Source: Streptomyces sp. ISL-10
Lineage (GTDB): Bacteria > Actinomycetota > Actinomycetes > Streptomycetales > Streptomycetaceae
Reading direction: 5' to 3'
DNA length: 64,000 bases
NCBI RefSeq assembly: GCF_018614575.1
Contig: NZ_JAGGOJ010000012.1
Location: forward strand, 1-64,000
Shown: in pieces, positions 1 to 64,000 of the stretch
Numbering within the stretch: the stretch's first letter is position 1
Layout of the letters: every line of letters starts with the position of its first letter
The notes under the pieces: generated by a model
Told to the model about the DNA's origin: nothing
The model's input: the letters and a program-made list of their open reading frames with translations, nothing else
Databases searched by the model: none
Position numbers and translations under genes: made by a program

Positions 1-198
1 TTACCGCCCGGCAAAACCTCGTGCATGCGCGGCATGCCGCGCAAGCTGTACAGCAGCGGAGTACAGCAACCGCAGCTGACCTCACGGAACCCCCAGCAAC
101 CGACTGACAAGTTCGATGGACCTCCCGCCCATAGTTCACATCGAGGAGGTAGGCCGTGCCACAACCGCGCCAGATCAGGCGGGGAGCCACGGGTAATC

Positions 199-574
199 GC
201 TGGGTGTCGTGGACGACGTGCGTGTAGACGTCCATCGTGATGCTGATCTGCCTCTGTCCGAGGATCTCCATAACGACACGGGGAGCGACCCCAGTCGTAG
301 TGAGCAGCGTCGCGCAGCCGTGCCGGGCGTCATGCAGACGGATCACGCGCATGCCGGCAGAGTCAGCGACCCGGGTGAAGGAGCGGTACACGTTGCGCGA
401 CTCGACGGGGCGGCCGGTGCGGGTGGAGAGGACGTAGTCCGACTGCTGCCACCTCTCCCCCGCTGTGGCGCGAGCGTCCATCTGCCGCATGCGGTGCCAG
501 CACAGGGCTGCGATGCAGAGGCAATGGCTTAAGAGCAGCTTGCCGCCTGTCCAGGATTCTGCGGCGGCTGAGAC
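199..574 (-). pseudogene. Tyrosine recombinase (integrase) C-terminal remnant
   Basis: Read on the minus strand this frame gives the C-terminal catalytic part of a phage/ICE-type tyrosine recombinase. It includes STRTGRPVESRNVYRSF, then LHDARHGCATLL with the H-x-x-R box, then EILGQRQISITMDVYTHVV with the nucleophile tyrosine. The histidine usually found in the LGH motif is glutamine here. Just before this block a TGA closes the frame and no N-terminal or core-binding domain is seen. After VVHDTQR the similarity ends and the frame runs on into unrelated sequence to the window edge. It is therefore a truncated, decayed integrase and hints that the following genes arrived on an integrative element. 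I am fairly sure of the family, less sure of the exact ends. Confidence 0.7.
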
Positions 575-936
575 TCACTACCGCACCGACTCAAACTCTG
601 CGAACTCTGGATGGCGATGTGCCTGAACCTTCGACTATCACCTATTCAATTTCCCTTCGTAAGTACATAACTCAATGCGACAAACACGGACGCTTGGTGC
701 AGAATTGAAGTGTGTTTGGAGTGGACCACCTCCCGGAAGCGCCGCGCCTTCCTGTGCAGTCTCCCAGGAGACAGCAGACCACAAAGATCGCAGACCTCGC
801 GTGATCAAAACGGCGAGTCAATTACGCACCCGCCACGTAGATTGACGCCCGTCAAAACTGCTGATGACTCGTGAGCCGCTTCGGGTCTTGAGATTCTCCC
901 TGCGGCAGTTAAGTCCAACCTTGGGAGTGACTGAAG
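575..936. other. Non-coding region upstream of the three-gene cassette
   Basis: No gene is supported here. The sequence is AT-richer than the rest of the window around 640-720, as expected for a promoter region of an imported cassette. The only structure that stands out is the imperfect inverted repeat described separately at 812-849. No convincing -35/-10 pair was identified by eye. Confidence 0.5.
812..849. promoter_or_regulatory. Imperfect inverted repeat upstream of the ART-like gene
   Basis: The left arm GGCGAGTCAATTACG is mirrored by CGTAGATTGACGCC on the right, around a roughly 9-nt spacer, with one unpaired base in each arm. It ends about 88 bases before the first gene of the cassette. 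It could be an operator or an RNA hairpin in the leader. No poly-T follows, so it does not look like a terminator. Confidence 0.4.
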
Positions 937-1563
937 ATGATCGTCCAGTGGTGCGTGAAGGGGCTTGCACTTGAAAACGATCAAGACGCAAGAGACCTAA
1001 TAGATTCTAACCGCGGAATCTGTTGCAACTGGTGGCGGCGTGTCGGAGCTATCTCCCCTAACTGGATCAGGGATAAGCTGACTCCACAGAATCTCGATCT
1101 CCACATAAATCATTTCACAACCCCGGACCCGGCTACGGGTGCCCCGTTTAATATCGACACTCCTTTTATCTCCTTGTCGGCTGGCACCGTGGAACGTGAC
1201 GCGGCAGCGCAGACGAACATCGTTCACCGCGCACGCATGACTGCACTCTGGTTTGGAACGGATTTCGGACGTAGGGATCAGTGTTATCTCTACCTCTGCT
1301 GGGTCGTAGTCGCCCCTCGCCGCGCAGTTGAAATTGAGGGGGTAGCAGAAGAACCGAGAGACCTTAATACGTATCGACGCTACTCCGCTTACCAGACCGA
1401 GGGCGAGATAACGGCTAAGATTGTCATTCCGGACAATCAAATCATGGGCTGCGAAAAGTGGGCGTGGAATCAAAGCGCAAGCATATTGAGAAGGGAGTGG
1501 CTCCACCGCAATCCACGCTTCACCCTTCCCGAGATGCTTTCCAACGTGAGGCAGTTGATTTGA
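937..1563 (+). CDS. Possible ADP-ribosyltransferase-fold protein
   Basis: This 208-residue protein was not assigned to a named family. Its layout resembles the H/R-S-E signature of ADP-ribosyltransferase folds: His59 in an NHF segment, a TPFISLS strand (Ser79/Ser81) in the place of the S-T-S motif, and TEGEI (Glu155, Glu157) as an E-x-E pair late in the protein. The stretch between (WFGT, LYLCWVVV) alternates as beta strands. There is no signal peptide or membrane segment. The ATG is preceded by GGGAG nine bases upstream. The next gene starts one base after its stop, so it opens a three-gene operon. Base composition is clearly lower in GC than the flanks, which suggests transfer. The enzyme assignment is inference from motif order only; another beta-rich fold is possible. 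Confidence 0.5.
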   Translation: MIVQWCVKGLALENDQDARDLIDSNRGICCNWWRRVGAISPNWIRDKLTPQNLDLHINHFTTPDPATGAPFNIDTPFISLSAGTVERDAAAQTNIVHRARMTALWFGTDFGRRDQCYLYLCWVVVAPRRAVEIEGVAEEPRDLNTYRRYSAYQTEGEITAKIVIPDNQIMGCEKWAWNQSASILRREWLHRNPRFTLPEMLSNVRQLI

Positions 1564-1564
1564 C

Positions 1565-2503
1565 ATGAGTATGTCTCATGTTCGCGATATGCGGATTGAC
1601 CCAGAAAGGGTTTCTTCCGCAGTCGAATTCTTTGAGTCCTATGCAAATTCATGTCTAGCTGAACTCGATTCTCTGGGCAGTGAGGACATCTCATCATCCA
1701 CCACCCAGAACGCTCCGGATAGTGATAGCAGCAGATGGATGGTGTTGAGTGATGCAGCATCGGCTTTGAGAGTAGCCTCCGAGTGGGCGATGCTATTCGA
1801 TCCGAATAGAGCCCTGACCCTCCTCGACCGATGCGGAACGTTGCTCCACGAGTTGAGCTATCCTTTCGGTAATTTCTTGAAGGTTATCGCCGGTCCGTGG
1901 TTCGAGGATCCACCCATATCGGGTTTCGGTGAATGGATTGAAGACGTGGTACGCCTGAATAGACTGGAGGGCAGTCGAAAGGACACACAAAACAGGGGCG
2001 GTATACCGGCGACACTCATACATCCACAGCAGCAGGCATATCTTGTCATGGCAGCGGTTTCTTCACCTCTTGTATCTTCAGAATTCCGTAGGCCTCTGCG
2101 GCAGATCATATTGGAATCACCTCACAGAGTGGGCGTGACGCCTGTGGGTGCCCTGGGGACCCCAATTCGGCGATTTTGGGCAGTCTCCGAGGCTCTGACG
2201 CGTGATGGAGGAGAAGGCGCCGCGGTAGTGGCCGAACACCTGGCAGAGATGGGCCAGAAATACGCCGAGTCGGCTGAACTGGCGATGGCGAATGAATATT
2301 GCTGGCGCAACGCGGCATCGCCAATTGACATAGTAGACGTCGACATGACGGGAATCGTTGTGAGTGCCGCGCGAATCCTTGGAATTCGCACCTTTGGTCG
2401 TTCGCTGGAGTTGCAGCTTCCCAAGATTCACCCTTTGGGACGCGTACAGCTTGAAGTCGCCCTAGAGGTTACACGTAGCGGTCCTTCTGGAGCAGCACCA
2501 TGA
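1565..2503 (+). CDS. Unrecognised soluble helical protein, middle gene of the cassette
   Basis: I do not recognise this 312-residue protein. It looks soluble and mainly alpha-helical, with a Ser/Asp-rich break near residues 38-55. Later helices contain AYLVMAAVSSPLVSSEFRRPLRQIILESP and a Glu/Ala-rich stretch around residues 215-250. No Walker, HTH, nuclease or membrane motif is visible. Two ATG codons lie close together; the first (MSMSHV) follows the previous stop by one base. Its 3' end overlaps the next start by ATGA, so translation of the two is probably coupled. Base composition matches the other two cassette genes and differs from the surrounding Streptomyces genes. Its position between an enzyme-like and a receiver-domain protein suggests an adaptor or target-recognition role, but that is a guess. 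Confidence 0.75.
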   Translation: MSMSHVRDMRIDPERVSSAVEFFESYANSCLAELDSLGSEDISSSTTQNAPDSDSSRWMVLSDAASALRVASEWAMLFDPNRALTLLDRCGTLLHELSYPFGNFLKVIAGPWFEDPPISGFGEWIEDVVRLNRLEGSRKDTQNRGGIPATLIHPQQQAYLVMAAVSSPLVSSEFRRPLRQIILESPHRVGVTPVGALGTPIRRFWAVSEALTRDGGEGAAVVAEHLAEMGQKYAESAELAMANEYCWRNAASPIDIVDVDMTGIVVSAARILGIRTFGRSLELQLPKIHPLGRVQLEVALEVTRSGPSGAAP

Positions 2504-3099
2504 CCGGACTTCAGACACTTATCTTGACAATCGTCCTTCTTGTGCTTGTATGTTCCCTTCTCTTCTTTAGGGGCGGGAATGCGAGAATATCGATGGCGCA
2601 ACTAATCGATCTAGAGATCAAGGTAGGAGAAAAGAACAGAAATGAAGCCAAGAAGGCCATCGTCAAGGCTGCCGAGCAACGAGGCGATCGTGACGTACAG
2701 CCAGTTCTTCAAGAGATAGAGCAGACGAAAACGGCCCGCGTGGCGCGGGTGCTATGGGTCGATGACAATCCAGACAACAACCTCTACGAAACGCTGGCGT
2801 TGGAGCAGCTTGGACTCCTAGTCACGAAAGCTACTTCAACCGATGCTGGCATGTTCTATTTCAACAATCTGGATTTCTCGTTTGTTGTTACTGACGTGCA
2901 CAGAGAGTCTGACGCAGACGCCGGCATGACTCTCCTGAAAGAGCTTCAGCGAGTCAAACCAGAAATCCCGGTAATCGCCTACACGATGGGGGCCGCTGAG
3001 ATACGGGATCAGTTCATCAACGCAGGAGCGCGGGCAGTGGTAGACACACCTGCCGGACTGATACATGCGGCACTCAACGAACGGGCAAGTGCGCCTTGA
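2500..3099 (+). CDS. Membrane-anchored response-regulator receiver protein
   Basis: The protein (199 residues) begins with one membrane helix (about 3-23). A charged, helix-prone linker follows (about 35-78), then a CheY-like receiver domain (about 82-195). Receiver landmarks are present: the acidic pair Asp88-Asp89 in VLWVDDNP, the phosphoacceptor Asp132 in VVTDVHRE and the switch Thr162 in IAYT. The invariant lysine before the last proline is replaced by Thr183, so phosphorylation may be altered or absent. No output domain follows, which is unusual for a membrane-bound receiver. It overlaps the preceding gene by ATGA and closes the operon. No histidine kinase lies nearby. I am confident of the receiver fold; its role as sensor, scaffold or pseudo-receiver is open. 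Confidence 0.8.
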   Translation: MTGLQTLILTIVLLVLVCSLLFFRGGNARISMAQLIDLEIKVGEKNRNEAKKAIVKAAEQRGDRDVQPVLQEIEQTKTARVARVLWVDDNPDNNLYETLALEQLGLLVTKATSTDAGMFYFNNLDFSFVVTDVHRESDADAGMTLLKELQRVKPEIPVIAYTMGAAEIRDQFINAGARAVVDTPAGLIHAALNERASAP

Positions 3100-3253
3100 T
3101 CCGCAGGCATGACCATATGGGGTTGCGTCCTGAGAAGTGGTGTACGGGTTCGACCTGATCCGGGGGTTTGCTCCGGCATCAGGATGGTGCCCGCATAGAT
3201 GAACGGCCACCGGCTGATCTTCGAGATGTCGAAGCTCGAAGGAAATCGGTACG
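3100..3253. other. Probable left end of a truncated IS256-type element
   Basis: This stretch directly precedes the transposase stub and has no gene of its own. GAGAAGTGGTGTACG near 3132 resembles the terminal repeats of mutator-type (IS256) elements, from memory. The opposite end was not found in the window. Confidence 0.35.
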
Positions 3254-3319
3254 ATGACCGCACCAGAGAGTCTGCCCCTGCACACCCTTGCCGAGGACAA
3301 CCTCGCCGCGGCGAGTCCC
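3254..3319 (+). pseudogene. IS256-family transposase, N-terminal stub
   Basis: The first 22 codons (MTAPESLPLHTLAEDNLA and a few more) match my recollection of the start of streptomycete IS256/mutator transposases. A weak AAGGA lies ahead of the ATG. After the Ala-Ser-Pro the reading frame turns into Ser/Pro/Arg-rich sequence with no transposase character, and no DDE domain exists downstream. The element was therefore cut after about 65 coding bases. The call rests on a short match and could be wrong. Confidence 0.45.
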
Positions 3320-3568
3320 CCGAGTCCGGCCCCGTCGTCCGTCTCAGTTTCCGTCTCATTCAGCGCCGTTCACGGCCGTTCAGACGAGACCGAAGGCGGT
3401 GGCCGCTCCCCCCGACCGGCCGCCCATGAACGCAGGTGAACGGCTCCGTTCGAGGCCCCCGAGCCCACCACACAGTTGGCAAGCGAGTTGGTCGCGGGAA
3501 CGCACGGTGACCAGTAAGGACCACCGTTACAAGGCAGTGATCTCCGGCGGCCTACGACCGCAGAAAAG
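3320..3568. other. Non-coding junction sequence
   Basis: No supported gene. The segment between the transposase stub and the next small gene has short imperfect palindromes (for example CCGTTCACGGCCGTTC near 3365) but nothing that can be named. It probably represents junk left by deletions at the element edge. Confidence 0.4.
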
Positions 3569-3757
3569 CTAATCTCTGTCCCGCAGCTCCTTCACCGCAA
3601 TGAAGACCACCGCGGGGAGTGTCACCAAGGCGAAGGCCACCCAAGGGCCGGCCATGCCCTGCAAGACGAGGACCAGGCCGACCAGCAGGATCCAGGCCAG
3701 GCCAACGGCTAAAGGTTCATTGTGTTGCTGATGTCGCCGGTTGTCTCCGTTACCCAT
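3569..3757 (-). CDS. Small two-helix membrane protein
   Basis: This is a 62-residue protein with a short polar N-terminus (MGNGDNRRHQQHNE), two adjacent hydrophobic helices (about 16-34 and 37-54, separated by GMAGPW) and a charged tail (KELRDRD). The inner ATG was chosen because the 20 codons upstream look non-coding. Similar small membrane proteins are common on streptomycete integrative elements, but no function can be read from this one. Confidence 0.55.
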   Translation of the reverse strand: MGNGDNRRHQQHNEPLAVGLAWILLVGLVLVLQGMAGPWVAFALVTLPAVVFIAVKELRDRD

Positions 3758-4134
3758 GGAGAAGCGACTTCCCCGGATACCGTCCTCCAAGCCGGACGGA
3801 GTGTCCGGCGGGCGCATGTGCGGGGTGGGCGCGAAGGGCAGCCACTCAGCACGCCACGGTCGAAACGGCTAGGAACCAGACGGGCTCCAGAGCGGCGCGA
3901 GTGCAGCAGCGAAGTGACCACAGCCGATCGACAACATCGCCAGAGGACCGACTGCTGAGATTCCAGACGTGATGTCGCGGTTTGCGCGGGGCCTGAACTG
4001 CGGCCCTTTCGAAACGTCCGGCGACACCACGCGGAGATCATCAGTGACCAGCCCAGCAGACCTCAGCCACCGCTCCGCCGATGGTGCATCCAGTGGCAGG
4101 CGAACCCAGTGGGAGGCGTTGGAGGAAACGAGCG
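3758..4134. other. No recognisable feature
   Basis: Open frames in this stretch on either strand are Arg/Ser-rich and look like out-of-frame readings of high-GC DNA. I see no RNA gene, terminator or repeat. Confidence 0.4.
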
Positions 4135-4248
4135 GTGAGCATGATGGACCTCATGACTGAGCAGTGGCGGATAGTTGTCGCGGCGGCCTTCATAGCGGCC
4201 GCCTGGGTGGGTGGGCTCAACGGCGGTCGCAAGCCGAAGAGCGCCTGA
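4135..4248 (+). CDS. Very small single-helix membrane protein
   Basis: This 37-residue peptide starts at GTG, which sits about ten bases after a strong GGAGGA. The peptide has one hydrophobic helix (WRIVVAAAFIAAAWVGGL) followed by a basic tail (NGGRKPKSA), so the C-terminus probably faces the cytoplasm. Internal ATG codons at 4141, 4144 and 4153 are alternatives. The good ribosome site and the clear helix make it more than a chance frame. Function unknown. Confidence 0.5.
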   Translation: MSMMDLMTEQWRIVVAAAFIAAAWVGGLNGGRKPKSA

Positions 4249-4298
4249 CAGAGCAGGCTGCGACACCCGTCCTTGGTCCCCGCATGCAGTCCACCGCC

Positions 4299-4586
4299 TC
4301 AGCTGGCCTTGCCCAGCCGAGCTATCACACGCACCAGTGCCGCCACGTCATGAGCCACCGCCGCCGACAGGACCAGGCGCACCGCGCCGGATCCGTCCGC
4401 ATTCGCCTTGGCCTGCCATTCGAGCCCAGTCGTGTCGAACCCGGCCGCCGCCAACGCATCCGCCAGCTCGGTACCGGCATCAGTCGCGTCCCGCCAGCCC
4501 GCCACGTAGTCCACGCCACGTACCCAAACCACCGCGTCAGGGTCGAACGATTCGTCCTCGAAACCCGCGTCCTCTGGGTGGTGCAT
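4299..4586 (-). CDS. Conserved small acidic streptomycete protein
   Basis: The product has 95 residues and starts MHHPEDAGFEDESFDPDAVVWV. The start is supported by AAAGGA ten bases upstream. It has an acidic N-terminus, a central VRGVDYVAGWRDATDAGTELADALAAAG segment and a final helix, with no membrane segment. I recall similar small proteins beside XRE/ATPase/DUF397-type regulatory clusters in streptomycetes. It lies at the downstream end of the minus-strand run that includes the ATP-binding protein and XRE regulator, and its start lies inside the preceding broken gene. The function is not known to me. Confidence 0.6.
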   Translation of the reverse strand: MHHPEDAGFEDESFDPDAVVWVRGVDYVAGWRDATDAGTELADALAAAGFDTTGLEWQAKANADGSGAVRLVLSAAVAHDVAALVRVIARLGKAS

Positions 4587-4871
4587 CTGTCTCAAGTCCT
4601 TTCCCCGTGCACTGGCTTGACTCTGACGATCGGGGATCATCGGGCGTGAGCACGACGAAGACCCCGGTACCATCGGCACCGGGTTGCATCTGCATCCCGA
4701 ACCGGGCCGCCCCACATGCTGTCCAGGCGAGAGGGGCGGTCCGGCCCGCAACCGGCTCACAAGGGCCGGAAGTTAAAGGGTGCGCAAGCAGGGATCGCTG
4801 ATCACCGCCAACGGCACGTACAACGCGGTCCAGAAGACGACGATCCCGAACGCGAATAGCCGCTGTTTCAT
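4537..4871 (-). pseudogene. Small secreted or membrane protein, apparently frameshifted
   Basis: Two pieces in different frames look like one protein. The first starts at ATG 4871, overlaps the previous gene by ATGA, and gives MKQRLFAFGIVVFWTALYVP plus a short tail before TAA at 4773. That is a membrane anchor or signal sequence. The second, in the next frame, reads HPLTSGPCEPVAGRTAPLAW and continues through MQMQPGADGTGVFVVLTPDDP. That piece is well protein-like but has no start codon of its own nearby. The shift falls around 4775-4785. This could be a mutation, a sequencing error, or a programmed shift; the anchor could also be a real 32-residue peptide alone. Confidence 0.45.
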
Positions 4872-5113
4872 GAGTCGGCACCGCCGCACTCAGCTCGCGT
4901 TGCTCGGAAGAACGTGGTCATCACGGCCCGAAAGCCCGTGTGCCCGGAACGGCCCGCATGCCGCAGGCACCACACCTCCGGCTTCTCTTTGCTGTCAGCG
5001 GCTCCTGATGACTCCTGGCACGTCGTGCACTCGGCCTCGAAGATTGGGCCGCTTCCAGAAGCGTCGGGCTGCAACACCCAGTCCACGAAGCGCAACACCG
5101 TCCTTGCCGCCAT
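4868..5113 (-). CDS. DUF7848 family protein
   Basis: The gene encodes an 81-residue protein of the streptomycete DUF7848 type. A VLRFVDWVLQ strand opens it, followed by two cysteine-bearing segments (ECTTCQESSGAADS and WCLRHAGRSGHTGFR) and the end VMTTFFRATRA. The Cys/His spacing (CTTC, then C-x2-H) suggests a small metal-binding fold, though this is inference. The ATG at 5113 overlaps the preceding stop by one base (TGATG) and follows AAAGGAAGG by eight bases. Its stop overlaps the next start by ATGA. Proteins of this kind usually sit beside HATPase and XRE regulators, as here. Confidence 0.75.
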   Translation of the reverse strand: MAARTVLRFVDWVLQPDASGSGPIFEAECTTCQESSGAADSKEKPEVWCLRHAGRSGHTGFRAVMTTFFRATRAECGGADS

Positions 5114-5328
5114 CACATACGCCTTCCTTTCGGCTTGATTCGCAGAGTTCGTCCATGGCGATCAACCGGCAGCACATCGGCCGCATTCACCCGCAGCGCA
5201 GGACTCGCGTTGAAGACCAGAACCACTTGGGAACCGCCCGAGGCGTACCGGTCGGATCGAACCGCTTTGACTTCCCGCCACTGTCCGTGCGCGCACACCC
5301 AGTCCCCCCGCCGCACTCGTAGCGCCAT
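5113..5328 (-). CDS. Small conserved basic protein
   Basis: The protein has 71 residues and begins MALRVRRGDWVCAHGQWREV, with the core VVLVFNASPALRVNAADVLPV. The alternating hydrophobic pattern suggests a small beta barrel. It is coupled on both sides: its ATG overlaps the stop of the ATP-binding gene by one base and its own stop overlaps the DUF7848 start by one base. An ATG four codons earlier is possible but would overlap the upstream gene more. No function is known to me; position implies it belongs to the ATPase/DUF7848 module. Confidence 0.65.
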   Translation of the reverse strand: MALRVRRGDWVCAHGQWREVKAVRSDRYASGGSQVVLVFNASPALRVNAADVLPVDRHGRTLRIKPKGRRM

Positions 5329-5747
5329 CACCCGATCCATCGCGCCTCATCTCCGGCGGGGGCGATCACCACGGCCCAGACCGACTTGCCGACCCCATCC
5401 CGTTTGTCGACGCCCCAGCGGTCGGCCAGCGTGTCGACGAGGCCAAGACCCCAGCCGCCTGACTCTTCGGGCACGCGCGCTGCGGGACGTTCGTCAGCCG
5501 CGTCGTGAACCTCGATGCGGACGCCGTCTGCCTCACGCAGATATCGGGTCTCGATCTCGCGGCCCGGAGAAACGTGTGCATGCCGAACCGCATTGGTCAC
5601 CAGCTCAGACAGCACCAGGAGCGCCGCGTCCTCTACTGCGTTGAGGCACCAGTTGGCCAGTGCTTTCCTTAATTCGGAACGCGCTCTTCCAACACTCGCA
5701 GGATGGCGAGTCCAACGCCGCACCATTGGCGGCTCTTTCGGCTGCAT
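5328..5747 (-). CDS. Anti-sigma-factor-like ATP-binding protein (HATPase_c)
   Basis: The protein (139 residues) is a stand-alone GHKL ATPase of the RsbW/SpoIIAB class, which normally binds a sigma factor or anti-anti-sigma protein as a serine kinase. The N box is LVLSELVTNAVRHAH, the G1 region IEVHDA and the G2 region GGWGLGLVDTLADRWGV, all in the expected order. There is no membrane segment or sensor domain. ATG 5747 is placed five bases after GAGGTGG; GTG 5756 is the alternative. It heads a tightly overlapping run of three or four small genes. The family is abundant in Streptomyces next to XRE regulators such as the one immediately upstream. Confidence 0.85.
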   Translation of the reverse strand: MQPKEPPMVRRWTRHPASVGRARSELRKALANWCLNAVEDAALLVLSELVTNAVRHAHVSPGREIETRYLREADGVRIEVHDAADERPAARVPEESGGWGLGLVDTLADRWGVDKRDGVGKSVWAVVIAPAGDEARWIG

Positions 5748-5811
5748 GTCGCCCACCTCGGTTCCGGTGATCGGTAAACCGGCTGTTCAACCATGCTGGC
5801 GACAGACAAAG

Positions 5812-5845
5812 CCCCCGACTTTCACAGTTCAGTGAAAGTCAGGGG
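5812..5845 (-). terminator. Rho-independent-type terminator of the XRE gene
   Basis: Perfect 9-bp arms (GACTTTCAC and GTGAAAGTC) flank a six-base loop and are extended by a CCCC/GGGG pairing. On the minus strand the stem is followed by CTTTGTCT. It lies 16 bases after the stop of the XRE gene, separating it from the ATP-binding gene. Confidence 0.75.
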
Positions 5846-5860
5846 CCAGGTGTGAGAGTC

Positions 5861-7045
5861 CTACAGCCCCACCCAGGCGGCGAGGTGATCGAGGGTGTCG
5901 GGAGTGCGTCGAGCCAGATGCACGAGGCCACGGATAGTCTCCCGAGCTCCCGCGTGATAGCGGGTCTGCTGTGGAGCCAACCGTCGCGCTGTGATGAGCG
6001 ACTTCAGCGCAGCCTCGGTGCGGCCGGCCTCCATCTGGACGCGAGCCCGGTCCACGTGGAAGTGGGAAGCCCGGGACACCGCCCAGTCATTCGGGATGCG
6101 CACGTCTTCGGCTTGGCGCAATGCCTCGCCGAATTCGCCCATCTCGATATGGGCCGACACCGCGTGAACCCTCACGTTGGTCGGACCGAACGACAACCAC
6201 AGCACATCGGACGCTTCGCCTACACGGGACGCGTACGCGCGTGCCTCGGCCAGATGGGCTGTGACCTCGCTGTGGTCATGGGCGCGTGCGGCGATGATCG
6301 AAGCTCCGAGGTGGAGCTGACCGGCCACGGCGAACCGTTCCCGAGAGGACGGGGCCTGACCCAAGGTGTTCTGACCAGCCACGATGAGACGCTGGCCGAT
6401 GGTGTACTCACCTTCCCGGAAGTACACCAGCGCCCGCATGTACTGCCGGACCGCCGCCAGCAAGGGATCAGACGCACGCGACGCGGCCCAGTCCATGCGG
6501 TCGAGCGCCACGGTGGACAAGTCGTAGTAGCCGAGTTTCACGGTCACGTCGTGAGCGGTGCGATACGTGCTGGACAGCGCCGCCCAGATTTCAGAAGACG
6601 GCGCACGGTAGGCGGCAGTGGTGACCTCGGCGATGACATCGGGAAGTTCGAGCGCAGCGTCATGGAGCTTCGTCGCCCGCACCAGGCGGCACAGCTTCTC
6701 GGCCGCCGCCACGAGCTGAGGCGTGGGGCGGGGCGTGATCGCGGGATCTGGCCCCAGATCGTAGAGATCCAGTGCTTCCCTGATGGGCCGGACCAGTTCC
6801 GCCAGCCGATCCTGCTGGAGTTCGGTCACGTATGGCTGACCGGTCAGCGACGTGACGTCGACACACAGCACCTTGGCGACCGTGGCGACCAAGTCCGGAC
6901 TCGCGGGCTTGTGGCCGCTCTCGACCTGAATGAGCAGGCTGTACGAGTACGGGATCTTCTGAGCCAGCCCGCGTTGGGTCAGCCCGGCCCGCTTGCGGTG
7001 GTACGCGATCCGGGCGCCTGTGTGCTCACCTTCGGTGACAGGCAT
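5861..7045 (-). CDS. XRE-family transcriptional regulator with TPR-like C-terminus
   Basis: The 394-residue protein has an N-terminal helix-turn-helix (residues about 8-65: GARIAYHRKRAGLTQRGLAQ then SYSLLIQVESG). The long alpha-helical remainder resembles the TPR-type ligand-sensing domains of streptomycete XRE regulators; REGEYTIGQRLIVAGQ and MEAGRTEAALKSL are typical repeats. The start was chosen at MPVTEGEHTG, eight bases after GGAG, because the open frame upstream lacks protein character. It is divergent from the flavoprotein gene, and the 133-base gap probably holds both promoters. Such regulators often work with HATPase partners like the one downstream. Confidence 0.85.
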   Translation of the reverse strand: MPVTEGEHTGARIAYHRKRAGLTQRGLAQKIPYSYSLLIQVESGHKPASPDLVATVAKVLCVDVTSLTGQPYVTELQQDRLAELVRPIREALDLYDLGPDPAITPRPTPQLVAAAEKLCRLVRATKLHDAALELPDVIAEVTTAAYRAPSSEIWAALSSTYRTAHDVTVKLGYYDLSTVALDRMDWAASRASDPLLAAVRQYMRALVYFREGEYTIGQRLIVAGQNTLGQAPSSRERFAVAGQLHLGASIIAARAHDHSEVTAHLAEARAYASRVGEASDVLWLSFGPTNVRVHAVSAHIEMGEFGEALRQAEDVRIPNDWAVSRASHFHVDRARVQMEAGRTEAALKSLITARRLAPQQTRYHAGARETIRGLVHLARRTPDTLDHLAAWVGL

Positions 7046-7178
7046 TTCAGGGCTCCATTCCGTGGCGCGCTCCCAGGAAACGCTACCCGCCCTACCAGTA
7101 GTGGGAATGGCGAACCGTCTCGAAGGGCTCAGCCATCTGCAGTTGCGTGAGCCTGAATGTCCAAGGTGAACTGCGGTC

Positions 7179-7766
7179 ATGACTGCGAACCGAGTCCTAT
7201 ACTTGCTGGGCAGTGCGGCCCCTCCCGTGCTCAATGTCGCCGGGGTCATCGAGAAGGCCCAGACGGCCGGGTGGGATGTCTGTCTGGGGCTGACGCCCAC
7301 CGCCGCCCTCTGGCTGGACGACCAACTGCCCGCCCTGGAGGAGCTGACCGGGCACCCGGTGCGCAGCAGATACAAGCTGCCCAAGGACCCCGACGTGTGG
7401 CCGCCGGCGGACGTTGCCGTACTGGCCCCTGCGACGTTCAACACGATCAATCAATGGGCTCTGGGGATCACAGAGAAGTTCGTGGTCGGATTCGTGGCCG
7501 AGGGAACCGGCAAGGACATCCCCGTGATCACGATGCCCTGCGTCAACGCCGCGTTCGTACAGCACACGCAGTTCAACCTGAGTATTGCGAGCCTGCGCGC
7601 CATGGGCGTTCACGTGCTCTACGGGGAAGGCGGGTTCGTTCCGAACAAGCCGGGTGAAGGCCAACCCGACGCGTACCCGTGGCACCTCGCCCTCGCCGCC
7701 GCAGAGTCATTCGTCAGCCGAGGCGATGCGGGTGGCACACGGTCCACCGATCAGCGTTCCCCCTGA
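7179..7766 (+). CDS. Flavoprotein (PPC decarboxylase/HFCD-like)
   Basis: The product has 195 residues and the Rossmann-like flavoprotein fold of the homo-oligomeric flavin-containing Cys decarboxylases. It starts RVLYLLGSAAPPVLNVAGVIEKA and later has DVAVLAPATFNTINQWALGI, the conserved PATxNT-like substrate/FMN segment. VITMPCVNAAFVQHTQF supplies the next conserved block. The C-terminus after about residue 180 is Gly/Ser/Arg-rich and probably disordered. It is divergent from the XRE regulator, a pairing seen in other streptomycetes. The substrate is unknown; the coenzyme A pathway enzyme is normally fused to a synthase domain, so this is probably an accessory flavoprotein. Confidence 0.75.
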   Translation: MTANRVLYLLGSAAPPVLNVAGVIEKAQTAGWDVCLGLTPTAALWLDDQLPALEELTGHPVRSRYKLPKDPDVWPPADVAVLAPATFNTINQWALGITEKFVVGFVAEGTGKDIPVITMPCVNAAFVQHTQFNLSIASLRAMGVHVLYGEGGFVPNKPGEGQPDAYPWHLALAAAESFVSRGDAGGTRSTDQRSP

Positions 7767-7880
7767 CCCACAGTCGCAAGGTGGCTACCGGTCCTGTTGC
7801 ATCAATTGGCCCCGCCTGCGACGGACCGGCGTCCCACCCCGGGCTGACCAGGCAACCAATTACTGCTTCAGCAAGGATTG

Positions 7881-8003
7881 ACATCGATCATCGTGGGCGC
7901 GGCGATCGGCGCGCTGCTGTTCAAGGAGCGGTTCGGCGCGCCGCGGGTCGCGGCGGCGTGCCTGATGGTGCTCGGCATCGGCCTGATGCTCAAGGCGGGT
8001 TGA
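7881..8003 (+). pseudogene. EamA/DMT transporter, C-terminal stub
   Basis: This 40-codon frame ends at TGA and reads as the last helix and a half of an EamA-type drug/metabolite exporter (GALLFKERFGAPRVAAACLM, then VLGIGLMLKAG). There is no start codon or earlier helix upstream; the preceding 110 bases are unrelated and AT-richer. The transporter was evidently cut away when the sequence to the left arrived or was deleted, so 7860-7881 is a breakpoint. Confidence 0.6.
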
Positions 8004-8071
8004 CCCCCGCGAGCCGAGCCGGTGCGGGCAGCCGTAAACCCGGGCCTGCCACCCGTTGGGAAACCGGGTGC

Positions 8072-8893
8072 GTGCCCGACGCGTCCATCCCGGACATGGG
8101 GACGATCACCAAGGGGATACGCCAGCTGCTCCGCTTCGGTCTGCTGGAGGCACGCTGCTGCGCTTTCGCCGTCGCGCTCGTCGGCGGCATCGCCGTCTCG
8201 GGGCGGCTGCCCGAACTGCCCATCGCCCGCTACGACCTGCTGCTCCTCTACGGGATCGCACTGGCCGTGCTCGCCAGGAAGGTCGGCTGGGACAGCGCCC
8301 GCGACACCGCCGTGATCACTTGCTGCCATCTCGTCGGGCTGCTCTTCGAGCTGGTCAAAGTGCAGATGGGGTCGTGGAGTTACCCGGAGGACGCGCTCAC
8401 CAAGATCGGGGGCGTGCCGCTGTACAGCGGCTTCATGTACGCGGCCGTGGGCAGTTACCTCTGCCGGGCCTGGCGTCTGTTCGATCTGCGCCTGACCGGC
8501 TACCGGCCCCGGCTCATGGCGGTGCTCGCGGTCGCCGTCTACGTGAACTTCTTCAGCCACCACTGGCTGCCCGACGCCCGCTGGGTGCTCGCCGCGCTGG
8601 TGCTGTGCGCGACCGCGGGGACGTGGGTGCGGTTCCGGGTGGGCGAGCAGGACCACCGGATGCCGCTCGCCCTCTCCTTCGTGCTGATCGGTTTCTTCCT
8701 CTGGGTCGCCGAGAACGTGGCGACGTACGCCGGGGCCTGGAGCTATCCGGACCAGCTCGGGGGCTGGCAGCCGGTGTCCCTGGCCAAGTTCGGGGCGTGG
8801 GCGCTGCTGATCACGGTCACGTTCGTGCCGGCGGCCGCGGCGGCTCGTCGCTCGCTGTCCCCCGGGCGCGCAACTGCTGGAAGCCGGAGTTGA
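8072..8893 (+). CDS. DUF817 family integral membrane protein
   Basis: The predicted protein (273 residues from GTG 8072; 265 from ATG 8096) has about eight membrane helices. The family-typical VKVQMGSWSYPEDALTKIGG is followed by VPLYSGFMYAAVGSY, and the later VAENVATYAGAWSYP echoes the first WSYP. The family has no established function. GTG 8072 and ATG 8096 are both possible starts; neither has a strong ribosome site. Its 3' end overlaps the convergent SDR pseudogene by about 75 bases. Confidence 0.8.
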   Translation: MPDASIPDMGTITKGIRQLLRFGLLEARCCAFAVALVGGIAVSGRLPELPIARYDLLLLYGIALAVLARKVGWDSARDTAVITCCHLVGLLFELVKVQMGSWSYPEDALTKIGGVPLYSGFMYAAVGSYLCRAWRLFDLRLTGYRPRLMAVLAVAVYVNFFSHHWLPDARWVLAALVLCATAGTWVRFRVGEQDHRMPLALSFVLIGFFLWVAENVATYAGAWSYPDQLGGWQPVSLAKFGAWALLITVTFVPAAAAARRSLSPGRATAGSRS

Positions 8894-9006
8894 CCGCGAG
8901 CAGTCGCCGTCGCCCCGGAGCGTCGTACCCGTGATCCAGGCCGCGTCGCGGGAGGCGAGTAAGGCCACGGCGGCCGCGATGTCCTCCGGCTCACCGACCC
9001 GGCCAT

Positions 9007-9048
9007 GGGGGTACCACCCATGCCCCCCTCGGGGCTATGGGGGAGGGC
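9007..9048 (+). repeat. 42-bp dispersed repeat, copy 1
   Basis: The copy begins GGGGGTACCACCCATGCCCC and ends GGGGCTATGGGGGAGGGC. It is the reverse complement of copy 2 with about four mismatches in 42 bases, and it can fold on itself. It sits inside the SDR pseudogene, between ALREL and GEPEDI. It looks like a small mobile or REP-like element of the kind scattered through streptomycete genomes. Confidence 0.7.
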
Positions 9049-9184
9049 AGAGCTCGCGCAGCGCCTGAAGTTCGGCCTCGCGGCCGTGCCAGGCGCGGGT
9101 GCGCACGGTGCCGGGGTGGATTTGGTTGACGCGGAGGCCGCGCGGAGCCGCGTCGGCGGCGAGGGTGAGGGGGAGGGAGGCGAG

Positions 9185-9226
9185 GCCCTCCCCCATAGCC
9201 CCCAAGGGGGCATGGGAGGTGCCCCC
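9185..9226 (-). repeat. 42-bp dispersed repeat, copy 2
   Basis: This is the inverted partner of copy 1, also inside the SDR pseudogene, just after GGHAYSAA. On the minus strand it begins GGGGGCACCTCCCATGCCCC. It removes the region where the SDR catalytic Tyr-x3-Lys would be expected. Confidence 0.7.
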
Positions 9227-9715
9227 AGGCTGCGCTGTAGGCGTGGCCGCCGAAGGACTGCTCGCCGTTGACCGAGCCGATGTTGACGATCGCCCCGCGG
9301 CCGCCCGCGGCGAGATGCGGCAGCGCTGCCCGGCAGCAACGGAAGGCGCCGCTCAGCCGGCGGCAACGGAAGGTGCCGCTCAGACAGATGTCCAGGTCGC
9401 GGTCCCAGGCGTCGTCGGGCATGTCCTCCAACGGCTCGGTGTCCCGCGTGGCGGAGAGCGCGTTGTCCACCAGTACGTCGAGGGTGCCGAAGCGCTCGGC
9501 GGCCTACGCGACGGCTGCTTCGACCGAGCCGCCGTCGCCCACGTCGCAGGGGAAGGGCTCCGCGCCGTCGATGGGCGCGGCGGTCTCCTCGGCGGCGTCC
9601 GCGTCGATGTCGGTGACGAGGACGCGGGCGCCCTCCGAGGCGAGACGCCGGGCGGTGGCCGTGCCGATCCCGCGGCCCGCACCGGTGATCAGTACGCCGT
9701 GCCCCTCGAAACGAT

Positions 9716-10906
9716 TCAAAGCGCCGAACGTACCGCCCTGATCAGCGCCTGCGCACGGGGGTCGGCGGTGACGCCCTTGCGCATGCCGTTCGTCGCGTAG
9801 CCCAGCGCGATGCCCGACTCGGGGTCTGCGAAGCCGAGGGAGCCGCCGCGGCCGGGGTGGCCGAAGGAGCCGGGGCCCAGCAGCGGCGAGGCGGGGCCGT
9901 GCAGCATGTAGCCGAGGCCGAAGCGGGTGGGCACCACGAGCACCCGGTCGGGCCCCGAGGACTCCTCGGTACGGGCGAGGGTGAGGGTGGCCGGGGCGAA
10001 CAGCCGCGCCCCGCCGTCGACCTGGCCGATGGTTGCGGCGTAGAAACGGGCGAGGGCGCGGGCGGTGGAGATGCCGTTGGAGGCGGGGAGTTCGGCGGCG
10101 CGGAAGGCGGCGCTGTTCTCGTCGGGCGCCGGGTCGATGGCGCCGAAGGCGCGGCGGGTCAGGGACGAGGGGTCCCGGTAGGCCTCGGAGACGGAGCGCT
10201 TGGGGCGGAGCCTCAGGCCGCCGCCCTGGGCGGTCTCCGGCTCGGCGACGGGGCCCAGGCGGCCGACGCGGTGGGTCTCGTCCGCCGGCAGACCTATCCA
10301 GAAGTCGAGGGCGAGCGGGCGGGCGATCTCCTCGGCGACCCAGCGGCCGATGGTGCGGCCGGTGACCCTGCGCACCAATTCGCCGAGCAGCCAGCTGTAG
10401 GTCTGCGCGTGGTACCCGTGCGCGGTGCCGGGCTCCCAGGCCGGTGCCTGGGCGGCGAGGGCGGCGGGGCCGCTCGTGCCGTCCTCGGCCTCGGCCGCGG
10501 TGAGGGGCCGGTCCAGCACGGGCAGTCCGGCGCGGTGCGCGAGCAGGTGGCGTACGAGGACGCGCTCCTTGCCCGCCGCCTTGAACTCCGGCCAGTACGT
10601 GCCGACCGGCGCGTCAAGGTCGATCTGGCCGCGCTGGTGGAGCAGCAGGACGACGGCCGCGGCGACTCCCTTGGTCGCCGAGCGGACGACCTGGGCGGTG
10701 TCGACGGCCCACGGTTCGTGGCCGTCCACGTCCCGGGTGCCCGCCCACAGGTCGACGACCTTGCGGCCGTCTCGGTAGACGGCGACCGCCGCGCCGCGCT
10801 CCCCGCGCTGCTCGAAGTTGCGTACGAAGGCGTCCGCGACCGCTTCGAAGCCGTCCGCCACCGTACCCCGGACGTCCACCACGTCTGCTCCTTCGCTGCC
10901 GTCCAT
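9716..10906 (-). CDS. Serine hydrolase, beta-lactamase family (EstB-like)
   Basis: This 396-residue protein belongs to the class C beta-lactamase/DD-peptidase-fold esterases. It has the nucleophile motif S-x-x-K in VRSATKG, a Tyr in GYHAQTYSW at the place of the Y-x-N motif, and FGHPGRGGSLGF as the H-x-G box near the end. No signal peptide is visible, which favours a cytoplasmic esterase over a beta-lactamase. ATG 10906 was chosen; TTG 10921 is possible. Its stop overlaps the start of the broken SDR gene by ATGA. Substrate unknown. Confidence 0.85.
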   Translation of the reverse strand: MDGSEGADVVDVRGTVADGFEAVADAFVRNFEQRGERGAAVAVYRDGRKVVDLWAGTRDVDGHEPWAVDTAQVVRSATKGVAAAVVLLLHQRGQIDLDAPVGTYWPEFKAAGKERVLVRHLLAHRAGLPVLDRPLTAAEAEDGTSGPAALAAQAPAWEPGTAHGYHAQTYSWLLGELVRRVTGRTIGRWVAEEIARPLALDFWIGLPADETHRVGRLGPVAEPETAQGGGLRLRPKRSVSEAYRDPSSLTRRAFGAIDPAPDENSAAFRAAELPASNGISTARALARFYAATIGQVDGGARLFAPATLTLARTEESSGPDRVLVVPTRFGLGYMLHGPASPLLGPGSFGHPGRGGSLGFADPESGIALGYATNGMRKGVTADPRAQALIRAVRSAL

Positions 10907-10954
10907 CCCCCCATGGTGCAACGTGGTCCAGACCGCCCCGATCCCGGGGGCGCA

Positions 10955-10990
10955 CTCCCCCAGAGCCTTCGGCCTGGGAGGTGCCCCCAG
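10955..10990. repeat. Related short GC-rich inverted repeat in the hydrolase/ohr gap
   Basis: This hairpin-forming element shares GGGAGGTGCCCCCAG with one end of the 42-bp repeats but has a different loop (AGCCTTCGGCCT). It lies just after the ohr stop on the minus strand, so it could act as a terminator as well as being a member of the same dispersed family. Confidence 0.5.
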
Positions 10991-10998
10991 TCGGGGCG

Positions 10999-11466
10999 TC
11001 AGCTCAGGATGATGGAGACGTCGATGTTGTCGCGGGTGGCGTTGGAGTACGGGCAGACCTGGTGGGCGGCGGTCACGAGCCGTGCGGCGAGGTCCTGGTC
11101 GACGAGCGGGAGCGAGACGTTGAGGGCGACCGCGAGCCCGTATCCCCTGGCCCTGTTGGGGCCGATGCCCACTTTGGCGGCGACGGCCGAGCCGGTGAGG
11201 TCGAGTCCGGCGCGGCGGCCGACGAGTACCAGGGCGTTGTGGAAGCAGGAGCTGTAGCCGGCCGCGAAGAGCTGTTCCGGGTTGGTGCCGTTGCCGTCGC
11301 CGCCGAGCGCGGGCGGCATGGCGAGGCGCAGGTCGATCCGGCCGTCGTGGCTCGTCACATAGCCGTCCCGGCCGCCGTGGGCCGTGGCCTCCGCCACATA
11401 CATGATCTTCGTGGGCCGGGTGTCGGAGGTGTCGAAGTGGACGGAGGCGTCGGCCTGCTCGCTCAT
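10999..11466 (-). CDS. ohr: Organic hydroperoxide resistance protein Ohr
   Basis: The protein (155 residues) is a thiol peroxidase of the Ohr/OsmC fold that reduces organic and fatty-acid hydroperoxides in the cytosol using a reactive cysteine. The peroxidatic Cys74 lies in AAGYSSCFHNAL and the resolving Cys138 in HQVCPYSNATR, both at the usual spacing. Length is slightly above that of typical Ohr because of a polar N-terminus. The start MSEQADAS was chosen over an upstream in-frame start because it is close to family length. An OhrR-type inverted repeat lies 35 bases upstream and its regulator gene follows upstream in the same direction. Confidence 0.93.
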   Translation of the reverse strand: MSEQADASVHFDTSDTRPTKIMYVAEATAHGGRDGYVTSHDGRIDLRLAMPPALGGDGNGTNPEQLFAAGYSSCFHNALVLVGRRAGLDLTGSAVAAKVGIGPNRARGYGLAVALNVSLPLVDQDLAARLVTAAHQVCPYSNATRDNIDVSIILS

Positions 11467-11500
11467 GGTGCGTTCCCCGGGGTCAGTGAGCCGCTGCATT

Positions 11501-11518
11501 TACATCGCGCACAATGTA
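11501..11518. promoter_or_regulatory. Putative OhrR operator
   Basis: TACAT and ATGTA form a perfect inverted repeat across eight bases in the gap between ohrR and ohr. OhrR operators in other bacteria contain TACAA/T-type half sites, so this is a sensible binding site for the adjacent regulator. It would cover the ohr promoter. Confidence 0.55.
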
Positions 11519-11556
11519 TCGGAATCCAGGGCTAGTTGTTACTCCGAGGTAGCCGA

Positions 11557-12017
11557 TCAGCCAGGGTCCGCCGCCTCGGCCAACCGGTGCAGTTCGCCCC
11601 GCAGTTGTGCGATCTCCGCGGCCCCCAGACCGGTGCTGCGGATCAGCTGCTCCGGCACCCGCTCGGCCCGCTCCCGCAGCGCCCGGCCCTCGTCGGTGAG
11701 CACCAGCAGCACCGAGCGCTCGTCGGCCGCCGAGCGCTCCCGCCGTACGAGCCCCGCCGCCTCCAGCCGCTTGAGCAGCGGCGAGACGGTGCCGTAGTCC
11801 AGCCGCAGCGCGGCGCCCAGCTCCTTGACCGGGACCTCGCCGCGCTCCCAGAGGACCAGCATCGCCAGGTACTGCGGATACGTCAGCCCCAGCTCGGTCA
11901 GCAGCGGCCGGTAGGCGGCCGTCACCGCGCGCTGGGCCGCGTACAGCGCGAAGCACAGCTGGTCGTCGAGCAGCAGCGATGCGGCGGCCGTCCCTGTCGG
12001 GGTCTCGTCGATGCGGT

Positions 12018-12021
<4 letters not shown>
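11557..12021 (-). CDS. ohrR: MarR-family peroxide sensor OhrR
   Basis: This 154-residue winged-helix repressor is sensitive to organic peroxides. The peroxide-reactive cysteine is Cys23 in LDDQLCFALY, the position conserved in OhrR. The wing and recognition region read KELGAALRLDYGTVSPLLKRLEAAGLVRRERSAADERSV. It starts at GTG and overlaps the preceding ABC ATPase stop by GTGA. It lies 90 bases upstream of ohr in the same direction, so it probably represses ohr through the inverted repeat between them. It may also be co-transcribed with the metal transporter genes upstream. Confidence 0.93.
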
Positions 12022-12766
<745 letters not shown>

Positions 12767-12770
<4 letters not shown>

Positions 12771-13531
12771 GACGTCGTCCATCCCAGCAGACAGACCGCG
12801 AGCGCGGTCACGGGCAGTGCGGCGGCGTACGACCACTGGGCGGCGGTGGCGCGCACGTCGTTCAGGACCGGCATGGTCCCGGTGTATCCCCGGCTCACCA
12901 TGGCCAGGTGCACCCGCTCACCGCGCTCGTAGGAGCGGATGAACAAGGCGCCCGCCGACTTGGCCAGTACGCCCCAGTGGCGCACGCCGCTCGCCTCGAA
13001 GCCGCGCGAGCGGCGGGCGATCGACATCCGCCGCATCTCGTCGGCGATGACGTCGCCGTAGCGGACCATGAACGACGCGATCTGGACCAGCAGCGACGGC
13101 AGCCGCAGCCGCTGCAGGCCGAGCAGGACCGACCGCAGCTCTGTCGTCGAGGCGAGGAGCACGGAGGCGGCGACACCGAGCGTGCCCTTGGCGAGGATGT
13201 TCCACGCACCCCACAGGCCCGGGACGCTCAGCGCCACGCCGAGCACCTCGGTCCGCTCGCCCGGGACGACGAAGGGCATCAGCAGGGCGAAGGCCACGAA
13301 CGGGATCTCGATCAGCAGCCTCTTGAGCGCGAAGCCCGCCGGAATCCGGGCCACCGCGGCGACCGCTGCGAGCAGCACCGCGTACACACCGAAGGCCCAG
13401 ACGGCCTCGCGCGGGGTCGAGACGACCACGAGCACGAAGCACAGGACGGCGAGCAGCTTGCAGTGGGCGGGCAGCGCGTGGACCGGTGAGTGCCCGTGCC
13501 GGTAGAGCTTGTGCGAGTGACCCGCGCCCAT
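12767..13531 (-). CDS. ECF metal transporter T component (CbiQ/NikQ type)
   Basis: This 254-residue membrane protein is the transmembrane coupling subunit of the ECF transporter. It starts MGAGHSHKLYRHGHSPVHAL, contains five to six hydrophobic helices and carries the coupling-helix motif RRMSIARRSRGFEASG (Ala-Arg-Gly-type box) that docks onto the ATPase. The ATG lies one base after the stop of the CbiMN gene and the 3' end overlaps the ATPase start. The His-rich N-terminus could bind metal, though this is only a guess. Confidence 0.9.
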
Positions 13532-13532
13532 G

Positions 13533-14609
13533 TCAGACGGAGCTCCGCACGGCGGTGTCCCGGTCGCCGTCCGCGCGCCGGCGGCGCACCGCGTAGAACA
13601 CTCCGGTGCCGGCGACGACCGTCGCGCCGACGCCGATGACGCCGGCGAGGCCGCCCGACAGACGGGCGTCGGCGATCTCCTCGATGCCGTAGTCGGCGAG
13701 CGGCGAGCCGGCCGCGGCGTGCTCCTCGACGGTCTTGTCGATGCCCTTGTCGGCGGCGACCTTCTCCAGGCCGTCGGGGCTCGCGGAGGCGTAGAACGAG
13801 ACGAACCCGGCCAGCACGAACGCCGTCACCAGACCGGTCAGCCACACCTTGCGCGGCGAGGCGGCGGCCACGCGGGCGGGCTCGGCCGGGGCGGCGTCGA
13901 CGAGCTCGCCGCCCACGCGGAGCTTCAGCGGTGCGGCAAGCCCGCGCGCGCCGTACACGAGGTCGGGCCGCACGGCGAGGACGGCGCCCACAGTCAGCAT
14001 GGTGATCACGGCCTCGCCGATGCCGATCAGGACATGGACGCCGACCATCGCGGTGAGGACCGAGCCGATCGGCACATCGGTCAGCCCGCCGACCGCGTAG
14101 AGCAGGGTGAACGCGGCGGCGGCCGCCGGCACGGAGACCAGTGCCGCGGCGAAGGAGGCGACGGTCACCGAGCGCCGGGTGCGCGGCAGGACCAGGACCA
14201 GGCCGCGGAAGAGGCCGTAGGCGACGAGGACGGTGACGACGCCCATGACCGTGATGTTGACCCCGAGGGCCGTGAGGCCGCCGTCGGCGAAGAGGATGCC
14301 CTGCATCAGCAGCACCACGGCTATGCACAGGACGCCCGTGAACGGCCCGACGAGGATCGCCGCGAGCGCGCCGCCCAGCAGATGGCCGCTGGTGCCGGCC
14401 GCGACGGGGAAGTTCAGCATCTGCACCGCGAAGACGAACGCGGCGACGAGGCCGGCGAGCGGTGCGGTGCGCTCGGCGCCGACGAGCGCGACGGAGGTCC
14501 CGCCCAGCTCGCGACGGGCGCCGCGGAGGCTGACCGCGACCGCGCCGGCGGCGACGACTCCGGCGGCCACCGATACGGGTGCGTTGATGAATCCGTCGGG
14601 GACATGCAT
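13533..14609 (-). CDS. ECF nickel/cobalt transporter substrate component, CbiM-CbiN fusion
   Basis: The protein has 358 residues and joins the metal-binding S component CbiM/NikM with a C-terminal NikN/CbiN-like part. The start MHVPDGFINAPV is diagnostic: the N-terminal Met-His-(x)-Pro forms the metal site. About seven helices follow to residue 215. After a polar linker come a helix, PDGLEKVAADKGIDKT (a NikN-like extracytoplasmic segment) and a final helix. A Nur-type box just upstream favours nickel over cobalt. It is the first gene of the transporter operon. Confidence 0.92.
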   Translation of the reverse strand: MHVPDGFINAPVSVAAGVVAAGAVAVSLRGARRELGGTSVALVGAERTAPLAGLVAAFVFAVQMLNFPVAAGTSGHLLGGALAAILVGPFTGVLCIAVVLLMQGILFADGGLTALGVNITVMGVVTVLVAYGLFRGLVLVLPRTRRSVTVASFAAALVSVPAAAAAFTLLYAVGGLTDVPIGSVLTAMVGVHVLIGIGEAVITMLTVGAVLAVRPDLVYGARGLAAPLKLRVGGELVDAAPAEPARVAAASPRKVWLTGLVTAFVLAGFVSFYASASPDGLEKVAADKGIDKTVEEHAAAGSPLADYGIEEIADARLSGGLAGVIGVGATVVAGTGVFYAVRRRRADGDRDTAVRSSV

Positions 14610-14659
14610 GGAGAGCTCCGCTTCGGACAGATGAATAAGCGTCCAATGATAGGGCCCTC

Positions 14660-14676
14660 TTGCGAACCATTTGCAA
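14660..14676. promoter_or_regulatory. Nur (nickel-responsive Fur-family) box
   Basis: TTGCGA-N5-TTGCAA matches the streptomycete Nur consensus tTGCaa-N5-ttGCAA with a single departure. It lies about 51 bases upstream of the cbiMN start, next to a possible -10 (TATCAT on the minus strand), where a bound repressor would block transcription when nickel is plentiful. Confidence 0.7.
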
Positions 14677-14780
14677 GAACGTACGGCTCACAGATGCTGG
14701 TGCGTCCGGCGAACGGAGCGTGCACCCTAGCAAAATATGGGACATTAGAGAACAAAGCGGACGAGTGTGAGGAGCAGGCC

Positions 14781-15272
14781 ATGTCCCCCGCCGTCATGGA
14801 ACACGCACGAGGCCGAATCGTCAGCGACGCTCCTCAGTACCGCGCCGTAAGCGTCTCGCTCAGCTACGACCCCGTCGAGGACCCCCAGGCCGTGTGCTTC
14901 TCGTTCCCCAGCGGCAAGGAGTGGACCTTCCCGCGCGAAGTGCTGGAGAGCGGCCTGAACGCACCGGTCAGGCGGGGTGACATCGAGGTCTGGCCGTGCG
15001 GCCGGGTGCAGGCGGTGGTCGAGTTCCACACGCGGGATGGGGTCGCGGTGGTGCAGTTCGACGCGAAGACGCTGAACCGCTTCCTGCGCCATACGTACGC
15101 GGCCGCCACGGCGCCTCAGGCGGCCCGGGCGCCTACGCAGGCTCTTTCCGCGTCCGCAGCACCGCCCGCGGAAGCCTCGGCAGCCACAGCCCCTGCCCCG
15201 GCCCCAGCCCCCGCGACGCCCCCGGAGCCCGCCCCGGCCGTAGCGCCCGAGGTGCCCCCGGCGCATACCTGA
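14781..15272 (+). CDS. SsgA-like (SALP) sporulation/cell-division protein
   Basis: The gene encodes a 163-residue SsgA-like protein, a family confined to morphologically complex actinobacteria that places septa and cell-wall machinery during sporulation. The core (about residues 20-110) shows VSVSLSYDPVEDPQAVCFSF, then WTFPREVLESGLNAPVRRGDIEVWP and a final FDAKTLNRFLRHTY, the same order as in SsgB. The tail after residue 115 is a Pro/Ala-rich low-complexity stretch not found in short members. GAGGAG lies six bases before the ATG. Which of the paralogues it corresponds to cannot be told here. Confidence 0.85.
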   Translation: MSPAVMEHARGRIVSDAPQYRAVSVSLSYDPVEDPQAVCFSFPSGKEWTFPREVLESGLNAPVRRGDIEVWPCGRVQAVVEFHTRDGVAVVQFDAKTLNRFLRHTYAAATAPQAARAPTQALSASAAPPAEASAATAPAPAPAPATPPEPAPAVAPEVPPAHT

Positions 15273-15327
15273 CACTCCCGCCGCACGCCAGGTTTTCGGA
15301 GCGGGCCGCGCGCCGCTGGGCAGACAC

Positions 15328-15371
15328 AGAGGTGGCCGTGTCCGCCTGATCCGGCGGATACGGCCACCTCT
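15328..15371. terminator. Bidirectional hairpin terminator
   Basis: Long GC-rich arms (AGAGGTGGCCGTGTCCGCC against GGCGGATACGGCCACCTCT) pair across a short loop between the SsgA-like gene and the convergent MMPL gene. No long T-run follows, as is usual in Streptomyces. Confidence 0.75.
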
Positions 15372-15508
15372 CTCACGACGGCCCCCGTCCCCACGGTGCC
15401 GCCGCCCTTCCGGGACTCGCTCCTGGCGGTGCGATGCCCTTCACCTCGCGCCGGCCCCGTGCGGCGCGGTCAGGCCGCGCCGCACGGAAGCCCTGGAGCC
15501 TCAAGGCG

Positions 15509-17674
15509 TCAGACGCCGACCAGGTCGCGGTCCTCGTCCGGGTCGCCCCGCTTCCCGGCGAGCTCCTTGTGCAGCTTCTCGCCCTCCACGTCCACGTCGG
15601 GCAGCACCCGGTCGAGCCAGCGCGGCAGCCACCAGGCCTTGTGCCCGAGCAGCGCCAGCACCGCCGGCACGATCGCCATACGGACCACGAAGGCGTCGAA
15701 GAACACCGCGATCGCGAGGCCGAAGCCGATCATCTTGACCATCTGCTCGCTGGAGCCGATGAAGCCGGAGAAGACCGCGATCATGATGACGGCCGCCGCG
15801 GCCACCACACGGGCTCCGTGCCGGAACCCCGTGACGATGGCCTCGCCCGGCCGCTCGCCGTGGACGTACGCCTCCCGCATACGGGTCACCAGGAAGACCT
15901 CGTAGTCCATCGCGAGACCGAAGACCACGCCGATCATGAAGATCGGCATCATGGACATGATCGGGCCCGTCTGCTCCACACCGAACAGCGAACCGAACCA
16001 GCCCCACTGGAAGACCGCCACGACCGCGCCGAGTGCCGCGACGACCGAGAGCAGGAAGCCGAGGGCGGCCTTGAGCGGTACGAGCACCGATCGGAAGACC
16101 ACCATCAGCAGCAGGAAGGCGAGGCCGACGACGAGCGCGAGGTACGGCAGCAACGCGTCGTTCATCTTCTGCGAGAAGTCGATGTTCATCGCGGTGGCAC
16201 CGGTGACCAGGACCTCGTCACCGCTCTTGTCCCGGATCTCCTGGACCAGTTCCTCGGTGGCGACCGAGGACGGCCGGTCCTTCGGGACGACGGTGATGAC
16301 CGCGGTGTCCCCGGCCTTGTTGAAGGACGGCGGCGTCACCGCGACGGCGCCTTCGAGTCCCTTGACGACCTCGACCGTGCGGTCCGCGGCGCTCTTGCCA
16401 CCGTCGACGACGACCATCAGCGGCCCGTTGAACCCGGGGCCGAAGCCGTCGGACAGCAGGTCGTACGCCTTGCGCTGGGTGGTGCTGACCGGCTGCGAGC
16501 CGTCGTCGGGCAGGCCGACCTCCAGTGAGGCGGCCGGCACTGCGACGGCGCCGAGGCCGACGACACCGGCGAGCAGGACGGTGACCGGGCGGCGGATCAC
16601 GAAACGCGCCCAGCGAGTGCCCGCATTGGGCTTGTCGGAGACCGCCTTGCCCTTGCGGACCTTGCGGCCGAGCACCCGCTTGCCCGCGAAGCCGAGCAGC
16701 GCGGGGATCAGCGTGAGGGCGATGAGGACGGCGATGACGACGGTGCCCGCCGCGGCGAAGCCCATCTTGCTGAGCATCGGGATGTTGACGACGGCGAGGC
16801 CGACGAGGGCGATGACGACGGTCAGGCCCGCGAAGACGACCGCGGAGCCCGCGGTGCCGACGGCCCGTCCGGCCGCCTCCTCGTGCTCGCGGCCCTCGGC
16901 CAGCTCGGCGCGGTAGCGGGAGACGATGAAGAGGGCGTAGTCGATGCCGACCGCGAGGCCGATCATCATCGCCAGCGTCGAGGTGGTGCTGCCGAGGTCG
17001 AGAACGCTCGCCAGCGCGGTGATCGTGGAGATGCCGATCCCGACGCCGATGATCGCGGTGAGCAGCGGCAGCCCGGCGGCGACCAGCGAACCGAAGGTGA
17101 TGACCAGCACGATGCCGGCGATGATCACGCCGATGATCTCGCCGGCGCCCTGCTCGGGCATGGTCTGGAGCGCGTCGCCGCCGATCTCCACGGTCAGCCC
17201 GGCGTCCCGCGCCTCGGTGCCGGTCTCCTCCAGGGCCTCGCGCGTGGCGTCGGTCAGCTCCATGGAGTTGACCTTGTAGGTGACGGAGACGTACGCGGTG
17301 GAGCCGTCCTTCGAGACGGCCTGCGCCGTGTACGGATCGGTGACGGACGCGACCTGGTCGGAGCCGGCCTTCAGCTCGGTGACCGCCTTCGCGACCTCCT
17401 CCTTGGGGCCGGCGTCGGTCATCTTCTCGCCGTCGGACGCCTTGAAGACGACCCGGGCGGTGGCTCCGTCGGCGCTGCCGCCGGGGAAGCGCTCCTCCAG
17501 CAGGTCGAAGGCCTTCTGGGCCTCCGTGCCCGGTATGGAGAACGACGAGGACGTGGCTGTCGGCGCCGAGGCCGCACCGGCCCCGGCGAGCACGAGCAGC
17601 GCCACCCACAGCAGGGCGACGAGACGGCGGCGCCGGAAGGCGGTCCGTCCGAGTTGATAGAGGAACGTGGCCAC
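15509..17674 (-). CDS. MMPL/RND-superfamily membrane transporter
   Basis: The 721-residue protein has the actinobacterial MMPL layout. There is an N-terminal helix, an extracytoplasmic loop with SIPGTEAQKAFDLLEERFPGG, a first bundle of five to six helices with GLAVGIDYALFIVSRYRAELAEG, a second loop and a second bundle with FGLAMDYEVFLVTRMREAYVHG. The paired G-x-x-x-D-Y motifs mark the proton relay. It starts at GTG and ends with a charged tail. The TetR gene upstream, on the same strand, most likely controls it. Cargo could be a lipid, drug or pigment; it cannot be told from sequence. Confidence 0.9.
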   Translation of the reverse strand: MATFLYQLGRTAFRRRRLVALLWVALLVLAGAGAASAPTATSSSFSIPGTEAQKAFDLLEERFPGGSADGATARVVFKASDGEKMTDAGPKEEVAKAVTELKAGSDQVASVTDPYTAQAVSKDGSTAYVSVTYKVNSMELTDATREALEETGTEARDAGLTVEIGGDALQTMPEQGAGEIIGVIIAGIVLVITFGSLVAAGLPLLTAIIGVGIGISTITALASVLDLGSTTSTLAMMIGLAVGIDYALFIVSRYRAELAEGREHEEAAGRAVGTAGSAVVFAGLTVVIALVGLAVVNIPMLSKMGFAAAGTVVIAVLIALTLIPALLGFAGKRVLGRKVRKGKAVSDKPNAGTRWARFVIRRPVTVLLAGVVGLGAVAVPAASLEVGLPDDGSQPVSTTQRKAYDLLSDGFGPGFNGPLMVVVDGGKSAADRTVEVVKGLEGAVAVTPPSFNKAGDTAVITVVPKDRPSSVATEELVQEIRDKSGDEVLVTGATAMNIDFSQKMNDALLPYLALVVGLAFLLLMVVFRSVLVPLKAALGFLLSVVAALGAVVAVFQWGWFGSLFGVEQTGPIMSMMPIFMIGVVFGLAMDYEVFLVTRMREAYVHGERPGEAIVTGFRHGARVVAAAAVIMIAVFSGFIGSSEQMVKMIGFGLAIAVFFDAFVVRMAIVPAVLALLGHKAWWLPRWLDRVLPDVDVEGEKLHKELAGKRGDPDEDRDLVGV

Positions 17675-17840
17675 GAGGGCTACTCCCGTGTGTGAGGTGA
17701 ACAGGGCAGGGGAGCCGGCCCGACGACGAGAGCGGCGCGCGTCAGGTGGTGCTGGATGAGCGGATCGTGCTGGTGATCCGGGGAAGACGGGGACGGTCCG
17801 CGGAGTGGGGCTCCGCGGCCCGGGAGGAGTCCCGGGGAGT

Positions 17841-17933
17841 CAGACGCCGAGGGCGGGGAAACCCACGGCGTCGAGGTGGTCGGTGCTCAGGCGCCGAGGG
17901 CGGGGAGGACCACGGCGTCGAGGTAGTCGGTGA
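17841..17933. repeat. Tandem duplication of the tetR 3' end
   Basis: About 45 bases covering the last codons of the TetR gene (17890-17933) are repeated, with several substitutions, immediately downstream (17841-17885). Both copies keep a CGCCGAGGGCGGGGA block and a GGCGTCGAGGT block. The second copy would encode the same kind of tail (LDAV, FPALG) but lies after the stop, so it is a relic. Confidence 0.7.
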
Positions 17934-18459
17934 GGAAGGCCCGGTCGGGTGCCCGGTCCTCGATCAGCTGCCGGGCGACGAAGGCGCCGACCAGCATGTG
18001 CGGGACGTATCCGAGGGCGGGGTTGTCCGCCCTGATCTCGCCTCGGTCCACAGCCCTTCGCAGCACCACGCCGAGTCCGGTGATCTCGGGCTCGACGAGC
18101 AGTTCGCGCAGAGCCTCGTGGAGATCGGGGTTGGCGTGGATCGCCTGGGCCAGACCCCGCATCAGTGCGGAGTCCTTCTCCATCTGGCAGTCGTCGGTGC
18201 GGGCGAGCATCGCGTGGAAGTCCCCGTGCAGCGTGCCGGTGTCGATGTCGCCGATGCCCACCGGCTTGTTGTGCCTCAGCGCCTTGGCGACCAGCTCGGG
18301 CTTGCTCCGCCACTGGCGGTAGAGCGTGGCCTTGCTGGACCGCGTGCGCCCGGCCACGGCGTCCATGGTGAGGGCGTCGTAGCCGACCTCGCGCAACAGG
18401 TCGAGCACTGCTTCGTACAGCTCTGCCTCGCGCTCTGGGGTGAGCCGGCTGCGCGTCAT
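17887..18459 (-). CDS. TetR-family transcriptional repressor
   Basis: The 190-residue regulator carries a classical TetR HTH (about residues 10-55, including LLREVGYDALTMDAVAGRTR and SKATLYRQWRSKPELVAKAL) and an all-helical ligand domain. ATG 18459 follows a short leader that contains two palindromes, both probable autoregulatory operators. The MMPL transporter lies 212 bases downstream on the same strand and is its likely target. The gene ends with a partial tandem duplication of its own 3' end. Confidence 0.9.
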   Translation of the reverse strand: MTRSRLTPEREAELYEAVLDLLREVGYDALTMDAVAGRTRSSKATLYRQWRSKPELVAKALRHNKPVGIGDIDTGTLHGDFHAMLARTDDCQMEKDSALMRGLAQAIHANPDLHEALRELLVEPEITGLGVVLRRAVDRGEIRADNPALGYVPHMLVGAFVARQLIEDRAPDRAFLTDYLDAVVLPALGA

Positions 18460-18485
18460 GACCGTCCTCCCGAGTCGCCTGCCGA

Positions 18486-18500
18486 ACGAAACTGTTTCGT
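18486..18500. promoter_or_regulatory. Palindromic operator, proximal
   Basis: ACGAAAC-T-GTTTCGT is a perfect palindrome 27 bases upstream of the TetR start. Its half site (GAAAC/GTTTC) matches that of the second palindrome at 18528-18547, as expected for two binding sites of one TetR dimer. Confidence 0.7.
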
Positions 18501-18527
18501 ACAGTTCGAGGGTACCCGACCCCGTCA

Positions 18528-18547
18528 GCGAAACGAAATCGTTTCGC
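18528..18547. promoter_or_regulatory. Palindromic operator, distal
   Basis: GCGAAACGA-AA-TCGTTTCGC is a perfect 20-base palindrome sharing the ACGAAA core with the proximal site, 28 bases away. The site lies between tetR and the divergent tricorn gene, so it might also affect the latter. Confidence 0.7.
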
Positions 18548-18689
18548 TTGTGGTCTCCGTCACGACGGCCCGACGCCCAGGCCGTCGACCACTGATGACC
18601 CGTGCGCGACCACCGGACTCCGGCCCTGCGGCCACATTCACCCGGTCCCACGAGTTGCCGCGCCCCTCCGGCGCGGAAAGCATTGGGGG

Positions 18690-21600
18690 GTGAGTGACGA
18701 CGGCGCGTATCTCCGCTTCCCGCATCTGCACGACGACTTGCTGTGCTTCGCCGCCGAGGACGACCTGTGGGTCGCGCCCCTCGTGCCGGAGGGGCAGCGG
18801 CCGGGCCGCGCCTGGCGGCTGACCGTGGACCGGACCAGAGTCGGCCACCCGCGCTTCTCCCCGGACGGCAGCCACATCGCCTACACGAACTGGCGCAGCC
18901 TCGATCCGGAGATCCACCTCGCGCCGGTCGACGGCGGGCCCGCGCGGCGGCTCAGTTACTGGGGGTCGACCGACACCCGGGTCTGCGGCTGGACACCCGA
19001 CGGCCAGATCCTCGCCGTGTCCTCGCACGGCCAGCCCTTCTCGTACTTCTCCTGGGCCTACAACGTCCCGACCGACGGGGCGCCCGGCGCGCGGCTGCCC
19101 TGGGGCCCGGTGTCCGACATCGCCGTCACGGACATGGCCGCCGGGCCCTCGCACCCCGGCGGCGCCGGCTGCGAGCGGCGCTCGCTGCTGCTCACCGGCA
19201 AACCGCCGCACGAGCCCGCCGCATGGAAGCGGTACCGCGGCGGCGCGACGGGACGGCTGTGGCTGCACGGCAAGCGGCTGCTGCCCGACCTGGACGGCCA
19301 TCTGGACTGCCCGATGTTCATCCGGGGGCCGGGAGCCGAGCGGTGGTCACCCGAGGAGGGCGGCCGGATCGCCTTCCTCTCCGACCACGAGGGTGTCGGC
19401 AACCTGTACTCGTGCCTGCCCGACGGCACCGATCTGCGGCGCCACACGGACCACGACGCGTTCTACGCCCGGCATGCCTCCAGCGACGGCAGCCGGATCG
19501 TCTACCAGTGCGCGGGCGACCTGTGGATCGTCGACGCGCTCACACCCGACTCCGTGCCCCGCAGGCTTGAGGTGCGGCTCGGCGGACAGCGCGCCGGCCG
19601 GCGCACGTACCAGATCCCGGCCGCCGGCCATGTGGACGCCCTGTCCGTCGACGAGACCGGCCGGGCGAGCGCGGTGGGTGTCCGCGGCAGCCTGTACTGG
19701 CTCACGCACCGCGACGGGCCCGCCCGCACCATCGCGGACACGCCGGGCGTACGGGTCCGGCTGCCGGAGATGCTCGACAGCGGGCAGGTCGCCTACGTCA
19801 CCGACGCGGGCGGCGACGACGCGATCGAGATCGCCTACCTGCCACGGGCCAGCGGCGACCGCGAGCCGCGGCGGCTGGCCCAGGGCGCACTGGGGCGCGT
19901 GCTGGAGCTGGCACCGGACCCGGACGGGGAGCGGATCGCGGTCGCCTCGCACGACGGCCGGCTGCTGCTGGTCGACGCCGCGGAGGACGGCACCGGCGAG
20001 GTCACCGAACTGGTCCGCTCCACCAACGGGCCGGTACGTGACCTGGCGTTCTCTCCGGACGGCGGCTGGCTCACCTGGTCGCAGCCGGGCATCGGCCGCT
20101 CGCTGCGGCAGATCAGGATGGCCCGGATCGCGGATCGGACGATCGTGGACGTCACCAACGGCCGTTTCGAGGACGAGAATCCGGTCTTCACCCGCGACGG
20201 CCGCTATCTCGCCTTCCTGTCCTGGCGCGGTTTCGACCCGGTCTACGACGTGCACACCGGCGACCTGTCGTTCCCGCTGGGCTGCCGCCCCTACCTGGTG
20301 CCGCTGTCCTCGGCGACGCCCTCGCCCTTCGCGCTCACTCCGGAGGGCCGTCCGGCCGCGGGCGGTCTCGACCCGCTGGAGGGCTCCGGCGACCACTCGG
20401 CGATGGTCGAGATCGAGGGCCTGGAGAACCGGGTGGTGCCGTTCCCCGTCACGGCCTCCAAGTACTCGGCGCTGCATCCCGTGAGCGGCGGCGGCCTGGT
20501 GTGGCTGCGCTGGCCCATCTCGGGCGCGCTGGGCGAGACGTTCGCCAATCCGGCCGACATCTCCGGCCGTCCGACACTTGAGCACTTCGACCTCTCCAAG
20601 GCGCGCAGGACCGAACTGGTGGACCACCTCGACTGGTTCGCGGTCAGCGGCGACGGCTCCCGGCTGGTGGTCGTCGACGAGGGCGAGCTCCGGGCGCTGC
20701 CCGCGACGGAGAGCGGCGACAGCGACTCGACGGTCTATCTGGACATGCGCCGCATCCTGCACGAGGTGGACCCGGCGTTCGAGTGGCGCCAGGCGTACGG
20801 GGAGGCCGGCCGGCTGATCCGGGCGTACTTCTGGGAGCCGGACATGTGCGGCATCGACTGGGACGCGGTGCTGGAGCAGTACCGTCCACTGGTCGAACGG
20901 GTCGCCTCCCCCGACGAGTTCGCCGACCTGCTGCGCGAGGTGCTGGGCGAACTGGGCACCTCCCACGCCTACGTCACCCCCGCGCGACGCAACGAGGGCC
21001 CGCCGCACTATCAGCGTGCGATGGGACTGCTGGGCGCCAACCTGGTGTGCCGGGACGGCCGGTGGGTAGTCAAACGCATCCTGCCCGGTGACTCGTCCGA
21101 CTCCAAGGCGCGTTCACCGCTCGCCGGTACGGGCATCCGCGAGGGCGCGATCCTCACCCACGTCGACGGGCGGCCCGTGGACCCGGTCGCCGGGCCGTAC
21201 CCGATGCTGTCCGCGGCGGGCGGCACGACGGTCGAACTCGCCTTCCTGCCCCCCGAGGGCGAGGGCCACGCGCGCCGGGTGGCGATCGTTCCGCTGATCG
21301 ACGAACGCCCGCTGCGCTACCAGGACTGGGTGGCCAAGCGGCGTGAGGTCGTACGGGAGCTGAGCGGCGGCAAGTGCGGCTATCTGCACATCCCCGACAT
21401 GGGCGGCTCCGGCTGGGCGCAGTTCAACCGGGACCTGCGCATGGAGGTGTCCCGCCCCGCGCTGATCGTGGACGTACGCGGCAACGCCGGCGGCCACATC
21501 AGCGAGCTGGTGGTCGAGAAGCTCACCCGCAAGATCCTGGGCTGGGACCTGACCCGCAACGCGCAGCCCGTCTCGTACGCCTCGAACGCGCCGCGCGGCC

Positions 21601-21998
21601 CGGTCGTCGCGCTCACCGACGAGGCCACGTCCTCGGACGGCGACATGATCACCGCCGCCTTCAAGCTCCTGAACCTGGGGCCGGTGGTGGGCAGCCGCAC
21701 CTGGGGCGGTGTGGTGGGCATGACCGGCCGGCACCGGCTGGGAGACGGCACGGTGATCACCGTCCCGATGAACGCCGCGTGGTTCGACGCATACGGCTGG
21801 TCGGTCGAGAACCACGGTGTCGAACCGGACCTGAACTCGTTGCGCACCCCGCTGGACTGGGCGGAGGGCCGGCACACCGACATGGACGAGGCGGTCCGGC
21901 TGGCCCTGGACATGCTGAAGTCCTCTCCGGCGGCGATCCCGCCGGACCACTCCACGGCCCCAGACCTGCGCCGCCCGAAGCTGCCCCCGCGGGAGTGA
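18690..21998 (+). CDS. Tricorn protease homologue
   Basis: The gene encodes a 1102-residue cytosolic protease of the tricorn type, which trims peptides released by the proteasome. A six- then seven-bladed beta-propeller part (about 1-680) carries repeats such as HPRFSPDGSHIAYTNW and NPVFTRDGRYLAFLSWRG. A helical C1 domain follows with LGELGTSHAYV (the Ser-His pair), then a PDZ domain (about 760-850) and the C2 domain with TDEATSSDGDMITAAFK (nucleophile Ser-Asp) and VENHGVEPD (Glu). These are the four catalytic positions of the archaeal enzyme. It starts at GTG; the preceding GGGGGG is a plausible ribosome site. Length is normal for the family. Confidence 0.93.
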   Translation: MSDDGAYLRFPHLHDDLLCFAAEDDLWVAPLVPEGQRPGRAWRLTVDRTRVGHPRFSPDGSHIAYTNWRSLDPEIHLAPVDGGPARRLSYWGSTDTRVCGWTPDGQILAVSSHGQPFSYFSWAYNVPTDGAPGARLPWGPVSDIAVTDMAAGPSHPGGAGCERRSLLLTGKPPHEPAAWKRYRGGATGRLWLHGKRLLPDLDGHLDCPMFIRGPGAERWSPEEGGRIAFLSDHEGVGNLYSCLPDGTDLRRHTDHDAFYARHASSDGSRIVYQCAGDLWIVDALTPDSVPRRLEVRLGGQRAGRRTYQIPAAGHVDALSVDETGRASAVGVRGSLYWLTHRDGPARTIADTPGVRVRLPEMLDSGQVAYVTDAGGDDAIEIAYLPRASGDREPRRLAQGALGRVLELAPDPDGERIAVASHDGRLLLVDAAEDGTGEVTELVRSTNGPVRDLAFSPDGGWLTWSQPGIGRSLRQIRMARIADRTIVDVTNGRFEDENPVFTRDGRYLAFLSWRGFDPVYDVHTGDLSFPLGCRPYLVPLSSATPSPFALTPEGRPAAGGLDPLEGSGDHSAMVEIEGLENRVVPFPVTASKYSALHPVSGGGLVWLRWPISGALGETFANPADISGRPTLEHFDLSKARRTELVDHLDWFAVSGDGSRLVVVDEGELRALPATESGDSDSTVYLDMRRILHEVDPAFEWRQAYGEAGRLIRAYFWEPDMCGIDWDAVLEQYRPLVERVASPDEFADLLREVLGELGTSHAYVTPARRNEGPPHYQRAMGLLGANLVCRDGRWVVKRILPGDSSDSKARSPLAGTGIREGAILTHVDGRPVDPVAGPYPMLSAAGGTTVELAFLPPEGEGHARRVAIVPLIDERPLRYQDWVAKRREVVRELSGGKCGYLHIPDMGGSGWAQFNRDLRMEVSRPALIVDVRGNAGGHISELVVEKLTRKILGWDLTRNAQPVSYASNAPRGPVVALTDEATSSDGDMITAAFKLLNLGPVVGSRTWGGVVGMTGRHRLGDGTVITVPMNAAWFDAYGWSVENHGVEPDLNSLRTPLDWAEGRHTDMDEAVRLALDMLKSSPAAIPPDHSTAPDLRRPKLPPRE

Positions 21999-22012
21999 GG
22001 CGAGCACCGCGC

Positions 22013-22057
22013 AGACTGAAGGCGCACCCACTCCCTGAGTGGGTGCGCCTTCAGTCT
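22013..22057. terminator. Strong hairpin terminator after the tricorn gene
   Basis: Twenty-base arms pair perfectly around the five-base loop CCCTG. It separates the tricorn gene from the convergent small gene and could serve both. Confidence 0.9.
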
Positions 22058-22071
22058 CGCCGACGGTTCGA

Positions 22072-22284
22072 TCAGGCGTCGTAGTCCTGGTTGAACCGGT
22101 CCAGCGCCTCCTGCATCGCCTCCTGCGCGTCCCGCGCGTCGTCGGGCCCCGTCCCCCGCTGGGGCGCCTTGTCACGGTCCTGGCCCGTACGCTTCGACGG
22201 CTGCTTCCCCGGGCCGCCGCCCCGCGCCTTCTGCTGCTCCCGATCGGCGCTCTTCCGCGCCTTGTCCTTGGACTGGTCCGACAT
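22072..22284 (-). CDS. Small charged conserved protein
   Basis: The protein (70 residues) starts MSDQSKDKARKSADREQQKARGG-like and is Lys/Arg/Gln-rich and probably disordered. A short acidic helix (DAQEAMQEALDRFNQDYDA) ends it. Such small disordered proteins with a helical tail are common in streptomycetes. The function is not known to me. It stands alone, convergent with the tricorn gene. Confidence 0.65.
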   Translation of the reverse strand: MSDQSKDKARKSADREQQKARGGGPGKQPSKRTGQDRDKAPQRGTGPDDARDAQEAMQEALDRFNQDYDA

Positions 22285-22419
22285 ACCCATGAGACGTCAC
22301 TCCCGGAAGGATGAGGAGGTCGGTGGCGGGCACACCCCCGGGAGGGCCGCCGCCCCCTGAGCCTCGACCAGCCTTGCACGCAGGCACTGCGCACGCATTT
22401 CGAACAGCGGCGGCTGCCG

Positions 22420-23310
22420 CTACCGCCGCGGGGCGTCCGTCGCGCGGACCGACTCGTCCGCCGCTCCGCCCGCTCCCACCAGGCCCTTGGCGACATCCGC
22501 GAGCCGCGGCGCGAACCGCCGCATCTCGCGCCCGCCGACCGTCCCGATGACCGCGGGGAGGTAAGGGCGCACCGACTGCATGCCCCGCAGCCACCACTGT
22601 GCGTAGACATGGGCCGAGCGGCGCTCGATCCCGGCCACGATGCGGTCCACCGCCGGGCCCAGCGGGTACGTGCGGTTCGCCGGCCAGGGCAGCCGCTTGC
22701 GCAGGTCGCGCATCACGTCGTCCTGGTCCGCGCCGCGCACCATGTCCGTGTCCGTCCAGGAAAGGTAGCCGACACCGACCTTCACGCCCCGGTAGCCGAC
22801 CTCGGCGCGCAGACAGTGCGCGAAAGCCTCCACGCCGGACTTGGACGCGCAGTACGCGGACATCATCGGCGCCGGGGTGATCGCCGCCAGCGACGCGATC
22901 TGCAGGAAGTAGCCGCGGCTCTCCACCAGCACGGGCAGGAACGCCCGCCCCGTCACCGCGCTGCCGATCAGGTTGACCTCGATCACGCGCCGCCAGGAGA
23001 CCGGGTCGGAGTCGATGAACGGGCCGCCGGCAGCCACGCCCGCGTTGGCCACGACGATGTCGACCCTGCCGAAGCGCTCCTTGACCTCCTGCGCGACCCG
23101 CGCCATCGCCTCGTGGTCGGTGACGTCCGCGTACCAGTGGTCGCACTCGGTGTGCAGCCGCGCCGCGACGTTCTTCAGCTCGTCCGGTTCGAGGCCGACG
23201 AGCGCGACCTTCGCCCCGCGGGCCGACAGCTTGCGGGCCAGCAGCTCTCCGACGCCGCGCGCCGCGCCGGTGACGACCGCGACCTGGCCTTCCAGGCTCT
23301 TCCTGCTCAT
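22420..23310 (-). CDS. Short-chain dehydrogenase/reductase
   Basis: The 296-residue SDR oxidoreductase has the nucleotide motif VVTGAARGVGELLARKL, the NAG motif in IVVANAGVAAGG, and the catalytic Ser-Tyr-Lys in IASLAAITPAPMMSAYCASKSG. The Asp/Glu-specific region (VALVGLEPDEL) does not settle whether NAD or NADP is used. An extended C-terminus (after 230) has basic residues typical of membrane-associated SDRs. It is the last gene of a three-gene operon with a Baeyer-Villiger monooxygenase and an alpha/beta hydrolase, suggesting degradation of a ketone: oxidation to an ester, hydrolysis, then alcohol dehydrogenation. Confidence 0.9.
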   Translation of the reverse strand: MSRKSLEGQVAVVTGAARGVGELLARKLSARGAKVALVGLEPDELKNVAARLHTECDHWYADVTDHEAMARVAQEVKERFGRVDIVVANAGVAAGGPFIDSDPVSWRRVIEVNLIGSAVTGRAFLPVLVESRGYFLQIASLAAITPAPMMSAYCASKSGVEAFAHCLRAEVGYRGVKVGVGYLSWTDTDMVRGADQDDVMRDLRKRLPWPANRTYPLGPAVDRIVAGIERRSAHVYAQWWLRGMQSVRPYLPAVIGTVGGREMRRFAPRLADVAKGLVGAGGAADESVRATDAPRR

Positions 23311-24215
23311 GCGACCTCCTCCTTCGGGGTCAGATACGTACCGGCCAGCTCACGGATCTTTCCGGTCACCGCCTCGGGCGCCTCGACCGGTGTCATATGT
23401 CCCATGCCCGCGAGTTCGACCAACTCGACGCAGTGCGGCAGGTCGAGGGCGAGCCGCTTGGCGTGCACCAGCGGGGTGAGCCGGTCCACCGTGCCCGCCA
23501 CCACGACGGTCGGCACGGTGAGCGCCCGTACGCCCTCGTCGAGGTCGAGCTCGCCCAGCACGTGCGACCAGGCCACCCGGGCCGTCCGCGGGCAGGCGTG
23601 CACGATACGGGCGCACGCGTCGACCCGCTCCCGCGACGAACCGGGGCCCATGGTCGCGTACTTGAGAATGCTCCGGGACAGCCCGTTGACCGGCCCGAGC
23701 GGGGCCCGCGCACCGAGAACCATGCGGGTGAGCCGGGTGCGCAGCGGTCCCGGCCGCATCGGCAGGACCAGCGACTCGGCGACGAGCCCGGCGCTGCCGG
23801 TGCTGCACAGCAGCGCCGCGGCGGCGTGCTCGCGGAATCGGGGCCGCCGGGACGCGGCCATCATCGTCATGCCGCCCATGGAATGTCCGGCGAGGACGGC
23901 CCTCTCACCCGGGGCGAGGGCGGCCGCGAGCACGGCCTCCAGGTCGTCGGCGAGTTCGTCGGTGCCGACCGCCCCGGCGGGGGTGCGGCCGTGGCCCCGC
24001 TGGTCGTAGACGACGACGCGGTGGTCGGCGGCGAGATCGCGTATCTGGGCCGCCCAGAAGTGGGTGGAGCAGGTCCAGCCGTGGGCCAGGACCACGGCGG
24101 GCGCGTCCTCGCGGCCGTGGACCTCGACGTGGAGGCGGGAGCCGTCGGCGGACACAGCGGTCAGTTCGCGGTCGGCGACGGGCGGCGCGTCGGTGCGGCG
24201 CAGCAGCCGGCTCAT
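23307..24215 (-). CDS. Alpha/beta hydrolase
   Basis: The product (302 residues) has an alpha/beta-hydrolase fold. The oxyanion-hole motif is VVLAHGWTCSTHFW, the nucleophile elbow is LAGHSMGGMTMM (G-H-S-M-G), the acid lies in VVAGTVDRLTP and the histidine in LAGMGHMTPVE. The ATG overlaps the stop of the monooxygenase gene (ATGA) and the 3' end overlaps the SDR start. Next to a Baeyer-Villiger enzyme it most likely hydrolyses the ester or lactone product. Confidence 0.9.
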   Translation of the reverse strand: MSRLLRRTDAPPVADRELTAVSADGSRLHVEVHGREDAPAVVLAHGWTCSTHFWAAQIRDLAADHRVVVYDQRGHGRTPAGAVGTDELADDLEAVLAAALAPGERAVLAGHSMGGMTMMAASRRPRFREHAAAALLCSTGSAGLVAESLVLPMRPGPLRTRLTRMVLGARAPLGPVNGLSRSILKYATMGPGSSRERVDACARIVHACPRTARVAWSHVLGELDLDEGVRALTVPTVVVAGTVDRLTPLVHAKRLALDLPHCVELVELAGMGHMTPVEAPEAVTGKIRELAGTYLTPKEEVA

Positions 24216-25750
24216 GCGACGACCTCCGCGTCCTTCGCGGCCCGGGCGTCCGCGGCGGCGGCGGGAGCGGGGACCTTCCGGGCGCGGATCACCTCGTACT
24301 CGGCCAGGTCCACGCGCCGTGTCGCGTTGCGGAACTCGGTCGTCGTGCCCGGCCAGATCGTGGTGTTGCGGCCGCTCGCGTCGAGGTACCAGCTGGTGCA
24401 GCCACCGGTGTTCCACACCGTGCGCTGCATACGCTCCTGCACCCGCCGGGTCCAGGCGTGCACGGCGGAGGGGCGGGCGGCGAGGACGCTGCCCTCGCCG
24501 AGCAGGTCGAGCTGCCGCATGTAGTCGGCCATGTAGTTCAGCTGCGACTCGATCATGAGGATCATGGAGGAGTTCCCGAGCCCGGTGTTGGGCCCGATGA
24601 TCGTCATGAAGTTGGGGAAGCCGGCCGCGGACGCGCCGCGCAGCGACTGCATGCCGTCCTTCCAGGCCTCGGCCAGCGTGATGCCTTCGGCACCGACGAC
24701 GCGTTCGGCGATCGGCATGTCGGTGACATGGAATCCGGTGCCGAAGATGATCGCGTCGACCTCGGTCTCCGTCCCGTCCGCCGCGACCACGGTCGACCCG
24801 CGCACCTCGGTCAGCCCGGAGGCGACGACGTCCACATTGGGCCGGGCGAGCGCCGGGTAGTACGTGCTCGACAGCAGGATGCGCTTGCAGCCGATGCGGT
24901 ACGAGGGCGTCAGCTTGGCCCGCAGGGCCGGGTCCTTGATCGCTTTGGCCATGTTGGCCTTGGCCAGCGACTCGACGAGCCCGAGCTCACCCGGCCGCTT
25001 GGTGAACGCCTGGACCTGCAGCTCCCTGATCCCCCAGAGCAGACCGCGCCGCGCGGTCCCGGTGAACGGCAGCTGCCGGTGCAACCAGCGCTCGGCGCCG
25101 GAGATCCTGCGGTCGATGCGCGGCATGACCCACGGGGGCGTGCGCTGGAACAGGGTGAGCCGGCCGGCCTTCGGCTGGATCGAGGGCACGATCTGGATCG
25201 CGGACGCGCCGGTCCCGATCATGGCCACGCGCTTGCCCGTGAGGTCGTAGTCGTGGTCCCAGCGGGCGGAGTGGAAGACCTTCCCGGGGAAGTCGGCGAG
25301 GCCCGGGATGTCGGGCGTCTTCGGGTCGGACAGCGGTCCGGTCGCGGAGACGACGACGTCGGCGGTGAACCGGCCACGGGACGTCTCGATGTCCCAGTGC
25401 AGGGCGTCGTTGTCCCAGCGCATCGTCAACACCTCGTGGCTCAGGCGCAGATGGGGGCGGAGCCGGAAGGTGTCCGTGACGTGCTCCAGGTAGGCACGGA
25501 TGTGCTCCTGCCCGGAGAAGGTGCGCGGCCAGTCGGGGTTGGGCGCGAAGGAGAACGAGTAGAGGTGGGAGGGGACGTCGCAGGCACAGCCCGGGTAGTC
25601 GTTGTCCCGCCAGGTCCCGCCGACCGAGTCAGCGCGCTCCAGGACGACGAAGTCGGTGATGCCCTCGCGGCGCAGCCGGACCGCGGCGCCGAGGCCGCCG
25701 AATCCCGATCCGATCACCGCCACTCGTACATGCTCGTGCTGCTCGGTCAT
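24212..25750 (-). CDS. Flavin-containing Baeyer-Villiger-type monooxygenase
   Basis: The 512-residue FAD/NADPH enzyme inserts oxygen next to a ketone. Its FAD site is VIGSGFGGLGAAVRLRREG and its NADPH site is VAMIGTGASAIQIVPSIQ. Between them lies FPGKVFHSARWDHD, the F-x-G-x3-H-x3-W fingerprint of type I Baeyer-Villiger enzymes. DNDYPGCACDVPSHLYSFSF is also typical. The start MTEQHEHV was preferred over one five codons earlier. It heads the operon with hydrolase and SDR and is divergent from a MerR-type regulator; the gap holds two perfect palindromes. Substrate unknown. Confidence 0.92.
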   Translation of the reverse strand: MTEQHEHVRVAVIGSGFGGLGAAVRLRREGITDFVVLERADSVGGTWRDNDYPGCACDVPSHLYSFSFAPNPDWPRTFSGQEHIRAYLEHVTDTFRLRPHLRLSHEVLTMRWDNDALHWDIETSRGRFTADVVVSATGPLSDPKTPDIPGLADFPGKVFHSARWDHDYDLTGKRVAMIGTGASAIQIVPSIQPKAGRLTLFQRTPPWVMPRIDRRISGAERWLHRQLPFTGTARRGLLWGIRELQVQAFTKRPGELGLVESLAKANMAKAIKDPALRAKLTPSYRIGCKRILLSSTYYPALARPNVDVVASGLTEVRGSTVVAADGTETEVDAIIFGTGFHVTDMPIAERVVGAEGITLAEAWKDGMQSLRGASAAGFPNFMTIIGPNTGLGNSSMILMIESQLNYMADYMRQLDLLGEGSVLAARPSAVHAWTRRVQERMQRTVWNTGGCTSWYLDASGRNTTIWPGTTTEFRNATRRVDLAEYEVIRARKVPAPAAAADARAAKDAEVVA

Positions 25751-25803
25751 GCCGCTGCCTCCCACTGAAACCGCTGAACGTCCCGGATCGCCGTACCGTC
25801 AAG

Positions 25804-25829
25804 ACCATGCCAGCAATCGCTGGCATGGT
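25804..25829. promoter_or_regulatory. Palindrome in the BVMO/merR gap, site 1
   Basis: ACCATGCCAGC-AATC-GCTGGCATGGT has perfect 11-base arms. It is 54 bases upstream of the monooxygenase start and may be an operator for this operon. The half site differs from site 2, so two different regulators could be involved. Confidence 0.6.
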
Positions 25830-25847
25830 TGGGAGAGTAGAGCAGCG

Positions 25848-25867
25848 CCCCTACCGAGCGGTAGGGG
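25848..25867. promoter_or_regulatory. Palindrome in the BVMO/merR gap, site 2 (MerR-type operator?)
   Basis: CCCCTACCG-AG-CGGTAGGGG has perfect 9-base arms. It lies 43 bases upstream of the MerR start. MerR regulators bind such 18-20-base palindromes between -35 and -10, so this is the better candidate for the divergent regulator. Confidence 0.6.
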
Positions 25868-25910
25868 TGGGGCGCGACAAGTTACCGGCGGTACAACATA
25901 GGCTTCTGTT

Positions 25911-26621
25911 GTGACTGAGGCGCGCGAGTACCGCATGGAGGAATTGGCCAAGGAGGCCGGCATCACGGTGCGCACCCTCCGCTTCTACCGCGAGCGCGGC
26001 CTGATCCCGCCGCCCCGCCGCGAGGGCCGCATCGCCTGGTACGACGAGCACCACCTCGCCAGACTGCGGACGATCGCCGCCCTCCTGGAGCGCGGCCACA
26101 CCCTCAACGGCATCGCGGACCTCGCGACCGCCTTCGACAGCGGACGGGACGTCGGCGAGGTCCTCGGCCTCGGCGAACCCACCGAGGAGACCCCGGTCCG
26201 GCTCACCCCCGAGGCGCTCGCCGACTACTTCGAGGGTGAGGTGACACCCGAGAACTTCGCGAAGGCGCTGGAGCTGGGCTACCTGGCGACCGACGGCGAC
26301 GAGATCGTCCACATCAGCCGCAGGCTCCTGGACGTCTCGGCCGAACTCGTGCGCGAGGGCGTGCCGCTCTCGGCTGTCCTGGAGGCGGGACGCCGGGTCC
26401 GTACGCACGCGGACGCGCTGGCGGAGCTGTTCATCGACGTCCTGACCGCCCACAGCGCGGAGTCCGAGCTGGAGCGCCTGCGCCCGCTGGCCAAGAGCGT
26501 GGTGGACGCGGAGCTGTCGATGGCGATGGACCGGCGCCTGCGCACGCAGCGGGGCACCGACGCCCCGGACTCCGCCGCACCGGACCCCGCCACACGGGAG
26601 GGAGCCGACCCCTCGGACTGA
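25911..26621 (+). CDS. MerR-family transcriptional regulator
   Basis: This 236-residue protein has a winged HTH at residues about 8-75 (MEELAKEAGITVRTLRFYRERGLIPPPRR and HHLARLRTIAALLERGHTLNGIADL). A helical C-terminal region of about 150 residues follows without a metal-binding cysteine cluster, so an organic ligand is more likely. It starts at GTG. It is divergent from the monooxygenase operon across a 160-base gap containing two palindromes, and probably controls it. Confidence 0.88.
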   Translation: MTEAREYRMEELAKEAGITVRTLRFYRERGLIPPPRREGRIAWYDEHHLARLRTIAALLERGHTLNGIADLATAFDSGRDVGEVLGLGEPTEETPVRLTPEALADYFEGEVTPENFAKALELGYLATDGDEIVHISRRLLDVSAELVREGVPLSAVLEAGRRVRTHADALAELFIDVLTAHSAESELERLRPLAKSVVDAELSMAMDRRLRTQRGTDAPDSAAPDPATREGADPSD

Positions 26622-26678
26622 CCCCTGCGCCGGCCCGACTCCGGTGCACAGCAAGGGTGGTGGACGCAGTGCCGTGGC

Positions 26679-26684
26679 TATAGT
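26679..26684 (+). promoter_or_regulatory. Possible -10 element for the DUF5706/Crp operon
   Basis: TATAGT stands alone in a GC-rich gap, 32 bases ahead of the GTG start, with GTGGACG roughly 15 bases further upstream as a weak -35. It is a guess from sequence only. Confidence 0.35.
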
Positions 26685-26716
26685 GGCAGGGGATCCGAGA
26701 ATCGGGGGGATGCGCG

Positions 26717-27226
26717 GTGTCGCAGGACGAGTCCCGGGCAGAGGCGGTGAAGACCGCCTGGCAGATCCACAGTTCGCTCCACGAGTCGACCCGCACGGTG
26801 GACGCCAAAGCGTCCTTCGCCCTTGCCATGGAGTCCGCCGCCCTCGCCGGAATCGCCGCTCTGTCGGGCAGCGGCCGCTCCCTCGACCGCGTGACCGGCC
26901 CCGCCGCGGCCGCTCTGTGGCTGGGAGTCGCGCTCATCGGGCTCTCCGCGGTTCTCGCCGTTCTCGTAGTCATACCCCGCCACAGGGGCGAAGGCCGCTC
27001 CCCCAGCCCCGGCGAGGACGAATTCCTCTTCTACGGCCATCTGCGCCACTGGTCCCCCGACGACCTCGCCCAGCAATTGGTACGCGTCGATCCGCTGCCC
27101 ACGCTCAGCCGCCAGCTCGTCGTCATGAGCGCCATCGCCTGGACGAAACACCGGCGCGTCCAGCAGTCGCTGCTGCTGGCCGTCGCCGGTAGCGCGATGG
27201 TCGCCGCCGCCGTGGTGTTCGCCTGA
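26717..27226 (+). CDS. DUF5706 (Pycsar-effector-like) membrane protein
   Basis: The protein (169 residues) matches the pattern of DUF5706, the domain of PycTM-type effectors that kill by disturbing the membrane when a cyclic pyrimidine nucleotide appears. A cytosolic helix with TRTVDAKASFALAMESAALAG leads into the first hydrophobic segment. A second follows (GPAAAALWLGVALIGLSAVLAVLVVI), then a soluble part with YGHLRHWSPDDLAQQL and SRQLVVMSAIAWTKHRRVQQ, and a last helix. It starts at GTG, seven bases after a run of six G. The Crp/Fnr gene starts eight bases after its stop. No cyclase is adjacent; the nearest is the cyclase-like gene 9 kb away on the other strand. Confidence 0.7.
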   Translation: MSQDESRAEAVKTAWQIHSSLHESTRTVDAKASFALAMESAALAGIAALSGSGRSLDRVTGPAAAALWLGVALIGLSAVLAVLVVIPRHRGEGRSPSPGEDEFLFYGHLRHWSPDDLAQQLVRVDPLPTLSRQLVVMSAIAWTKHRRVQQSLLLAVAGSAMVAAAVVFA

Positions 27227-27234
27227 AACCGCCC

Positions 27235-27936
27235 GTGGACACCTCTCCGCACCGCCACCGGCCCGGCAGGTCGACCTTCTGGTCCCTGCTCGACGACACT
27301 GCCCGGACGGAACTGCTCGGCATGGGCAGTCTGACCCACTTCCCGCCGAGGCACGTCATGATGCGGCAGTACGACCTCACCGACCATCTCCTGGTCATCC
27401 GGCGCGGCTGCGTCAAGGTGTCCGCGGCATCCGCCGCGGGCTACCAGGCCGTGCTCGCCATCCGCAACGCCGGAGACCTGCTGGGCGAGCAGGCGGCACT
27501 GGACGGCGGGCCCCGCTCGGCCACGCTCGTCTCACTGACCCGGATCGAGGCCCTCGTGATCCCCGCCGACCCGTTCCGTGCCGCCGCCCGGACCGCGCCC
27601 GCGATCGGGCTCGCCCTTCAGCAGGTGCTCTCCGCGCGCCTGCGCGAGGCCGACGGCCACCGCGCCGCCGCCGGTTCGGAGGCCGTCCAGGCACGGCTCG
27701 CCGCACTGCTGCTGGAGCTCGGGGCGGAGTACGGGCGCCCCGAGGGCAACGGCTCCGTCCTCATCGCCCTGCCACTGTCCCAGGACGACTTCGCCGGGCT
27801 CGTCCTCAGCTCGCGGCGGACGGTCAGCCGCGTCTTCGAGCAGTGGCGCGGGCGCGGTTGGGTGACGACGGGACGCAACAGGCTGACCATCGACCGCCCG
27901 GACGAGCTGAAGCGGCTGAGCAGCAGCGGGCGCTGA
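27235..27936 (+). CDS. Crp/Fnr-family regulator
   Basis: This 233-residue protein has a cyclic-nucleotide-binding beta-barrel (about 20-140), an interdomain helix (QQVLSARLREADGH) and a C-terminal HTH (LPLSQDDFAGLVLSSRRTVSRVFEQWRGRGWV). The phosphate-binding cassette region (GDLLGEQAALDGGPRSATLVS) keeps the Gly-Glu and Arg-Ser-Ala positions of nucleotide-binding members, so it could sense a cyclic nucleotide. It begins at GTG without an obvious ribosome site and is probably coupled to the DUF5706 gene eight bases upstream. Pairing with a Pycsar-like effector suggests nucleotide-dependent control, but this is inference. Confidence 0.88.
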   Translation: MDTSPHRHRPGRSTFWSLLDDTARTELLGMGSLTHFPPRHVMMRQYDLTDHLLVIRRGCVKVSAASAAGYQAVLAIRNAGDLLGEQAALDGGPRSATLVSLTRIEALVIPADPFRAAARTAPAIGLALQQVLSARLREADGHRAAAGSEAVQARLAALLLELGAEYGRPEGNGSVLIALPLSQDDFAGLVLSSRRTVSRVFEQWRGRGWVTTGRNRLTIDRPDELKRLSSSGR

Positions 27937-27955
27937 GTCCGCTGGCTTCCGGATC

Positions 27956-28091
27956 GGGCCGGATCGTCCCCGATCAGGGCCGGGCGACGCCGGGCCGCGC
28001 CAGCCGCGCCGGACCGGGATGGGCCGGGCAGCGCCGGGAAGCGCCGGGCCGGGATGCACCGGGAAGCGCCGGGAAGCGCCGGGAAGAGCAG
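27956..28091. repeat. GC-rich direct repeats in the Crp/kinase gap
   Basis: Units close to GCGCCGGGAA and GGGCCGGG recur many times, most regularly at 28030-28090, between two convergent genes. It may act as a termination region or simply be slipped-strand expansion. There is no coding sense here. Confidence 0.6.
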
Positions 28092-28107
28092 CCTCTTGGG
28101 CGCTGGG

Positions 28108-29769
28108 TCAGACCTCGTCCCAGGCCATCGTGGGCAGCCCGTACTCGTCGGCCAGCGGGTTCCAGTCGGACACGAAGTCCTTCTTCGCGCTCGTCGCCCG
28201 TGTGTTGGCGCGGTTCGCCTCGTCCCAGTACGCCGAGGACACCACCGCGCCGGACGTGCACCCGCTCATCACCTCCCCCGCCAGCTGCGCGTAGGCACGG
28301 TCGGCATCGGCGGACGCCTGCCAGCCGGATTCCAGGTTCTCCGTCATGGAGGAGGACAGCAGATCCACGTCGAGCGCTGCCAGCTCCTGTACGAGATCGT
28401 CCCGTTCGCTCGCCGCGTCCTCGAACACCCCCTGAACCTCCAGGAGTCCAGAGCTTCCCGGACACGCCATCATCCGGCGAACCGCCTCACCGACGCTCCC
28501 GCGATTGCCCTCGTTCCGCTCCAGGAGGCCGCTCAGGGCCCGCGCCTGGCCTTCCTCGGAGTTCTCGGCCGACGCACCGGACCCGCCCGATCCCAGGCCC
28601 GGCCGCCCGGAGCCGCTGGAGGCGGAGTTCTCGTTGAGCTCCTCGTACAGACCGGGGCCGTAGCGCAGGGCAAGGAGGAGCAGGATCACCGCGATGACCC
28701 AGCGGCCCGCGTGGGACTTGCCCTGCGACGCCGGAGCCGGTCGCCGCGGCCGCGGGGGCGTCCGCGGTGGCGTGGGCCGTGCACCGGACCGGGTCGCGGC
28801 CTTCGGCCTGGTCTGCGGGCGGTTGCCGGCCCGTGACGCAGCCGCGGACTGCGCACGGGACGAGGTGTTACGCGGCGCGGAGGCAGGCGGCGGGGCCTTC
28901 GGAAGGGTCGCGGGTGCCGTGCTGATCGCGCTGGTCAGGACGGTCAGCCACTCCTCCGGCTTGGGCCGCCGGGCGGGATCGGCCGACAGGCTCTGCTCCG
29001 CGAGCCGCCCCACGGCCGCGTCGGCGGCGCGCAGAACCCTGAAGTCCTTGCCGTCCTGCTCACCGGCGAAGAGCCGCGTGGCGAGCAGCCCGAACTTGTA
29101 GGCGTCACCCGACTCGGTGCCCTTGGGCTCTCCGTCGGGCAGGTTCCAGTTGGGGGTCTCGGCCTGCGGAAGCATCGACTTGCCTCGCAGGACCATCGCA
29201 TCGCAGTCGATGAGGAAGCATCTCGGGGCGCCCTCCAGGGAGAAGAACATGTTCTTCGGCGACAGGTCCCCGACCACGATCCCGAGGGAGTGCAGCCGCC
29301 CGAGCGTCCGCGCGAAGTCCAGGAGCAGTTCGAACCTCTGCCGGGGGGTGATACTGATGCCCGCCGTCTTCAGGTAGTCGCCGGGGTTCAGCAGATACTC
29401 GAACCCCGCCGCCTTCTTCTCGCCCGGGGCGAAGGCGAACTCCCGGAGGAACGGTCCCGGGATCTGGCGCATCAGAAACCCGCACACACCCGCCGAGTCC
29501 TTCACCAGCATGGCCGGCCAGGCCGTGCAGTTCGCCAGCCACTCACCGGTGCCGTGCTCGAGCGCCGGCATGAAGTCGACCATCTCCGCGAGCACATCGA
29601 CCCGCACCTGAGGGCGGATCTCCGGCTTGTACTCCTTGTACGCCACCGGCCACGACTTGTTGATCCTCCGGTCCTTGACCGCCCAGACGGTCCCCTGCCC
29701 ACCGGAGTCGAACTTGCGTTCCTTCACCACGCGGCCGATGTCCATGGCTGCCGGATACACGCCGCTCAT
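28108..29769 (-). CDS. Membrane-anchored protein-kinase-like protein (TerY-P triad kinase)
   Basis: The 553-residue protein starts with an unusual kinase domain: glycine loop GGQGTVW (23-29), Lys45 in VAYKEYKP, catalytic loop GDLSPKN with Asp168 and Asn173, and DCD (188-190) in place of DFG. The HRD histidine-arginine is replaced by Val-Gly. Residues needed for ATP and metal remain, so activity is plausible. A Pro/Arg-rich linker leads to one membrane helix (about 350-370, WVIAVILLLLALRYGPG), followed by a Ser/Gly-rich stretch and a helical extracytoplasmic domain with two cysteines. It overlaps the PP2C gene by ATGA. Kinase, PP2C and vWA TerY genes together define the TerY-P triad known from tellurite/stress systems. 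Confidence 0.85.
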   Translation of the reverse strand: MSGVYPAAMDIGRVVKERKFDSGGQGTVWAVKDRRINKSWPVAYKEYKPEIRPQVRVDVLAEMVDFMPALEHGTGEWLANCTAWPAMLVKDSAGVCGFLMRQIPGPFLREFAFAPGEKKAAGFEYLLNPGDYLKTAGISITPRQRFELLLDFARTLGRLHSLGIVVGDLSPKNMFFSLEGAPRCFLIDCDAMVLRGKSMLPQAETPNWNLPDGEPKGTESGDAYKFGLLATRLFAGEQDGKDFRVLRAADAAVGRLAEQSLSADPARRPKPEEWLTVLTSAISTAPATLPKAPPPASAPRNTSSRAQSAAASRAGNRPQTRPKAATRSGARPTPPRTPPRPRRPAPASQGKSHAGRWVIAVILLLLALRYGPGLYEELNENSASSGSGRPGLGSGGSGASAENSEEGQARALSGLLERNEGNRGSVGEAVRRMMACPGSSGLLEVQGVFEDAASERDDLVQELAALDVDLLSSSMTENLESGWQASADADRAYAQLAGEVMSGCTSGAVVSSAYWDEANRANTRATSAKKDFVSDWNPLADEYGLPTMAWDEV

Positions 29770-31088
29770 CGCACGGCCTCTCCCGTCCCCGGACCGGCGG
29801 GACCGCTGTGCGGACCACTGCCCAGGCCACTGCCCGTGCCGCCGCCCTGACCGCTCGCCCCGCCCAGGCGATGGCGCGGCCACACCGCCAGCAGCGTCCG
29901 GTCGTCGTCGAACGTCTCCCGGGAGAAGTCGAGCAGATGTGCGATCGCCAGTGGCTCGTGCGGCGGGCGGCCCAGTCCCCAGGCGATGTGCTCCCCGACC
30001 TTGCCCGTCCCGTCGCCCAGCGGATCGCCGAAGCCGTCCGTACCGATCAGGAGCACACCGTCCGCGGGGACCGTGCATCCGACCGGCTCGATCACCGGCG
30101 GCAGCGAGGGCAGCGCCTGGACCTTGGAGGAGAAGATCCCGTCCGCACCCTCCTCCTTGCCTCCCAGCAGCGGATGGAAGAAACCCCCGTGCAGGATCCA
30201 GGCGCCGCTGTCGCCGGCGTGTACGAGACGGGCCTTCAAACGGCCGTCGTCCGCGGCGTACACGATGCCCGCCACCAGTGTCGTGGCCAGCAGGCCCTGG
30301 GCCTCCTGCCGCTGTTCCCGGGTCGGCTCGGCACCGCGCGTCACCCGCATGACCAGCTGGTAGGCGGCGGCCGACACGGTGCGTCTCCAGTCGATCGCCT
30401 GGTCCCCGTCCAGTTGCCGCATGATGTCGGAGACGGCGGTACGGCACGCCAGCGCGGCCCCCACATGCGACTGCGGGGCCGCGGAGACGCCGTCCGCGAC
30501 GGCGAACACGACGCAGCCGGTCGGCTCGTGCACCGCCACGACGATGTCGTCCTGGCGCGGCTGCCCGCCGGAGCGATGGGAGTCGCCCCGTACGGAGGCC
30601 AGCCGGACCGTCATCCAGGGCGTGGACCAACCGTCGAACAGCGAGTCGGGGCGGTACGGATCGGCGGGCGGCGGCTTGGGCTCGAACCGGGTGGTCGGCC
30701 GACCCACCACCCAACGCGCCCACGGCGGCAGGTACCCCTGTGCGGACGGGGCTTCCCGCGGTGCCTGCACAGGCACAAGGTCGCCCCGGTCCGGTCGCTG
30801 TCGGGGCAGCGCGGACTGCTGGTGCTGCCGGGGCCCCGCGGACTGCTGGTGGTGGTGCTGGTAGGACGCCTGCCCCTGAGGGGAAGCGTGCGGCACATCC
30901 CCACTCGGCGACAGCTCCTGCCCCGGCCCGTACTCCGCGGGCGGGCCGGGCCGATGACGCTCCGGCGCGGGCGGGCCGGCCGACAGTGGCGGGGGCGGCT
31001 GCGGCGGTGGCGGCGCCGAGTCGGCACCGCCGGCGGAGTCGGAGGACTGCCCCTCGTCCTCCCGGCGGCGCCCGAAGAAACGTGACAC
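29766..31088 (-). CDS. PP2C-type Ser/Thr phosphatase (TerY-P triad)
   Basis: This 440-residue protein has a disordered Pro/Gln/His-rich N-terminus (about 1-130), then a metal-dependent PP2C domain. Motifs appear in order: RQDDIVVAV, VVFAVADGVSAA, LVHAGDSGAWIL, LIGTDGFGDPLGDG and FDDDRTLLAVWP, giving all the metal-binding aspartates. A Gly-rich tail closes it. GTG 31088 starts two bases after the TerY-like gene. It would reverse phosphorylation by the kinase encoded next to it. The long low-complexity N-terminus is unusual for this group. Confidence 0.9.
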   Translation of the reverse strand: MSRFFGRRREDEGQSSDSAGGADSAPPPPQPPPPLSAGPPAPERHRPGPPAEYGPGQELSPSGDVPHASPQGQASYQHHHQQSAGPRQHQQSALPRQRPDRGDLVPVQAPREAPSAQGYLPPWARWVVGRPTTRFEPKPPPADPYRPDSLFDGWSTPWMTVRLASVRGDSHRSGGQPRQDDIVVAVHEPTGCVVFAVADGVSAAPQSHVGAALACRTAVSDIMRQLDGDQAIDWRRTVSAAAYQLVMRVTRGAEPTREQRQEAQGLLATTLVAGIVYAADDGRLKARLVHAGDSGAWILHGGFFHPLLGGKEEGADGIFSSKVQALPSLPPVIEPVGCTVPADGVLLIGTDGFGDPLGDGTGKVGEHIAWGLGRPPHEPLAIAHLLDFSRETFDDDRTLLAVWPRHRLGGASGQGGGTGSGLGSGPHSGPAGPGTGEAVR

Positions 31089-31090
31089 GG

Positions 31091-31768
31091 TCACACCTCG
31101 TCGATCGCGAGACGGAAGCCTTCCGGCCGCTCGACCACCAGCTCCGCCTGGCCCGATGCCATCGCGTTGCCGGACTCCACGACGCTCTTGGTCAGCGCGG
31201 TGAAGAACCGGGCGATGGACTCGCCCAGTTGCGCACCGGGCACCGACACGAAGGCGAACTCCGCCTGCGTGGCGACGCTCAGCATCGTCTCGGCCTCCGC
31301 CGCGCCGATGCCGCAGGCGATGATGTTGGGCGCCGCCTTGGTCGCCGAGCGGTCGGTGAGCTCCCGGTGTCTGGCCTGCCACGCCTCACCGGAGTTGGGC
31401 TGACCGTCGCTGAGGAAGAACACCGCGGGCCGGTGCACGCGGTAGCCCTGGCTCTTGAGCGTGTCCACGTCCTGCGGAATGCGCCGCAGCAGCGCGGTGA
31501 ACGCCGCTTCGTAACTCGTCCCGCCGCTCGCCGTGAGGCGCGGCAGCTCGCTCTCGGCCCGAAGATCGGCGAGTATCAGCCGCTCGGTCACACTGTTGGA
31601 GAACCCGAGCACCGAGAAGCGGACCTTCGCGGCGGCCATCGGTTCACCGAGCAGGGCCCGGTGCAGCGAAGCCAGCCCCGCGTTGAGATCACCGACGTAG
31701 GGGTGCATGGAACCGGACTCGTCGGCCAGGACGTACACCGGCAGCAGCTGCCCTTGGGTTTCGGCCAT
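31091..31768 (-). CDS. TerY-like von Willebrand A domain protein
   Basis: The protein (225 residues) is a single vWA domain. Its MIDAS is complete: DESGS (16-20) in VYVLADESGSMHPYVGDLN, the Thr in TASGGTSYEAAF and the Asp in FFLSDGQPNSG, so it can bind a metal ion. It starts at ATG 31768, nine bases after AAGAG. TerY-type proteins occur with PP2C and a kinase in chemical-stress and phage-linked gene sets, and this one lies directly upstream of both. Confidence 0.9.
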   Translation of the reverse strand: MAETQGQLLPVYVLADESGSMHPYVGDLNAGLASLHRALLGEPMAAAKVRFSVLGFSNSVTERLILADLRAESELPRLTASGGTSYEAAFTALLRRIPQDVDTLKSQGYRVHRPAVFFLSDGQPNSGEAWQARHRELTDRSATKAAPNIIACGIGAAEAETMLSVATQAEFAFVSVPGAQLGESIARFFTALTKSVVESGNAMASGQAELVVERPEGFRLAIDEV

Positions 31769-31783
31769 GTCCATCAACTCTTT

Positions 31784-33583
31784 CTAATCGACGTCTTCGA
31801 GTGTGATCAGTCCCTGCGGGCGTTCCAGCCGCAGCTCCGACGAGCCGGCGACTGCGCTCCGCCCCAGGTGGAGCACGGTGTTCTGGAGCAGCATCGAGAA
31901 CTGAGCGGTGGCCTGTGCCAGGTCCGCGTGCGGCTGCGCCGCGACGGCGAACTCCGCCGGGCTCGCGATCCGCGCCACCGTCCGCCGGTCGACGGCGCCG
32001 ATGCCGCACGCCACGATGTTCGGCCGGTACTGGTGCTGCATCAGCCGCAGGTGCGCGGCCTGCCACTGGCCCCCGTCCGTCGGGTCACCCGCCGCGAGGA
32101 AGAAGACGGTGGGGCGGTTCACGCGCGTCGCCTGCTGCTTGAGCCGTTCCGTCTCCAGCGGTACGAGCTCCAGCAGGCGCTGGAAGACCGGTTCGTACCG
32201 GCAGCCGTGCCCGGTCGGCAGATCGGGGATGCCGGTCTGCCAGGACACCTGGGTGAGCGGCATCCGGACGTCGGCCGTGTCCGAGAAGGTCAGCACGGAC
32301 AGCCGTACGGCCGAGGTGACGTCCGGACTGTTGGCCAGCACGGTCTGCAACGACCGGAGGGTGTCGTGGAGTTGGCTGACGCAGCGTGCCGCGGCAGCCG
32401 ATGTGTCCAGGACGACGTAGACCGGCGCGATGCCGACCGCCGCCGGGCGTGCGTCCTGCGGTGAGGCGTCGTGCCGCGAGGCGGGCTGCGCGGCGTCGGG
32501 CCGCTGTGCAGACGCCGCCGCGTCGGGCCGGGTACCGCCCCACGGCGGCGTCGGCGGCGGGGGCGTCGGGGCCGAGGACGTCGGCGTGGACGCGGGCGGT
32601 GCCGGCTGCGCGACCGGGGGCAGCGCCTGCGCGGCGGCCGGCGCCCCGGCGCCCGACGGCAGCATCCCGCCCATGAGACCGGCCGAAGGCCCCAGCACCC
32701 CCTCGCGCAGTCCTGGCAGATCCACCTCCCGCACGATGCCCTTGTCGATCATGTAGCGGACCATCTCGACCTGTCGCTGCTCCTGGTCCAGGGCCTGCGC
32801 CCGCCGGCCCTCCTCCCAGCGCATCAGGAGATCCATCGCCCGCTCCGTGTCGTTCGGGTGCTTCGCCAGGTGCTCGAGGACGAGGCTGCGGAAGTCGAGC
32901 CGTACCGCGCCGAGAGCGGCGCGCTCCCGCTTGTCCCGCTCGATGCGGGCCTCCTGCCTGATGTCCTCGATCACTTCCTGGTGGCGAGTGTCACCGACCG
33001 CCGCCCTGTGCTGCAGGCGCCCGATCTCCGAGTCACGACCCGCCTTGGTCCGGCTGCGGATGAATTCCCTTGCCGCATCGTCCGGTTCGAGCTGCACATC
33101 GCAGTAGTAGAGCGTGACGCCTTCGGGCAGCGGGACCGGCAGCGCCAGCACTCCGTTGACCCGGGCCTGCGCCTCGAATGCCTCCTCGATCGCGAACTGA
33201 GCGGCATGCGGACGGATCTTGCTGATGAGATACGGGTAGACGACGCGGAGCACATCGGGAAGGTTGCTGCGCACGACCGCGACCGGATCGTGCACGCGGA
33301 ATCCGACGTCGATCGTCGCCTCGAAGCGGTGCGCCTGGTCCTTGCAGGTCAGCGGGGTCTTGGTGAGTTTGGCGGTGCGCCGGTGGTCGCCCAGGTCGAC
33401 GACGTAGCAGAGCTTGTGCTTGCCGAGCCACCGCTGGGTCATCGTGCGGTGCTTCGGCGTCTCGACCTCCCAGCCGCCGCCGTCCAGGGGGTAGACGACC
33501 GCGAAGTTCGGCGGCAGGTTCGGCAGCGTGCCGAGCTGGGCACGCGGCACCGGACGGTTGTTGAGGATCAGCGAGACTGTCAT
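31784..33583 (-). CDS. SPFH/band-7-like protein fused to a degenerate vWA domain
   Basis: The 599-residue product seems to combine an SPFH/band-7-like N-terminal domain (about 20-190; TPLTCKDQAHRFEATIDVGFRV and a later DVQLEP). It continues with a charged coiled coil (190-290), a Pro/Ala linker (about 310-390) and a C-terminal vWA domain. The vWA has lost its metal site: DTSAA replaces D-x-S-x-S, and LAAGDPTD replaces the usual Asp. SPFH proteins form membrane-associated oligomeric cages, so it could scaffold the neighbouring signalling proteins. It starts one base after the NTPase stop. The C-terminal vWA closely mirrors the TerY-like protein downstream, suggesting duplication and divergence. 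Confidence 0.8.
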   Translation of the reverse strand: MTVSLILNNRPVPRAQLGTLPNLPPNFAVVYPLDGGGWEVETPKHRTMTQRWLGKHKLCYVVDLGDHRRTAKLTKTPLTCKDQAHRFEATIDVGFRVHDPVAVVRSNLPDVLRVVYPYLISKIRPHAAQFAIEEAFEAQARVNGVLALPVPLPEGVTLYYCDVQLEPDDAAREFIRSRTKAGRDSEIGRLQHRAAVGDTRHQEVIEDIRQEARIERDKRERAALGAVRLDFRSLVLEHLAKHPNDTERAMDLLMRWEEGRRAQALDQEQRQVEMVRYMIDKGIVREVDLPGLREGVLGPSAGLMGGMLPSGAGAPAAAQALPPVAQPAPPASTPTSSAPTPPPPTPPWGGTRPDAAASAQRPDAAQPASRHDASPQDARPAAVGIAPVYVVLDTSAAAARCVSQLHDTLRSLQTVLANSPDVTSAVRLSVLTFSDTADVRMPLTQVSWQTGIPDLPTGHGCRYEPVFQRLLELVPLETERLKQQATRVNRPTVFFLAAGDPTDGGQWQAAHLRLMQHQYRPNIVACGIGAVDRRTVARIASPAEFAVAAQPHADLAQATAQFSMLLQNTVLHLGRSAVAGSSELRLERPQGLITLEDVD

Positions 33584-33584
33584 G

Positions 33585-35876
33585 TCACACCCCTTCCAGA
33601 TCGAGCTGTGCATGGACGACCGCCGCGGTCAGGGGAATCGGCGCCAGTTCCTCCGGGTCGACCCAGTCGGCCGCGCACCGCCGCAGGATCCGGCCGGTCC
33701 TCGGGTCCCCGTACGCGACCGCCCCCACCATCAGCCGGAACATCTCCCGCAGTGCCGGATCGCGCTCGGCGAGTGCCGCCCAGTTCCGCAGCACCTGTTG
33801 GGCCTCGTCGCCGAAGTGGGCCTGGTTGAGCGACTCGCGCCACAGGGCGATGAACGGTGCGCGCAACTCCTCGCGGTGGTGCGCGTGATGAAGCAGGGCG
33901 GGCCACTGCTCCTCCTCGCCGCCGACTCCGTGCTCGTCCTGGCCCACCACCACCTGTGCCGCGACGATCAGGAAGGAGAGCAACGCCGTCGGCCGCATGC
34001 GGTGGTCCGCGGACCTCTCGTGGAGGGTGCAGAGCACCAGTCCCGCCGAGTCGGCGTTCTGGGCGAGGAGATCGGCCAGACTGCGGCCGACGGCCACAGC
34101 CACGGTCGCCCGGTCGACGACGGCGAGGCGGGCCAGCGCCGCCACGGCCCGCTCGGGGTCCTCGCCCATGCCGTGCATGCGCGCTGCCGTGGCCTGTGCG
34201 AAGGGCCGGCTGCGGTCGGCGAACCATCCTTCGACCAGCGCGTCCGCCCGCTCCCGGATCCAGGGGTCGCGCGAGGCGACGTGAAGGGCGTAGGCGACGG
34301 CGTCGCGCCGCCGCGGGTCCTCGCTCTGCGCCCACGGGTGGAAGATGCGGTCGCACAGGTAGGTGAAGGATTCCGCCGCGATCACCCCGAGCGCGGCAGC
34401 CGCGTACACTCGGACCTCTTCGGCCGGGTGCACGACCAGAGCGGACAGCCAGTCGAGCAACTCGCTCTGGATCTCGTACTGGGTCCACGCGTGCCGGATG
34501 ACCCGCCGCGGATAGGAAGGGTCCTTGTACTCGAGCGCCCGGCCCGGCTCGCCGTCCTCCTTGTCGGTGTCCCGGGCGCGCAGCCGTGTCAGCTGCGTAC
34601 GGCGAGGGGCTGCGAAGGGGTCCCTGATCCGGGGCAGCCGGCCGTCCGGCCCGGCCATCAGCACATGCGGGCGGTCGTCCTCGAGGCGCTCGCGCAGGGC
34701 GCGGGCACAAGTGGCCGTGTACTCCTGCGGCAGGCCGTTGAGCACGGCGAGAGCGATCGCGAGACTCCGCACGGCGGGTTCCTGCAAGCTCTCGACCCAG
34801 ATGTCGAAGTCCTCGTCCGCCCGGCGGGCACGGCGCTCCTTGATGCGCTCGGGATCCAGCCGGCCGGACTCCCACTCCTCACTGATCGCCTCCGCCAGGT
34901 CGGCCGCCTGCTTGCAGGCGGGGTCGCCGTCGAGCAGCTCGTCCAGCAGCTTGTCGATGTCCTCGTGGCCGAGGAGCCGGTCGCGGACCGCGTCGCCGTG
35001 TCGCCAGCGCAGGTGGGAGGAGACGATGCCGCGCTGATCGGGTGCCTCGGTGACGTCGACGACCGCGGTGAGCAGTTCGCTGTCCGCGACCTCGGTGCTG
35101 GAGGCGGTGATCACCAGCCATGCGCCCGCGAGGGCGAGTGCGCCCTGCACCTTCTCGTACACCTCGCCGCGCAGCCCGGCGATTGAGGACGGCTGGTCCA
35201 GCAGGAAGGCGGCGCCGCGCTCGACGGAGTCGCCGTCGCGCTCCAGTAAGTCGGCGAGGGAGGCGAAGTCGACATCGCTGTCCAGGTGGTACTTGGTGGT
35301 GGCTCCCATGCCCTGGAGCAGGCGGACGGCCATGGCGGTCTTCCCGTACCCGGGGGCGCCGCGCAGGATCAGCAGATGCCGGCCGGCGAGGGCCTCCCTG
35401 GCGCCGGACAGGCCGGGGGGCTCCTGGTAGGCGAAGCGCACGCGCTCGTCCATGAGCGGGGAGATGATCCGCAGGCGCCGCTGGGCTCCGCCCAGGAGCA
35501 GGACGTACTTGTCGCCGCCGACGACGTCGCCCTCGACGTTGGCGAAGGCGTTGCGGACCCGGTCGTGGCGCAGGGAGCCCTGCCCCATCTGGCCGGTGGC
35601 CTCGAAGGACTCGGCTCCGGGCCCGGAGCGCGGCGGCTCCCCCTGCGTGCCGCTGCCGTCCCCTCCTCCCGGGGTGCCGGGGTTGCCTCCCGGGCTGCCG
35701 TCGCCCGCTGCGCCGTCGGAGGGCGGGGCCTGTCCTGCTCCGGGGGTCTGTGCCGGGCCGGGCGGGGCTGCGGCGTTACCCGCGGCCCCGGCCGGCCCGC
35801 CCCCCGTACCGGCCGCCGGAGGTACCGCGGGTGCGGCACCTCCGGCGGCCGGCGCTCCTGATGCCGGTGTCGTCAT
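33585..35876 (-). CDS. P-loop NTPase (STAND-like) with HEAT-like C-terminus
   Basis: This 763-residue protein has a disordered Pro/Gly/Ala N-terminus (1-100) and a short motif NVEGDVVGGDKYVLLLGG (113-130). An NTPase domain follows with Walker A GAPGYGKT (173-180), a possible Walker B FLLDQP and a sensor-like VITASS. The remaining 400 residues are alpha-helical repeats (VVHPAEEVRVYAAAALGVIA and others). This order is that of STAND-type signalling ATPases in which a N-terminal adaptor motif connects to a partner. The motif resembles the end of the cyclase-like protein encoded just upstream. Start and stop overlap or abut both neighbours. Confidence 0.8.
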   Translation of the reverse strand: MTTPASGAPAAGGAAPAVPPAAGTGGGPAGAAGNAAAPPGPAQTPGAGQAPPSDGAAGDGSPGGNPGTPGGGDGSGTQGEPPRSGPGAESFEATGQMGQGSLRHDRVRNAFANVEGDVVGGDKYVLLLGGAQRRLRIISPLMDERVRFAYQEPPGLSGAREALAGRHLLILRGAPGYGKTAMAVRLLQGMGATTKYHLDSDVDFASLADLLERDGDSVERGAAFLLDQPSSIAGLRGEVYEKVQGALALAGAWLVITASSTEVADSELLTAVVDVTEAPDQRGIVSSHLRWRHGDAVRDRLLGHEDIDKLLDELLDGDPACKQAADLAEAISEEWESGRLDPERIKERRARRADEDFDIWVESLQEPAVRSLAIALAVLNGLPQEYTATCARALRERLEDDRPHVLMAGPDGRLPRIRDPFAAPRRTQLTRLRARDTDKEDGEPGRALEYKDPSYPRRVIRHAWTQYEIQSELLDWLSALVVHPAEEVRVYAAAALGVIAAESFTYLCDRIFHPWAQSEDPRRRDAVAYALHVASRDPWIRERADALVEGWFADRSRPFAQATAARMHGMGEDPERAVAALARLAVVDRATVAVAVGRSLADLLAQNADSAGLVLCTLHERSADHRMRPTALLSFLIVAAQVVVGQDEHGVGGEEEQWPALLHHAHHREELRAPFIALWRESLNQAHFGDEAQQVLRNWAALAERDPALREMFRLMVGAVAYGDPRTGRILRRCAADWVDPEELAPIPLTAAVVHAQLDLEGV

Positions 35877-36649
35877 GGCCGGCCCGATCCGTCGGTGTTG
35901 ACGTTGACGGTCTTGTTGCCCTGGACCAGGTCGCCCTGGACGGTTCCGACGCTGATTCCGCCTGCGCTCGGCGGGCTGGGACTGTCTGTGCCGCCGCCGT
36001 GCCCGCCGCCGGGCATCGGGGCCCTGACCGGCCCGTTCGTCGGCTCGGCCGGGGGGAGACCGGGCGGGGCCGGGTGTCCGGGCACGGTCACCCAGCTCTC
36101 GATGACCTCGCCGTGCTTGGTCGTGAAGGGCATGGGCAGGTACGCGGCCGGATCGATCGAGCGGTGCCCGTGCCGCACGACGGCCCGGTGGATCTCCTCC
36201 GAGACGACGAAGACCATCCGAGCCGAGACGGCGGCGGCGAGGACGTCCCGCAGCGGCGCCGCGTCGACCAGCCGGCAGGCGGTGTTGACGGCATCCCCGG
36301 ACCAGCCCCGGCCGTCCCGCGCGGCGAGCCCCTGGTGCAGGGCGACTCGGAAGCGCATCGCGTGGGCCGGGCTGTACACGACGGCCTTCTGCCGCAGCTC
36401 GTCGTCAAGGGCACGTATGAAGGGTCCGGCCAGATCGATCGGTGAGACGGTCGCCGGAACGATCATCAGGACGCCGTCGCCGCGGTCCTCGGTGCTGATG
36501 CGCTCGGCCGGTAACCCGGCCCGCGCAAGCGCTTCGCCGAGCACCTCGTACATCCCAGCGCGCAGGGAGCGCTGGATCGGATCGGGCCGTGAGCTGAAGT
36601 TCTCGATGTCCAGCACCACGACCCAGCAGTGCGTGGCCTCACCAGGCAT
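35873..36649 (-). CDS. Class III nucleotidyl cyclase-like protein
   Basis: The 258-residue protein has a class III adenylyl/guanylyl cyclase fold. Both metal aspartates are present (Asp14 in VVLDIENFS and Asp58 in EDRGDGVLMIVP). The transition-state Asn and Arg also remain (GDAVNTACRL, Asn122 and Arg126), so it may be active; substrate choice cannot be read. There is no membrane or GAF domain. After a Pro/Gly linker the C-terminus carries ISVGTVQGDLVQGNKTVNVN, similar to a motif in the next gene product. It is the first gene of the six-gene operon, with ATG 36649 chosen and 36667 possible. The stop overlaps the NTPase start (ATGA). Confidence 0.75.
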   Translation of the reverse strand: MPGEATHCWVVVLDIENFSSRPDPIQRSLRAGMYEVLGEALARAGLPAERISTEDRGDGVLMIVPATVSPIDLAGPFIRALDDELRQKAVVYSPAHAMRFRVALHQGLAARDGRGWSGDAVNTACRLVDAAPLRDVLAAAVSARMVFVVSEEIHRAVVRHGHRSIDPAAYLPMPFTTKHGEVIESWVTVPGHPAPPGLPPAEPTNGPVRAPMPGGGHGGGTDSPSPPSAGGISVGTVQGDLVQGNKTVNVNTDGSGRP

Positions 36650-36862
36650 GGCGGCATCCCCAAACACTTCCGGAAGCGACTACTCGATCACTCGCCCCAG
36701 TAGTACGGCACCAAAGTCCCTTGGGTCTACGCCAATTGACACACAGCGGTGAATGGCCGATTTGCTTCGAAGATGCCATCGGAACGCGGCTTCGGCGCAA
36801 GCCTGCCGAGCCTCTCGTGCCCCTGCTGCCCCGGCACGGCTGTGCCCTCGGAGGGGCTCTCC

Positions 36863-37660
36863 TCAGAGTTCGTAGACGGCGCTCACCGGCGCGTGGTCGC
36901 TCCAGCGCTCGCCGTGCGTGGCCGCGCGTTCCACCCACGCCTTCACGGCCCGCCGCGCCAGCCCTGGCGTCGCCACCTGGAGGTCGATGCGCCAGCCGGT
37001 GTCGTTGTCGAAGGCGCGCCCGCGGTACGACCACCACGAGTAGGGGCCTTCCTGCTCGGGATGCAGGGCGCGCACCACGTCCACGTAGCCGGCCTCCTCG
37101 TACACGCGGGTGAGCCAGTCGCGCTCCTCGGGGAGGAAGCCGGAGTTCTTCCGGTTGCCCTTCCAGTTCCTGAGGTCGGCCTCCTGGTGGGCAATGTTCC
37201 AGTCACCGCAGACCACGGCTTCGCGGCCGTCCGCGGCTGCCCGCTCCCTCAGCTCCTTCAGATACGGCAGGAACTCGGCCATGAACCGCATCTTCTCGTC
37301 CTGCCGCTCCGTGCCCACCTCGCCCGACGGCAGATACAGGCTCGCGACGGTGACGCCGGGCAGGTCGGCCTCCACGTACCGTCCGCTGCCGTCGAACTCG
37401 CTCGACCCGAAGCCGATCCGCACCCGGTCCGGTTCCCGCCGCGTGTACAGCGCGACACCCGCGCGGCCCTTCGCGGCGGCCGGGACGTGCACTGTGAACC
37501 AGCCCTCCGGGCTGCGCACACCGGCCGGCAGCTGGTCGGCCTCGGCGCGCACTTCCTGGAGGCAGACCACGTCGGCGGAGGAGCCCGCGAGCCAGGGGCC
37601 GAAGCCCTTCTTGGCGGCGGCGCGCAGTCCATTCACATTTACGGAGGTAACGGTGAGCAT
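36863..37660 (-). CDS. xthA: Exodeoxyribonuclease III
   Basis: This 265-residue protein is the 3'-5' exonuclease/AP endonuclease of base-excision repair. It has the family motifs SVNVNGLRAA, VVCLQEVRAE (metal Glu), YLPSGE, VVCGDWNIAH (Asp/Asn), WRIDLQVA and the final GERWSDHAPVSAVYEL (catalytic Asp-His). Length is normal. It stands alone, 213 bases downstream of the cyclase-like gene start and pointing the same way. Confidence 0.95.
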   Translation of the reverse strand: MLTVTSVNVNGLRAAAKKGFGPWLAGSSADVVCLQEVRAEADQLPAGVRSPEGWFTVHVPAAAKGRAGVALYTRREPDRVRIGFGSSEFDGSGRYVEADLPGVTVASLYLPSGEVGTERQDEKMRFMAEFLPYLKELRERAAADGREAVVCGDWNIAHQEADLRNWKGNRKNSGFLPEERDWLTRVYEEAGYVDVVRALHPEQEGPYSWWSYRGRAFDNDTGWRIDLQVATPGLARRAVKAWVERAATHGERWSDHAPVSAVYEL

Positions 37661-37749
37661 TCCGGCACCCTACCTACCCCCGGGGCGGCCCGAGGACCGG
37701 CCGGCCACCGGGCCCGGACTCCTCTCGGCCTACCCGTACGCTTTTCAAC

Positions 37750-38238
37750 ATGCAGCTCAGAGCCGTGGCCTTCGACCACCCCGACGCCGTGAAACTGAAC
37801 GACCAGGTCCAGCTCGAATACGTCGAGCGCTACGGGGACGGGGAGGGCGACGTCACCCCGCTCGACGCCTCGATGTTCGCGCCGCCGAGTGGCCTGTATC
37901 TCATCGCCTACGACGCCGAGGACCGTCCGCTGGCCACCGGCGGCTGGCGCTCCCAGGACGACGGCCCGATGGGGTACTCGGACGGGGACGCCGAGCTGAA
38001 GCGCATGTACGTCATACCCGAGGCCCGTGGCCTCGGCCTCGCCCGCCGCATCCTCGCCGCGCTGGAGGAGGACGCCCGTGCCGCCGGCCGGGCCCGGATG
38101 GTGCTGGAGACCGGGGACATGCAGCCCGAGGCCATCGCGCTCTACGCCTCCAGCGGCTACGAGCCGTGCGCGAAATTCGGCCACTACCGCTGCTACGAGA
38201 GCAGCCTGTGCATGGCCAAGCTTTTGACGCGCCCCTGA
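37750..38238 (+). CDS. GNAT-family N-acetyltransferase
   Basis: The 162-residue enzyme has the acetyl-CoA motif LKRMYVIPEARGLGLARRILAALEEDAR (R-G-x-G-x-A) and the later beta strand with ALYASSGYEPC. It lies divergent from xthA across 89 bases. The substrate (amine, antibiotic or protein) is unknown. Confidence 0.9.
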   Translation: MQLRAVAFDHPDAVKLNDQVQLEYVERYGDGEGDVTPLDASMFAPPSGLYLIAYDAEDRPLATGGWRSQDDGPMGYSDGDAELKRMYVIPEARGLGLARRILAALEEDARAAGRARMVLETGDMQPEAIALYASSGYEPCAKFGHYRCYESSLCMAKLLTRP

Positions 38239-38348
38239 CATAACCGCGCCATTCGTGGCACCCTGCCTCACGCACGTCCTTCCGCACCGCCTCGTCCCCC
38301 ACCCCGCCCCTGTGCGCCACCGGGCGGGCACGGCAGAAGGAGACATGC

Positions 38349-39302
38349 GTGAGACGCCATCGCACCGCGGCCGGAACCGTGTTGGCCGTCACGACCCTGC
38401 TCGCCGGGGCGCTGACGGCCACGTCCGCCGGCGCCGCCCCCGTCCCCTCACCCCCGTCCACCCCCACCCCCGCGTCCTTCGCCCCGCGGCAGGCGCCGCA
38501 GGGCTTCTGGACCGCCGAGCGCATGCGCGCCGCCACCCCGCTCGACCTGATGCGCGTGGTCCCCGGCTCGCTCAAGGCCCCGAAGCCCGCGAGTGAGAAG
38601 ACCGTGATCGGGCCGACCGCGTTCCCGCAGCCCGGCGGTCCCTGGACCGGCGGCGGCGCCGTCGTGAAGACGTCGGGCCGGGTGTTCTTCACCTTCCAGG
38701 GCCGTACGGCATCCTGCTCCGGCAACTCGGTCACCAGCCAGAACGGCAGCACGGTCATCACCGCGGGCCACTGCGTGAAGTACCAGGGCTCCTGGCACAC
38801 CAACTGGGTCTTCGTGCCCGCTTACGACAACGGCCAGGCGCCGTACGGGCAGTGGAGCGCGACGAAGACCCTGGCGACCGACCAGTGGGCGGCGAGCGAG
38901 GACATCAACTACGACGTCGGAGCGGCCGTCGTCGCGCCGCTGAACGGCAGGACGCTGGCCCAGACCGTCGGGGCACAGGGTCTGCAGTTCAACGGCGGCT
39001 ACAACAAGGCGATGTACGCGTTCGGTTTCCCCGCGGCCGATCCGTACGACGGCAGCAAGCTGATCCACTGCAGCGGCAACAGCTCCAAGGACTTCCTCTT
39101 CTCCAAGGACCACAGTCTGGGCTGCAACATGACGGGCGGCTCCAGCGGCGGCCCGTGGTTCACCTCGTTCAGCGAGGCGACCGGCACCGGCCTGCAGGTC
39201 TCGGTGAACAGCTTCGGTTACACGTTCCTGCCGAACCGGATGTTCGGCCCGTACTTCGGCAACGAGGCGAAGGCGGTCTACGACAAGGCGCAGACCTCCT
39301 GA
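38349..39302 (+). CDS. Secreted trypsin-like serine protease
   Basis: The product (317 residues) starts at GTG after AGAAGGAG and opens with a clear Sec signal peptide (RRHRTAAGTVLAVTTLLAGALTATSAGAA). A Pro-rich propeptide-like stretch follows. The chymotrypsin-fold domain has its triad in VITAGHCVK (His), DINYDVGAAVV (Asp) and CNMTGGSSGGPW (Ser). Four cysteines in the mature part could form two disulfides. It is likely exported to process proteins outside the cell. A strong hairpin terminator follows. Confidence 0.92.
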   Translation: MRRHRTAAGTVLAVTTLLAGALTATSAGAAPVPSPPSTPTPASFAPRQAPQGFWTAERMRAATPLDLMRVVPGSLKAPKPASEKTVIGPTAFPQPGGPWTGGGAVVKTSGRVFFTFQGRTASCSGNSVTSQNGSTVITAGHCVKYQGSWHTNWVFVPAYDNGQAPYGQWSATKTLATDQWAASEDINYDVGAAVVAPLNGRTLAQTVGAQGLQFNGGYNKAMYAFGFPAADPYDGSKLIHCSGNSSKDFLFSKDHSLGCNMTGGSSGGPWFTSFSEATGTGLQVSVNSFGYTFLPNRMFGPYFGNEAKAVYDKAQTS

Positions 39303-39309
39303 GGTCCTG

Positions 39310-39351
39310 CCCCAGGAGGTCCGGACCGGCTCACGGTCCGGCCTCCCGGGG
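39310..39351. terminator. Bidirectional hairpin terminator
   Basis: CCGGACCG and CGGTCCGG pair across GCTCA, extended by AGGAGG/CCTCC and CCCC/GGGG pairs. The structure lies eight bases after the protease stop and covers the 3' end of the tetR pseudogene. Confidence 0.8.
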
Positions 39352-39897
39352 CCCTACGACCGGGGGCTCACGACCCCGGGCGGCCGTCCGGCCGAGCGCC
39401 ACCGCGCGCAAGTCCCTGATCTCCTGGTCGAGTTCACCGCCGGGGCCGCCGTCGACGAGCCGGTCGAAGACCAGCTGGTCCACACAGGCCAGCAGCGTGA
39501 CGGTCCTGTGGCCCGCTTCCTGCGGCGCCACACCGTGCGCGACGAGGAAGTCCTGCACGGCATCGCGCGCGGCGTTCCGCCGGGGCGCGAGGATCTCGCG
39601 CAGCTCGGGGTGGTGGGCGCTCGCGACGACGCAGGCGTACCGCATCAGGGAGCGCTGCCGGCCCGAGCCGCTGCCGCGTGAAGGCTGCGATGACGGAGGC
39701 CGGTTCACCCGGGTCCCGGGGCGTCGCCGCGGTCACACCTGCGACTCCAGCTCGGCCTGGTCCAGTTCCACGATCCGCCGCACGACCGCTGTCAGCAGCG
39801 CCTTGCGGGTGTGCGGATAGGCGGAAGTGGTGCCGGGCGGCATGCCCGCCGCCCCGTCGACGACGCAATGGGTGAGCGCCCGCATCCCGCCCTCGGC
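39331..39897 (-). pseudogene. TetR-family regulator, truncated and frameshifted
   Basis: Pieces of one TetR regulator lie in successive frames on the minus strand. The end of the HTH (RALTHCVVDGAAGMPPGTTS, then KALLTAVVRRIVELDQAELES) runs to a stop at 39733. A short ATPRDPGEPASVIAAFTRQR piece is in another frame. The ligand domain continues in a third (SLMRYACVVASAHHPELREIL and beyond) to 39331. At least two frameshifts exist and the first helix of the HTH is missing. The break at about 39897 is shared with the adjoining monooxygenase fragment. Confidence 0.75.
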
Positions 39898-40260
39898 GAG
39901 GACCGGCGACGGCTGCGTGGCCCTCCTCGGCGACGCCGCCCACGCCATGACCCCGCATCTCGGGCAGGGCGCGCGCCAGGCGCTGGAGGACGCGGTCACG
40001 CTCGCGGCCACACTCGCCGCCGAGCCCTCGATCGACGCGGCCTTGCGCCGCTACGACGCCGAACGCCGCCCGCGCGCCCAGTCGGTGGCACGCGCCGTCA
40101 GCCGGCCGGATGAGCCACAACTGAGCCACCCCGTCGCGGTGGCGGCCCGCAACACGGCCCTGCGCCAGGCCCCGGCCGGCGTGTCGGTCCGCGCGATCCT
40201 GCGCCACGCGGCCTGGGTGCCACCCCAACTGAATGCCCGCTACGGTGCGGCGCTCCCCGC
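39898..40260 (+). pseudogene. FAD-dependent monooxygenase, C-terminal fragment
   Basis: The fragment carries the conserved GD motif of aromatic-hydroxylase-type FAD enzymes (CVALLGDAAHAMTPHLGQGA) followed by ALEDAVTLAATL and ALRRYDAERRPRAQSVARAV. The FAD-binding N-terminus is absent: sequence before 39898 belongs to the reversed TetR fragment. The frame has no natural stop and runs on across the tRNA gene. Such monooxygenases are often divergent from a TetR gene, so one deletion removed the start of both. Confidence 0.75.
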
Positions 40261-40333
40261 GGCGGCCGACGACGGAAGAGGCGTACGCCACACCTGCCGC
40301 ATCAACCGCCCGGGGCTCGCGCCGGAACGCCGA

Positions 40334-40367
40334 AGAGCCCCGATCGGATCTCTCCGATCGGGGCTCT
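40334..40367 (-). terminator. Terminator downstream of tRNA-Ala
   Basis: Perfect 15-base arms (AGAGCCCCGATCGGA and its complement) flank a four-base loop. On the minus strand it begins ten bases after the end of the tRNA gene. Confidence 0.85.
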
Positions 40368-40376
40368 CAGCTGCGG

Positions 40377-40450
40377 TGGACCTGTGGGGATTTGAACCCC
40401 AGACCCCCTCGATGCGAACGAGGTGCGCTACCAGACTGCGCCACAGGCCC
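40377..40450 (-). tRNA. tRNA-Ala (anticodon CGC)
   Basis: On the minus strand the sequence folds into a full cloverleaf. The acceptor stem GGGCCTG/CAGGTCC contains a G3-U70 wobble, the alanine identity element. The D-arm region is GGCGCAGTCTGGTAGCGC, the anticodon arm CCTCG-TTCGCAT-CGAGG gives CGC, and the T-arm GGGGTTCAAATCCCC is canonical. The encoded 3' end continues as CC but not CCA. A hairpin terminator follows. Confidence 0.93.
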
Positions 40451-40532
40451 TTGCAACGAGTGAAACTCTAGCATCCCCATCGGCGTGCTTGGAAATCCGT
40501 TCCCCGCTGGTCACGGATGCCGCCGGGGCGGG

Positions 40533-41636
40533 TCACTCGTTGGCCGCGCGGGGCCGGTCCTCGTCCGCGTACTGGTCGAAAAGCGGCGTGCGGCCGCGGT
40601 CCCGGGAGCGGCGCGGCTGCGGTGGCCGCAGGCCGGCGGATGGCTCCGCGGACGCCGGGGCGGGCGGGACGGCCGGTTCCGCGGCGGAGGAACGCGCCGC
40701 GCTCCACGTCTCCGGGTCGCTGACGTCCACCCCGCTCGTCGCACGCGGGGCGACGGGCGCGGTGACGTACGTCGGCAGCGGCACGGGCACCGGGTCCCAG
40801 CTGTCGCCCGTGGCCGGGCCGCGCTGGCGCTGCTGGTCCACCCACTCCGCATGATCGGTCTGCTCGACCAGCGCACGCCGTCCGGCCTCCTGCGGGGAGA
40901 GCGTCGGCGCCGGTTCCGGGTCGGCATGCGCGGCGGGCTCCTCGTCGGGCTCGGCCGCACCGGCGGGCTGCTGGTGGCGGCGCGGCCGGCTCTCCCGCAG
41001 CCGCTGCGCCGCGGCCTCGGCCTGCCTGCGGTCCATGACGTAGGCGAAACGCCGCCTCTCCTGAGCCCGCAGATACACGATGTACGTGCTCAGCAGTACG
41101 GCCGGGACGGCCGGTGCCCAGAGGAAACCGAGTCCGCCGACCGCCGCGACGACCGCGCCGGCGCTGAAGGCGACGAAGAGGAGGGTCGTGGTCCGTCTGC
41201 GGCGGGCCAGCACCTTGGTGCGCCGGGCGCGCTCGCCGGCGGCGCTGTTCTGCCGCTGCCGCTCCCGCTCCCGCGGGGCCGGGCGCCGGGCCGGGGGACG
41301 CCCCGCACCGGCGGCGCCGGGGGTCGCCTCGGAGGGCACCTCCTGGCGCACTTCGGTTCGGGGCGCGGCGAAGGCCCGGACGTCCACGGAACTCAATCGG
41401 TCCGTGACGGCATCCGGGTCCACGTCGCGCTCGGGCCCCTCTGCGGTGCGTCCCCGCAGCTCCTTGGCGTACCGGCGCTCCATCCCCGCCCGGCCGGACA
41501 ACAGCCGGATGGCGGTGGAGAAGCGTTCCGTTGGACGAGCTTCGTTGAGCTCGTCCTGCCTGCGGAGCCACATCGGCACCAAGTAGGCGGCCCAGGCCCC
41601 GACGATGACTGCGTAGATGAGGCCGCTGCTGCTCAC
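40533..41636 (-). CDS. sepX: SepX/GlpR-type divisome membrane protein
   Basis: This 367-residue protein starts at GTG with a membrane helix (SSSGLIYAVIVGAWAAYLVPMWL) followed by RRQDELNEARPTERFSTAIRLLSGR, the signature I associate with SepX of Streptomyces and GlpR of Corynebacterium. A basic linker leads to two more helices (about 150-195: TTTLLFVAFSAGAVVAAVGG then WAPAVPAVLLSTYIVYL), and a long disordered cytoplasmic tail rich in Pro/Glu/Ala ends it. SepX is needed for normal septation and sporulation. The gephyrin-like Glp partner gene lies three genes upstream in the same direction. The assignment rests on remembered family features. Confidence 0.7.
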   Translation of the reverse strand: MSSSGLIYAVIVGAWAAYLVPMWLRRQDELNEARPTERFSTAIRLLSGRAGMERRYAKELRGRTAEGPERDVDPDAVTDRLSSVDVRAFAAPRTEVRQEVPSEATPGAAGAGRPPARRPAPRERERQRQNSAAGERARRTKVLARRRRTTTLLFVAFSAGAVVAAVGGLGFLWAPAVPAVLLSTYIVYLRAQERRRFAYVMDRRQAEAAAQRLRESRPRRHQQPAGAAEPDEEPAAHADPEPAPTLSPQEAGRRALVEQTDHAEWVDQQRQRGPATGDSWDPVPVPLPTYVTAPVAPRATSGVDVSDPETWSAARSSAAEPAVPPAPASAEPSAGLRPPQPRRSRDRGRTPLFDQYADEDRPRAANE

Positions 41637-41772
41637 GCATCACACCGTAGAGGGATTCGCGCAAGGGCATCCGCCAATTGGCCCGGTGTGTCGCACGATC
41701 TGGCTGATATCACCGACCTTTTTTGTGATTACTCAGATCAGTTCACGCTCTGCGACGATCAATTTCGAACAC

Positions 41773-42414
41773 TTATTTTATTTCCTGCGCCGTTCCGGGT
41801 GCCGCTCCAGGTCGTGCCTGGTGCCAGCGGGTCAGCAGCCCTTCCGGCACCTCCTCGGCCGTCAGCGCGAAGACCAGATGGTCACGCCACGCACCGTCGA
41901 TGTGGAGATAACGGGGCCGCAGCCCCTCCTCGCGGAATCCGAGTTTCTCCACGACCCGGCGGCTGGGCACGTTCTCCGGTCGGATGCACACTTCGATGCG
42001 GTGCAGCCCGACCGCGCGGAAGCAGTGGTCCACGGCGAGGGCGACCGCGGTGGGCATCACCCCACGGCCCGCGACGTCCCGGTCCACCCAGTAGCCGACA
42101 TGCCCCGAGCACATCGATCCCCAGGTGATCCCGGCGACGGTCAGTTGCCCCACAAGCCGCCCCTGGTACTCGATGACGAACGGCAGCATCCGGCCCGCGT
42201 TGGCCTCCGACCGCAGGTGGCGGACCATCTGCCGGTAGGTCGGGCGCTGTGCGAGCGGGCCGCCCGGGGCGGGTGGCGGGATCGTCGCCTCCCAGGGCCG
42301 CAGCCAGTCGCGGTTGCGCCGGTTGACCTCGCGCCAGTTGCGCTGGTCCCGCATCTTTATGGGGCGCAGGACGACATCGCCGTTCGCGAGGACCACGGGC
42401 CAGGTCACGTTCAT
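41773..42414 (-). CDS. GNAT acetyltransferase (RimJ/RimL type)
   Basis: The 213-residue enzyme has the RimJ/RimL layout: VVLRPIKMRDQRNWREVNRRN at the start, VGYWVDRDVAGRGVMPTAVALAVDH as the acetyl-CoA site and VCIRPENVPSRRVVEKLGFREEG afterwards. Such enzymes acetylate N-termini of ribosomal or other proteins. The stop is 136 bases before sepX, and its start overlaps the mog gene end. The conserved neighbourhood is glp, moaC, mog, rimJ, sepX. Confidence 0.9.
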   Translation of the reverse strand: MNVTWPVVLANGDVVLRPIKMRDQRNWREVNRRNRDWLRPWEATIPPPAPGGPLAQRPTYRQMVRHLRSEANAGRMLPFVIEYQGRLVGQLTVAGITWGSMCSGHVGYWVDRDVAGRGVMPTAVALAVDHCFRAVGLHRIEVCIRPENVPSRRVVEKLGFREEGLRPRYLHIDGAWRDHLVFALTAEEVPEGLLTRWHQARPGAAPGTAQEIK

Positions 42415-42938
42415 GACGTCGGTGAGGACGGGTCCGCAGGACGTGGATGGTCCCCGCCGCGGATCTGGTCCACGGCGTGGCGCAGGATCCCCTCCAGCAC
42501 CGCGAGCCCGTCGCGCACGCCACCGGTGGAGCCGGGGAGATTGACGATCAGGGTGCGGCCGGCGACCCCGGCGGCGCCCCGGGACAGCGCGGCGGCGGGC
42601 ACCTTCTCCCGCCCGTACGCCCGGATCGCCTCCGGGATGCCCGGGACCTCGCGGTCCAGCAGCGCACGCGTGACGTCAGGCGTGCGGTCCGTGGGCGAGA
42701 TGCCCGTGCCGCCGGTGGTGAGGATGACGTCGTATCCGGCCTCGACCCCCTTGCGAAGCGCATCGCCGACGGGGTCGCCGTCGGGCACCACCCGGGGGCC
42801 GTCGACGGCGAACCCCAGGACGGTGAGCTTCTCGGCGATCAGCGGGCCGCCCTTGTCCTCGTACACCCCGGCGGAGGCGCGGTTGGAGGCGGTCACGACC
42901 AGGGCGCGGTACGGCGCTGTGGCGTGGGCGTCGGTCAT
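42411..42938 (-). CDS. Molybdopterin adenylyltransferase-like protein (MogA/MoaB)
   Basis: This 175-residue protein has the MogA/MoaB fold used to adenylate molybdopterin. Motifs are VVTASNRASAGVYEDKGGPLI, VILTTGGTGISPTDRTPDVT and LIVNLPGSTGGVRDGLAVL, which surround the molybdopterin pocket. ATG 42938 overlaps the moaC stop by ATGA. It belongs to the moaC-moeA cofactor group. Confidence 0.92.
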   Translation of the reverse strand: MTDAHATAPYRALVVTASNRASAGVYEDKGGPLIAEKLTVLGFAVDGPRVVPDGDPVGDALRKGVEAGYDVILTTGGTGISPTDRTPDVTRALLDREVPGIPEAIRAYGREKVPAAALSRGAAGVAGRTLIVNLPGSTGGVRDGLAVLEGILRHAVDQIRGGDHPRPADPSSPTS

Positions 42939-43426
42939 GACCGGTCCCCTTCGCGCGTCCAGTCCCCGGATTTGCCGCCCGTCTTCTCCTCGACGCGGAT
43001 GTCCGTGATCACGGCCGCCTTGTCGACCGCCTTCACCATGTCGACGACCGTGAGGGCGGCGACCGAGACCGCGGTGAGGGCCTCCATCTCCACACCCGTG
43101 CGATCCGTCGTCTTCACGGTGGCCGCGATCTCGACCGCGTCGTCGGTGACCGACAGATCCAGCGTCACGCCCGAGACGGCGAGCGGGTGGCACAGCGGAA
43201 TCAGGTCGGGCGTGCGCTTCGCGCCCATGATCCCGGCGATCCTGGCCGTGGCGAGCGCGTCGCCCTTCGGGACGCCCTCGCCGCGCAGCAGCTCCACGAC
43301 CTGCTGCGAGACGAGGACGCGACCGGTCGCCCGTGCGGTGCGAGCGGTCACGTCCTTCTGGGAGACGTCCACCATGCGGGCAGCCCCCGCGTCGTCGATG
43401 TGCGTCAGCCTGCCTTGCGTACTCAT
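42935..43426 (-). CDS. moaC: Cyclic pyranopterin monophosphate synthase MoaC
   Basis: The enzyme (163 residues) performs the second half of the first step of molybdenum cofactor synthesis. Typical blocks are LTHIDDAGAARMVDVSQKDVTAR, KGDALATARIAGIMGAKRTPDLIPLCHPLAV, GVEMEALTAVSVAALTVVDM and VEEKTGGKSGDW. The start MSTQGRLTHID was chosen because earlier codons look non-coding. It follows glp/moeA by 73 bases. Confidence 0.95.
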   Translation of the reverse strand: MSTQGRLTHIDDAGAARMVDVSQKDVTARTARATGRVLVSQQVVELLRGEGVPKGDALATARIAGIMGAKRTPDLIPLCHPLAVSGVTLDLSVTDDAVEIAATVKTTDRTGVEMEALTAVSVAALTVVDMVKAVDKAAVITDIRVEEKTGGKSGDWTREGDRS

Positions 43427-43499
43427 CTGCTGTGGCGCTCCCGGTCCGGTCCCATCAGGGCCTTGTGTGGGCAGACACGGTACCGCCACAGCGGGCCGC

Positions 43500-44801
43500 T
43501 CACCCCAGGAGGACCGCGTCGACCTCGGCGCCGGGCTCCACGGAGGTGGCGGTCTCGGGGACGACGATCAGACAGTCCGCGTGCGCGAGGGCCGCGATCA
43601 GATGGGAGCCCGAGCCCCCGACCGGGGTGGCGCTGCCCGACTCGGCGTCGTACGTCCCCCTCAGGAACTGGCGCTTGCCGGCCGGGGACGCCAGCGCCTT
43701 GTCCGCCTTGAGCGCGGCGCGGACCGTCGGCCGGTGGACGTCCGGGAGGCCCATCAGCGTGCGGATCGCGGGCCGGACGAACAGCTCGAAGGACACATAG
43801 CTGGAGACCGGATTACCCGGCAGGGCCAGCAGGGGGGTGTGCTCCCGGCCGATGGAGCCGAAGCCCTGCGGCTTTCCCGGCTGCATGGCGAGCTTGCGGA
43901 AGTCGATCCCGCTGCCGGGCACGTCCTCGTCCCCGACCGAGGCGAGCGCCTCCTTGACCACGTCGTACGCGCCGACGCTCACTCCGCCCGTGGTCACCAG
44001 GAGGTCGGCGCGGATCAGCTGGTCCTCGATGGTCGCGCGCAGCGTCTCGGCGTCGTCGGTGACCGCCCCGACCCGGTAGGAGATGGCACCGGCGTCGCGT
44101 GCGGCGGCCGCCAGCGCGAAGCTGTTGGAGTCGTAGATCTGCCCCTCCGCCAACCTCTCGCCGGGCTGGACAAGTTCACTGCCGGTCGACAGGACGACCA
44201 CACGCGGGCGGGGACGGACCCGCACGGTGCCGCGGCCGATCGCGGCGAGCAGACCGATCTGCGGGGGACCGAGCACCGTGCCCGCGGCGAGCGCGAGATC
44301 ACCCGCCTGCACATCGCTGCCGCGGGAGCGCACATGGGCTCCCTCCTCGGCCGGACGGTGCACCCGGACCTCGCCGCTCGCGCCCTCGGGGGCCTCACCG
44401 GCCGGACGCATGGCTGTGGCGGCCCCGCCGCCGGTGCCGCCGTCGGTCCACTCGACCGGGACGACGGCCTGGGCGCCGGGCGGCAGCGGCGCGCCGGTCA
44501 TGATGCGCGCGGCCTGGCCGGGGCCGATGGTGGGCAGCCCGCCGCTGCCGGCCGCCACGTCGCCGATGACGGTGAGCACGGCCGGGAACTCCTCGCTCGC
44601 GCCCGCCACATCGGCGACCCGGACGGCGTACCCGTCCATGGAGCTGTTGTCGAAGGGGGGCAGCGCGATCGGAACGGTGACGTCCTCGACCAGGACACAC
44701 CCCTGTGCGTCCGGCAGCTGGAGCTCGATCGGGTCGAGCGGCCGGATCGCGGCGAGGATGTCCTCCAGGTGGTCGTCAACCGACCAGATCGTGCTGCTCA
44801 C
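43500..44801 (-). CDS. Gephyrin-like MoeA protein (Glp type)
   Basis: This 433-residue protein has all four MoeA/gephyrin domains. PFDNSSMDGYAVRVADV marks the N-terminal domain. The central molybdopterin-binding domain has VVVLSTGSELVQPGE, IYDSNSFALAAAARD and LLVTTGGVSVGAYD, then LPGNPVSSYVSFELFVRPAIRTLMG. It would insert molybdenum into the cofactor. In Corynebacterium the homologue at the equivalent place, Glp, instead binds FtsZ and the membrane receptor GlpR (SepX here). Its place between galU and the moaC-mog-rimJ-sepX genes supports the Glp identity. It begins four bases after galU in transcription order reversed, so the two may be co-transcribed. Confidence 0.9.
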   Translation of the reverse strand: MSSTIWSVDDHLEDILAAIRPLDPIELQLPDAQGCVLVEDVTVPIALPPFDNSSMDGYAVRVADVAGASEEFPAVLTVIGDVAAGSGGLPTIGPGQAARIMTGAPLPPGAQAVVPVEWTDGGTGGGAATAMRPAGEAPEGASGEVRVHRPAEEGAHVRSRGSDVQAGDLALAAGTVLGPPQIGLLAAIGRGTVRVRPRPRVVVLSTGSELVQPGERLAEGQIYDSNSFALAAAARDAGAISYRVGAVTDDAETLRATIEDQLIRADLLVTTGGVSVGAYDVVKEALASVGDEDVPGSGIDFRKLAMQPGKPQGFGSIGREHTPLLALPGNPVSSYVSFELFVRPAIRTLMGLPDVHRPTVRAALKADKALASPAGKRQFLRGTYDAESGSATPVGGSGSHLIAALAHADCLIVVPETATSVEPGAEVDAVLLG

Positions 44802-44805
44802 GGTC

Positions 44806-45729
44806 CTACATCTCCTCGTTCACAAAGCTGCGAAGCCAGTCCCGGAACTCCGGGCCCAGGTCCTCACGTTCGCATGCGAGTCTGACAATGGCACGCAGAT
44901 AGTCACCCCGGTCACCGGTGTCGTAGCGGCGGCCCTTGAAGACCACACCGTGCACGGGGCCGCCGGAGCGCTCCGCCTCGTCCTCCGACTGCTCGGCCTC
45001 GGCCAGCTTCTGGATGGCGTCGGTGAGCTGGATCTCGCCGCCGCGGCCCGGCTCGGTCTTGCGGAGTATCCCGAAGATCGCGGGATCGAGGACGTAACGG
45101 CCGATGACCGCGAGATTGCTCGGGGCCTCGGCGGCGTCCGGCTTCTCGACGAGGTCCGTGATCTTCACGACGTCGCTGTCGCCGGTGGGCTTCACGGCGG
45201 CGCAGCCGTACATGTGGATCTGGGCCGGGTCGACCTCCATCAGCGCGACGACCGTGCCGCCCTCGCGCTCCTGGATCTCGATCATGCGCGCGAGCAGCGG
45301 GTCGCGCGGGTCGATCAGGTCGTCGCCGAGGAGGACGGCGAACGGCTGGTCCCCGACGTGCGGCTCGGCGCACAGCACGGCGTGGCCGAGGCCGCGCGGG
45401 TCGCCCTGGCGCACGTAGTGCATGGTGGCGAGGTCGCTCGACTCCTGGACCCTCGCGAGCCGGCCGGCGTCGCCCTTGCGGGAGAGCGCCTCCTCCAGCT
45501 CATAGTTACGGTCGAAGTGGTCCTCGAGGGGGCGCTTGTTGCGACCCGTGATCATCAGGACGTCGGAGAGACCGGCCGAGACCGCCTCCTCGACGACGTA
45601 CTGGATCGCGGGCTTGTCGACCACAGGCAGCATCTCTTTGGGAGTGGCTTTCGTGGCAGGCAGGAACCGGGTGCCAAGGCCTGCGGCAGGGATGACAGCC
45701 TTGCTGATCCTGAAGTGCGACTGAGTCAT
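44806..45729 (-). CDS. galU: UTP-glucose-1-phosphate uridylyltransferase
   Basis: The 307-residue enzyme makes UDP-glucose for wall and glycan synthesis. It shows KAVIPAAGLGTRFLPATKATPKEMLPVVDKPAIQYVVEEA, the nucleotide-binding and Mg site of GalU, VLLGDDLID and GCAAVKPTGD. Length is normal. The ATG (MTQSHFRISK) was chosen over longer forms with non-coding character. It is divergent from the cyclo-ligase gene and directly precedes the glp gene. Confidence 0.95.
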   Translation of the reverse strand: MTQSHFRISKAVIPAAGLGTRFLPATKATPKEMLPVVDKPAIQYVVEEAVSAGLSDVLMITGRNKRPLEDHFDRNYELEEALSRKGDAGRLARVQESSDLATMHYVRQGDPRGLGHAVLCAEPHVGDQPFAVLLGDDLIDPRDPLLARMIEIQEREGGTVVALMEVDPAQIHMYGCAAVKPTGDSDVVKITDLVEKPDAAEAPSNLAVIGRYVLDPAIFGILRKTEPGRGGEIQLTDAIQKLAEAEQSEDEAERSGGPVHGVVFKGRRYDTGDRGDYLRAIVRLACEREDLGPEFRDWLRSFVNEEM

Positions 45730-45824
45730 GCGGAGCACCATATCCGCTGAATATGGGCCGGAAGATGATGCTCCGGTTAACTTCATCCTCATAGAGACGC
45801 ATACGAGAGGTTTACAGGCGACCA

Positions 45825-46442
45825 ATGGGCAAGGAAATGTCCGGAAAGATTGCTCTTCGCGCGGAACTTCTCGGTGCGCGGCGGCTGCTGTCCCCTGACG
45901 ACGTGAGCGACGCGGCAACGGTTCTCGCCCGGCACGCGCTGCTGCTGCCGGAGCTGGCCGAGGCCGGTACCGTCGCCGCGTACGTCTCCGTCGGGCGCGA
46001 ACCGGGCACCCACGCGCTGCTCGACGCACTGCATGCGCGGGGCACACGGGTCCTGCTGCCGGTCCTCCTTCCGGACAACGACCTCGACTGGGGCCTCTAC
46101 CGCGGCGCCGGCCACCTGGCACCCGCCGGCCGCGGCCTGCTGGAGCCGGACGGCGAGCGGCTCGGCCCCGAGGCAGTCGTCGACGCGGACGCCGTCCTGC
46201 TGCCCGGCCTCGCCGTCGACGACCTCGGGATGCGGCTGGGCCGCGGCGGCGGCTCGTACGACCGCGTCCTCGCCCGGCTCGCCGCGGCGCAGGCCGACCC
46301 CGCCCTCGTCGTGCTCCTCTACGCGAACGAGGTGGTCGCGCGGGTCCCGGTGGAACCGCACGACCACCCCGTCCACGCCGTGGTCACGCCTCAAGGAGTG
46401 CGCCGCTTCACTGGGCCGAGCCGCCCGGCGGGACGAGCGTGA
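45825..46442 (+). CDS. 5-formyltetrahydrofolate cyclo-ligase
   Basis: The protein (205 residues) converts 5-formyl-THF to methenyl-THF with ATP. It has KIALRAELLGARRLLS at the start, VLLPVLLPDNDLDWGLY, and the signature VLLPGLAVDDLGMRLGRGGGSYDRVLARL. It starts at ATG, about 95 bases from the divergent galU. Its 3' end overlaps the convergent penicillin acylase gene by about 35 bases. Confidence 0.93.
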   Translation: MGKEMSGKIALRAELLGARRLLSPDDVSDAATVLARHALLLPELAEAGTVAAYVSVGREPGTHALLDALHARGTRVLLPVLLPDNDLDWGLYRGAGHLAPAGRGLLEPDGERLGPEAVVDADAVLLPGLAVDDLGMRLGRGGGSYDRVLARLAAAQADPALVVLLYANEVVARVPVEPHDHPVHAVVTPQGVRRFTGPSRPAGRA

Positions 46443-49227
46443 GCCTGTCCACGGTCGCGGCGTCCACCGCCTGGGCGCCGTAGGCCCAGTCGAGCAGCTC
46501 GCCCTCTGCCCACTTGTCGGTCTGGTCGGTGTAGTGCGCGCTGTACGCGTGACCCGACGCCCCGGTCAGATTGATCCACCGGGACTTGTCCCACTCGCCG
46601 ACGGTGACGACCATCCGCATCGACGGCACCCACACGACGCCGTAGCCTCCCGCCGCATTCCAGCCGGTGGCGTTGACCGCGGCCTCGCCGCCGCCCAGGT
46701 TCCACGGACCCCGGTTGAGCACGAACTGCAGGAAGCCCGGGCCCTCGGTGCCAAGCGTCTGGTTCTTCAGCGTCAGCTGGTGCAGGCGGCCCCAGCTCCA
46801 GGTGGAGGCATCCTTGCCGAGCTCCGCGGTCAGCTCCCAGCGGGCGTCCTCCATGGCGCGGTCGAGGAGCTCGTCACGGGTGTCGGTCGCCTTGTCCGTA
46901 CGCGTCTTCGGCGTGCGCCACCACTCGCTGTCCTCGTCCTTGAGCAGCCGGCGCACCACCTCGTACCAGCGGTCGCCTCCGTCGGGCTGCGCGAGGTCGC
47001 TGTCCCGCTGGCCGCATTCGCGCACCCGCTCCGTCAGGTCGTCGTCCGGCGCGGTGCTGTCGGCGGGCAGCACGTTCAGGCATTCGCCCTCGACCCTCAG
47101 CTCCTTGGGGAGCTTGTTGCCGAACGCCAGCTTGAGCACATTGCGCCACACGGCATTGAAGTACGCGGCGGCACCGGAGTCCGGCTCCTGGGTGTAGTCC
47201 CAGCCCTCCAGCAGCTTCTGCGCCTCGCGGACATAAGGGTCGGAGACGTCGATCTTCAGCAGATAGGGGGTCAACAGCTTGGCTATCTCGCTGCTGTTGT
47301 CCATCTGCATGGTGCGCATGTCTTCGGTGGAGATCTTGCCGCCGCCCCGGATCTTGGACGCGATGAGGTCGTTTATCCGCTGGCTGCGGGCGCCGTAGCC
47401 GTAGTCCTCGGTGATCAGATACGGGTATTTCTTCGCGTCGACGACCGCCTGGTTCGCGGTGACGATGTAGCCGCGGTCCGGGTTGTAGTCGTAGGGCAGC
47501 TCCTCGAAGGAGATGTAGCCGTCCCACTTGTACCTCGGGTCCCAGCCGGGCGCGGGCGTCGTGCCGTCGCCCTCGCCCCGAAGCGGGATCTTGCCCGGGG
47601 CCTGGTAGCCGATGTTGCCCTTGGCGTCGGCGTAGACGAGGTTCTGGGAGGGCACCTCGAAGTCGCGGGCGGCGCGGCGGAAGGAGGTGAAGTCCTTGGC
47701 CCGGTCGAGCGCGAAGACGGCGTCCATCGACTTGCCGGGCTGCAGTGCCGTCCACTGCAGGGACACCGCGTAGCCGGTGCCGCGGTCGGGTGCTGCGTTG
47801 GACACGGGGGCCCGCTCACCGACCTTCTCCAGCTCGTCGCTGCGGTCGGAGACCAGCGGGCCGTGCTCGGTGGAGCGGACCGTGATCGTCTTGTCGGAGC
47901 CGCCGGCGACCTTGATGACCTCCGTGCGGTGGGCCAGCTTCTCCTGCCGGCTGCCGACGAGGTAGTTGTCGCCGCTGAGCTTCTCCAGGTAGAGGTCGGT
48001 CACGTCGGCGCCGAGGTTGGTGAAGCCCCAGGCGATGTCCTGGTTGTGGCCGATGATGACGCCGGGCATACCGGAGAAGGTGTAACCCGCGACGTCGAAC
48101 GAACAGCGGTCGGACACCGTGCGGCAGTGCAGACCCATCTGGTACCAGAGGGACGGCAGCTGGGGCGCGAGGTGCGGGTCGTTGGCCAGCAGGGGCTTGC
48201 CGGTCGTCGTGTATGTGCCGGAGACGACCCAGGAGTTGGAGCCGATGCCGTTGCCGTTGGGGCCGAGCAGCTCCGGAATGGCGTCGAGCGTGTCGGAGAG
48301 CGCACCCAACTGGGAGTTCAGGCCGGCGCCCGCTTCGGACGCGCTGCCCGAGCCGCCGCCCGGTGCGCCGCTGTCGGCGGAGCCGTTGCCCGTCGCGCCG
48401 TCGCTCGCCGCGTCGTCACCCGTCGATCCGCTGCCCGTCGAGCCGGAGGGCTTGGCAGCCGGGTCGTACGCGCCGGTGGCCGGGTCGATCCCGCCCCCCT
48501 GCACGATCGGCTTGTTGCGGTCATAGGGATACGACGGGTAGAGGTCGCGGATCTGCTTCTCGCTGAGCCTGCTGGTGAGCAGCGAGCGGTCGATCTCTTC
48601 CTGCATGTTGCCGCGCAGGTCCCAGGCCATCGCCTTCAGCCAGGCCACGGAGTCGACCGGGGTCCACGGCTCGGGCTTGTAGTCGTTGGTGAAGGCCAGG
48701 GCCGCGTATTCGACCGACAGTTCCTCGGCCGAGCGGTCCTTGAGGTAGGCGTTGACGCCGTCCGCGTACGCCCGCAGATACTTCTTCGTCTCGGCCGAGA
48801 GCTTGGTGTCGTACTCCTGCTGTGCCACTCGGCGCCAGCCGAGCGTGCGCAGGAAGGCGTCCGTCTCGACCTGGCCCGATCCGAACATTTCGGAGAGCCG
48901 CCCCGCGGTCATGTGCCGGCGGACGTCCATCTCCCAGAAGCGGTCCTGCGCCTGGACGAAGCCCTGGGCACGGAAGAGGTCTTCGTCGCTGTCCGCATAG
49001 ATCTGCGGAATGCCGTAGTCGTCGCGCTTGACCTCCACCCGGCCGCCGAGACCTTGGAGTTCGATCGTGCCATTGGTGGTCGGGAACGAGGCGCGAACCG
49101 TGCTGATGCTCCAGTAGGCCCCGTAACCGACACCTGCGACAAGCGCCAGCACCAGGACGAGCACGAGCAGTCGGGCGCGTCGCCCCTTCTTCTTCTTGGG
49201 GGAAGAGGCGGTTGTGTTGGCGGGCAT
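46408..49227 (-). CDS. Penicillin acylase (N-terminal nucleophile hydrolase)
   Basis: This 939-residue exported enzyme belongs to the penicillin acylase family. The N-terminus is basic (KKKKGRRARLL) with one membrane helix or signal anchor. The alpha chain has ELQGLGGRVEVKRDDYGIPQIYADSDEDLFRAQGFVQAQDRFW, and a long Gly/Ser/Ala spacer follows (about 270-325). The beta chain starts at the nucleophile serine in GIGSNSWVVSG. Later motifs include LLANDPHLAPQLPSLWY and HNQDIAWGFTNLGADV. Autoprocessing would release both chains. The natural substrate could be acyl-homoserine lactones or amides. It starts at ATG 49227. Confidence 0.92.
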   Translation of the reverse strand: MPANTTASSPKKKKGRRARLLVLVLVLALVAGVGYGAYWSISTVRASFPTTNGTIELQGLGGRVEVKRDDYGIPQIYADSDEDLFRAQGFVQAQDRFWEMDVRRHMTAGRLSEMFGSGQVETDAFLRTLGWRRVAQQEYDTKLSAETKKYLRAYADGVNAYLKDRSAEELSVEYAALAFTNDYKPEPWTPVDSVAWLKAMAWDLRGNMQEEIDRSLLTSRLSEKQIRDLYPSYPYDRNKPIVQGGGIDPATGAYDPAAKPSGSTGSGSTGDDAASDGATGNGSADSGAPGGGSGSASEAGAGLNSQLGALSDTLDAIPELLGPNGNGIGSNSWVVSGTYTTTGKPLLANDPHLAPQLPSLWYQMGLHCRTVSDRCSFDVAGYTFSGMPGVIIGHNQDIAWGFTNLGADVTDLYLEKLSGDNYLVGSRQEKLAHRTEVIKVAGGSDKTITVRSTEHGPLVSDRSDELEKVGERAPVSNAAPDRGTGYAVSLQWTALQPGKSMDAVFALDRAKDFTSFRRAARDFEVPSQNLVYADAKGNIGYQAPGKIPLRGEGDGTTPAPGWDPRYKWDGYISFEELPYDYNPDRGYIVTANQAVVDAKKYPYLITEDYGYGARSQRINDLIASKIRGGGKISTEDMRTMQMDNSSEIAKLLTPYLLKIDVSDPYVREAQKLLEGWDYTQEPDSGAAAYFNAVWRNVLKLAFGNKLPKELRVEGECLNVLPADSTAPDDDLTERVRECGQRDSDLAQPDGGDRWYEVVRRLLKDEDSEWWRTPKTRTDKATDTRDELLDRAMEDARWELTAELGKDASTWSWGRLHQLTLKNQTLGTEGPGFLQFVLNRGPWNLGGGEAAVNATGWNAAGGYGVVWVPSMRMVVTVGEWDKSRWINLTGASGHAYSAHYTDQTDKWAEGELLDWAYGAQAVDAATVDRLTLVPPGGSAQ

Positions 49228-49445
49228 CGCTGTCCTTCGAGGGGCAGGGTGGTCCTGGGAATGCTGAGGCAACTCTAGGCGCAGCGCCCGACCGGCCCTG
49301 ACGCGGTATCCACAAGGCCGCTCCCGCAGACAGACAAACGGATCATCTGACCGTCAAGGAAACGTTAAAGATTAGGTAAGGTAACAAAGTGCCGCAGCCG
49401 GTTACGACATCTCCGGCATGAGGGCGCGAGGGGAAGGATCGGCCA

Positions 49446-50951
49446 CTGACTGTCCACCAGCTCAACGAACTCCTGCTCATCTGCTCGCTCGTCCTGCTCG
49501 TCGCCGTCGCGGCGGTGCGCATCTCGTCCCGCAGTGGGCTGCCCAGCCTGTTGCTGTATCTCGGTATCGGGATCGCGATGGGCCAGGACGGCCTGCTCGA
49601 CGTCCATTTCGACGACGCCGAGCTGACGCAGGTGATCGGGTACGGCGCACTCGTGGTGATCCTGGCCGAAGGTGGCCTCGCCACCAAGTGGAAGGAGATC
49701 AAACCGGCGCTGCCGGCGGCCGCTGTGCTGTCGACGGTCGGCGTCGCGGTGAGCGTGGGCATCACGGCAGCGGCGGCGCACTACCTCGTCGGCCTGGAGT
49801 GGCAGCAGGCACTGATCATCGGTGCGGTGGTGTCATCCACCGACGCGGCAGCGGTCTTCTCCGTGCTGCGCAGAGTGCCGCTGCCGTCCCGGGTGACCGG
49901 CGCGCTCGAGGCCGAATCCGGTTTCAACGACGCCCCGGTCGTCATTCTGGTCGTGGCCTTCTCCTCGGCGGGCCCGATCGACGAGTGGTACCTCCTGGTC
50001 GGAAGGATCGCGCTCGAACTCGCGATCGGCGCTCTCGTCGGACTTGCCACGGGCTGGCTCGGAGCATTCGGATTGAGGCGCGTCGCGCTGCCCGCGTCCG
50101 GTCTGTACCCCATCGCCGTCATGGCCATCGCCGTGGTCGCCTACGCGGCCGGCGCCATGGCGCACGGAAGCGGCTTCCTCGCCGTCTATCTCGCCTCCAT
50201 GGTCCTCGGCAACTCCAAGCTGCCGCACGCGCCCGCGAACCGCGGCTTCGCCGAGGGCCTCGGCTGGATCGCGCAGATCGGCATGTTCGTCCTGCTCGGC
50301 CTGCTGGTGACGCCGCACGAGCTGCTGAGGGACTTCTGGCCGGCGGTCGTGGTGGGCCTGATGCTCACCGTGCTGGCTCGACCGGTGGGCGTCCTCGTCA
50401 GCCTCATGCCGTTCCGCATTCCGTGGCAGGAGCAGGTGCTGATGTCCTGGGCCGGTCTGCGCGGCGCCGTCCCCATCATTTTCGCCACGATCCCGATGGT
50501 CTCCGGCGTCGAGGGCAACGACCGGATCTTCAACATCGTCTTTGTCCTGGTCGTCGTCTACACCCTGGTCCAGGGCCCGACGCTGCCCTGGCTCGCGAGG
50601 GCCCTGCACCTCGGCGACTCCTCCGAGGCGGCCGACCTTGGCGTCGAATCCGCTCCGCTGGAGCGGCTGCGCGGCCATCTGCTGTCGGTCGCCATCCCGG
50701 ACGGCTCGAAGATGCACGGCGTGGAGGTCGCGGAGCTCCGGCTGCCCTCCGGCTCGGCGGTCACTCTCGTCGTACGCGACGGCACGAGTTTCGTGCCGCT
50801 CCCGACGACGGTGCTGCGGCACGGCGACGAGCTGCTGGTCGTGGCCACCGACCCGGTCAGGGACGCCGCCGAGCGGCGGCTCAGAGCGGTCGGCCAGGGC
50901 GGAAAGCTGGCCGACTGGCTGGGCACCGGGGGGCGGTCCGGCCGCTCGTAG
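49446..50951 (+). CDS. Cation/proton antiporter with TrkA-C domain (NhaP2/CvrA type)
   Basis: The 501-residue protein has about twelve helices of the CPA family with STDAAAVFSVLRR, EAESGFNDAPVVILV and SWAGLRGAVPIIFATIP, then a C-terminal TrkA-C-like cytosolic domain (HLLSVAIPDGSKMHGVEVAELRL and GDELLVVATDPV). The start was placed at CTG 49446 because no ATG, GTG or TTG occurs between an in-frame stop at 49419 and GTG 49515. GGAAGGA lies seven bases ahead of the CTG. The extra residues (LTVHQLNELLLICSLVLLVA) complete the first helix. It probably exchanges K+ or Na+ for protons. Confidence 0.9.
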   Translation: MTVHQLNELLLICSLVLLVAVAAVRISSRSGLPSLLLYLGIGIAMGQDGLLDVHFDDAELTQVIGYGALVVILAEGGLATKWKEIKPALPAAAVLSTVGVAVSVGITAAAAHYLVGLEWQQALIIGAVVSSTDAAAVFSVLRRVPLPSRVTGALEAESGFNDAPVVILVVAFSSAGPIDEWYLLVGRIALELAIGALVGLATGWLGAFGLRRVALPASGLYPIAVMAIAVVAYAAGAMAHGSGFLAVYLASMVLGNSKLPHAPANRGFAEGLGWIAQIGMFVLLGLLVTPHELLRDFWPAVVVGLMLTVLARPVGVLVSLMPFRIPWQEQVLMSWAGLRGAVPIIFATIPMVSGVEGNDRIFNIVFVLVVVYTLVQGPTLPWLARALHLGDSSEAADLGVESAPLERLRGHLLSVAIPDGSKMHGVEVAELRLPSGSAVTLVVRDGTSFVPLPTTVLRHGDELLVVATDPVRDAAERRLRAVGQGGKLADWLGTGGRSGRS

Positions 50952-51297
50952 TCCGTCGGCCGCGCACCATCCGCGCCGGAACTGGATGCGATCCGCGTCG
51001 GGAACGGGAGCCATCCGCGCGGGGAACCGACGCCATCTGCGCCGACAGGCTGTCCAAACACAGGAACGGAGCGGTGATCTACGTCATTTCCCAGGCAGAA
51101 ACCGCCGGAATCCCTGTACCATGAAGGCACACTGATCGACCAACTCTGCCTGACGCAGAGCTGGCGCGACCGTATGGCGGCCGCGGTGTCCCTTCGTGTG
51201 GACCCCGGTATCTACCGCAGTTCCGCGCAAGAGGACAGCTCTCGGCGACTCCCGACACCCAGGGGAGCGCTACCAGGCGGCAGAAAGGCAAGGGGCC
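50952..51297. other. Non-coding gap with degenerate direct repeats
   Basis: Between the antiporter and the MFS gene I see no supported gene. At 50967-51047 about four degenerate copies of CATCCGCGCCGGAAC recur with a spacing of roughly 22-25 bases. The rest appears to be leader sequence for the MFS gene. A five-codon frame (MKAH then stop) near 51120 is too short to judge. Confidence 0.45.
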
Positions 51298-52569
51298 GTG
51301 GCGTCCACGGTCGCTTCTGACACGCGTCCTGGTTACGGCCAGCTGCTCCGTACCCCTGGAGCCTGGACATTCCTGCTCCCAGGATTCGCTGCCCGCCAGC
51401 CGTTCGCGATGCTCACGATCGGCATCGTGCTGCTGATCCAGCACACCACTGGTTCCTATGGCAGCGCCGGTGCGGTCGCCGCCGTCACCGGTGTCTCCAT
51501 GGCGCTGTTCGCACCGCAGAGCGGCAAGCTCGCGGACCGCTTCGGCCAGCGCGCGGTGCTGGTGCCCGGCGTCCTGGTGCACACCGTCTCGGTCGCCTCG
51601 CTCACCGCGCTGGCCCTCTCGGGCGCTCCGCTGTGGGTCCTGTTCGCCGCCGCGGTGCCGACCGGTGCGTCGGTGCCGCAGATCGGGCCGATGGTGCGGG
51701 CCCGCTGGGCCGCCAAGCTCCAGGGCTCGCCTTTGATGCAGACCGCCGCGGCCTTCGAGTCGGTGACGGACGAGTTCACGTTCGTCGTCGGCCCGGTCCT
51801 GGCCACTGCCCTGTGCACGGGCGTGCACCCTGCCGCCGGCCTGATCGCCGAGGCGGCGCTGACGCTGGCGGGCGGCCTGCTGTTCGCCGCCCAGCGCAGC
51901 ACCCAGCCCGCCATCGGCCACCAGACCGCCGAGATCCGCGCGGAGCGCACGTCCGCCCTGTCCATACCGGGTGTGCGGGTGCTGGCCGTCGCCTTCCTGG
52001 GCATCGGAGCCGTCTTCGGCGGCATGCAGGTCTCGCTGACCGCGTTCACCGAGGAGATCGGGCAGCCCGGCATGAACGGTCTGCTCTACGGACTCTTCGC
52101 CGCGGGCAACATGCTCGCAGGCGTCGCCGTCGGGGCCATCGCCTGGAAGACCGGGCCGCGCCGCCGGCTCGTCATCGGCTACACGGCGCTCACGGTCGCC
52201 GCGTCCCTGCTGTGGACGGCACACTCCGTCGCCCTGCTCGGCGCGCTCGGCCTCGTCGTCGGCCTGTTCATCGCCCCGGCCCTGATCAGCGGCTACACGC
52301 TGGTCGAGTCGCTGGTGCCCGCGTCCGCCCGCACCGAGGCCTTCACCTGGCTGACAGGCGCGGTCGCGCTCGGGCAGGCGGCGGCCGTAACGGTGGCCGG
52401 ACGGCTTGCGGACGGATACGGCGCGAGCGCCGGATTCGTCGTCCCGCTCGTGGGCACGGCTCTCGCGCTGGCCACGCTGCTGGCACTGCGTACGCGCCTG
52501 ACGCCGACCGCGGGCGGACGGGTGGCCGCACGTGGGATCGGTCACCGAGTGCCGGTGACGGTGGACTGA
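51298..52569 (+). CDS. MFS transporter
   Basis: The protein (423 residues) has twelve predicted helices and the MFS loop motif in MALFAPQSGKLADRFGQRAVLVPG. The first helix follows GYGQLLRTPGAWTFLLPGFAARQPF. The GTG at 51298 is placed after AAGGGG and before VASTVASDTRPGYG; a longer form starting at 51196 has a non-coding-looking N-terminus. The helices look like those of drug or sugar exporters but the substrate is unknown. Confidence 0.88.
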   Translation: MASTVASDTRPGYGQLLRTPGAWTFLLPGFAARQPFAMLTIGIVLLIQHTTGSYGSAGAVAAVTGVSMALFAPQSGKLADRFGQRAVLVPGVLVHTVSVASLTALALSGAPLWVLFAAAVPTGASVPQIGPMVRARWAAKLQGSPLMQTAAAFESVTDEFTFVVGPVLATALCTGVHPAAGLIAEAALTLAGGLLFAAQRSTQPAIGHQTAEIRAERTSALSIPGVRVLAVAFLGIGAVFGGMQVSLTAFTEEIGQPGMNGLLYGLFAAGNMLAGVAVGAIAWKTGPRRRLVIGYTALTVAASLLWTAHSVALLGALGLVVGLFIAPALISGYTLVESLVPASARTEAFTWLTGAVALGQAAAVTVAGRLADGYGASAGFVVPLVGTALALATLLALRTRLTPTAGGRVAARGIGHRVPVTVD

Positions 52570-52599
52570 TCCAGCGGAATGCGTCACTATGGATCGTCG

Positions 52600-52626
52600 T
52601 TAGCACTCATCGAGTGAGAGTGCCAG
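52600..52626. promoter_or_regulatory. CIRCE-like (HrcA) inverted repeat
   Basis: TTAGCACTC-N9-GAGTGCCAG matches the CIRCE consensus TTAGCACTC-N9-GAGTGCTAA except for the last three bases. It ends about a dozen bases before the start of the FmdB-like gene and overlaps its ribosome site. HrcA binding here would link the zinc-ribbon protein to heat stress. Confidence 0.65.
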
Positions 52627-52637
52627 GAGGAAGACAA

Positions 52638-52958
52638 GTGCCGACCTACCAGTATCAGTGCACCGCGTGCGGCGAGGGCCTCGAGGCGGTGCAGAAGTTC
52701 ACCGATGACGCCCTGACCGTGTGCCCGAGCTGCGACGGACGCCTCAAGAAGGTGTTCTCGGCTGTCGGCATCGTCTTCAAGGGCTCCGGCTTCTACCGCA
52801 ACGACAGCCGCGGTGCGTCGTCGAGCAGCTCGCCCGCCTCGTCGGGTTCGAAGCCGTCCGAGTCGAAGTCGTCGTCGGCCACGACCACGTCGTCGAGCTC
52901 CGGTTCGGCCTCGTCCTCCTCGACGAGCGCGTCGAGCACCTCCGGCTCCGCCGCCTGA
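52638..52958 (+). CDS. FmdB-family zinc-ribbon protein
   Basis: The 106-residue product starts at GTG, eight bases after AGGAGGAAG. The first 42 residues form a zinc ribbon: PTYQYQCTACGEGLEAVQ and CPSCDGRLKKVFSAVGIVFKGSGFYRND. The tail is an extreme Ser/Thr/Ala low-complexity stretch. The family is universal in actinobacteria but its role is unknown; its position behind a CIRCE-like element suggests stress control. Confidence 0.92.
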   Translation: MPTYQYQCTACGEGLEAVQKFTDDALTVCPSCDGRLKKVFSAVGIVFKGSGFYRNDSRGASSSSSPASSGSKPSESKSSSATTTSSSSGSASSSSTSASSTSGSAA

Positions 52959-53039
52959 TCCTTACGATTCGCGGACCCCGCCGTGGCAGTGGCCACGGTG
53001 GGGTTCTTGGCGTTTTCGCGTCCGGCTAGTGTGACCGCC

Positions 53040-53990
53040 ATGGCGACCAACGCGCACCCGAACGCAGGCTCTGGCTCTTCCGGCATCGGTTCCGGTTCCC
53101 CTGCCCGCTCTGCCGGTTCTCCGGAGGGCTCCGGCTCCGGCTCCGGCATCTCCGGCCCGGGCCTCGCCGAGATCGGCGTGATCGGTGGATCGGGCTTCTA
53201 CTCCTTCCTGGACGACGTCACCGAGATCCAGGTCGACACCCCGTACGGCGCCCCCAGCGACTCGCTCTTCCTCGGCAAGATCGCCGGCCGCAAGGTGGCC
53301 TTCCTGCCCCGCCACGGCCGCGGCCATCACCTGCCGCCCCACCGCATCAACTACCGGGCCAACCTCTGGGCGCTGCGGTCGGTGGGCGTACGGCAGGTGC
53401 TCGGCCCGTGCGCCGTGGGCGGCCTGCGTCCGGAGTACGGCCCGGGCACCCTGCTGGTGCCCGACCAGTTCGTGGACCGTACGAAGTCCCGGGCCCAGAC
53501 GTATTTCGACGGGCTGCCCCTGCCGTCCGGCGCGGTGCCGAACGTAGTGCACGTATCGCCCGCCGACCCCTACTGCCCGCGCGGCCGCAAGGCAGCTCTG
53601 GAGGCCGCGCGCGGTCGCGCCTGGGAGCCGGTCGACGGCGGCACGCTGGTGGTCGTGGAGGGGCCGCGCTTCTCGACCCGGGCCGAGTCGCGCTGGCACG
53701 CCGCGATGGGCTGGTCGGTGGTCGGCATGACCGGGCACCCCGAGGCGGTGCTCGCCCGCGAACTGGAGCTCTGCTACACGTCGATGACGCTGGTCACCGA
53801 CCTGGACGCGGGTGCGGAGGCGGGCGAGGGCGTCTCGCACGAGGAGGTCTTGAAGGTGTTCGCGGCCAATGTGGACCGGCTGCGGACCGTGCTGTTCGAC
53901 GTGGTGGCCGCGCTGCCGGCGAACGAGGACCGCGACTGCTCGTGCGGGAACGCGCTCGCCGGTGTCGATCCGGGCATCGACCTGCCGTAA
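53040..53990 (+). CDS. mtnP: S-methyl-5'-thioadenosine phosphorylase
   Basis: This 316-residue protein cleaves methylthioadenosine to adenine and methylthioribose-1-phosphate. A Gly/Ser-rich extension of about 40 residues precedes the core that starts AEIGVIGGSGFYSFLDDV. Core motifs are AFLPRHGRGHHLPPHRINYRAN (phosphate site) and VEGPRFSTRAESRWHAAMGWSVVGMTGHPEAVLARE (purine/ribose site). The extension is absent from most homologues and may be disordered. ATG 53040 was chosen. Confidence 0.92.
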   Translation: MATNAHPNAGSGSSGIGSGSPARSAGSPEGSGSGSGISGPGLAEIGVIGGSGFYSFLDDVTEIQVDTPYGAPSDSLFLGKIAGRKVAFLPRHGRGHHLPPHRINYRANLWALRSVGVRQVLGPCAVGGLRPEYGPGTLLVPDQFVDRTKSRAQTYFDGLPLPSGAVPNVVHVSPADPYCPRGRKAALEAARGRAWEPVDGGTLVVVEGPRFSTRAESRWHAAMGWSVVGMTGHPEAVLARELELCYTSMTLVTDLDAGAEAGEGVSHEEVLKVFAANVDRLRTVLFDVVAALPANEDRDCSCGNALAGVDPGIDLP

Positions 53991-54133
53991 CCACCCTGGG
54001 GAGTGGCCAGGTTTTCCACAATGAAGGAGCTGTCCACAGGCTTCAGCGGGGGCGGACCGGACGGTGGATCGTGAGGAGCGGTCGGACACGGGCAGCAGGC
54101 CCGGTCCACGCCTCATGACAGGCGGTACTCGGC

Positions 54134-55225
54134 ATGTCGCTGTATTCGTCCTCCGGTCCCTCGACCCCTTCGGCCGCTGCACCCTCTCCGGCTTCCCCGC
54201 CTCCTTCGGCCGCTGCACCCTCTCCGGCTTCCCCGCCTGCTTCGGGTCTGTCCGGTCCTTCAGTACCTGTGGCCTCCTCGCCTCCTCCGAGTCTGTCCGG
54301 TCCTTCAGTACCTGTGGCCTCCTCGCCTCCTTCGGATCCTGCAGGCCCCGCGGCTCCTCCTGGCCCTTCGGCTTCTTCCGTGGCCTCGACTGCTTCGGGG
54401 GCCTCAGCGCCTGCCGGTTCTACGGATCCCTCCAGCCTCGCAGGCCCCTCCGGGTCTTCGGCTCCTTCCGGGGCTTCGGGCCCCTCCAAGCCGCCTGCGG
54501 GCCCTTCCGGTCTCCCCGCCCCAGCCGTCCCTGACGCGCCTTGCCGGCGGATGCCGTTCACGACGCCTGCGCCGACAGCGTCACCGCACCGGCCGGCCGC
54601 CCCGCCGACCGCGCCCTTCGCCGCCCCGCCGACCGCGCCCTACATCGCGCCGTTCACCGCTCCGATGGGCGTCCCGATCGCCTCGTCACCGGCGCCGGAT
54701 CCCCTGGGGGTGCCTCAGTTCCCGCCGCTGCGGATGCGCGGAAGCAGCCGTCGGCTGCGGCGGGCGCTGCGCAGGCAGCGGCGCGCGATGGCGGCCGGGC
54801 TGGCCGTGACCGCCGCGGCGCTGGCCGCGTCGAGCGCGCGAGGTCCGGACGACCCGGGCGGCCGGTCCGGGCCGCACGGCGAAGCCGGGCCGGGTACGGG
54901 GGCTTTGGCCGCCGCGGCTCCGGCGCGGGAGCGGCGGCCCGGAGACGTTCTGGTGTCGGCTCCCGTGCGCATCGCCGACGCGGCGACGGTTCGGCTGCTG
55001 CGGCCGGGAGACCGCGTCGATGTGATCGCCGCAGCGGATTCCCCGCCGGGCGAGGAGTCGGCGGCAAAGGTCGTGGCGTCCGGCGTCAGGGTTGCCGAGG
55101 TTCCGCGACCGGACGAAAGTCTCGCGGACGGAGGAGCCTTGATCGTGCTGTCCGTTCCGCGAACCACCGCTGTGGCTCTGGCCGGAGCAGGGGCCACCTC
55201 CCGACTGGCGGTGGCGGTGTGCTGA
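54134..55225 (+). CDS. Repeat-rich protein with SAF/CpaB-like C-terminal domain
   Basis: The frame encodes 363 residues. The first ~140 are Pro/Ser/Ala repeats. The second half has a basic helix (RLRRALRRQRRAMAAGLAVTAAAL: a membrane segment) followed by RPGDVLVSAPVRIADAATVRLLRPGDRVDVIAA, and later VVASGVRVAEVP. This part resembles the SAF/RcpC (CpaB) domain found in Flp pilus and flagellar proteins. The start is uncertain: ATG 54134 has no strong ribosome site; 54551 (MPFTTPAP) would skip the repeats. Opposing frames are open because of the repeats but look less protein-like. Confidence 0.65.
   Translation: MSLYSSSGPSTPSAAAPSPASPPPSAAAPSPASPPASGLSGPSVPVASSPPPSLSGPSVPVASSPPSDPAGPAAPPGPSASSVASTASGASAPAGSTDPSSLAGPSGSSAPSGASGPSKPPAGPSGLPAPAVPDAPCRRMPFTTPAPTASPHRPAAPPTAPFAAPPTAPYIAPFTAPMGVPIASSPAPDPLGVPQFPPLRMRGSSRRLRRALRRQRRAMAAGLAVTAAALAASSARGPDDPGGRSGPHGEAGPGTGALAAAAPARERRPGDVLVSAPVRIADAATVRLLRPGDRVDVIAAADSPPGEESAAKVVASGVRVAEVPRPDESLADGGALIVLSVPRTTAVALAGAGATSRLAVAVC
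54163..54335. repeat. Two tandem DNA repeats in the Pro/Ser/Ala region
   Basis: Two near-perfect doublets lie back to back. One is a unit of about 36 bases containing CTTCGGCCGCTGCACCCTC. The other is a unit of about 42 bases containing TCTGTCCGGTCCTTCAGT. Both unit lengths are multiples of three, so the frame is kept on both strands, which is why opposing frames stay open. Confidence 0.75.
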
Positions 55226-55363
55226 CGTTCGATACGCCACCTCGTACTGACGTATCGCCAGGTTGCCTGTCGGCGGACCCTGATTGGACAGGGCGACCAG
55301 GGGCTGACGTAGGTTGCGCAGCAGTCCCCCTCCCCTACCGCACATGTGAAGAGAGGCTCATTC

Positions 55364-55855
55364 GTGAGCGAGAAGAAGCCGAGTCTGATCGAGGGCTTCA
55401 AGGCCTTCCTGATGCGCGGCAATGTGATCGACCTCGCGGTCGCCGTCGTCATCGGCGCCGCCTTCACCAACATCGTCAACGCTGTGGTGAAGGGCGTCAT
55501 CAACCCGCTCGTCGGCGCGTTCGGCACGAAGAACCTGGACTCCTACAGCTCCTGTCTGAAGGACCCCTGCGAGATCGTCGACGGCGAGATGCAGGGCATC
55601 CAGATCATGTGGGGCTCAGTGCTCGGCGCCACCCTGCAGTTCCTGATCACAGCGGCCGTCGTGTACTTCCTGATGGTGCTGCCCATGGCGAAGTACCTGG
55701 CACGTCGCGAGGCGCAGCGCAAGGAGAAGGAAGGCGTGCAGGAGACTCTGGAGGTGACGGAGCTGGAGGTCCTGAAGGAGATCCGCGACGCCCTGGTCGC
55801 CCAGCGCGGCACCGGGGACCAGGCCGGCCCGTCGACTTCCGCGGACCGCGGCTAG
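55364..55855 (+). CDS. mscL: Large-conductance mechanosensitive channel MscL
   Basis: The protein (163 residues) starts at GTG, eight bases after GAGAGG. It has SLIEGFKAFLMRGNVIDLAVAVVIGAAFTNIVNAVVKGVINPLVGAF (amphipathic N-terminus and first helix), a loop containing two cysteines (SSCLKDPC), second helix FLITAAVVYFLMVLPMAKYL and a charged C-terminal helix. It opens when membrane tension is high to release solutes. The two loop cysteines are not usual in the family. Confidence 0.95.
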   Translation: MSEKKPSLIEGFKAFLMRGNVIDLAVAVVIGAAFTNIVNAVVKGVINPLVGAFGTKNLDSYSSCLKDPCEIVDGEMQGIQIMWGSVLGATLQFLITAAVVYFLMVLPMAKYLARREAQRKEKEGVQETLEVTELEVLKEIRDALVAQRGTGDQAGPSTSADRG

Positions 55856-55884
55856 ACACCGCAGGGACCACGAGCCCTGAGGGC

Positions 55885-56091
55885 TCAGATGTGGTGGGGC
55901 GGCTTCTCGTCGAGAAAACGCGCCAGATCCGCGGCGCTGTCACCGCTGACCTGAGGCCGCTCACCCCACCCGCGGTCCGTATCGTCCGAGGACTGCTGGT
56001 CCATCGGATCGTCGAAGATCAGCTCCGGCTTCGAGTGCTGTCGGCCGGGCTGCTTCGCATCTCGCGGTCCGGGGGCGGGGGCGGTGCTCAT
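55885..56091 (-). CDS. Small conserved acidic protein
   Basis: This 68-residue protein begins MSTAPAPGPRDAKQPGRQHS and ends AADLARFLDEKPPHHI. The C-terminal half (DDTDRGWGERPQVSGDSAAD onwards) resembles a small actinomycete protein of unknown role that recurs near mscL. It is convergent with mscL, 29 bases away, and has no membrane segment. Confidence 0.65.
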   Translation of the reverse strand: MSTAPAPGPRDAKQPGRQHSKPELIFDDPMDQQSSDDTDRGWGERPQVSGDSAADLARFLDEKPPHHI

Positions 56092-56716
56092 ACAACCAGG
56101 GTAAGGCGGCGGGGCGCCTTGTGGTCAACGGTCGACCCCGGTCCCCGCTCCTGCGCCCACAGTGCACGGGTCGGCATAGTCACTGGTGGCTCGGATCGGC
56201 GGACAGCGTCCATGGACGGGCCGCCGGGTGCCATGCCGGCGATCTCGCCGAGGCAGGCCCTCCACAGCGGTCGGGCGGCGGCCCGGCGGTCACCTCTCCC
56301 ACCCGGCCGTCACCTCTCCCCGCCGGCCATCACTTCTCCCACCCGGCCGTCACCTCTCCGGTGCTGACGTCGAAGGCATCCTCATGGCAACGGGCAGAAC
56401 AGCCCGCCCTCCGGGTGACGTCGGCACGCCAGGGCGGCGCGGGTGGCGCGGGTGGCAGGGGCCGCGGCTCGGACGGGGGCACCGACGGCTTCGCCGGTAC
56501 GCCCGGGGCTTCAGGTGGCTCGGTCACGGAGCCACGCTAGATCGATATGCGCAAGTGAGCCCGTTTTGATGGACATGGGGGTGAGGACGCTTCGGCTGAC
56601 GGGGACGGTGAATAGGGCCCGGGAGAACGGTCGTCGCGGCCGATGGCCGGGTGACCGGGGCGGCCGGCTCGCGCGTCCGGCCGTCGACAACCGGACCGTT
56701 CTGCTGTGCTTTGCGA
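56092..56716. other. Gene-poor gap with tandem repeats and a possible small reverse frame
   Basis: No gene is firmly supported. On the minus strand a 65-codon frame (56330-56527) ends in ARCHEDAFDVSTGEVTAGWEK and is Pro-rich; it might be a small protein, but the tail is formed by the tandem repeats. The remainder presumably holds the promoter of the LtrA gene. Confidence 0.45.
56280..56360. repeat. Four 20-bp tandem repeats
   Basis: Units resembling CGGCCGTCACCTCTCCCACC occur four times in direct tandem (CGGCGG, CGGCCG, CGGCCA and CGGCCG variants). Unit length is not a multiple of three and no gene crosses it with confidence, so it is probably non-coding, perhaps a variable minisatellite. 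Confidence 0.75.
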
Positions 56717-56719
56717 ATG

Positions 56720-57946
56720 ATGTCCACACCTGCTCCGGACAAAGGGCACGCCGACCACCACCACGTCAGACCGCTGCAGCGGATGACGGCGCGCAGCCGG
56801 GAGGAGAGCGACCGCAGAGCGACCCCGCTGGAGCTCTTCTTCGACCTGTGCTTCGTCGTCGCCGTCGCCCAGGCCGGGGCCCAGCTGGTGCACGCCGTCG
56901 CCGAAGATCACGCGGGGACGGGAGTCGTCGGCTATCTGTATGTGTTCTTCGGCGTGTGGTGGGCCTGGATGAACTTCACCTGGTTCGCCTCCGCCTACGA
57001 CTGCGACGACGTTCCGTACCGGATCGCCACGCTCATCCAGATCTCCGGTGTGCTCATCTACGCGGCGGGAGTGCCGCGCGCCTTCGTCGACAACGACTGG
57101 ACCATCGCCGTCGTCGGCTACCTGGTGATGCGTGTGGCGCTGACCGGGCAGTGGCTGCGCGCCGGCGCTTCCGAGCCGCCCGGCCCCGCGCGGCGCACCG
57201 CCGTGGTGTACGCGGTGGGCCTGGTGCTCTGCCAGGCGGCGTGGGTCGCGCTGCTGGCGGCTCCGGAAGGCTCACGGCGCTGGCTGTTCTTGATCGTCGT
57301 GGTGGGCGAGCTGCTCGTCCCGGTGGTCGCCGAGCGGGACCACCAGACGCCCTGGCACCCGCACCACATCGTGGAGCGCTACGGGCTGTTCACGCTCATC
57401 GTGCTCGGCGAGACCATGCACGCGGCCACCACTGCCGTCCAGTCCGCGCTGGACGAGAACGACGCCCTGGGGGAACTGCTGCCCATCGCCGCGGGCGGGC
57501 TACTGATCGTCTTCGCCGCCTGGTGGATCTATTTCGCCGTCCCTGCGCACGAGCGGCTGGTGTCCAATCGCCAGGCGTTCCCCTGGGGTTATGGGCACCT
57601 GTTGATCTTCGCCTCGGCGGCGGCGGTCGGGGCGGGGCTGGAGGTGGCGGTGGAGCAGGCGGTCGGCAAGGCACATCTGCCGACCACCGCCGCGGCCGCG
57701 GCGGTGACGATTCCGGCAGCGGCGTTCTTTCTGACGGTGTGGCTGCTGCACGCCCGCCACTTCAAGCGTGGCACGGCGCAGCAGCTGACGCTGCCCGTCG
57801 GTGCGCTGGCCGTGCTGTCGTGCACGTTCGCGGGTCACTGGGCCGTGTTCGCCGCCGGGCTGGCCGCGGCCGCGACGGTGGCCGTCGGCGTGACCCTGGC
57901 CGCCCGGCCGCCTCGCCCCGCGATCACGCGTGAGCAACTACGGTAG
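56720..57946 (+). CDS. Low-temperature requirement A (LtrA) family membrane protein
   Basis: The 408-residue protein has about twelve helices. The LtrA motif RREESxRRATPLELFFDLCFVVAVAQ-type block lies near residues 28-50, followed by FFGVWWAWMNFTWFASAYDCDDVPYR. HIVERYGLFTLIVLGE is the other family block. The start is uncertain (56717, 56720 or about 56782) as no ribosome site stands out. The name comes from a Listeria cold-growth phenotype; the biochemical role is unknown. Confidence 0.88.
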   Translation: MSTPAPDKGHADHHHVRPLQRMTARSREESDRRATPLELFFDLCFVVAVAQAGAQLVHAVAEDHAGTGVVGYLYVFFGVWWAWMNFTWFASAYDCDDVPYRIATLIQISGVLIYAAGVPRAFVDNDWTIAVVGYLVMRVALTGQWLRAGASEPPGPARRTAVVYAVGLVLCQAAWVALLAAPEGSRRWLFLIVVVGELLVPVVAERDHQTPWHPHHIVERYGLFTLIVLGETMHAATTAVQSALDENDALGELLPIAAGGLLIVFAAWWIYFAVPAHERLVSNRQAFPWGYGHLLIFASAAAVGAGLEVAVEQAVGKAHLPTTAAAAAVTIPAAAFFLTVWLLHARHFKRGTAQQLTLPVGALAVLSCTFAGHWAVFAAGLAAAATVAVGVTLAARPPRPAITREQLR

Positions 57947-57951
57947 GGGTC

Positions 57952-59022
57952 ATGGGTGTCGACGACTCGTCCGGACCGGGATCCGCTCCCGGCACCTCCT
58001 CCGGCGGGCTGACGGATGTGGCCGGTCTGCGCGTGGGGCATGCGCAGGTACAGGGGGAGCGTGCGCTCAGCGGCACGACCGTCGTACTCGCCCCGGTCGG
58101 CGGAGTGGTCGCGGCGGTCGACGTACGGGGCGGCGGTCCCGGCACCCGTGAGACGGACGCTCTCGATCCGCGCAATCTCGTCCAGCGCATCGAGGCGGTC
58201 GTGCTGACGGGCGGCAGCGCATTCGGTCTGGAGTCGGCGGCCGGCGTGATGGCGTGGCTGGAGGAGCAGGGCCGGGGCGTACGGGTGGGCCCCGACCCCT
58301 CGCAGGTCGTTCCCGTCGTGCCGGCCGCATGCGTCTTCGACCTGGGCCGCGGTGGTGACTGGCGGGCCCGGCCGGATGCCGCGACCGGGCGGGCGGCCGT
58401 GGAGGCCGCCGCGGCGAGCGCGGAAGGCGCGCCGGTGATGGAAGGAGCGGTGGGCGCGGGAACGGGTGCGGTGATCGGCCAGTTCAAGGGTGGTGTCGGC
58501 ACGGCGAGCTGCGTCCTGGAGACGGGAATCACCGTGGCGGCGCTCGTGGTCGCGAACGCGGTCGGCTCGGCGGTCGATCCGCGCACGGGCGCGCTCTACG
58601 GCGCGTACGGCACCGAACACGCCGTCAATCCGGCGCCCGCCGTGCACGCGGCGGCGCAGCTGCGGCTGGCCGAAGTGCGCGACAAGAACGGCCCGGCGCC
58701 GCTGAACACGACGCTCGCCGTCGTCGCCACCGACGCCGACTTGAGCCGCGCCCAGGCCCACAAACTCGCCGGAACCTCGCACGACGGCATCGCGCGCGCC
58801 GTACGGCCGGTGCATCTGCTCAACGACGGCGACACGGTGTTCGCCCTGGCCACGGGCGCGAAGGCGTTGGACAAGGACGATCCGCTCGCTCTCAACGATG
58901 TGCTCGTTGCGGGCGCGGACACGGTGACCCGGGCGATCGTGAAGGCCGTGCGGGCGGCCGACGGGGTCGACGGACCGGGCGGCTGCTTCCCCTCGTACCG
59001 GGAGCTGTACGGCGCCGACTGA
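57952..59022 (+). CDS. P1/S58-family aminopeptidase (DmpA-like)
   Basis: This 356-residue enzyme has the DOM fold of DmpA. Blocks are GLTDVAGLRVGHAQV, AVVLTGGSAFGLESAAGVMAWLEEQGRG, GAVGAGTGAV and PLNTTLAVVATDADLSRAQA. The last contains the position where family members cleave themselves to free a nucleophile; here the residue after Asn is Thr. Autocleavage would yield two chains. It lies six bases after the LtrA gene, so may be co-transcribed. The substrate is unknown. Confidence 0.9.
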   Translation: MGVDDSSGPGSAPGTSSGGLTDVAGLRVGHAQVQGERALSGTTVVLAPVGGVVAAVDVRGGGPGTRETDALDPRNLVQRIEAVVLTGGSAFGLESAAGVMAWLEEQGRGVRVGPDPSQVVPVVPAACVFDLGRGGDWRARPDAATGRAAVEAAAASAEGAPVMEGAVGAGTGAVIGQFKGGVGTASCVLETGITVAALVVANAVGSAVDPRTGALYGAYGTEHAVNPAPAVHAAAQLRLAEVRDKNGPAPLNTTLAVVATDADLSRAQAHKLAGTSHDGIARAVRPVHLLNDGDTVFALATGAKALDKDDPLALNDVLVAGADTVTRAIVKAVRAADGVDGPGGCFPSYRELYGAD

Positions 59023-59175
59023 CGGGGGCGGCACAGGAGTTGAGAACATCGCGGGGAACGGGGAACTTCAGCCGACCCTGTCTTCGTTTTACCCGAACCC
59101 CGAACGCGTTGTCAGACCCAAGCGCTACGTTTAGCAATCGGCAAGTGACGTGTGGCGACGGCCTGGAGACCCCTC

Positions 59176-59943
59176 TTGAACGATCCGATCGATCCGTACG
59201 AGACATCCGAGACGCATCTCGAGCGACTCCTGGGTCGGGCGCTCAACTCCTTCGAGCTGCCCGATGCGACCGTCGAGCGGCTCGGATCGGCGCTGGCCCA
59301 CGCCAGTTCGCTGCACTCCTCGCACCACGAGGCGGGGCTGCACCGGGCGACGTACCGCCATACGTACCTGCTGAGCGACGGCAGTTCGCTCACCCTGTGG
59401 GAGCTCGTGCACGGCACCGGATGCCACGGCGCCCGCGGCACGGAGCAACACGAGCTCTACGCGGACGAGGCCGAGGCCCGGCTCGCCGCGTCCCGCCTGC
59501 CGGCCGGCTTCCCCGGGTTCGCCGAGGACATCTCCGCTCCGGCCTTCGACCTGGACGTCGGCCTGGAGCTCCTCACCTCGCTGATGACGCCGCCCCCGGC
59601 ACCGCTCCCCCCGATGTACGTCCCGGACGACTCGGCCGACCACGCGCGCCGGGTGCTGCGCCGCGCGGAGAACGTCGACCGGCCGGGCGAGCAGACCGCG
59701 CGCCGGCTGCGGACGGCGTTCGCGCACCACATCACGCAGGTCTTCGGGCGCCAGTACCGGGTGGCGGGCAAGGACGCCGGCTTCACGCTCTACGAGCACG
59801 CGTTCCTGCTGCTGGACGGCACGGAGACCAGTCTGTGGGAGGTGGAGCACACGGCGACGCCCGACGGCCGTCACATGTGCGAGGTCTACGAGGCGGAGCG
59901 CGCCGCGCGCGAAGCCATGGAGCTTCGCGCGCGGGTGCGGTAG
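59176..59943 (+). CDS. DUF6227 family protein
   Basis: The 255-residue protein starts NDPIDPYETSETHLERLLGRALNSFELPDATVERLGSALAHA, typical of DUF6227. Two similar halves repeat the pattern (YRHTYLLSDGSSLTLWELVH and LYEHAFLLLDGTETSLWEVEH), suggesting an internal duplication. The TTG at 59176 was chosen because GGAG lies seven bases upstream and because family members start there; GTG 59152 is possible. No function is known. Confidence 0.85.
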   Translation: MNDPIDPYETSETHLERLLGRALNSFELPDATVERLGSALAHASSLHSSHHEAGLHRATYRHTYLLSDGSSLTLWELVHGTGCHGARGTEQHELYADEAEARLAASRLPAGFPGFAEDISAPAFDLDVGLELLTSLMTPPPAPLPPMYVPDDSADHARRVLRRAENVDRPGEQTARRLRTAFAHHITQVFGRQYRVAGKDAGFTLYEHAFLLLDGTETSLWEVEHTATPDGRHMCEVYEAERAAREAMELRARVR

Positions 59944-59977
59944 CGACAGCGCCGGCGGGCGCCGTAGCGGTACGGGT

Positions 59978-62179
59978 TCAGGCGGCGACGGTCACCTTCT
60001 CCTCCCGGGCCGCCGCTGCGGGGACGGCGGCCGGTTCCGGCTTGCGGGCGCCCTTGAGCAGGAGCACCAGGGCGGTACTGACGAGCGTGCCCGCGACGAT
60101 GGCGAGCAGGTAGAGGAACGGGTTGCCGATCAGCGGCACGACGAAGATGCCGCCGTGCGGGGCGCGCAGGGTGCACTCGAAGAGCATCGACAGCGCGCCG
60201 GTGACCGCGCCGCCCACCATCGCGGAGGGGATGACCCGCAGCGGGTCGGCCGCGGCGAACGGGATGGCACCCTCGGTGATGAACGAACCGCCCAGCACCC
60301 AGGCTGCCTTGCCGTTCTCCCGCTCGGCCTTGGTGAACAGCCGGCCGCGCACGACCGTCGCCAGCGCCATGGCGAGCGGCGGGACCATACCGGCGGCCAT
60401 CACGGCGGCCATGACCTTGAGCGAGCCCTCGGTGGGGTTGGCGAGGCCGCCGACCGCGAAGGCGTAGGCGACCTTGTTGAGCGGGCCGCCGAGGTCGAAG
60501 CACATCATCAGGCCGAGGATGACGCCGAGGATGGCGGCGTTGGCGCCGGAGAGTCCGGACAGCCACTCCGTCAGCGCCTTCTGCAGCCCGGCGATGGGCT
60601 TGCCGACGACAAGGAACATCAGGAACCCGACCACCGCCGAGGAGATCAGCGGGATCACGACCACGGGCATGATGCCCCGCAGCGGCTTCGGCACTTGGAT
60701 GCGCTGGATGGCCATGACCGTGAAGCCCGCGAGCAGTCCGGCGATCAGACCACCGAGGAAGCCGGCGTTGATGGTCAGTGCGATGGCGCCGCCGACGAAG
60801 CCGGGCACCAGACCGGGGCGATCAGCCATGCCGTACGCGATGTAGCCGGCGAGCACGGGCACGAGGAAGCTGAACGCGAGCCCGCCGATCTGGAAGAGCA
60901 GCGCTGCCCAGCTGGTGTGGTCGCCCCAGGCGAAGCGCTCGGCGACCGACGCGGCGTCGGCGATCTCGTACCCGCCGATCGCGAAGCCGAGGGCGATGAG
61001 GAGACCACCGGCCGCGACGAACGGGACCATGTAACTGACGCCGGACATGAGCCACTTGCGGAGCTTCGTGCCGTAGCCCTCGCCCGGTTCGCCCGCCCTG
61101 TCCACGGGGGCGGCCGCCCGCGCCGCCGCGGTGACCTCACCGCGCTCGGCCTTGCCGCGGACCTCGGCGATCAGCTCGGCGGACCGGCTGATCGCTGCCT
61201 TGACGCCCACGTCGACGGTGGGCTTGCCGGCGAAGCGCTCCTTCTCCCGGACGGGCACGTCGTGCGCGAAGATCACGCCGTCGGCGGCGGCGATGACGGC
61301 GGGGTCGAGACGGCTGAACCCGGCGGAGCCCTGCGTCTCGACGACGACCTCGACGTCCGCCGCGCCGCCGGCCTGCTCCAGGGCCTCGGCCGCCATGTAG
61401 GTGTGGGCGATGCCGGTGGGGCAGGAGGTGACGGCGACGATACGGAAAGGTCGCTGCGGCCCGGAGCCGGCTCCCGCGGTGACGCCCGTCGTTGCCGCGC
61501 CGCGGCTGGTGCCGGCTTCACCGGCTTCACCGGGCTCACCGGGCTCACCGGGCTCACCGGGCTCACCGGGCTCACCGGCAGCGTGTTCCTCGGCAGGCGC
61601 GGACGCCTCATAGGCGGCCGCCGCGTTCCCCTCCACGGGCGCGGACACCGCCGCCGTGCCGGACGAACCCGCGGACACCGCGTTCGCCTCCGGAGGCGCA
61701 CCGGCGGCAGCACCCGCCTCCGCAGGGGCCTTCGGCGGCTCGTCGCCGCGGATCAGGGCCGCCGCCGACGCTGGGTCCGTCAGGGAGCGGAGCGCGCCCG
61801 TGAAGGACTCGTCCATCAGGCGGCGGGCCAGCGCCGACAGGATCGTCAGGTGGGCGTCGTCCGCACCCGACGGCGCCGCTATCAGGAAGATCAGGTCCGC
61901 CGGGCCGTCCGGCGCGCCGAAGTCGATGCCCGGTGCGCTGCGGCCGAAGGCCAGCGTCGGTTCCGTGACATGCGCGCTGCGGCAGTGCGGGATGCCGATG
62001 CCGCCGTCCAGGCCGGTCGGCATCTGCTCTTCGCGCGCCGCCACGTCGGCGAGGAAGCCGTCCAGGTCGGTGATCCGGCCGAGGGTCCTCATGCGTTCGG
62101 CCAGCGAACGGGCCGCGGCCTCCTTCGTCGTCGCGGCCAGGTCGAGGTCGACCAGGTCCGCGGTGATCATGTCGCTCAT
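59978..62179 (-). CDS. fruA: PTS fructose transporter subunit IIABC
   Basis: The protein has 733 residues and combines IIA (about 1-145, active His in GIGIPHCRSAH), a low-complexity linker (about 150-245) and IIB (about 250-350, Cys in VTSCPTGIAHTYMAAEALEQ). The ten-helix IIC domain follows (SYMVPFVAAGGLLIALG, CFDLGGPLNKVAYAF and FITEGAIPFAAADPLRVIPS). It imports fructose and phosphorylates it to fructose-1-phosphate. ATG 62179 overlaps the fruK stop by ATGA. The linker contains a run of Gly-Glu-Pro repeats encoded by 9-bp DNA repeats. Confidence 0.95.
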   Translation of the reverse strand: MSDMITADLVDLDLAATTKEAAARSLAERMRTLGRITDLDGFLADVAAREEQMPTGLDGGIGIPHCRSAHVTEPTLAFGRSAPGIDFGAPDGPADLIFLIAAPSGADDAHLTILSALARRLMDESFTGALRSLTDPASAAALIRGDEPPKAPAEAGAAAGAPPEANAVSAGSSGTAAVSAPVEGNAAAAYEASAPAEEHAAGEPGEPGEPGEPGEPGEAGEAGTSRGAATTGVTAGAGSGPQRPFRIVAVTSCPTGIAHTYMAAEALEQAGGAADVEVVVETQGSAGFSRLDPAVIAAADGVIFAHDVPVREKERFAGKPTVDVGVKAAISRSAELIAEVRGKAERGEVTAAARAAAPVDRAGEPGEGYGTKLRKWLMSGVSYMVPFVAAGGLLIALGFAIGGYEIADAASVAERFAWGDHTSWAALLFQIGGLAFSFLVPVLAGYIAYGMADRPGLVPGFVGGAIALTINAGFLGGLIAGLLAGFTVMAIQRIQVPKPLRGIMPVVVIPLISSAVVGFLMFLVVGKPIAGLQKALTEWLSGLSGANAAILGVILGLMMCFDLGGPLNKVAYAFAVGGLANPTEGSLKVMAAVMAAGMVPPLAMALATVVRGRLFTKAERENGKAAWVLGGSFITEGAIPFAAADPLRVIPSAMVGGAVTGALSMLFECTLRAPHGGIFVVPLIGNPFLYLLAIVAGTLVSTALVLLLKGARKPEPAAVPAAAAREEKVTVAA
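61513..61578. repeat. 9-bp minisatellite in the fruA linker
   Basis: About seven copies of a 9-base unit (GGGCTCACC or GGCTTCACC on the plus strand) encode GEPGEPGEPGEP-like residues on the minus strand. Gain or loss of units would keep the frame and vary the linker length between IIA and IIB. Confidence 0.85.
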
Positions 62180-63129
62180 CGCGGGCTCCCTTGTTCGGTG
62201 AGGACTCGGTCCAGGGGAATGTCCGCGGTCACGGTGACCGCGGAGGGGTCGAGGTCGGCGGGGGTGGGCATCACGCTGCCCGGCAGTTGAACCGCCGCCG
62301 CGCCGTGGGCAACCGCTGCCGCCAGCGCCGCGGGGCCCTGCCCGCCCGCGGCGAGGAATCCGGCGAGGGACGCGTCGCCCGCGCCGACGTTGCTGCGCAC
62401 GGCACTCACCGCCGCCGAGCCGAAATACGTGCCCGCCTCCGAGACGAGCAACTGGCCGTCCGCGCCCAGGCTGGCGAGCACCGAGCGCGCGCCCAGGCCG
62501 AGCAGTTCCTCGGCCGCCTTGACCGCTTCGCCGATGGTGAGCAGCGGGCGGCCCACGGCCGCGGCGAGTTCGTCGGCGTTCGGCTTGACGACGTCGGGAC
62601 ACGAGGACAGGGACGCCAGAAGGGACGGCCCGGACGTGTCGAGGGCGACGCGCACACCCGCGGCGTGCGCGCGGGCGACCAGCTCGGCATACCACTCCGG
62701 CCCGAGGCCGCGCGGCAGGCTGCCGCAGCAGGCGATCCAGTGCGCGAGCACCGACCGTTCCCGGATTGCGGAGAGCAGGAGGGCCGTCTCGTAAGGGCTC
62801 AGTTCGGGGCCGGGCGCGTTGATCTTGGTGAGCGTGCCGTCCGGCTCGGCGACGGCGATGTTCGACCGGGTGGGCCCGGTGACCGGCACGGGCACGACGT
62901 CGATGCCCTGGCCCGCGAGCAGGTCGGCGACGAGTGCGCCGGGCGCGCCGCCGAGCGGCATGACCGCGATCGTGCGGTGCCCGGCGGCCGCGACGGCCCG
63001 GGATACGTTGACCCCCTTGCCGCCGGGGTCCATCCGCTCGCCGGTGGCGCGCAGCACCTCGCCTCGGTCCAGTGACGGGACCTCGTAGGTGCGGTCCAGC
63101 GACGGGTTGGGGGTGACGGTGAGAATCAT
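62176..63129 (-). CDS. fruK: 1-phosphofructokinase
   Basis: This 317-residue kinase of the PfkB/ribokinase fold turns fructose-1-phosphate into fructose-1,6-bisphosphate. It starts MILTVTPNPSLDRTYEV and has GERMDPGGKGVNVSRAV, the sugar site, and NVGAGDASLAGFLAAGG, the anion-hole motif with catalytic Asp. It overlaps fruR and fruA by four bases each, so the three genes form one transcript. Confidence 0.95.
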   Translation of the reverse strand: MILTVTPNPSLDRTYEVPSLDRGEVLRATGERMDPGGKGVNVSRAVAAAGHRTIAVMPLGGAPGALVADLLAGQGIDVVPVPVTGPTRSNIAVAEPDGTLTKINAPGPELSPYETALLLSAIRERSVLAHWIACCGSLPRGLGPEWYAELVARAHAAGVRVALDTSGPSLLASLSSCPDVVKPNADELAAAVGRPLLTIGEAVKAAEELLGLGARSVLASLGADGQLLVSEAGTYFGSAAVSAVRSNVGAGDASLAGFLAAGGQGPAALAAAVAHGAAAVQLPGSVMPTPADLDPSAVTVTADIPLDRVLTEQGSPR

Positions 63130-63887
63130 GCGCGTACGACCTCCGTGCCCGCCGCCTCGATGGCCGCGGCGTCCTCTGGGGCGAGCCCGCTGTCGGTGAT
63201 GAGCAGGTCGACGTCGGTGAGGTCGCCGAACCGTGCGAAGTGCTCCTGGCCGTGCTTGGCCGAGTCGGCGAGCAGGACGACGCGCCGCGCCGCCGCGATC
63301 TCAGCGCGTTTGACGGCGGCCTCGGCCAGGTCGGGGGTGGTCAGGCCGCCGACTGGCGAGTACCCGTTCGCGCCGAGGAAGACGACGTCGGCGTGGATCT
63401 CGCCGTACGCGCGCAGCGCCCAGGCATCGACGGCCGCGCGCGTACGGTGCCGTACGCGGCCGCCCACCAGATGGAGGTCGATGCCGGGGTGGTCGGCGAG
63501 CCGGGCGGCGACGGGCAGGGCGTGGGTCACGACGGTGAGCGAGCGGTCCAGCGGGAGCGCGGCGGCGAGGCGGCCGACGGTGGATCCGGCGTCGAGGATC
63601 ACGCTGCCCTCATCGGGCAGTTCGGCGAGGGCGGCCTGTGCGATGCGGTCCTTCTCGTCGGCGGCGGTGGACTCCCGCTCGGCGAGGTCGGGCTCGAAGT
63701 CGAGCCGGCCGGCAGGGATGGCCCCTCCGTGCACACGGCGTACGAGGCCGGCACGGTCCAGGGCCTTGAGGTCGCGCCGGACGGTCTCGGCGGTGACCTG
63801 GAACTCCTCGGCGAGCGACAGCACGTCGACGCGACCGCCGTCACGGGCGAGCCGCAGGATCTCCTGTTGACGCTCCGCTGCGTACAT
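63126..63887 (-). CDS. fruR: DeoR-family repressor of the fructose operon
   Basis: The 253-residue regulator has a DeoR HTH (RQQEILRLARDGGRVDVLSLAEEFQVTAETVRRDLKALDRAGLVRRVHGGA) and a sugar-phosphate-sensing domain (VILDAGSTVGRLA, VVFLGANGYSP, VVLLADSAKHGQEHFA). Position at the head of the fruK-fruA operon indicates that it senses fructose-1-phosphate and controls its own operon. GGAAG lies about nine bases before the ATG. An AT-rich TTTACTTTGTCGATG-like stretch about 70 bases upstream, on the minus strand, may include the promoter. Confidence 0.92.
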   Translation of the reverse strand: MYAAERQQEILRLARDGGRVDVLSLAEEFQVTAETVRRDLKALDRAGLVRRVHGGAIPAGRLDFEPDLAERESTAADEKDRIAQAALAELPDEGSVILDAGSTVGRLAAALPLDRSLTVVTHALPVAARLADHPGIDLHLVGGRVRHRTRAAVDAWALRAYGEIHADVVFLGANGYSPVGGLTTPDLAEAAVKRAEIAAARRVVLLADSAKHGQEHFARFGDLTDVDLLITDSGLAPEDAAAIEAAGTEVVRA

Positions 63888-64000
63888 GTGGTTCTACTTC
63901 CGTTCCATGCCCGAACCTGTGGTTTCTCCCTTGGAGAGTACGCCCCGGCATCGACAAAGTAAACAGAATCGGGCGCAAGACAGACACCACCGGGCATCCG

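What the first reader, a model, noticed from the sequence alone, without database searches (positions are those of the whole stretch)
33585..36649. Shared G-D-x-x-x-G-[DN]-K motif between cyclase tail and NTPase linker
The cyclase-like protein ends with VGTVQGDLVQGNKTVNVN and the NTPase has NVEGDVVGGDKYVLLLGG before its P-loop. Matching short motifs on an NTPase and a separately encoded partner recall the RHIM-like amyloid signalling motifs that link bacterial NLR-type ATPases to effectors. Such a pair would suggest templated assembly between sensor and cyclase.
Basis: inference. Interest (0 to 1): 0.65.

Follow-up and report, generated by a model that had tools for sequence, protein, structure and literature searches.

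The report
Barcode-matched cyclase and sensor ATPase pair
In Streptomyces and related bacteria, an enzyme that probably makes a cyclic-nucleotide alarm signal carries a short tail tag that matches a tag on the sensor ATPase encoded next to it, and the two tags tend to change together from system to system, which suggests that the sensor switches the enzyme on by templated, amyloid-like assembly.

Summary
The cyclase tail (GDLVQGNK) and the NTPase linker (GDVVGGDK) share a motif found in 1 of 452 other genes of 61 loci. Family-wide, 76 of 106 cyclase/neighbour pairs share a tail/N-terminal segment at 4 or fewer of 400 shuffles, against 8 of 94 and 8 of 103 for other neighbouring genes. Within a genome a tail fits its own partner best in 28 of 34 cases, 15 expected. 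The cyclase domain has a class III nucleotidyl cyclase fold. Convergent with the operon lie a cyclic-nucleotide-binding CRP-type regulator and a Pycsar membrane effector, PycTM, also in 16 of 23 relatives. Best reading: a Pycsar-like alarm in which a STAND/NLR-like NTPase clusters and activates the cyclase through paired, BASS-like motifs. Amyloid formation, the nucleotide made and anti-phage function are inferred. The motif is not a RHIM.

The parts
35873..36649 (-). Cyclase-like effector (258 aa from ATG; GTG alternative at 36667): class III nucleotidyl cyclase domain about residues 1-193 (36071-36649), disordered linker, C-terminal motif
   Evidence: AlphaFold model with 195 of 258 residues at pLDDT 90 or more; best PDB matches are class III cyclases; no significant Pfam hit and no NCBIfam or PADLOC hit
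35897..35956 (-). C-terminal signalling motif ISVGTVQGDLVQGNKTVNVN; core GDLVQGNK at 35912-35935
   Evidence: sequence; alignment to partner
33585..35876 (-). STAND/NLR-like NTPase (763 aa): Pro/Gly-rich linker, motif, Walker A, helical/HEAT-like C-terminal part
   Evidence: Pfam Mg_chelatase 20.5 bits (cut-off 20.3) over residues 162-250, weak nSTAND3, NACHT and HEAT hits below cut-offs; Foldseek SAMD9, NOD2, AVAST5, Avs4 with low TM-scores
35487..35540 (-). NTPase linker motif NVEGDVVGGDKYVLLLGG; core GDVVGGDK at 35508-35531
   Evidence: sequence; D117 and K123 invariant in 23 aligned NTPases
35337..35360 (-). Walker A P-loop GAPGYGKT
   Evidence: sequence; alignment A4
31784..33583 (-). P3: 599-aa protein with conserved N-terminal domain and C-terminal vWA-like domain
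   Evidence: VWA E 0.0014, below Pfam cut-off; P3 at +2 in 29 of 29 loci of this clade, window included
31091..31777 (-). vWA protein (TerY-like by recall)
   Evidence: VWA_2 E 7e-5, below Pfam cut-off; at +3 in 29 of 29 clade loci (the clade was picked by presence of a vWA gene)
29766..31094 (-). PP2C-type protein phosphatase
   Evidence: PP2C_2 E 1.2e-19; at +4 in 28 of 29 clade loci
28108..29769 (-). Protein-kinase-like protein with a C-terminal hydrophobic segment
   Evidence: weak kinase-type hits, none above a curated cut-off; at +5 in 24 of 29 clade loci
27235..27936 (+). CRP-type regulator with cyclic-nucleotide-binding domain, convergent with the cyclase operon
   Evidence: cNMP_binding E 5.1e-16, HTH_Crp_2 E 4.7e-16; its binding domain also hits PADLOC PycTIR and PycC models; CRP convergent at +6 in 20 of 29 clade loci, 4 more off the locus
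26717..27226 (+). PycTM, Pycsar membrane effector, directly before the CRP-type gene on the same strand
   Evidence: PF18967 E 4.3e-21; PADLOC PycTM E 5.6e-33; same PycTM-CRP pair at the same convergent place in 16 of 23 relatives searched

Best explanation
The window holds an alarm system of Pycsar type whose cyclase is gated by an NLR-like NTPase. Proposed sequence: (1) the NTPase senses a trigger and oligomerises; (2) its clustered N-terminal motifs (GDVVGGDK type) adopt a cross-beta fold and template the same fold in the matching tail motif of the cyclase; (3) the clustered cyclase domains form the head-to-tail dimers that class III cyclases need, and make a cyclic mononucleotide; (4) this is read by PycTM, which damages the membrane, and by the CRP-type regulator. 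The vWA, PP2C and kinase genes probably set the threshold. Shown here: the motif pair, its co-conservation and tendency to co-vary, the predicted cyclase fold with conserved catalytic residues, the gene neighbourhood. Inferred: steps 1-4 as events, and that the assembly is amyloid rather than another kind of strand-to-strand docking.
For: Motif pair: shared segment in 76 of 106 cyclase/partner pairs at 4 or fewer of 400 shuffles, against 8 of 94 third genes and 8 of 103 upstream genes; at 0 of 400: 67, 2 and 1. Window clade: strict motif on both partners in 19 of 33, cyclase only 1, NTPase only 6, neither 7. Of the 7 with neither, L098 and L100 have GRDK on both sides, L105 GHDK/GRDK, L119 GRD on both, L120 YISQINN/YVSQLNN and L123 QEVTQGDKNIKN/QEAVMGDKNVNT; L106 does not match. 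Insulation: own partner best in 28 of 34 within-genome comparisons, 15 expected. Position: motif within 40 residues of the cyclase C-terminus in 71 of 76, median 8. Composition: N, G, K, F, I, H, V, Y and Q enriched, P, A, E, R, L, W and C depleted against the folded parts. Enzyme: D14, D58 and R126 in 59 of 59 aligned sequences; class III cyclase structures are the best matches, Z up to 17.3. Effector side: PycTM in the window and in 16 of 23 clade relatives beside the convergent CRP-type gene; in the other 89 loci a CRP-type gene at -1 in 60 and PycTM at +1 to +4 in 37. PMC11224242 (passages) says cyclases can become active by dimerising and leaves open whether oligomerisation activates PycC.
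Against: 30 of 106 pairs show no shared segment at that threshold, and about 8% of control comparisons pass it too, so part of the signal is linker composition. In an earlier run on 50 pairs the own partner beat every unrelated one in only 24. In 7 of 33 clade pairs only one partner has the strict motif. In subclade B (9 pairs) residues of own pairs agree no better than permuted ones (12427 of 20000). 8 of 48 unrelated linkers fit the window tail as well as its own partner. No motif segment matched a Pfam family, and K enrichment is not typical of amyloid motifs (recalled). In the second alignment (29 sequences) D14, D58 and R126 are at 90% or more, not invariant; N122 is N in 26 and D in 22 of 59. 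The cyclase matches no PADLOC PycC model, so Pycsar kinship rests on neighbours and fold; 6 of 23 clade relatives gave no PycTM match and one only a weak, distant one. The motif stretch is not modelled with confidence.
Confidence: 0.58

Rival explanations
1. The shared segments are a conventional short docking interface (beta-strand addition or a small beta-arch heterodimer) that tethers NTPase and cyclase in a stable complex. There is no amyloid and no templating; the NTPase regulates the bound cyclase allosterically.
For: Pairing and insulation need only specific binding. The motifs are short (median 21 residues) and in the GDK clade polar and charged (K and D conserved).
Against: Two partners that bind usually carry complementary, not near-identical, sequences. 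Here several pairs are almost identical (L127, L055, L073), which suits like-with-like stacking. Repeats such as GDKYEHNEYGDKYEHNEYG (L119) and GGDKTGHRKGGDQR (L114) also suit stacking.
Confidence: 0.25
2. Both motifs bind the same third component of the system (for example P3 or the vWA proteins), so the similarity reflects a shared receptor, not mutual contact.
For: vWA domains bind extended peptides (passage of PMC7159879); P3 and vWA genes follow in 29 of 29 loci of the window clade. The NTPase's best Pfam hit is Mg_chelatase, a clade of ATPases that works with vWA partners (same passage).
Against: Shared motifs also occur in loci where no P3 or vWA gene was detected with the seeds used, such as L129 and L140.
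Confidence: 0.1
3. The motifs are remnants of an ancestral fusion or of exchange between genes and have no function now.
For: Low-complexity linkers copy and recombine easily (general knowledge; no call).
Against: The motif is kept while the surrounding linkers vary in length and sequence, and several variants appear on both sides of a pair.
Confidence: 0.04

Closest known systems
BASS bacterial amyloid signalling sequences (Dyrka et al. 2020, not held; seen through passages of PMC7889193 and PMC8086366)
   Same: Short motif at the C-terminus of an effector and at the N-terminus of an NLR encoded next door; matching within a pair, diverse between pairs; filamentous bacteria.
   Different: The effector is a class III cyclase fold, not a BELL domain (CHAT and TIR are the other effectors named in the passages seen). 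The GDxxxG[DN]K motif could not be assigned to a BASS family here. No fibril data.
Pycsar (PycC cyclase plus PycTM or PycTIR; PMC11224242, passages)
   Same: Class III type cyclase linked to PycTM (PF18967); a cyclic-nucleotide-binding protein nearby; a relative with TIR domains beside it (L032).
   Different: The cyclase is not recognised by PADLOC PycC models. It is coupled to a STAND-like NTPase by matched motifs and has vWA, PP2C, kinase and CRP-type genes beside it.
EAD-type effector/STAND coupling and ternary conflict systems (PMC7159879, PMC8195603, passages)
   Same: An effector, sometimes a cNMP cyclase, and an NTPase share the same adaptor in multicellular bacteria; vWA and ATPase partners occur.
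   Different: Those adaptors are globular EAD or bDLD domains (from the passages and recall). Here a roughly 20-residue motif in a disordered linker does the job.
Avs/AVAST STAND NTPases
   Same: Weak structural match of the NTPase (AVAST5 filament and Avs4 among Foldseek hits, low TM-scores).
   Different: In Avs the effector is fused to the NTPase (recalled); here it is a separate protein joined by a motif.
GDQN fungal amyloid signalling motif (PMC12261475, results part 1 of 2 read)
   Same: A Gly/Asn/Gln/Asp-rich motif shared by an NLR N-terminus and the C-terminus of the neighbouring effector, found by the same adjacency logic.
   Different: Fungal, other pattern (NxxxGxQYxxxGxGDQNxVSxxxxQxN), effector with SesA domain.

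Membership tests
BASS / amyloid signalling motif pair | Motif at effector C-terminus and NLR N-terminal region, adjacent genes | tested here: met
BASS / amyloid signalling motif pair | Motif matches within the pair and diversifies between pairs | tested here: met
   76 of 106 against 8 of 94 and 8 of 103; 28 of 34 within genomes; but no residue-level pair effect in subclade B
BASS / amyloid signalling motif pair | Belongs to one of the ten BASS families | not tested
   BASS profiles were not available; ten typed segments gave no Pfam hit
BASS / amyloid signalling motif pair | Forms fibrils and cross-seeds | not testable with these tools
   needs peptides
BASS / amyloid signalling motif pair | BELL effector domain (the usual partner) | tested here: not met
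   effector is a class III cyclase fold
RHIM | [IV]Q[IVL]G core (recalled) | tested here: not met
   window motifs lack it
Pycsar | Class III cyclase fold with both metal aspartates | tested here: met
   fold; D14 and D58 in 59 of 59, 90% or more of 29 in the second alignment
Pycsar | PycTM or PycTIR effector beside the cyclase | tested here: met
   PycTM at 26717-27226, second gene past the end of the operon, convergent; 16 of 23 relatives
Pycsar | Cyclase recognised by PycC models | tested here: not met
   no PADLOC hit for P0001 or for three relatives
Pycsar | Makes cCMP or cUMP; stops phage | not testable with these tools
   needs biochemistry; the purine-specifying Lys position (placed by hand) holds E, A, Q and others, with no Lys among the 58 of 59 sequences listed
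STAND/NLR NTPase | P-loop NTPase followed by helical repeats | tested here: met
   GAPGYGKT; helical C-terminal part in the model, weak HEAT hits
STAND/NLR NTPase | Recognised STAND/NACHT profile | tested here: inconclusive
   nSTAND3 19.9 bits against a cut-off of 27.2, NACHT 14.4 against 26.7; Mg_chelatase 20.5 against 20.3 is the only hit above a cut-off; Foldseek SAMD9 and NOD2 with low TM-scores
TerY phosphorylation triad (recalled) | vWA, PP2C and kinase encoded together | tested here: met
   vWA 29, PP2C 28, kinase 24 of 29 clade loci; family-specific sequence features not tested

The most novel reading that the evidence does not exclude
A large, diversified class of cyclic-nucleotide alarm systems in actinobacteria in which Pycsar-like cyclases are switched on by NLR-like NTPases through pair-specific amyloid 'barcodes'. 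Each system in a genome has its own motif so that several run in parallel without cross-talk. This would supply a missing trigger for Pycsar-type cyclases (induced oligomerisation) and extend amyloid signalling from pore-type executioners to second-messenger enzymes.
Probability: 0.45. Interest if true: 0.9.

Novelty: new variant of a known kind. Interest (0 to 1): 0.78.

Why it matters
PMC11224242 leaves open whether oligomerisation activates PycC cyclases (passage). A sensor that templates the cyclase tail would be such a switch and would join two separate subjects, amyloid signalling and cyclic-nucleotide immunity. The dozens of natural matched and mismatched motif pairs collected here make specificity directly testable with short peptides and motif swaps. 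No paper on such a pairing showed in the listings of the searches made, judged by titles and starts of abstracts; some listings were cut (12 of 2,249, 15 of 2,014). The library lacks most subscription papers, including the original BASS and Pycsar papers.

Tried and rejected
Plain BLOSUM62 local alignment was dominated by Pro/Gly/Ala linkers: only 7 of 50 pairs beat all others, 27 of 50 were at 1 or fewer of 200 shuffles, and the window pair was not significant. It was replaced by a composition-adjusted matrix. (50 pairs): 36 at 3 or fewer of 300 shuffles, 24 better with the own partner than with every unrelated one. One search added third and upstream genes as controls. The matrix was chosen.

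Rejected: the motif as a RHIM (core absent); as a known Pfam motif (no hit); as a chance pattern. L079, L108, L111, L116, L121, L149 and L153 gave no cyclase call and are not in the counts of 118. Of the 118, 12 were left out of the 106 because the next gene was on the other strand, absent or 700 bases or more away, or the cyclase was 480 aa or longer. Of the places listed I did not fetch larger stretches for G001:C251, G028:C403, G101:C605 and the second copy in G051. Some loci are near-duplicates (L033/L119, L098/L100), so counts are not independent events. In one search I used 30 of the 33 pairs, leaving out L100 (duplicate), L117 and L120 (motif out of frame). In one search, 59 of 61 loci were aligned (L079 no hit, L080 too long). 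Gene calls in the fetched loci come from a simple codon-usage caller of my own, so starts are approximate; gene types come from one to four seed proteins each, so absences are not proven. The composition figures come from segments picked by a scoring scheme that favours rare residues, so enrichments are partly built in.

The rows shown for the cyclase fold searches name no PycC structure; this excludes nothing. P3 was not folded. BASS, ArchCandy and PASTA predictors were not available. PMC12419801 (passages) was opened for its amyloid mentions and was not relevant.
Full report
Observation. The two motifs are present at the stated places. Read on the minus strand, the cyclase-like gene ends in ISVGTVQGDLVQGNKTVNVN plus seven residues, and the NTPase, whose first ATG overlaps the cyclase stop codon, has NVEGDVVGGDKYVLLLGG some 40 residues before the P-loop. 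The strict pattern GDxxxG[DN]K is in 1 of 452 other genes of 61 loci.

Enzyme. The cyclase gives no significant Pfam hit and no NCBIfam or PADLOC hit, but its model is confident (mean pLDDT 87, 195 of 258 residues at 90 or more) and matches class III nucleotidyl cyclases (Foldseek E 1.4e-8; VIA Z up to 17.3, 156 aligned, 2.2 A). In 59 aligned sequences, window included, D14, D58 and R126 are invariant. In a second alignment of 29, mostly the window clade, they and N122 are at 90% or more. In the first set N122 is N in 26 and D in 22, and the purine-specifying Lys position, placed by hand, holds E, A, Q and others. So an active cyclase is likely, with a product that cannot be told from sequence. 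The tail after about residue 200 is of low confidence and without regular structure in the model.

NTPase. It has a P-loop. The only Pfam hit above its cut-off is Mg_chelatase (20.5 bits against 20.3, residues 162-250); nSTAND3, NACHT and HEAT matches are below theirs. Its model (mean pLDDT 74.5) finds SAMD9, NOD2, AVAST5 and Avs4 among the Foldseek hits, with low TM-scores and among many other AAA-type ATPases. I call it STAND/NLR-like, not a proven STAND. The N-terminal linker and the motif region are of low confidence.

Homologues. Cyclase relatives occur in 67 of 121 genomes of the genus. I fetched 60 places and 30 more, and 34 loci found with an NTPase alignment, from Streptomyces, Kitasatospora, Actinacidiphila, Actinoplanes, Pseudosporangium, Catenuloplanes, Kutzneria, Pseudonocardia and Actinocrinis. 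In 30 of these 34 a cyclase gene lies directly before the NTPase; in 3 the contig ends first, and in L121 the gene before it is another. In 33 pairs (these 30 plus the window, L031 and L034) the strict motif is in 20 tails and 25 NTPases, both in 19, cyclase only 1, NTPase only 6, neither 7; Fisher p 0.0026, ignoring kinship. Of the 7 with neither, 6 carry matching variants: GRDK/GRDK in L098 and L100, GHDK/GRDK in L105, GRD/GRD in L119, YISQINN/YVSQLNN in L120, QEVTQGDKNIKN/QEAVMGDKNVNT in L123; L106 has two non-matching variants. Own pairs agree at 7.07 of 12 residues against 6.39 permuted (2 of 20000, 30 pairs); in subclade A 7.61 against 7.13 (42 of 20000, 18 pairs); in subclade B there is no effect (12427 of 20000, 9 pairs). 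Kinship is not removed in these figures.

Family-wide. More distant cyclases carry quite different tail motifs, and the next gene often carries the corresponding one: GSLVGGDQHGVSGGQVTGDVILGG on both sides in L127, GVFGGxNHGIGGGTFSGDIHLG in L055, QIYDGNTF in L046, VDARGAVFGFG/VDASGAAFGFG in L074. With a composition-adjusted matrix, 76 of 106 pairs reach 4 or fewer of 400 shuffles, against 8 of 94 third genes and 8 of 103 upstream genes. Within genomes holding several pairs, the own partner is the best in 28 of 34, 15 expected. In loci with a small 152-aa partner (L066, L084, L089) the match is to that protein's C-terminal part. The shared segments are rich in N, G, K, F, I, H, V, Y and Q and poor in P, A, E, R, L, W and C. 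Apart from K this is what I would expect of amyloid signalling motifs (recalled); the scoring scheme favours rare residues, so part of it is built in.

Neighbourhood. In the window clade (29 loci with a vWA gene, window included) the order is cyclase, NTPase, P3, vWA, PP2C, kinase (29, 29, 28 and 24 of 29 for P3, vWA, PP2C and kinase), with a convergent CRP-type gene at +6 in 20 of 29 (4 more off the locus). In the window this CRP-type gene (27235-27936) has cNMP-binding and Crp helix-turn-helix domains, and beside it lies PycTM (26717-27226; PF18967 E 4.3e-21; PADLOC PycTM E 5.6e-33). Of 23 relatives searched, 17 gave a PycTM match; in 16 of them the stretch overlaps the cyclase locus and shows the same convergent CRP-PycTM gene pair; the 17th (genome of L115) is a distant match at 30% identity; 6 gave none. 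In the other 89 cyclase loci a CRP-type gene is directly upstream on the same strand in 60 and PycTM is within four genes downstream in 37. Two such PycTM-like proteins scanned match PycTM models in Pfam and PADLOC.

Mechanism. The parts fit a relay: NTPase oligomerisation, motif templating, cyclase clustering into active dimers, cyclic nucleotide, PycTM and CRP-type readout. Passages of PMC11224242 state that PycTM disrupts the membrane, that isolated cyclases may become active on dimerising, and that whether this activates PycC is open. Passages of PMC7889193 describe BASS motifs on BELL effectors and less often on CHAT or TIR. Passages of PMC7159879 and PMC8195603 describe cNMP cyclases linked to conflict systems in multicellular bacteria, with EAD-type adaptors. 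The results of PMC12261475 (first part) report a fungal motif pair, GDQN, found by the same logic. The passages I saw describe no cyclase joined to an NLR-like NTPase by a short motif, and no listing of my searches showed one (titles and starts of abstracts only, some lists cut); the original BASS and Pycsar papers are not held.

Verdict. Pairing and a tendency to co-vary are shown by computation; amyloid templating is the most economical reading but unproven; the RHIM label does not fit; kinship to Pycsar is by neighbours and fold, not by PycC models.

Noticed in passing
L066:5506-5964, L084:5441-5899, L089:6801-7259: Small 152-aa proteins next to a cyclase relative carry the matching motif in their C-terminal part (NTARDSGTVFAVQ); they look like BELL-type executioners (recalled; no Pfam or PADLOC hit for the L066 one), so cyclase and pore-former may share one barcode.
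   Followed up: partly
L041, L044, L047-L050, L054, L056 (GTGRTS); L045, L063, L068 and others (FTGRRT): gene after the cyclase: In many relatives the Walker A of the NTPase has Arg in place of Lys, suggesting loss or change of ATP hydrolysis.
   Followed up: no
L129 (cyclase tail and 674-aa partner): The cyclase tail has VVQVGGN and the partner VTQVAGD, resembling the RHIM/BASS3 core (core recalled).
   Followed up: no
L032:5510-6793 and 3854-5299: A close cyclase relative has a C-terminal extension that aligns with the next gene, which encodes TIR and GUN4-like domains, reminiscent of PycTIR.
   Followed up: partly
L125 and L138: Cyclase relatives with long His/Asp/Pro-rich tails lie after 650-654-aa P-loop proteins (dynamin-like by guess) and before 162-163-aa, probably membrane, proteins; no shared motif was found.
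   Followed up: no
L109 and L124 downstream end; L167, L170: A further ORF of about 519 aa, whose first part scored as cyclase-like where the locus held it, sits between the kinase gene and the CRP-PycTM pair.
   Followed up: no
window 36863-37660: A gene that looks like an ExoIII-type exonuclease (by eye, no domain search) flanks the cyclase and is also beside it in L031, which suggests a fixed chromosomal site.
   Followed up: no
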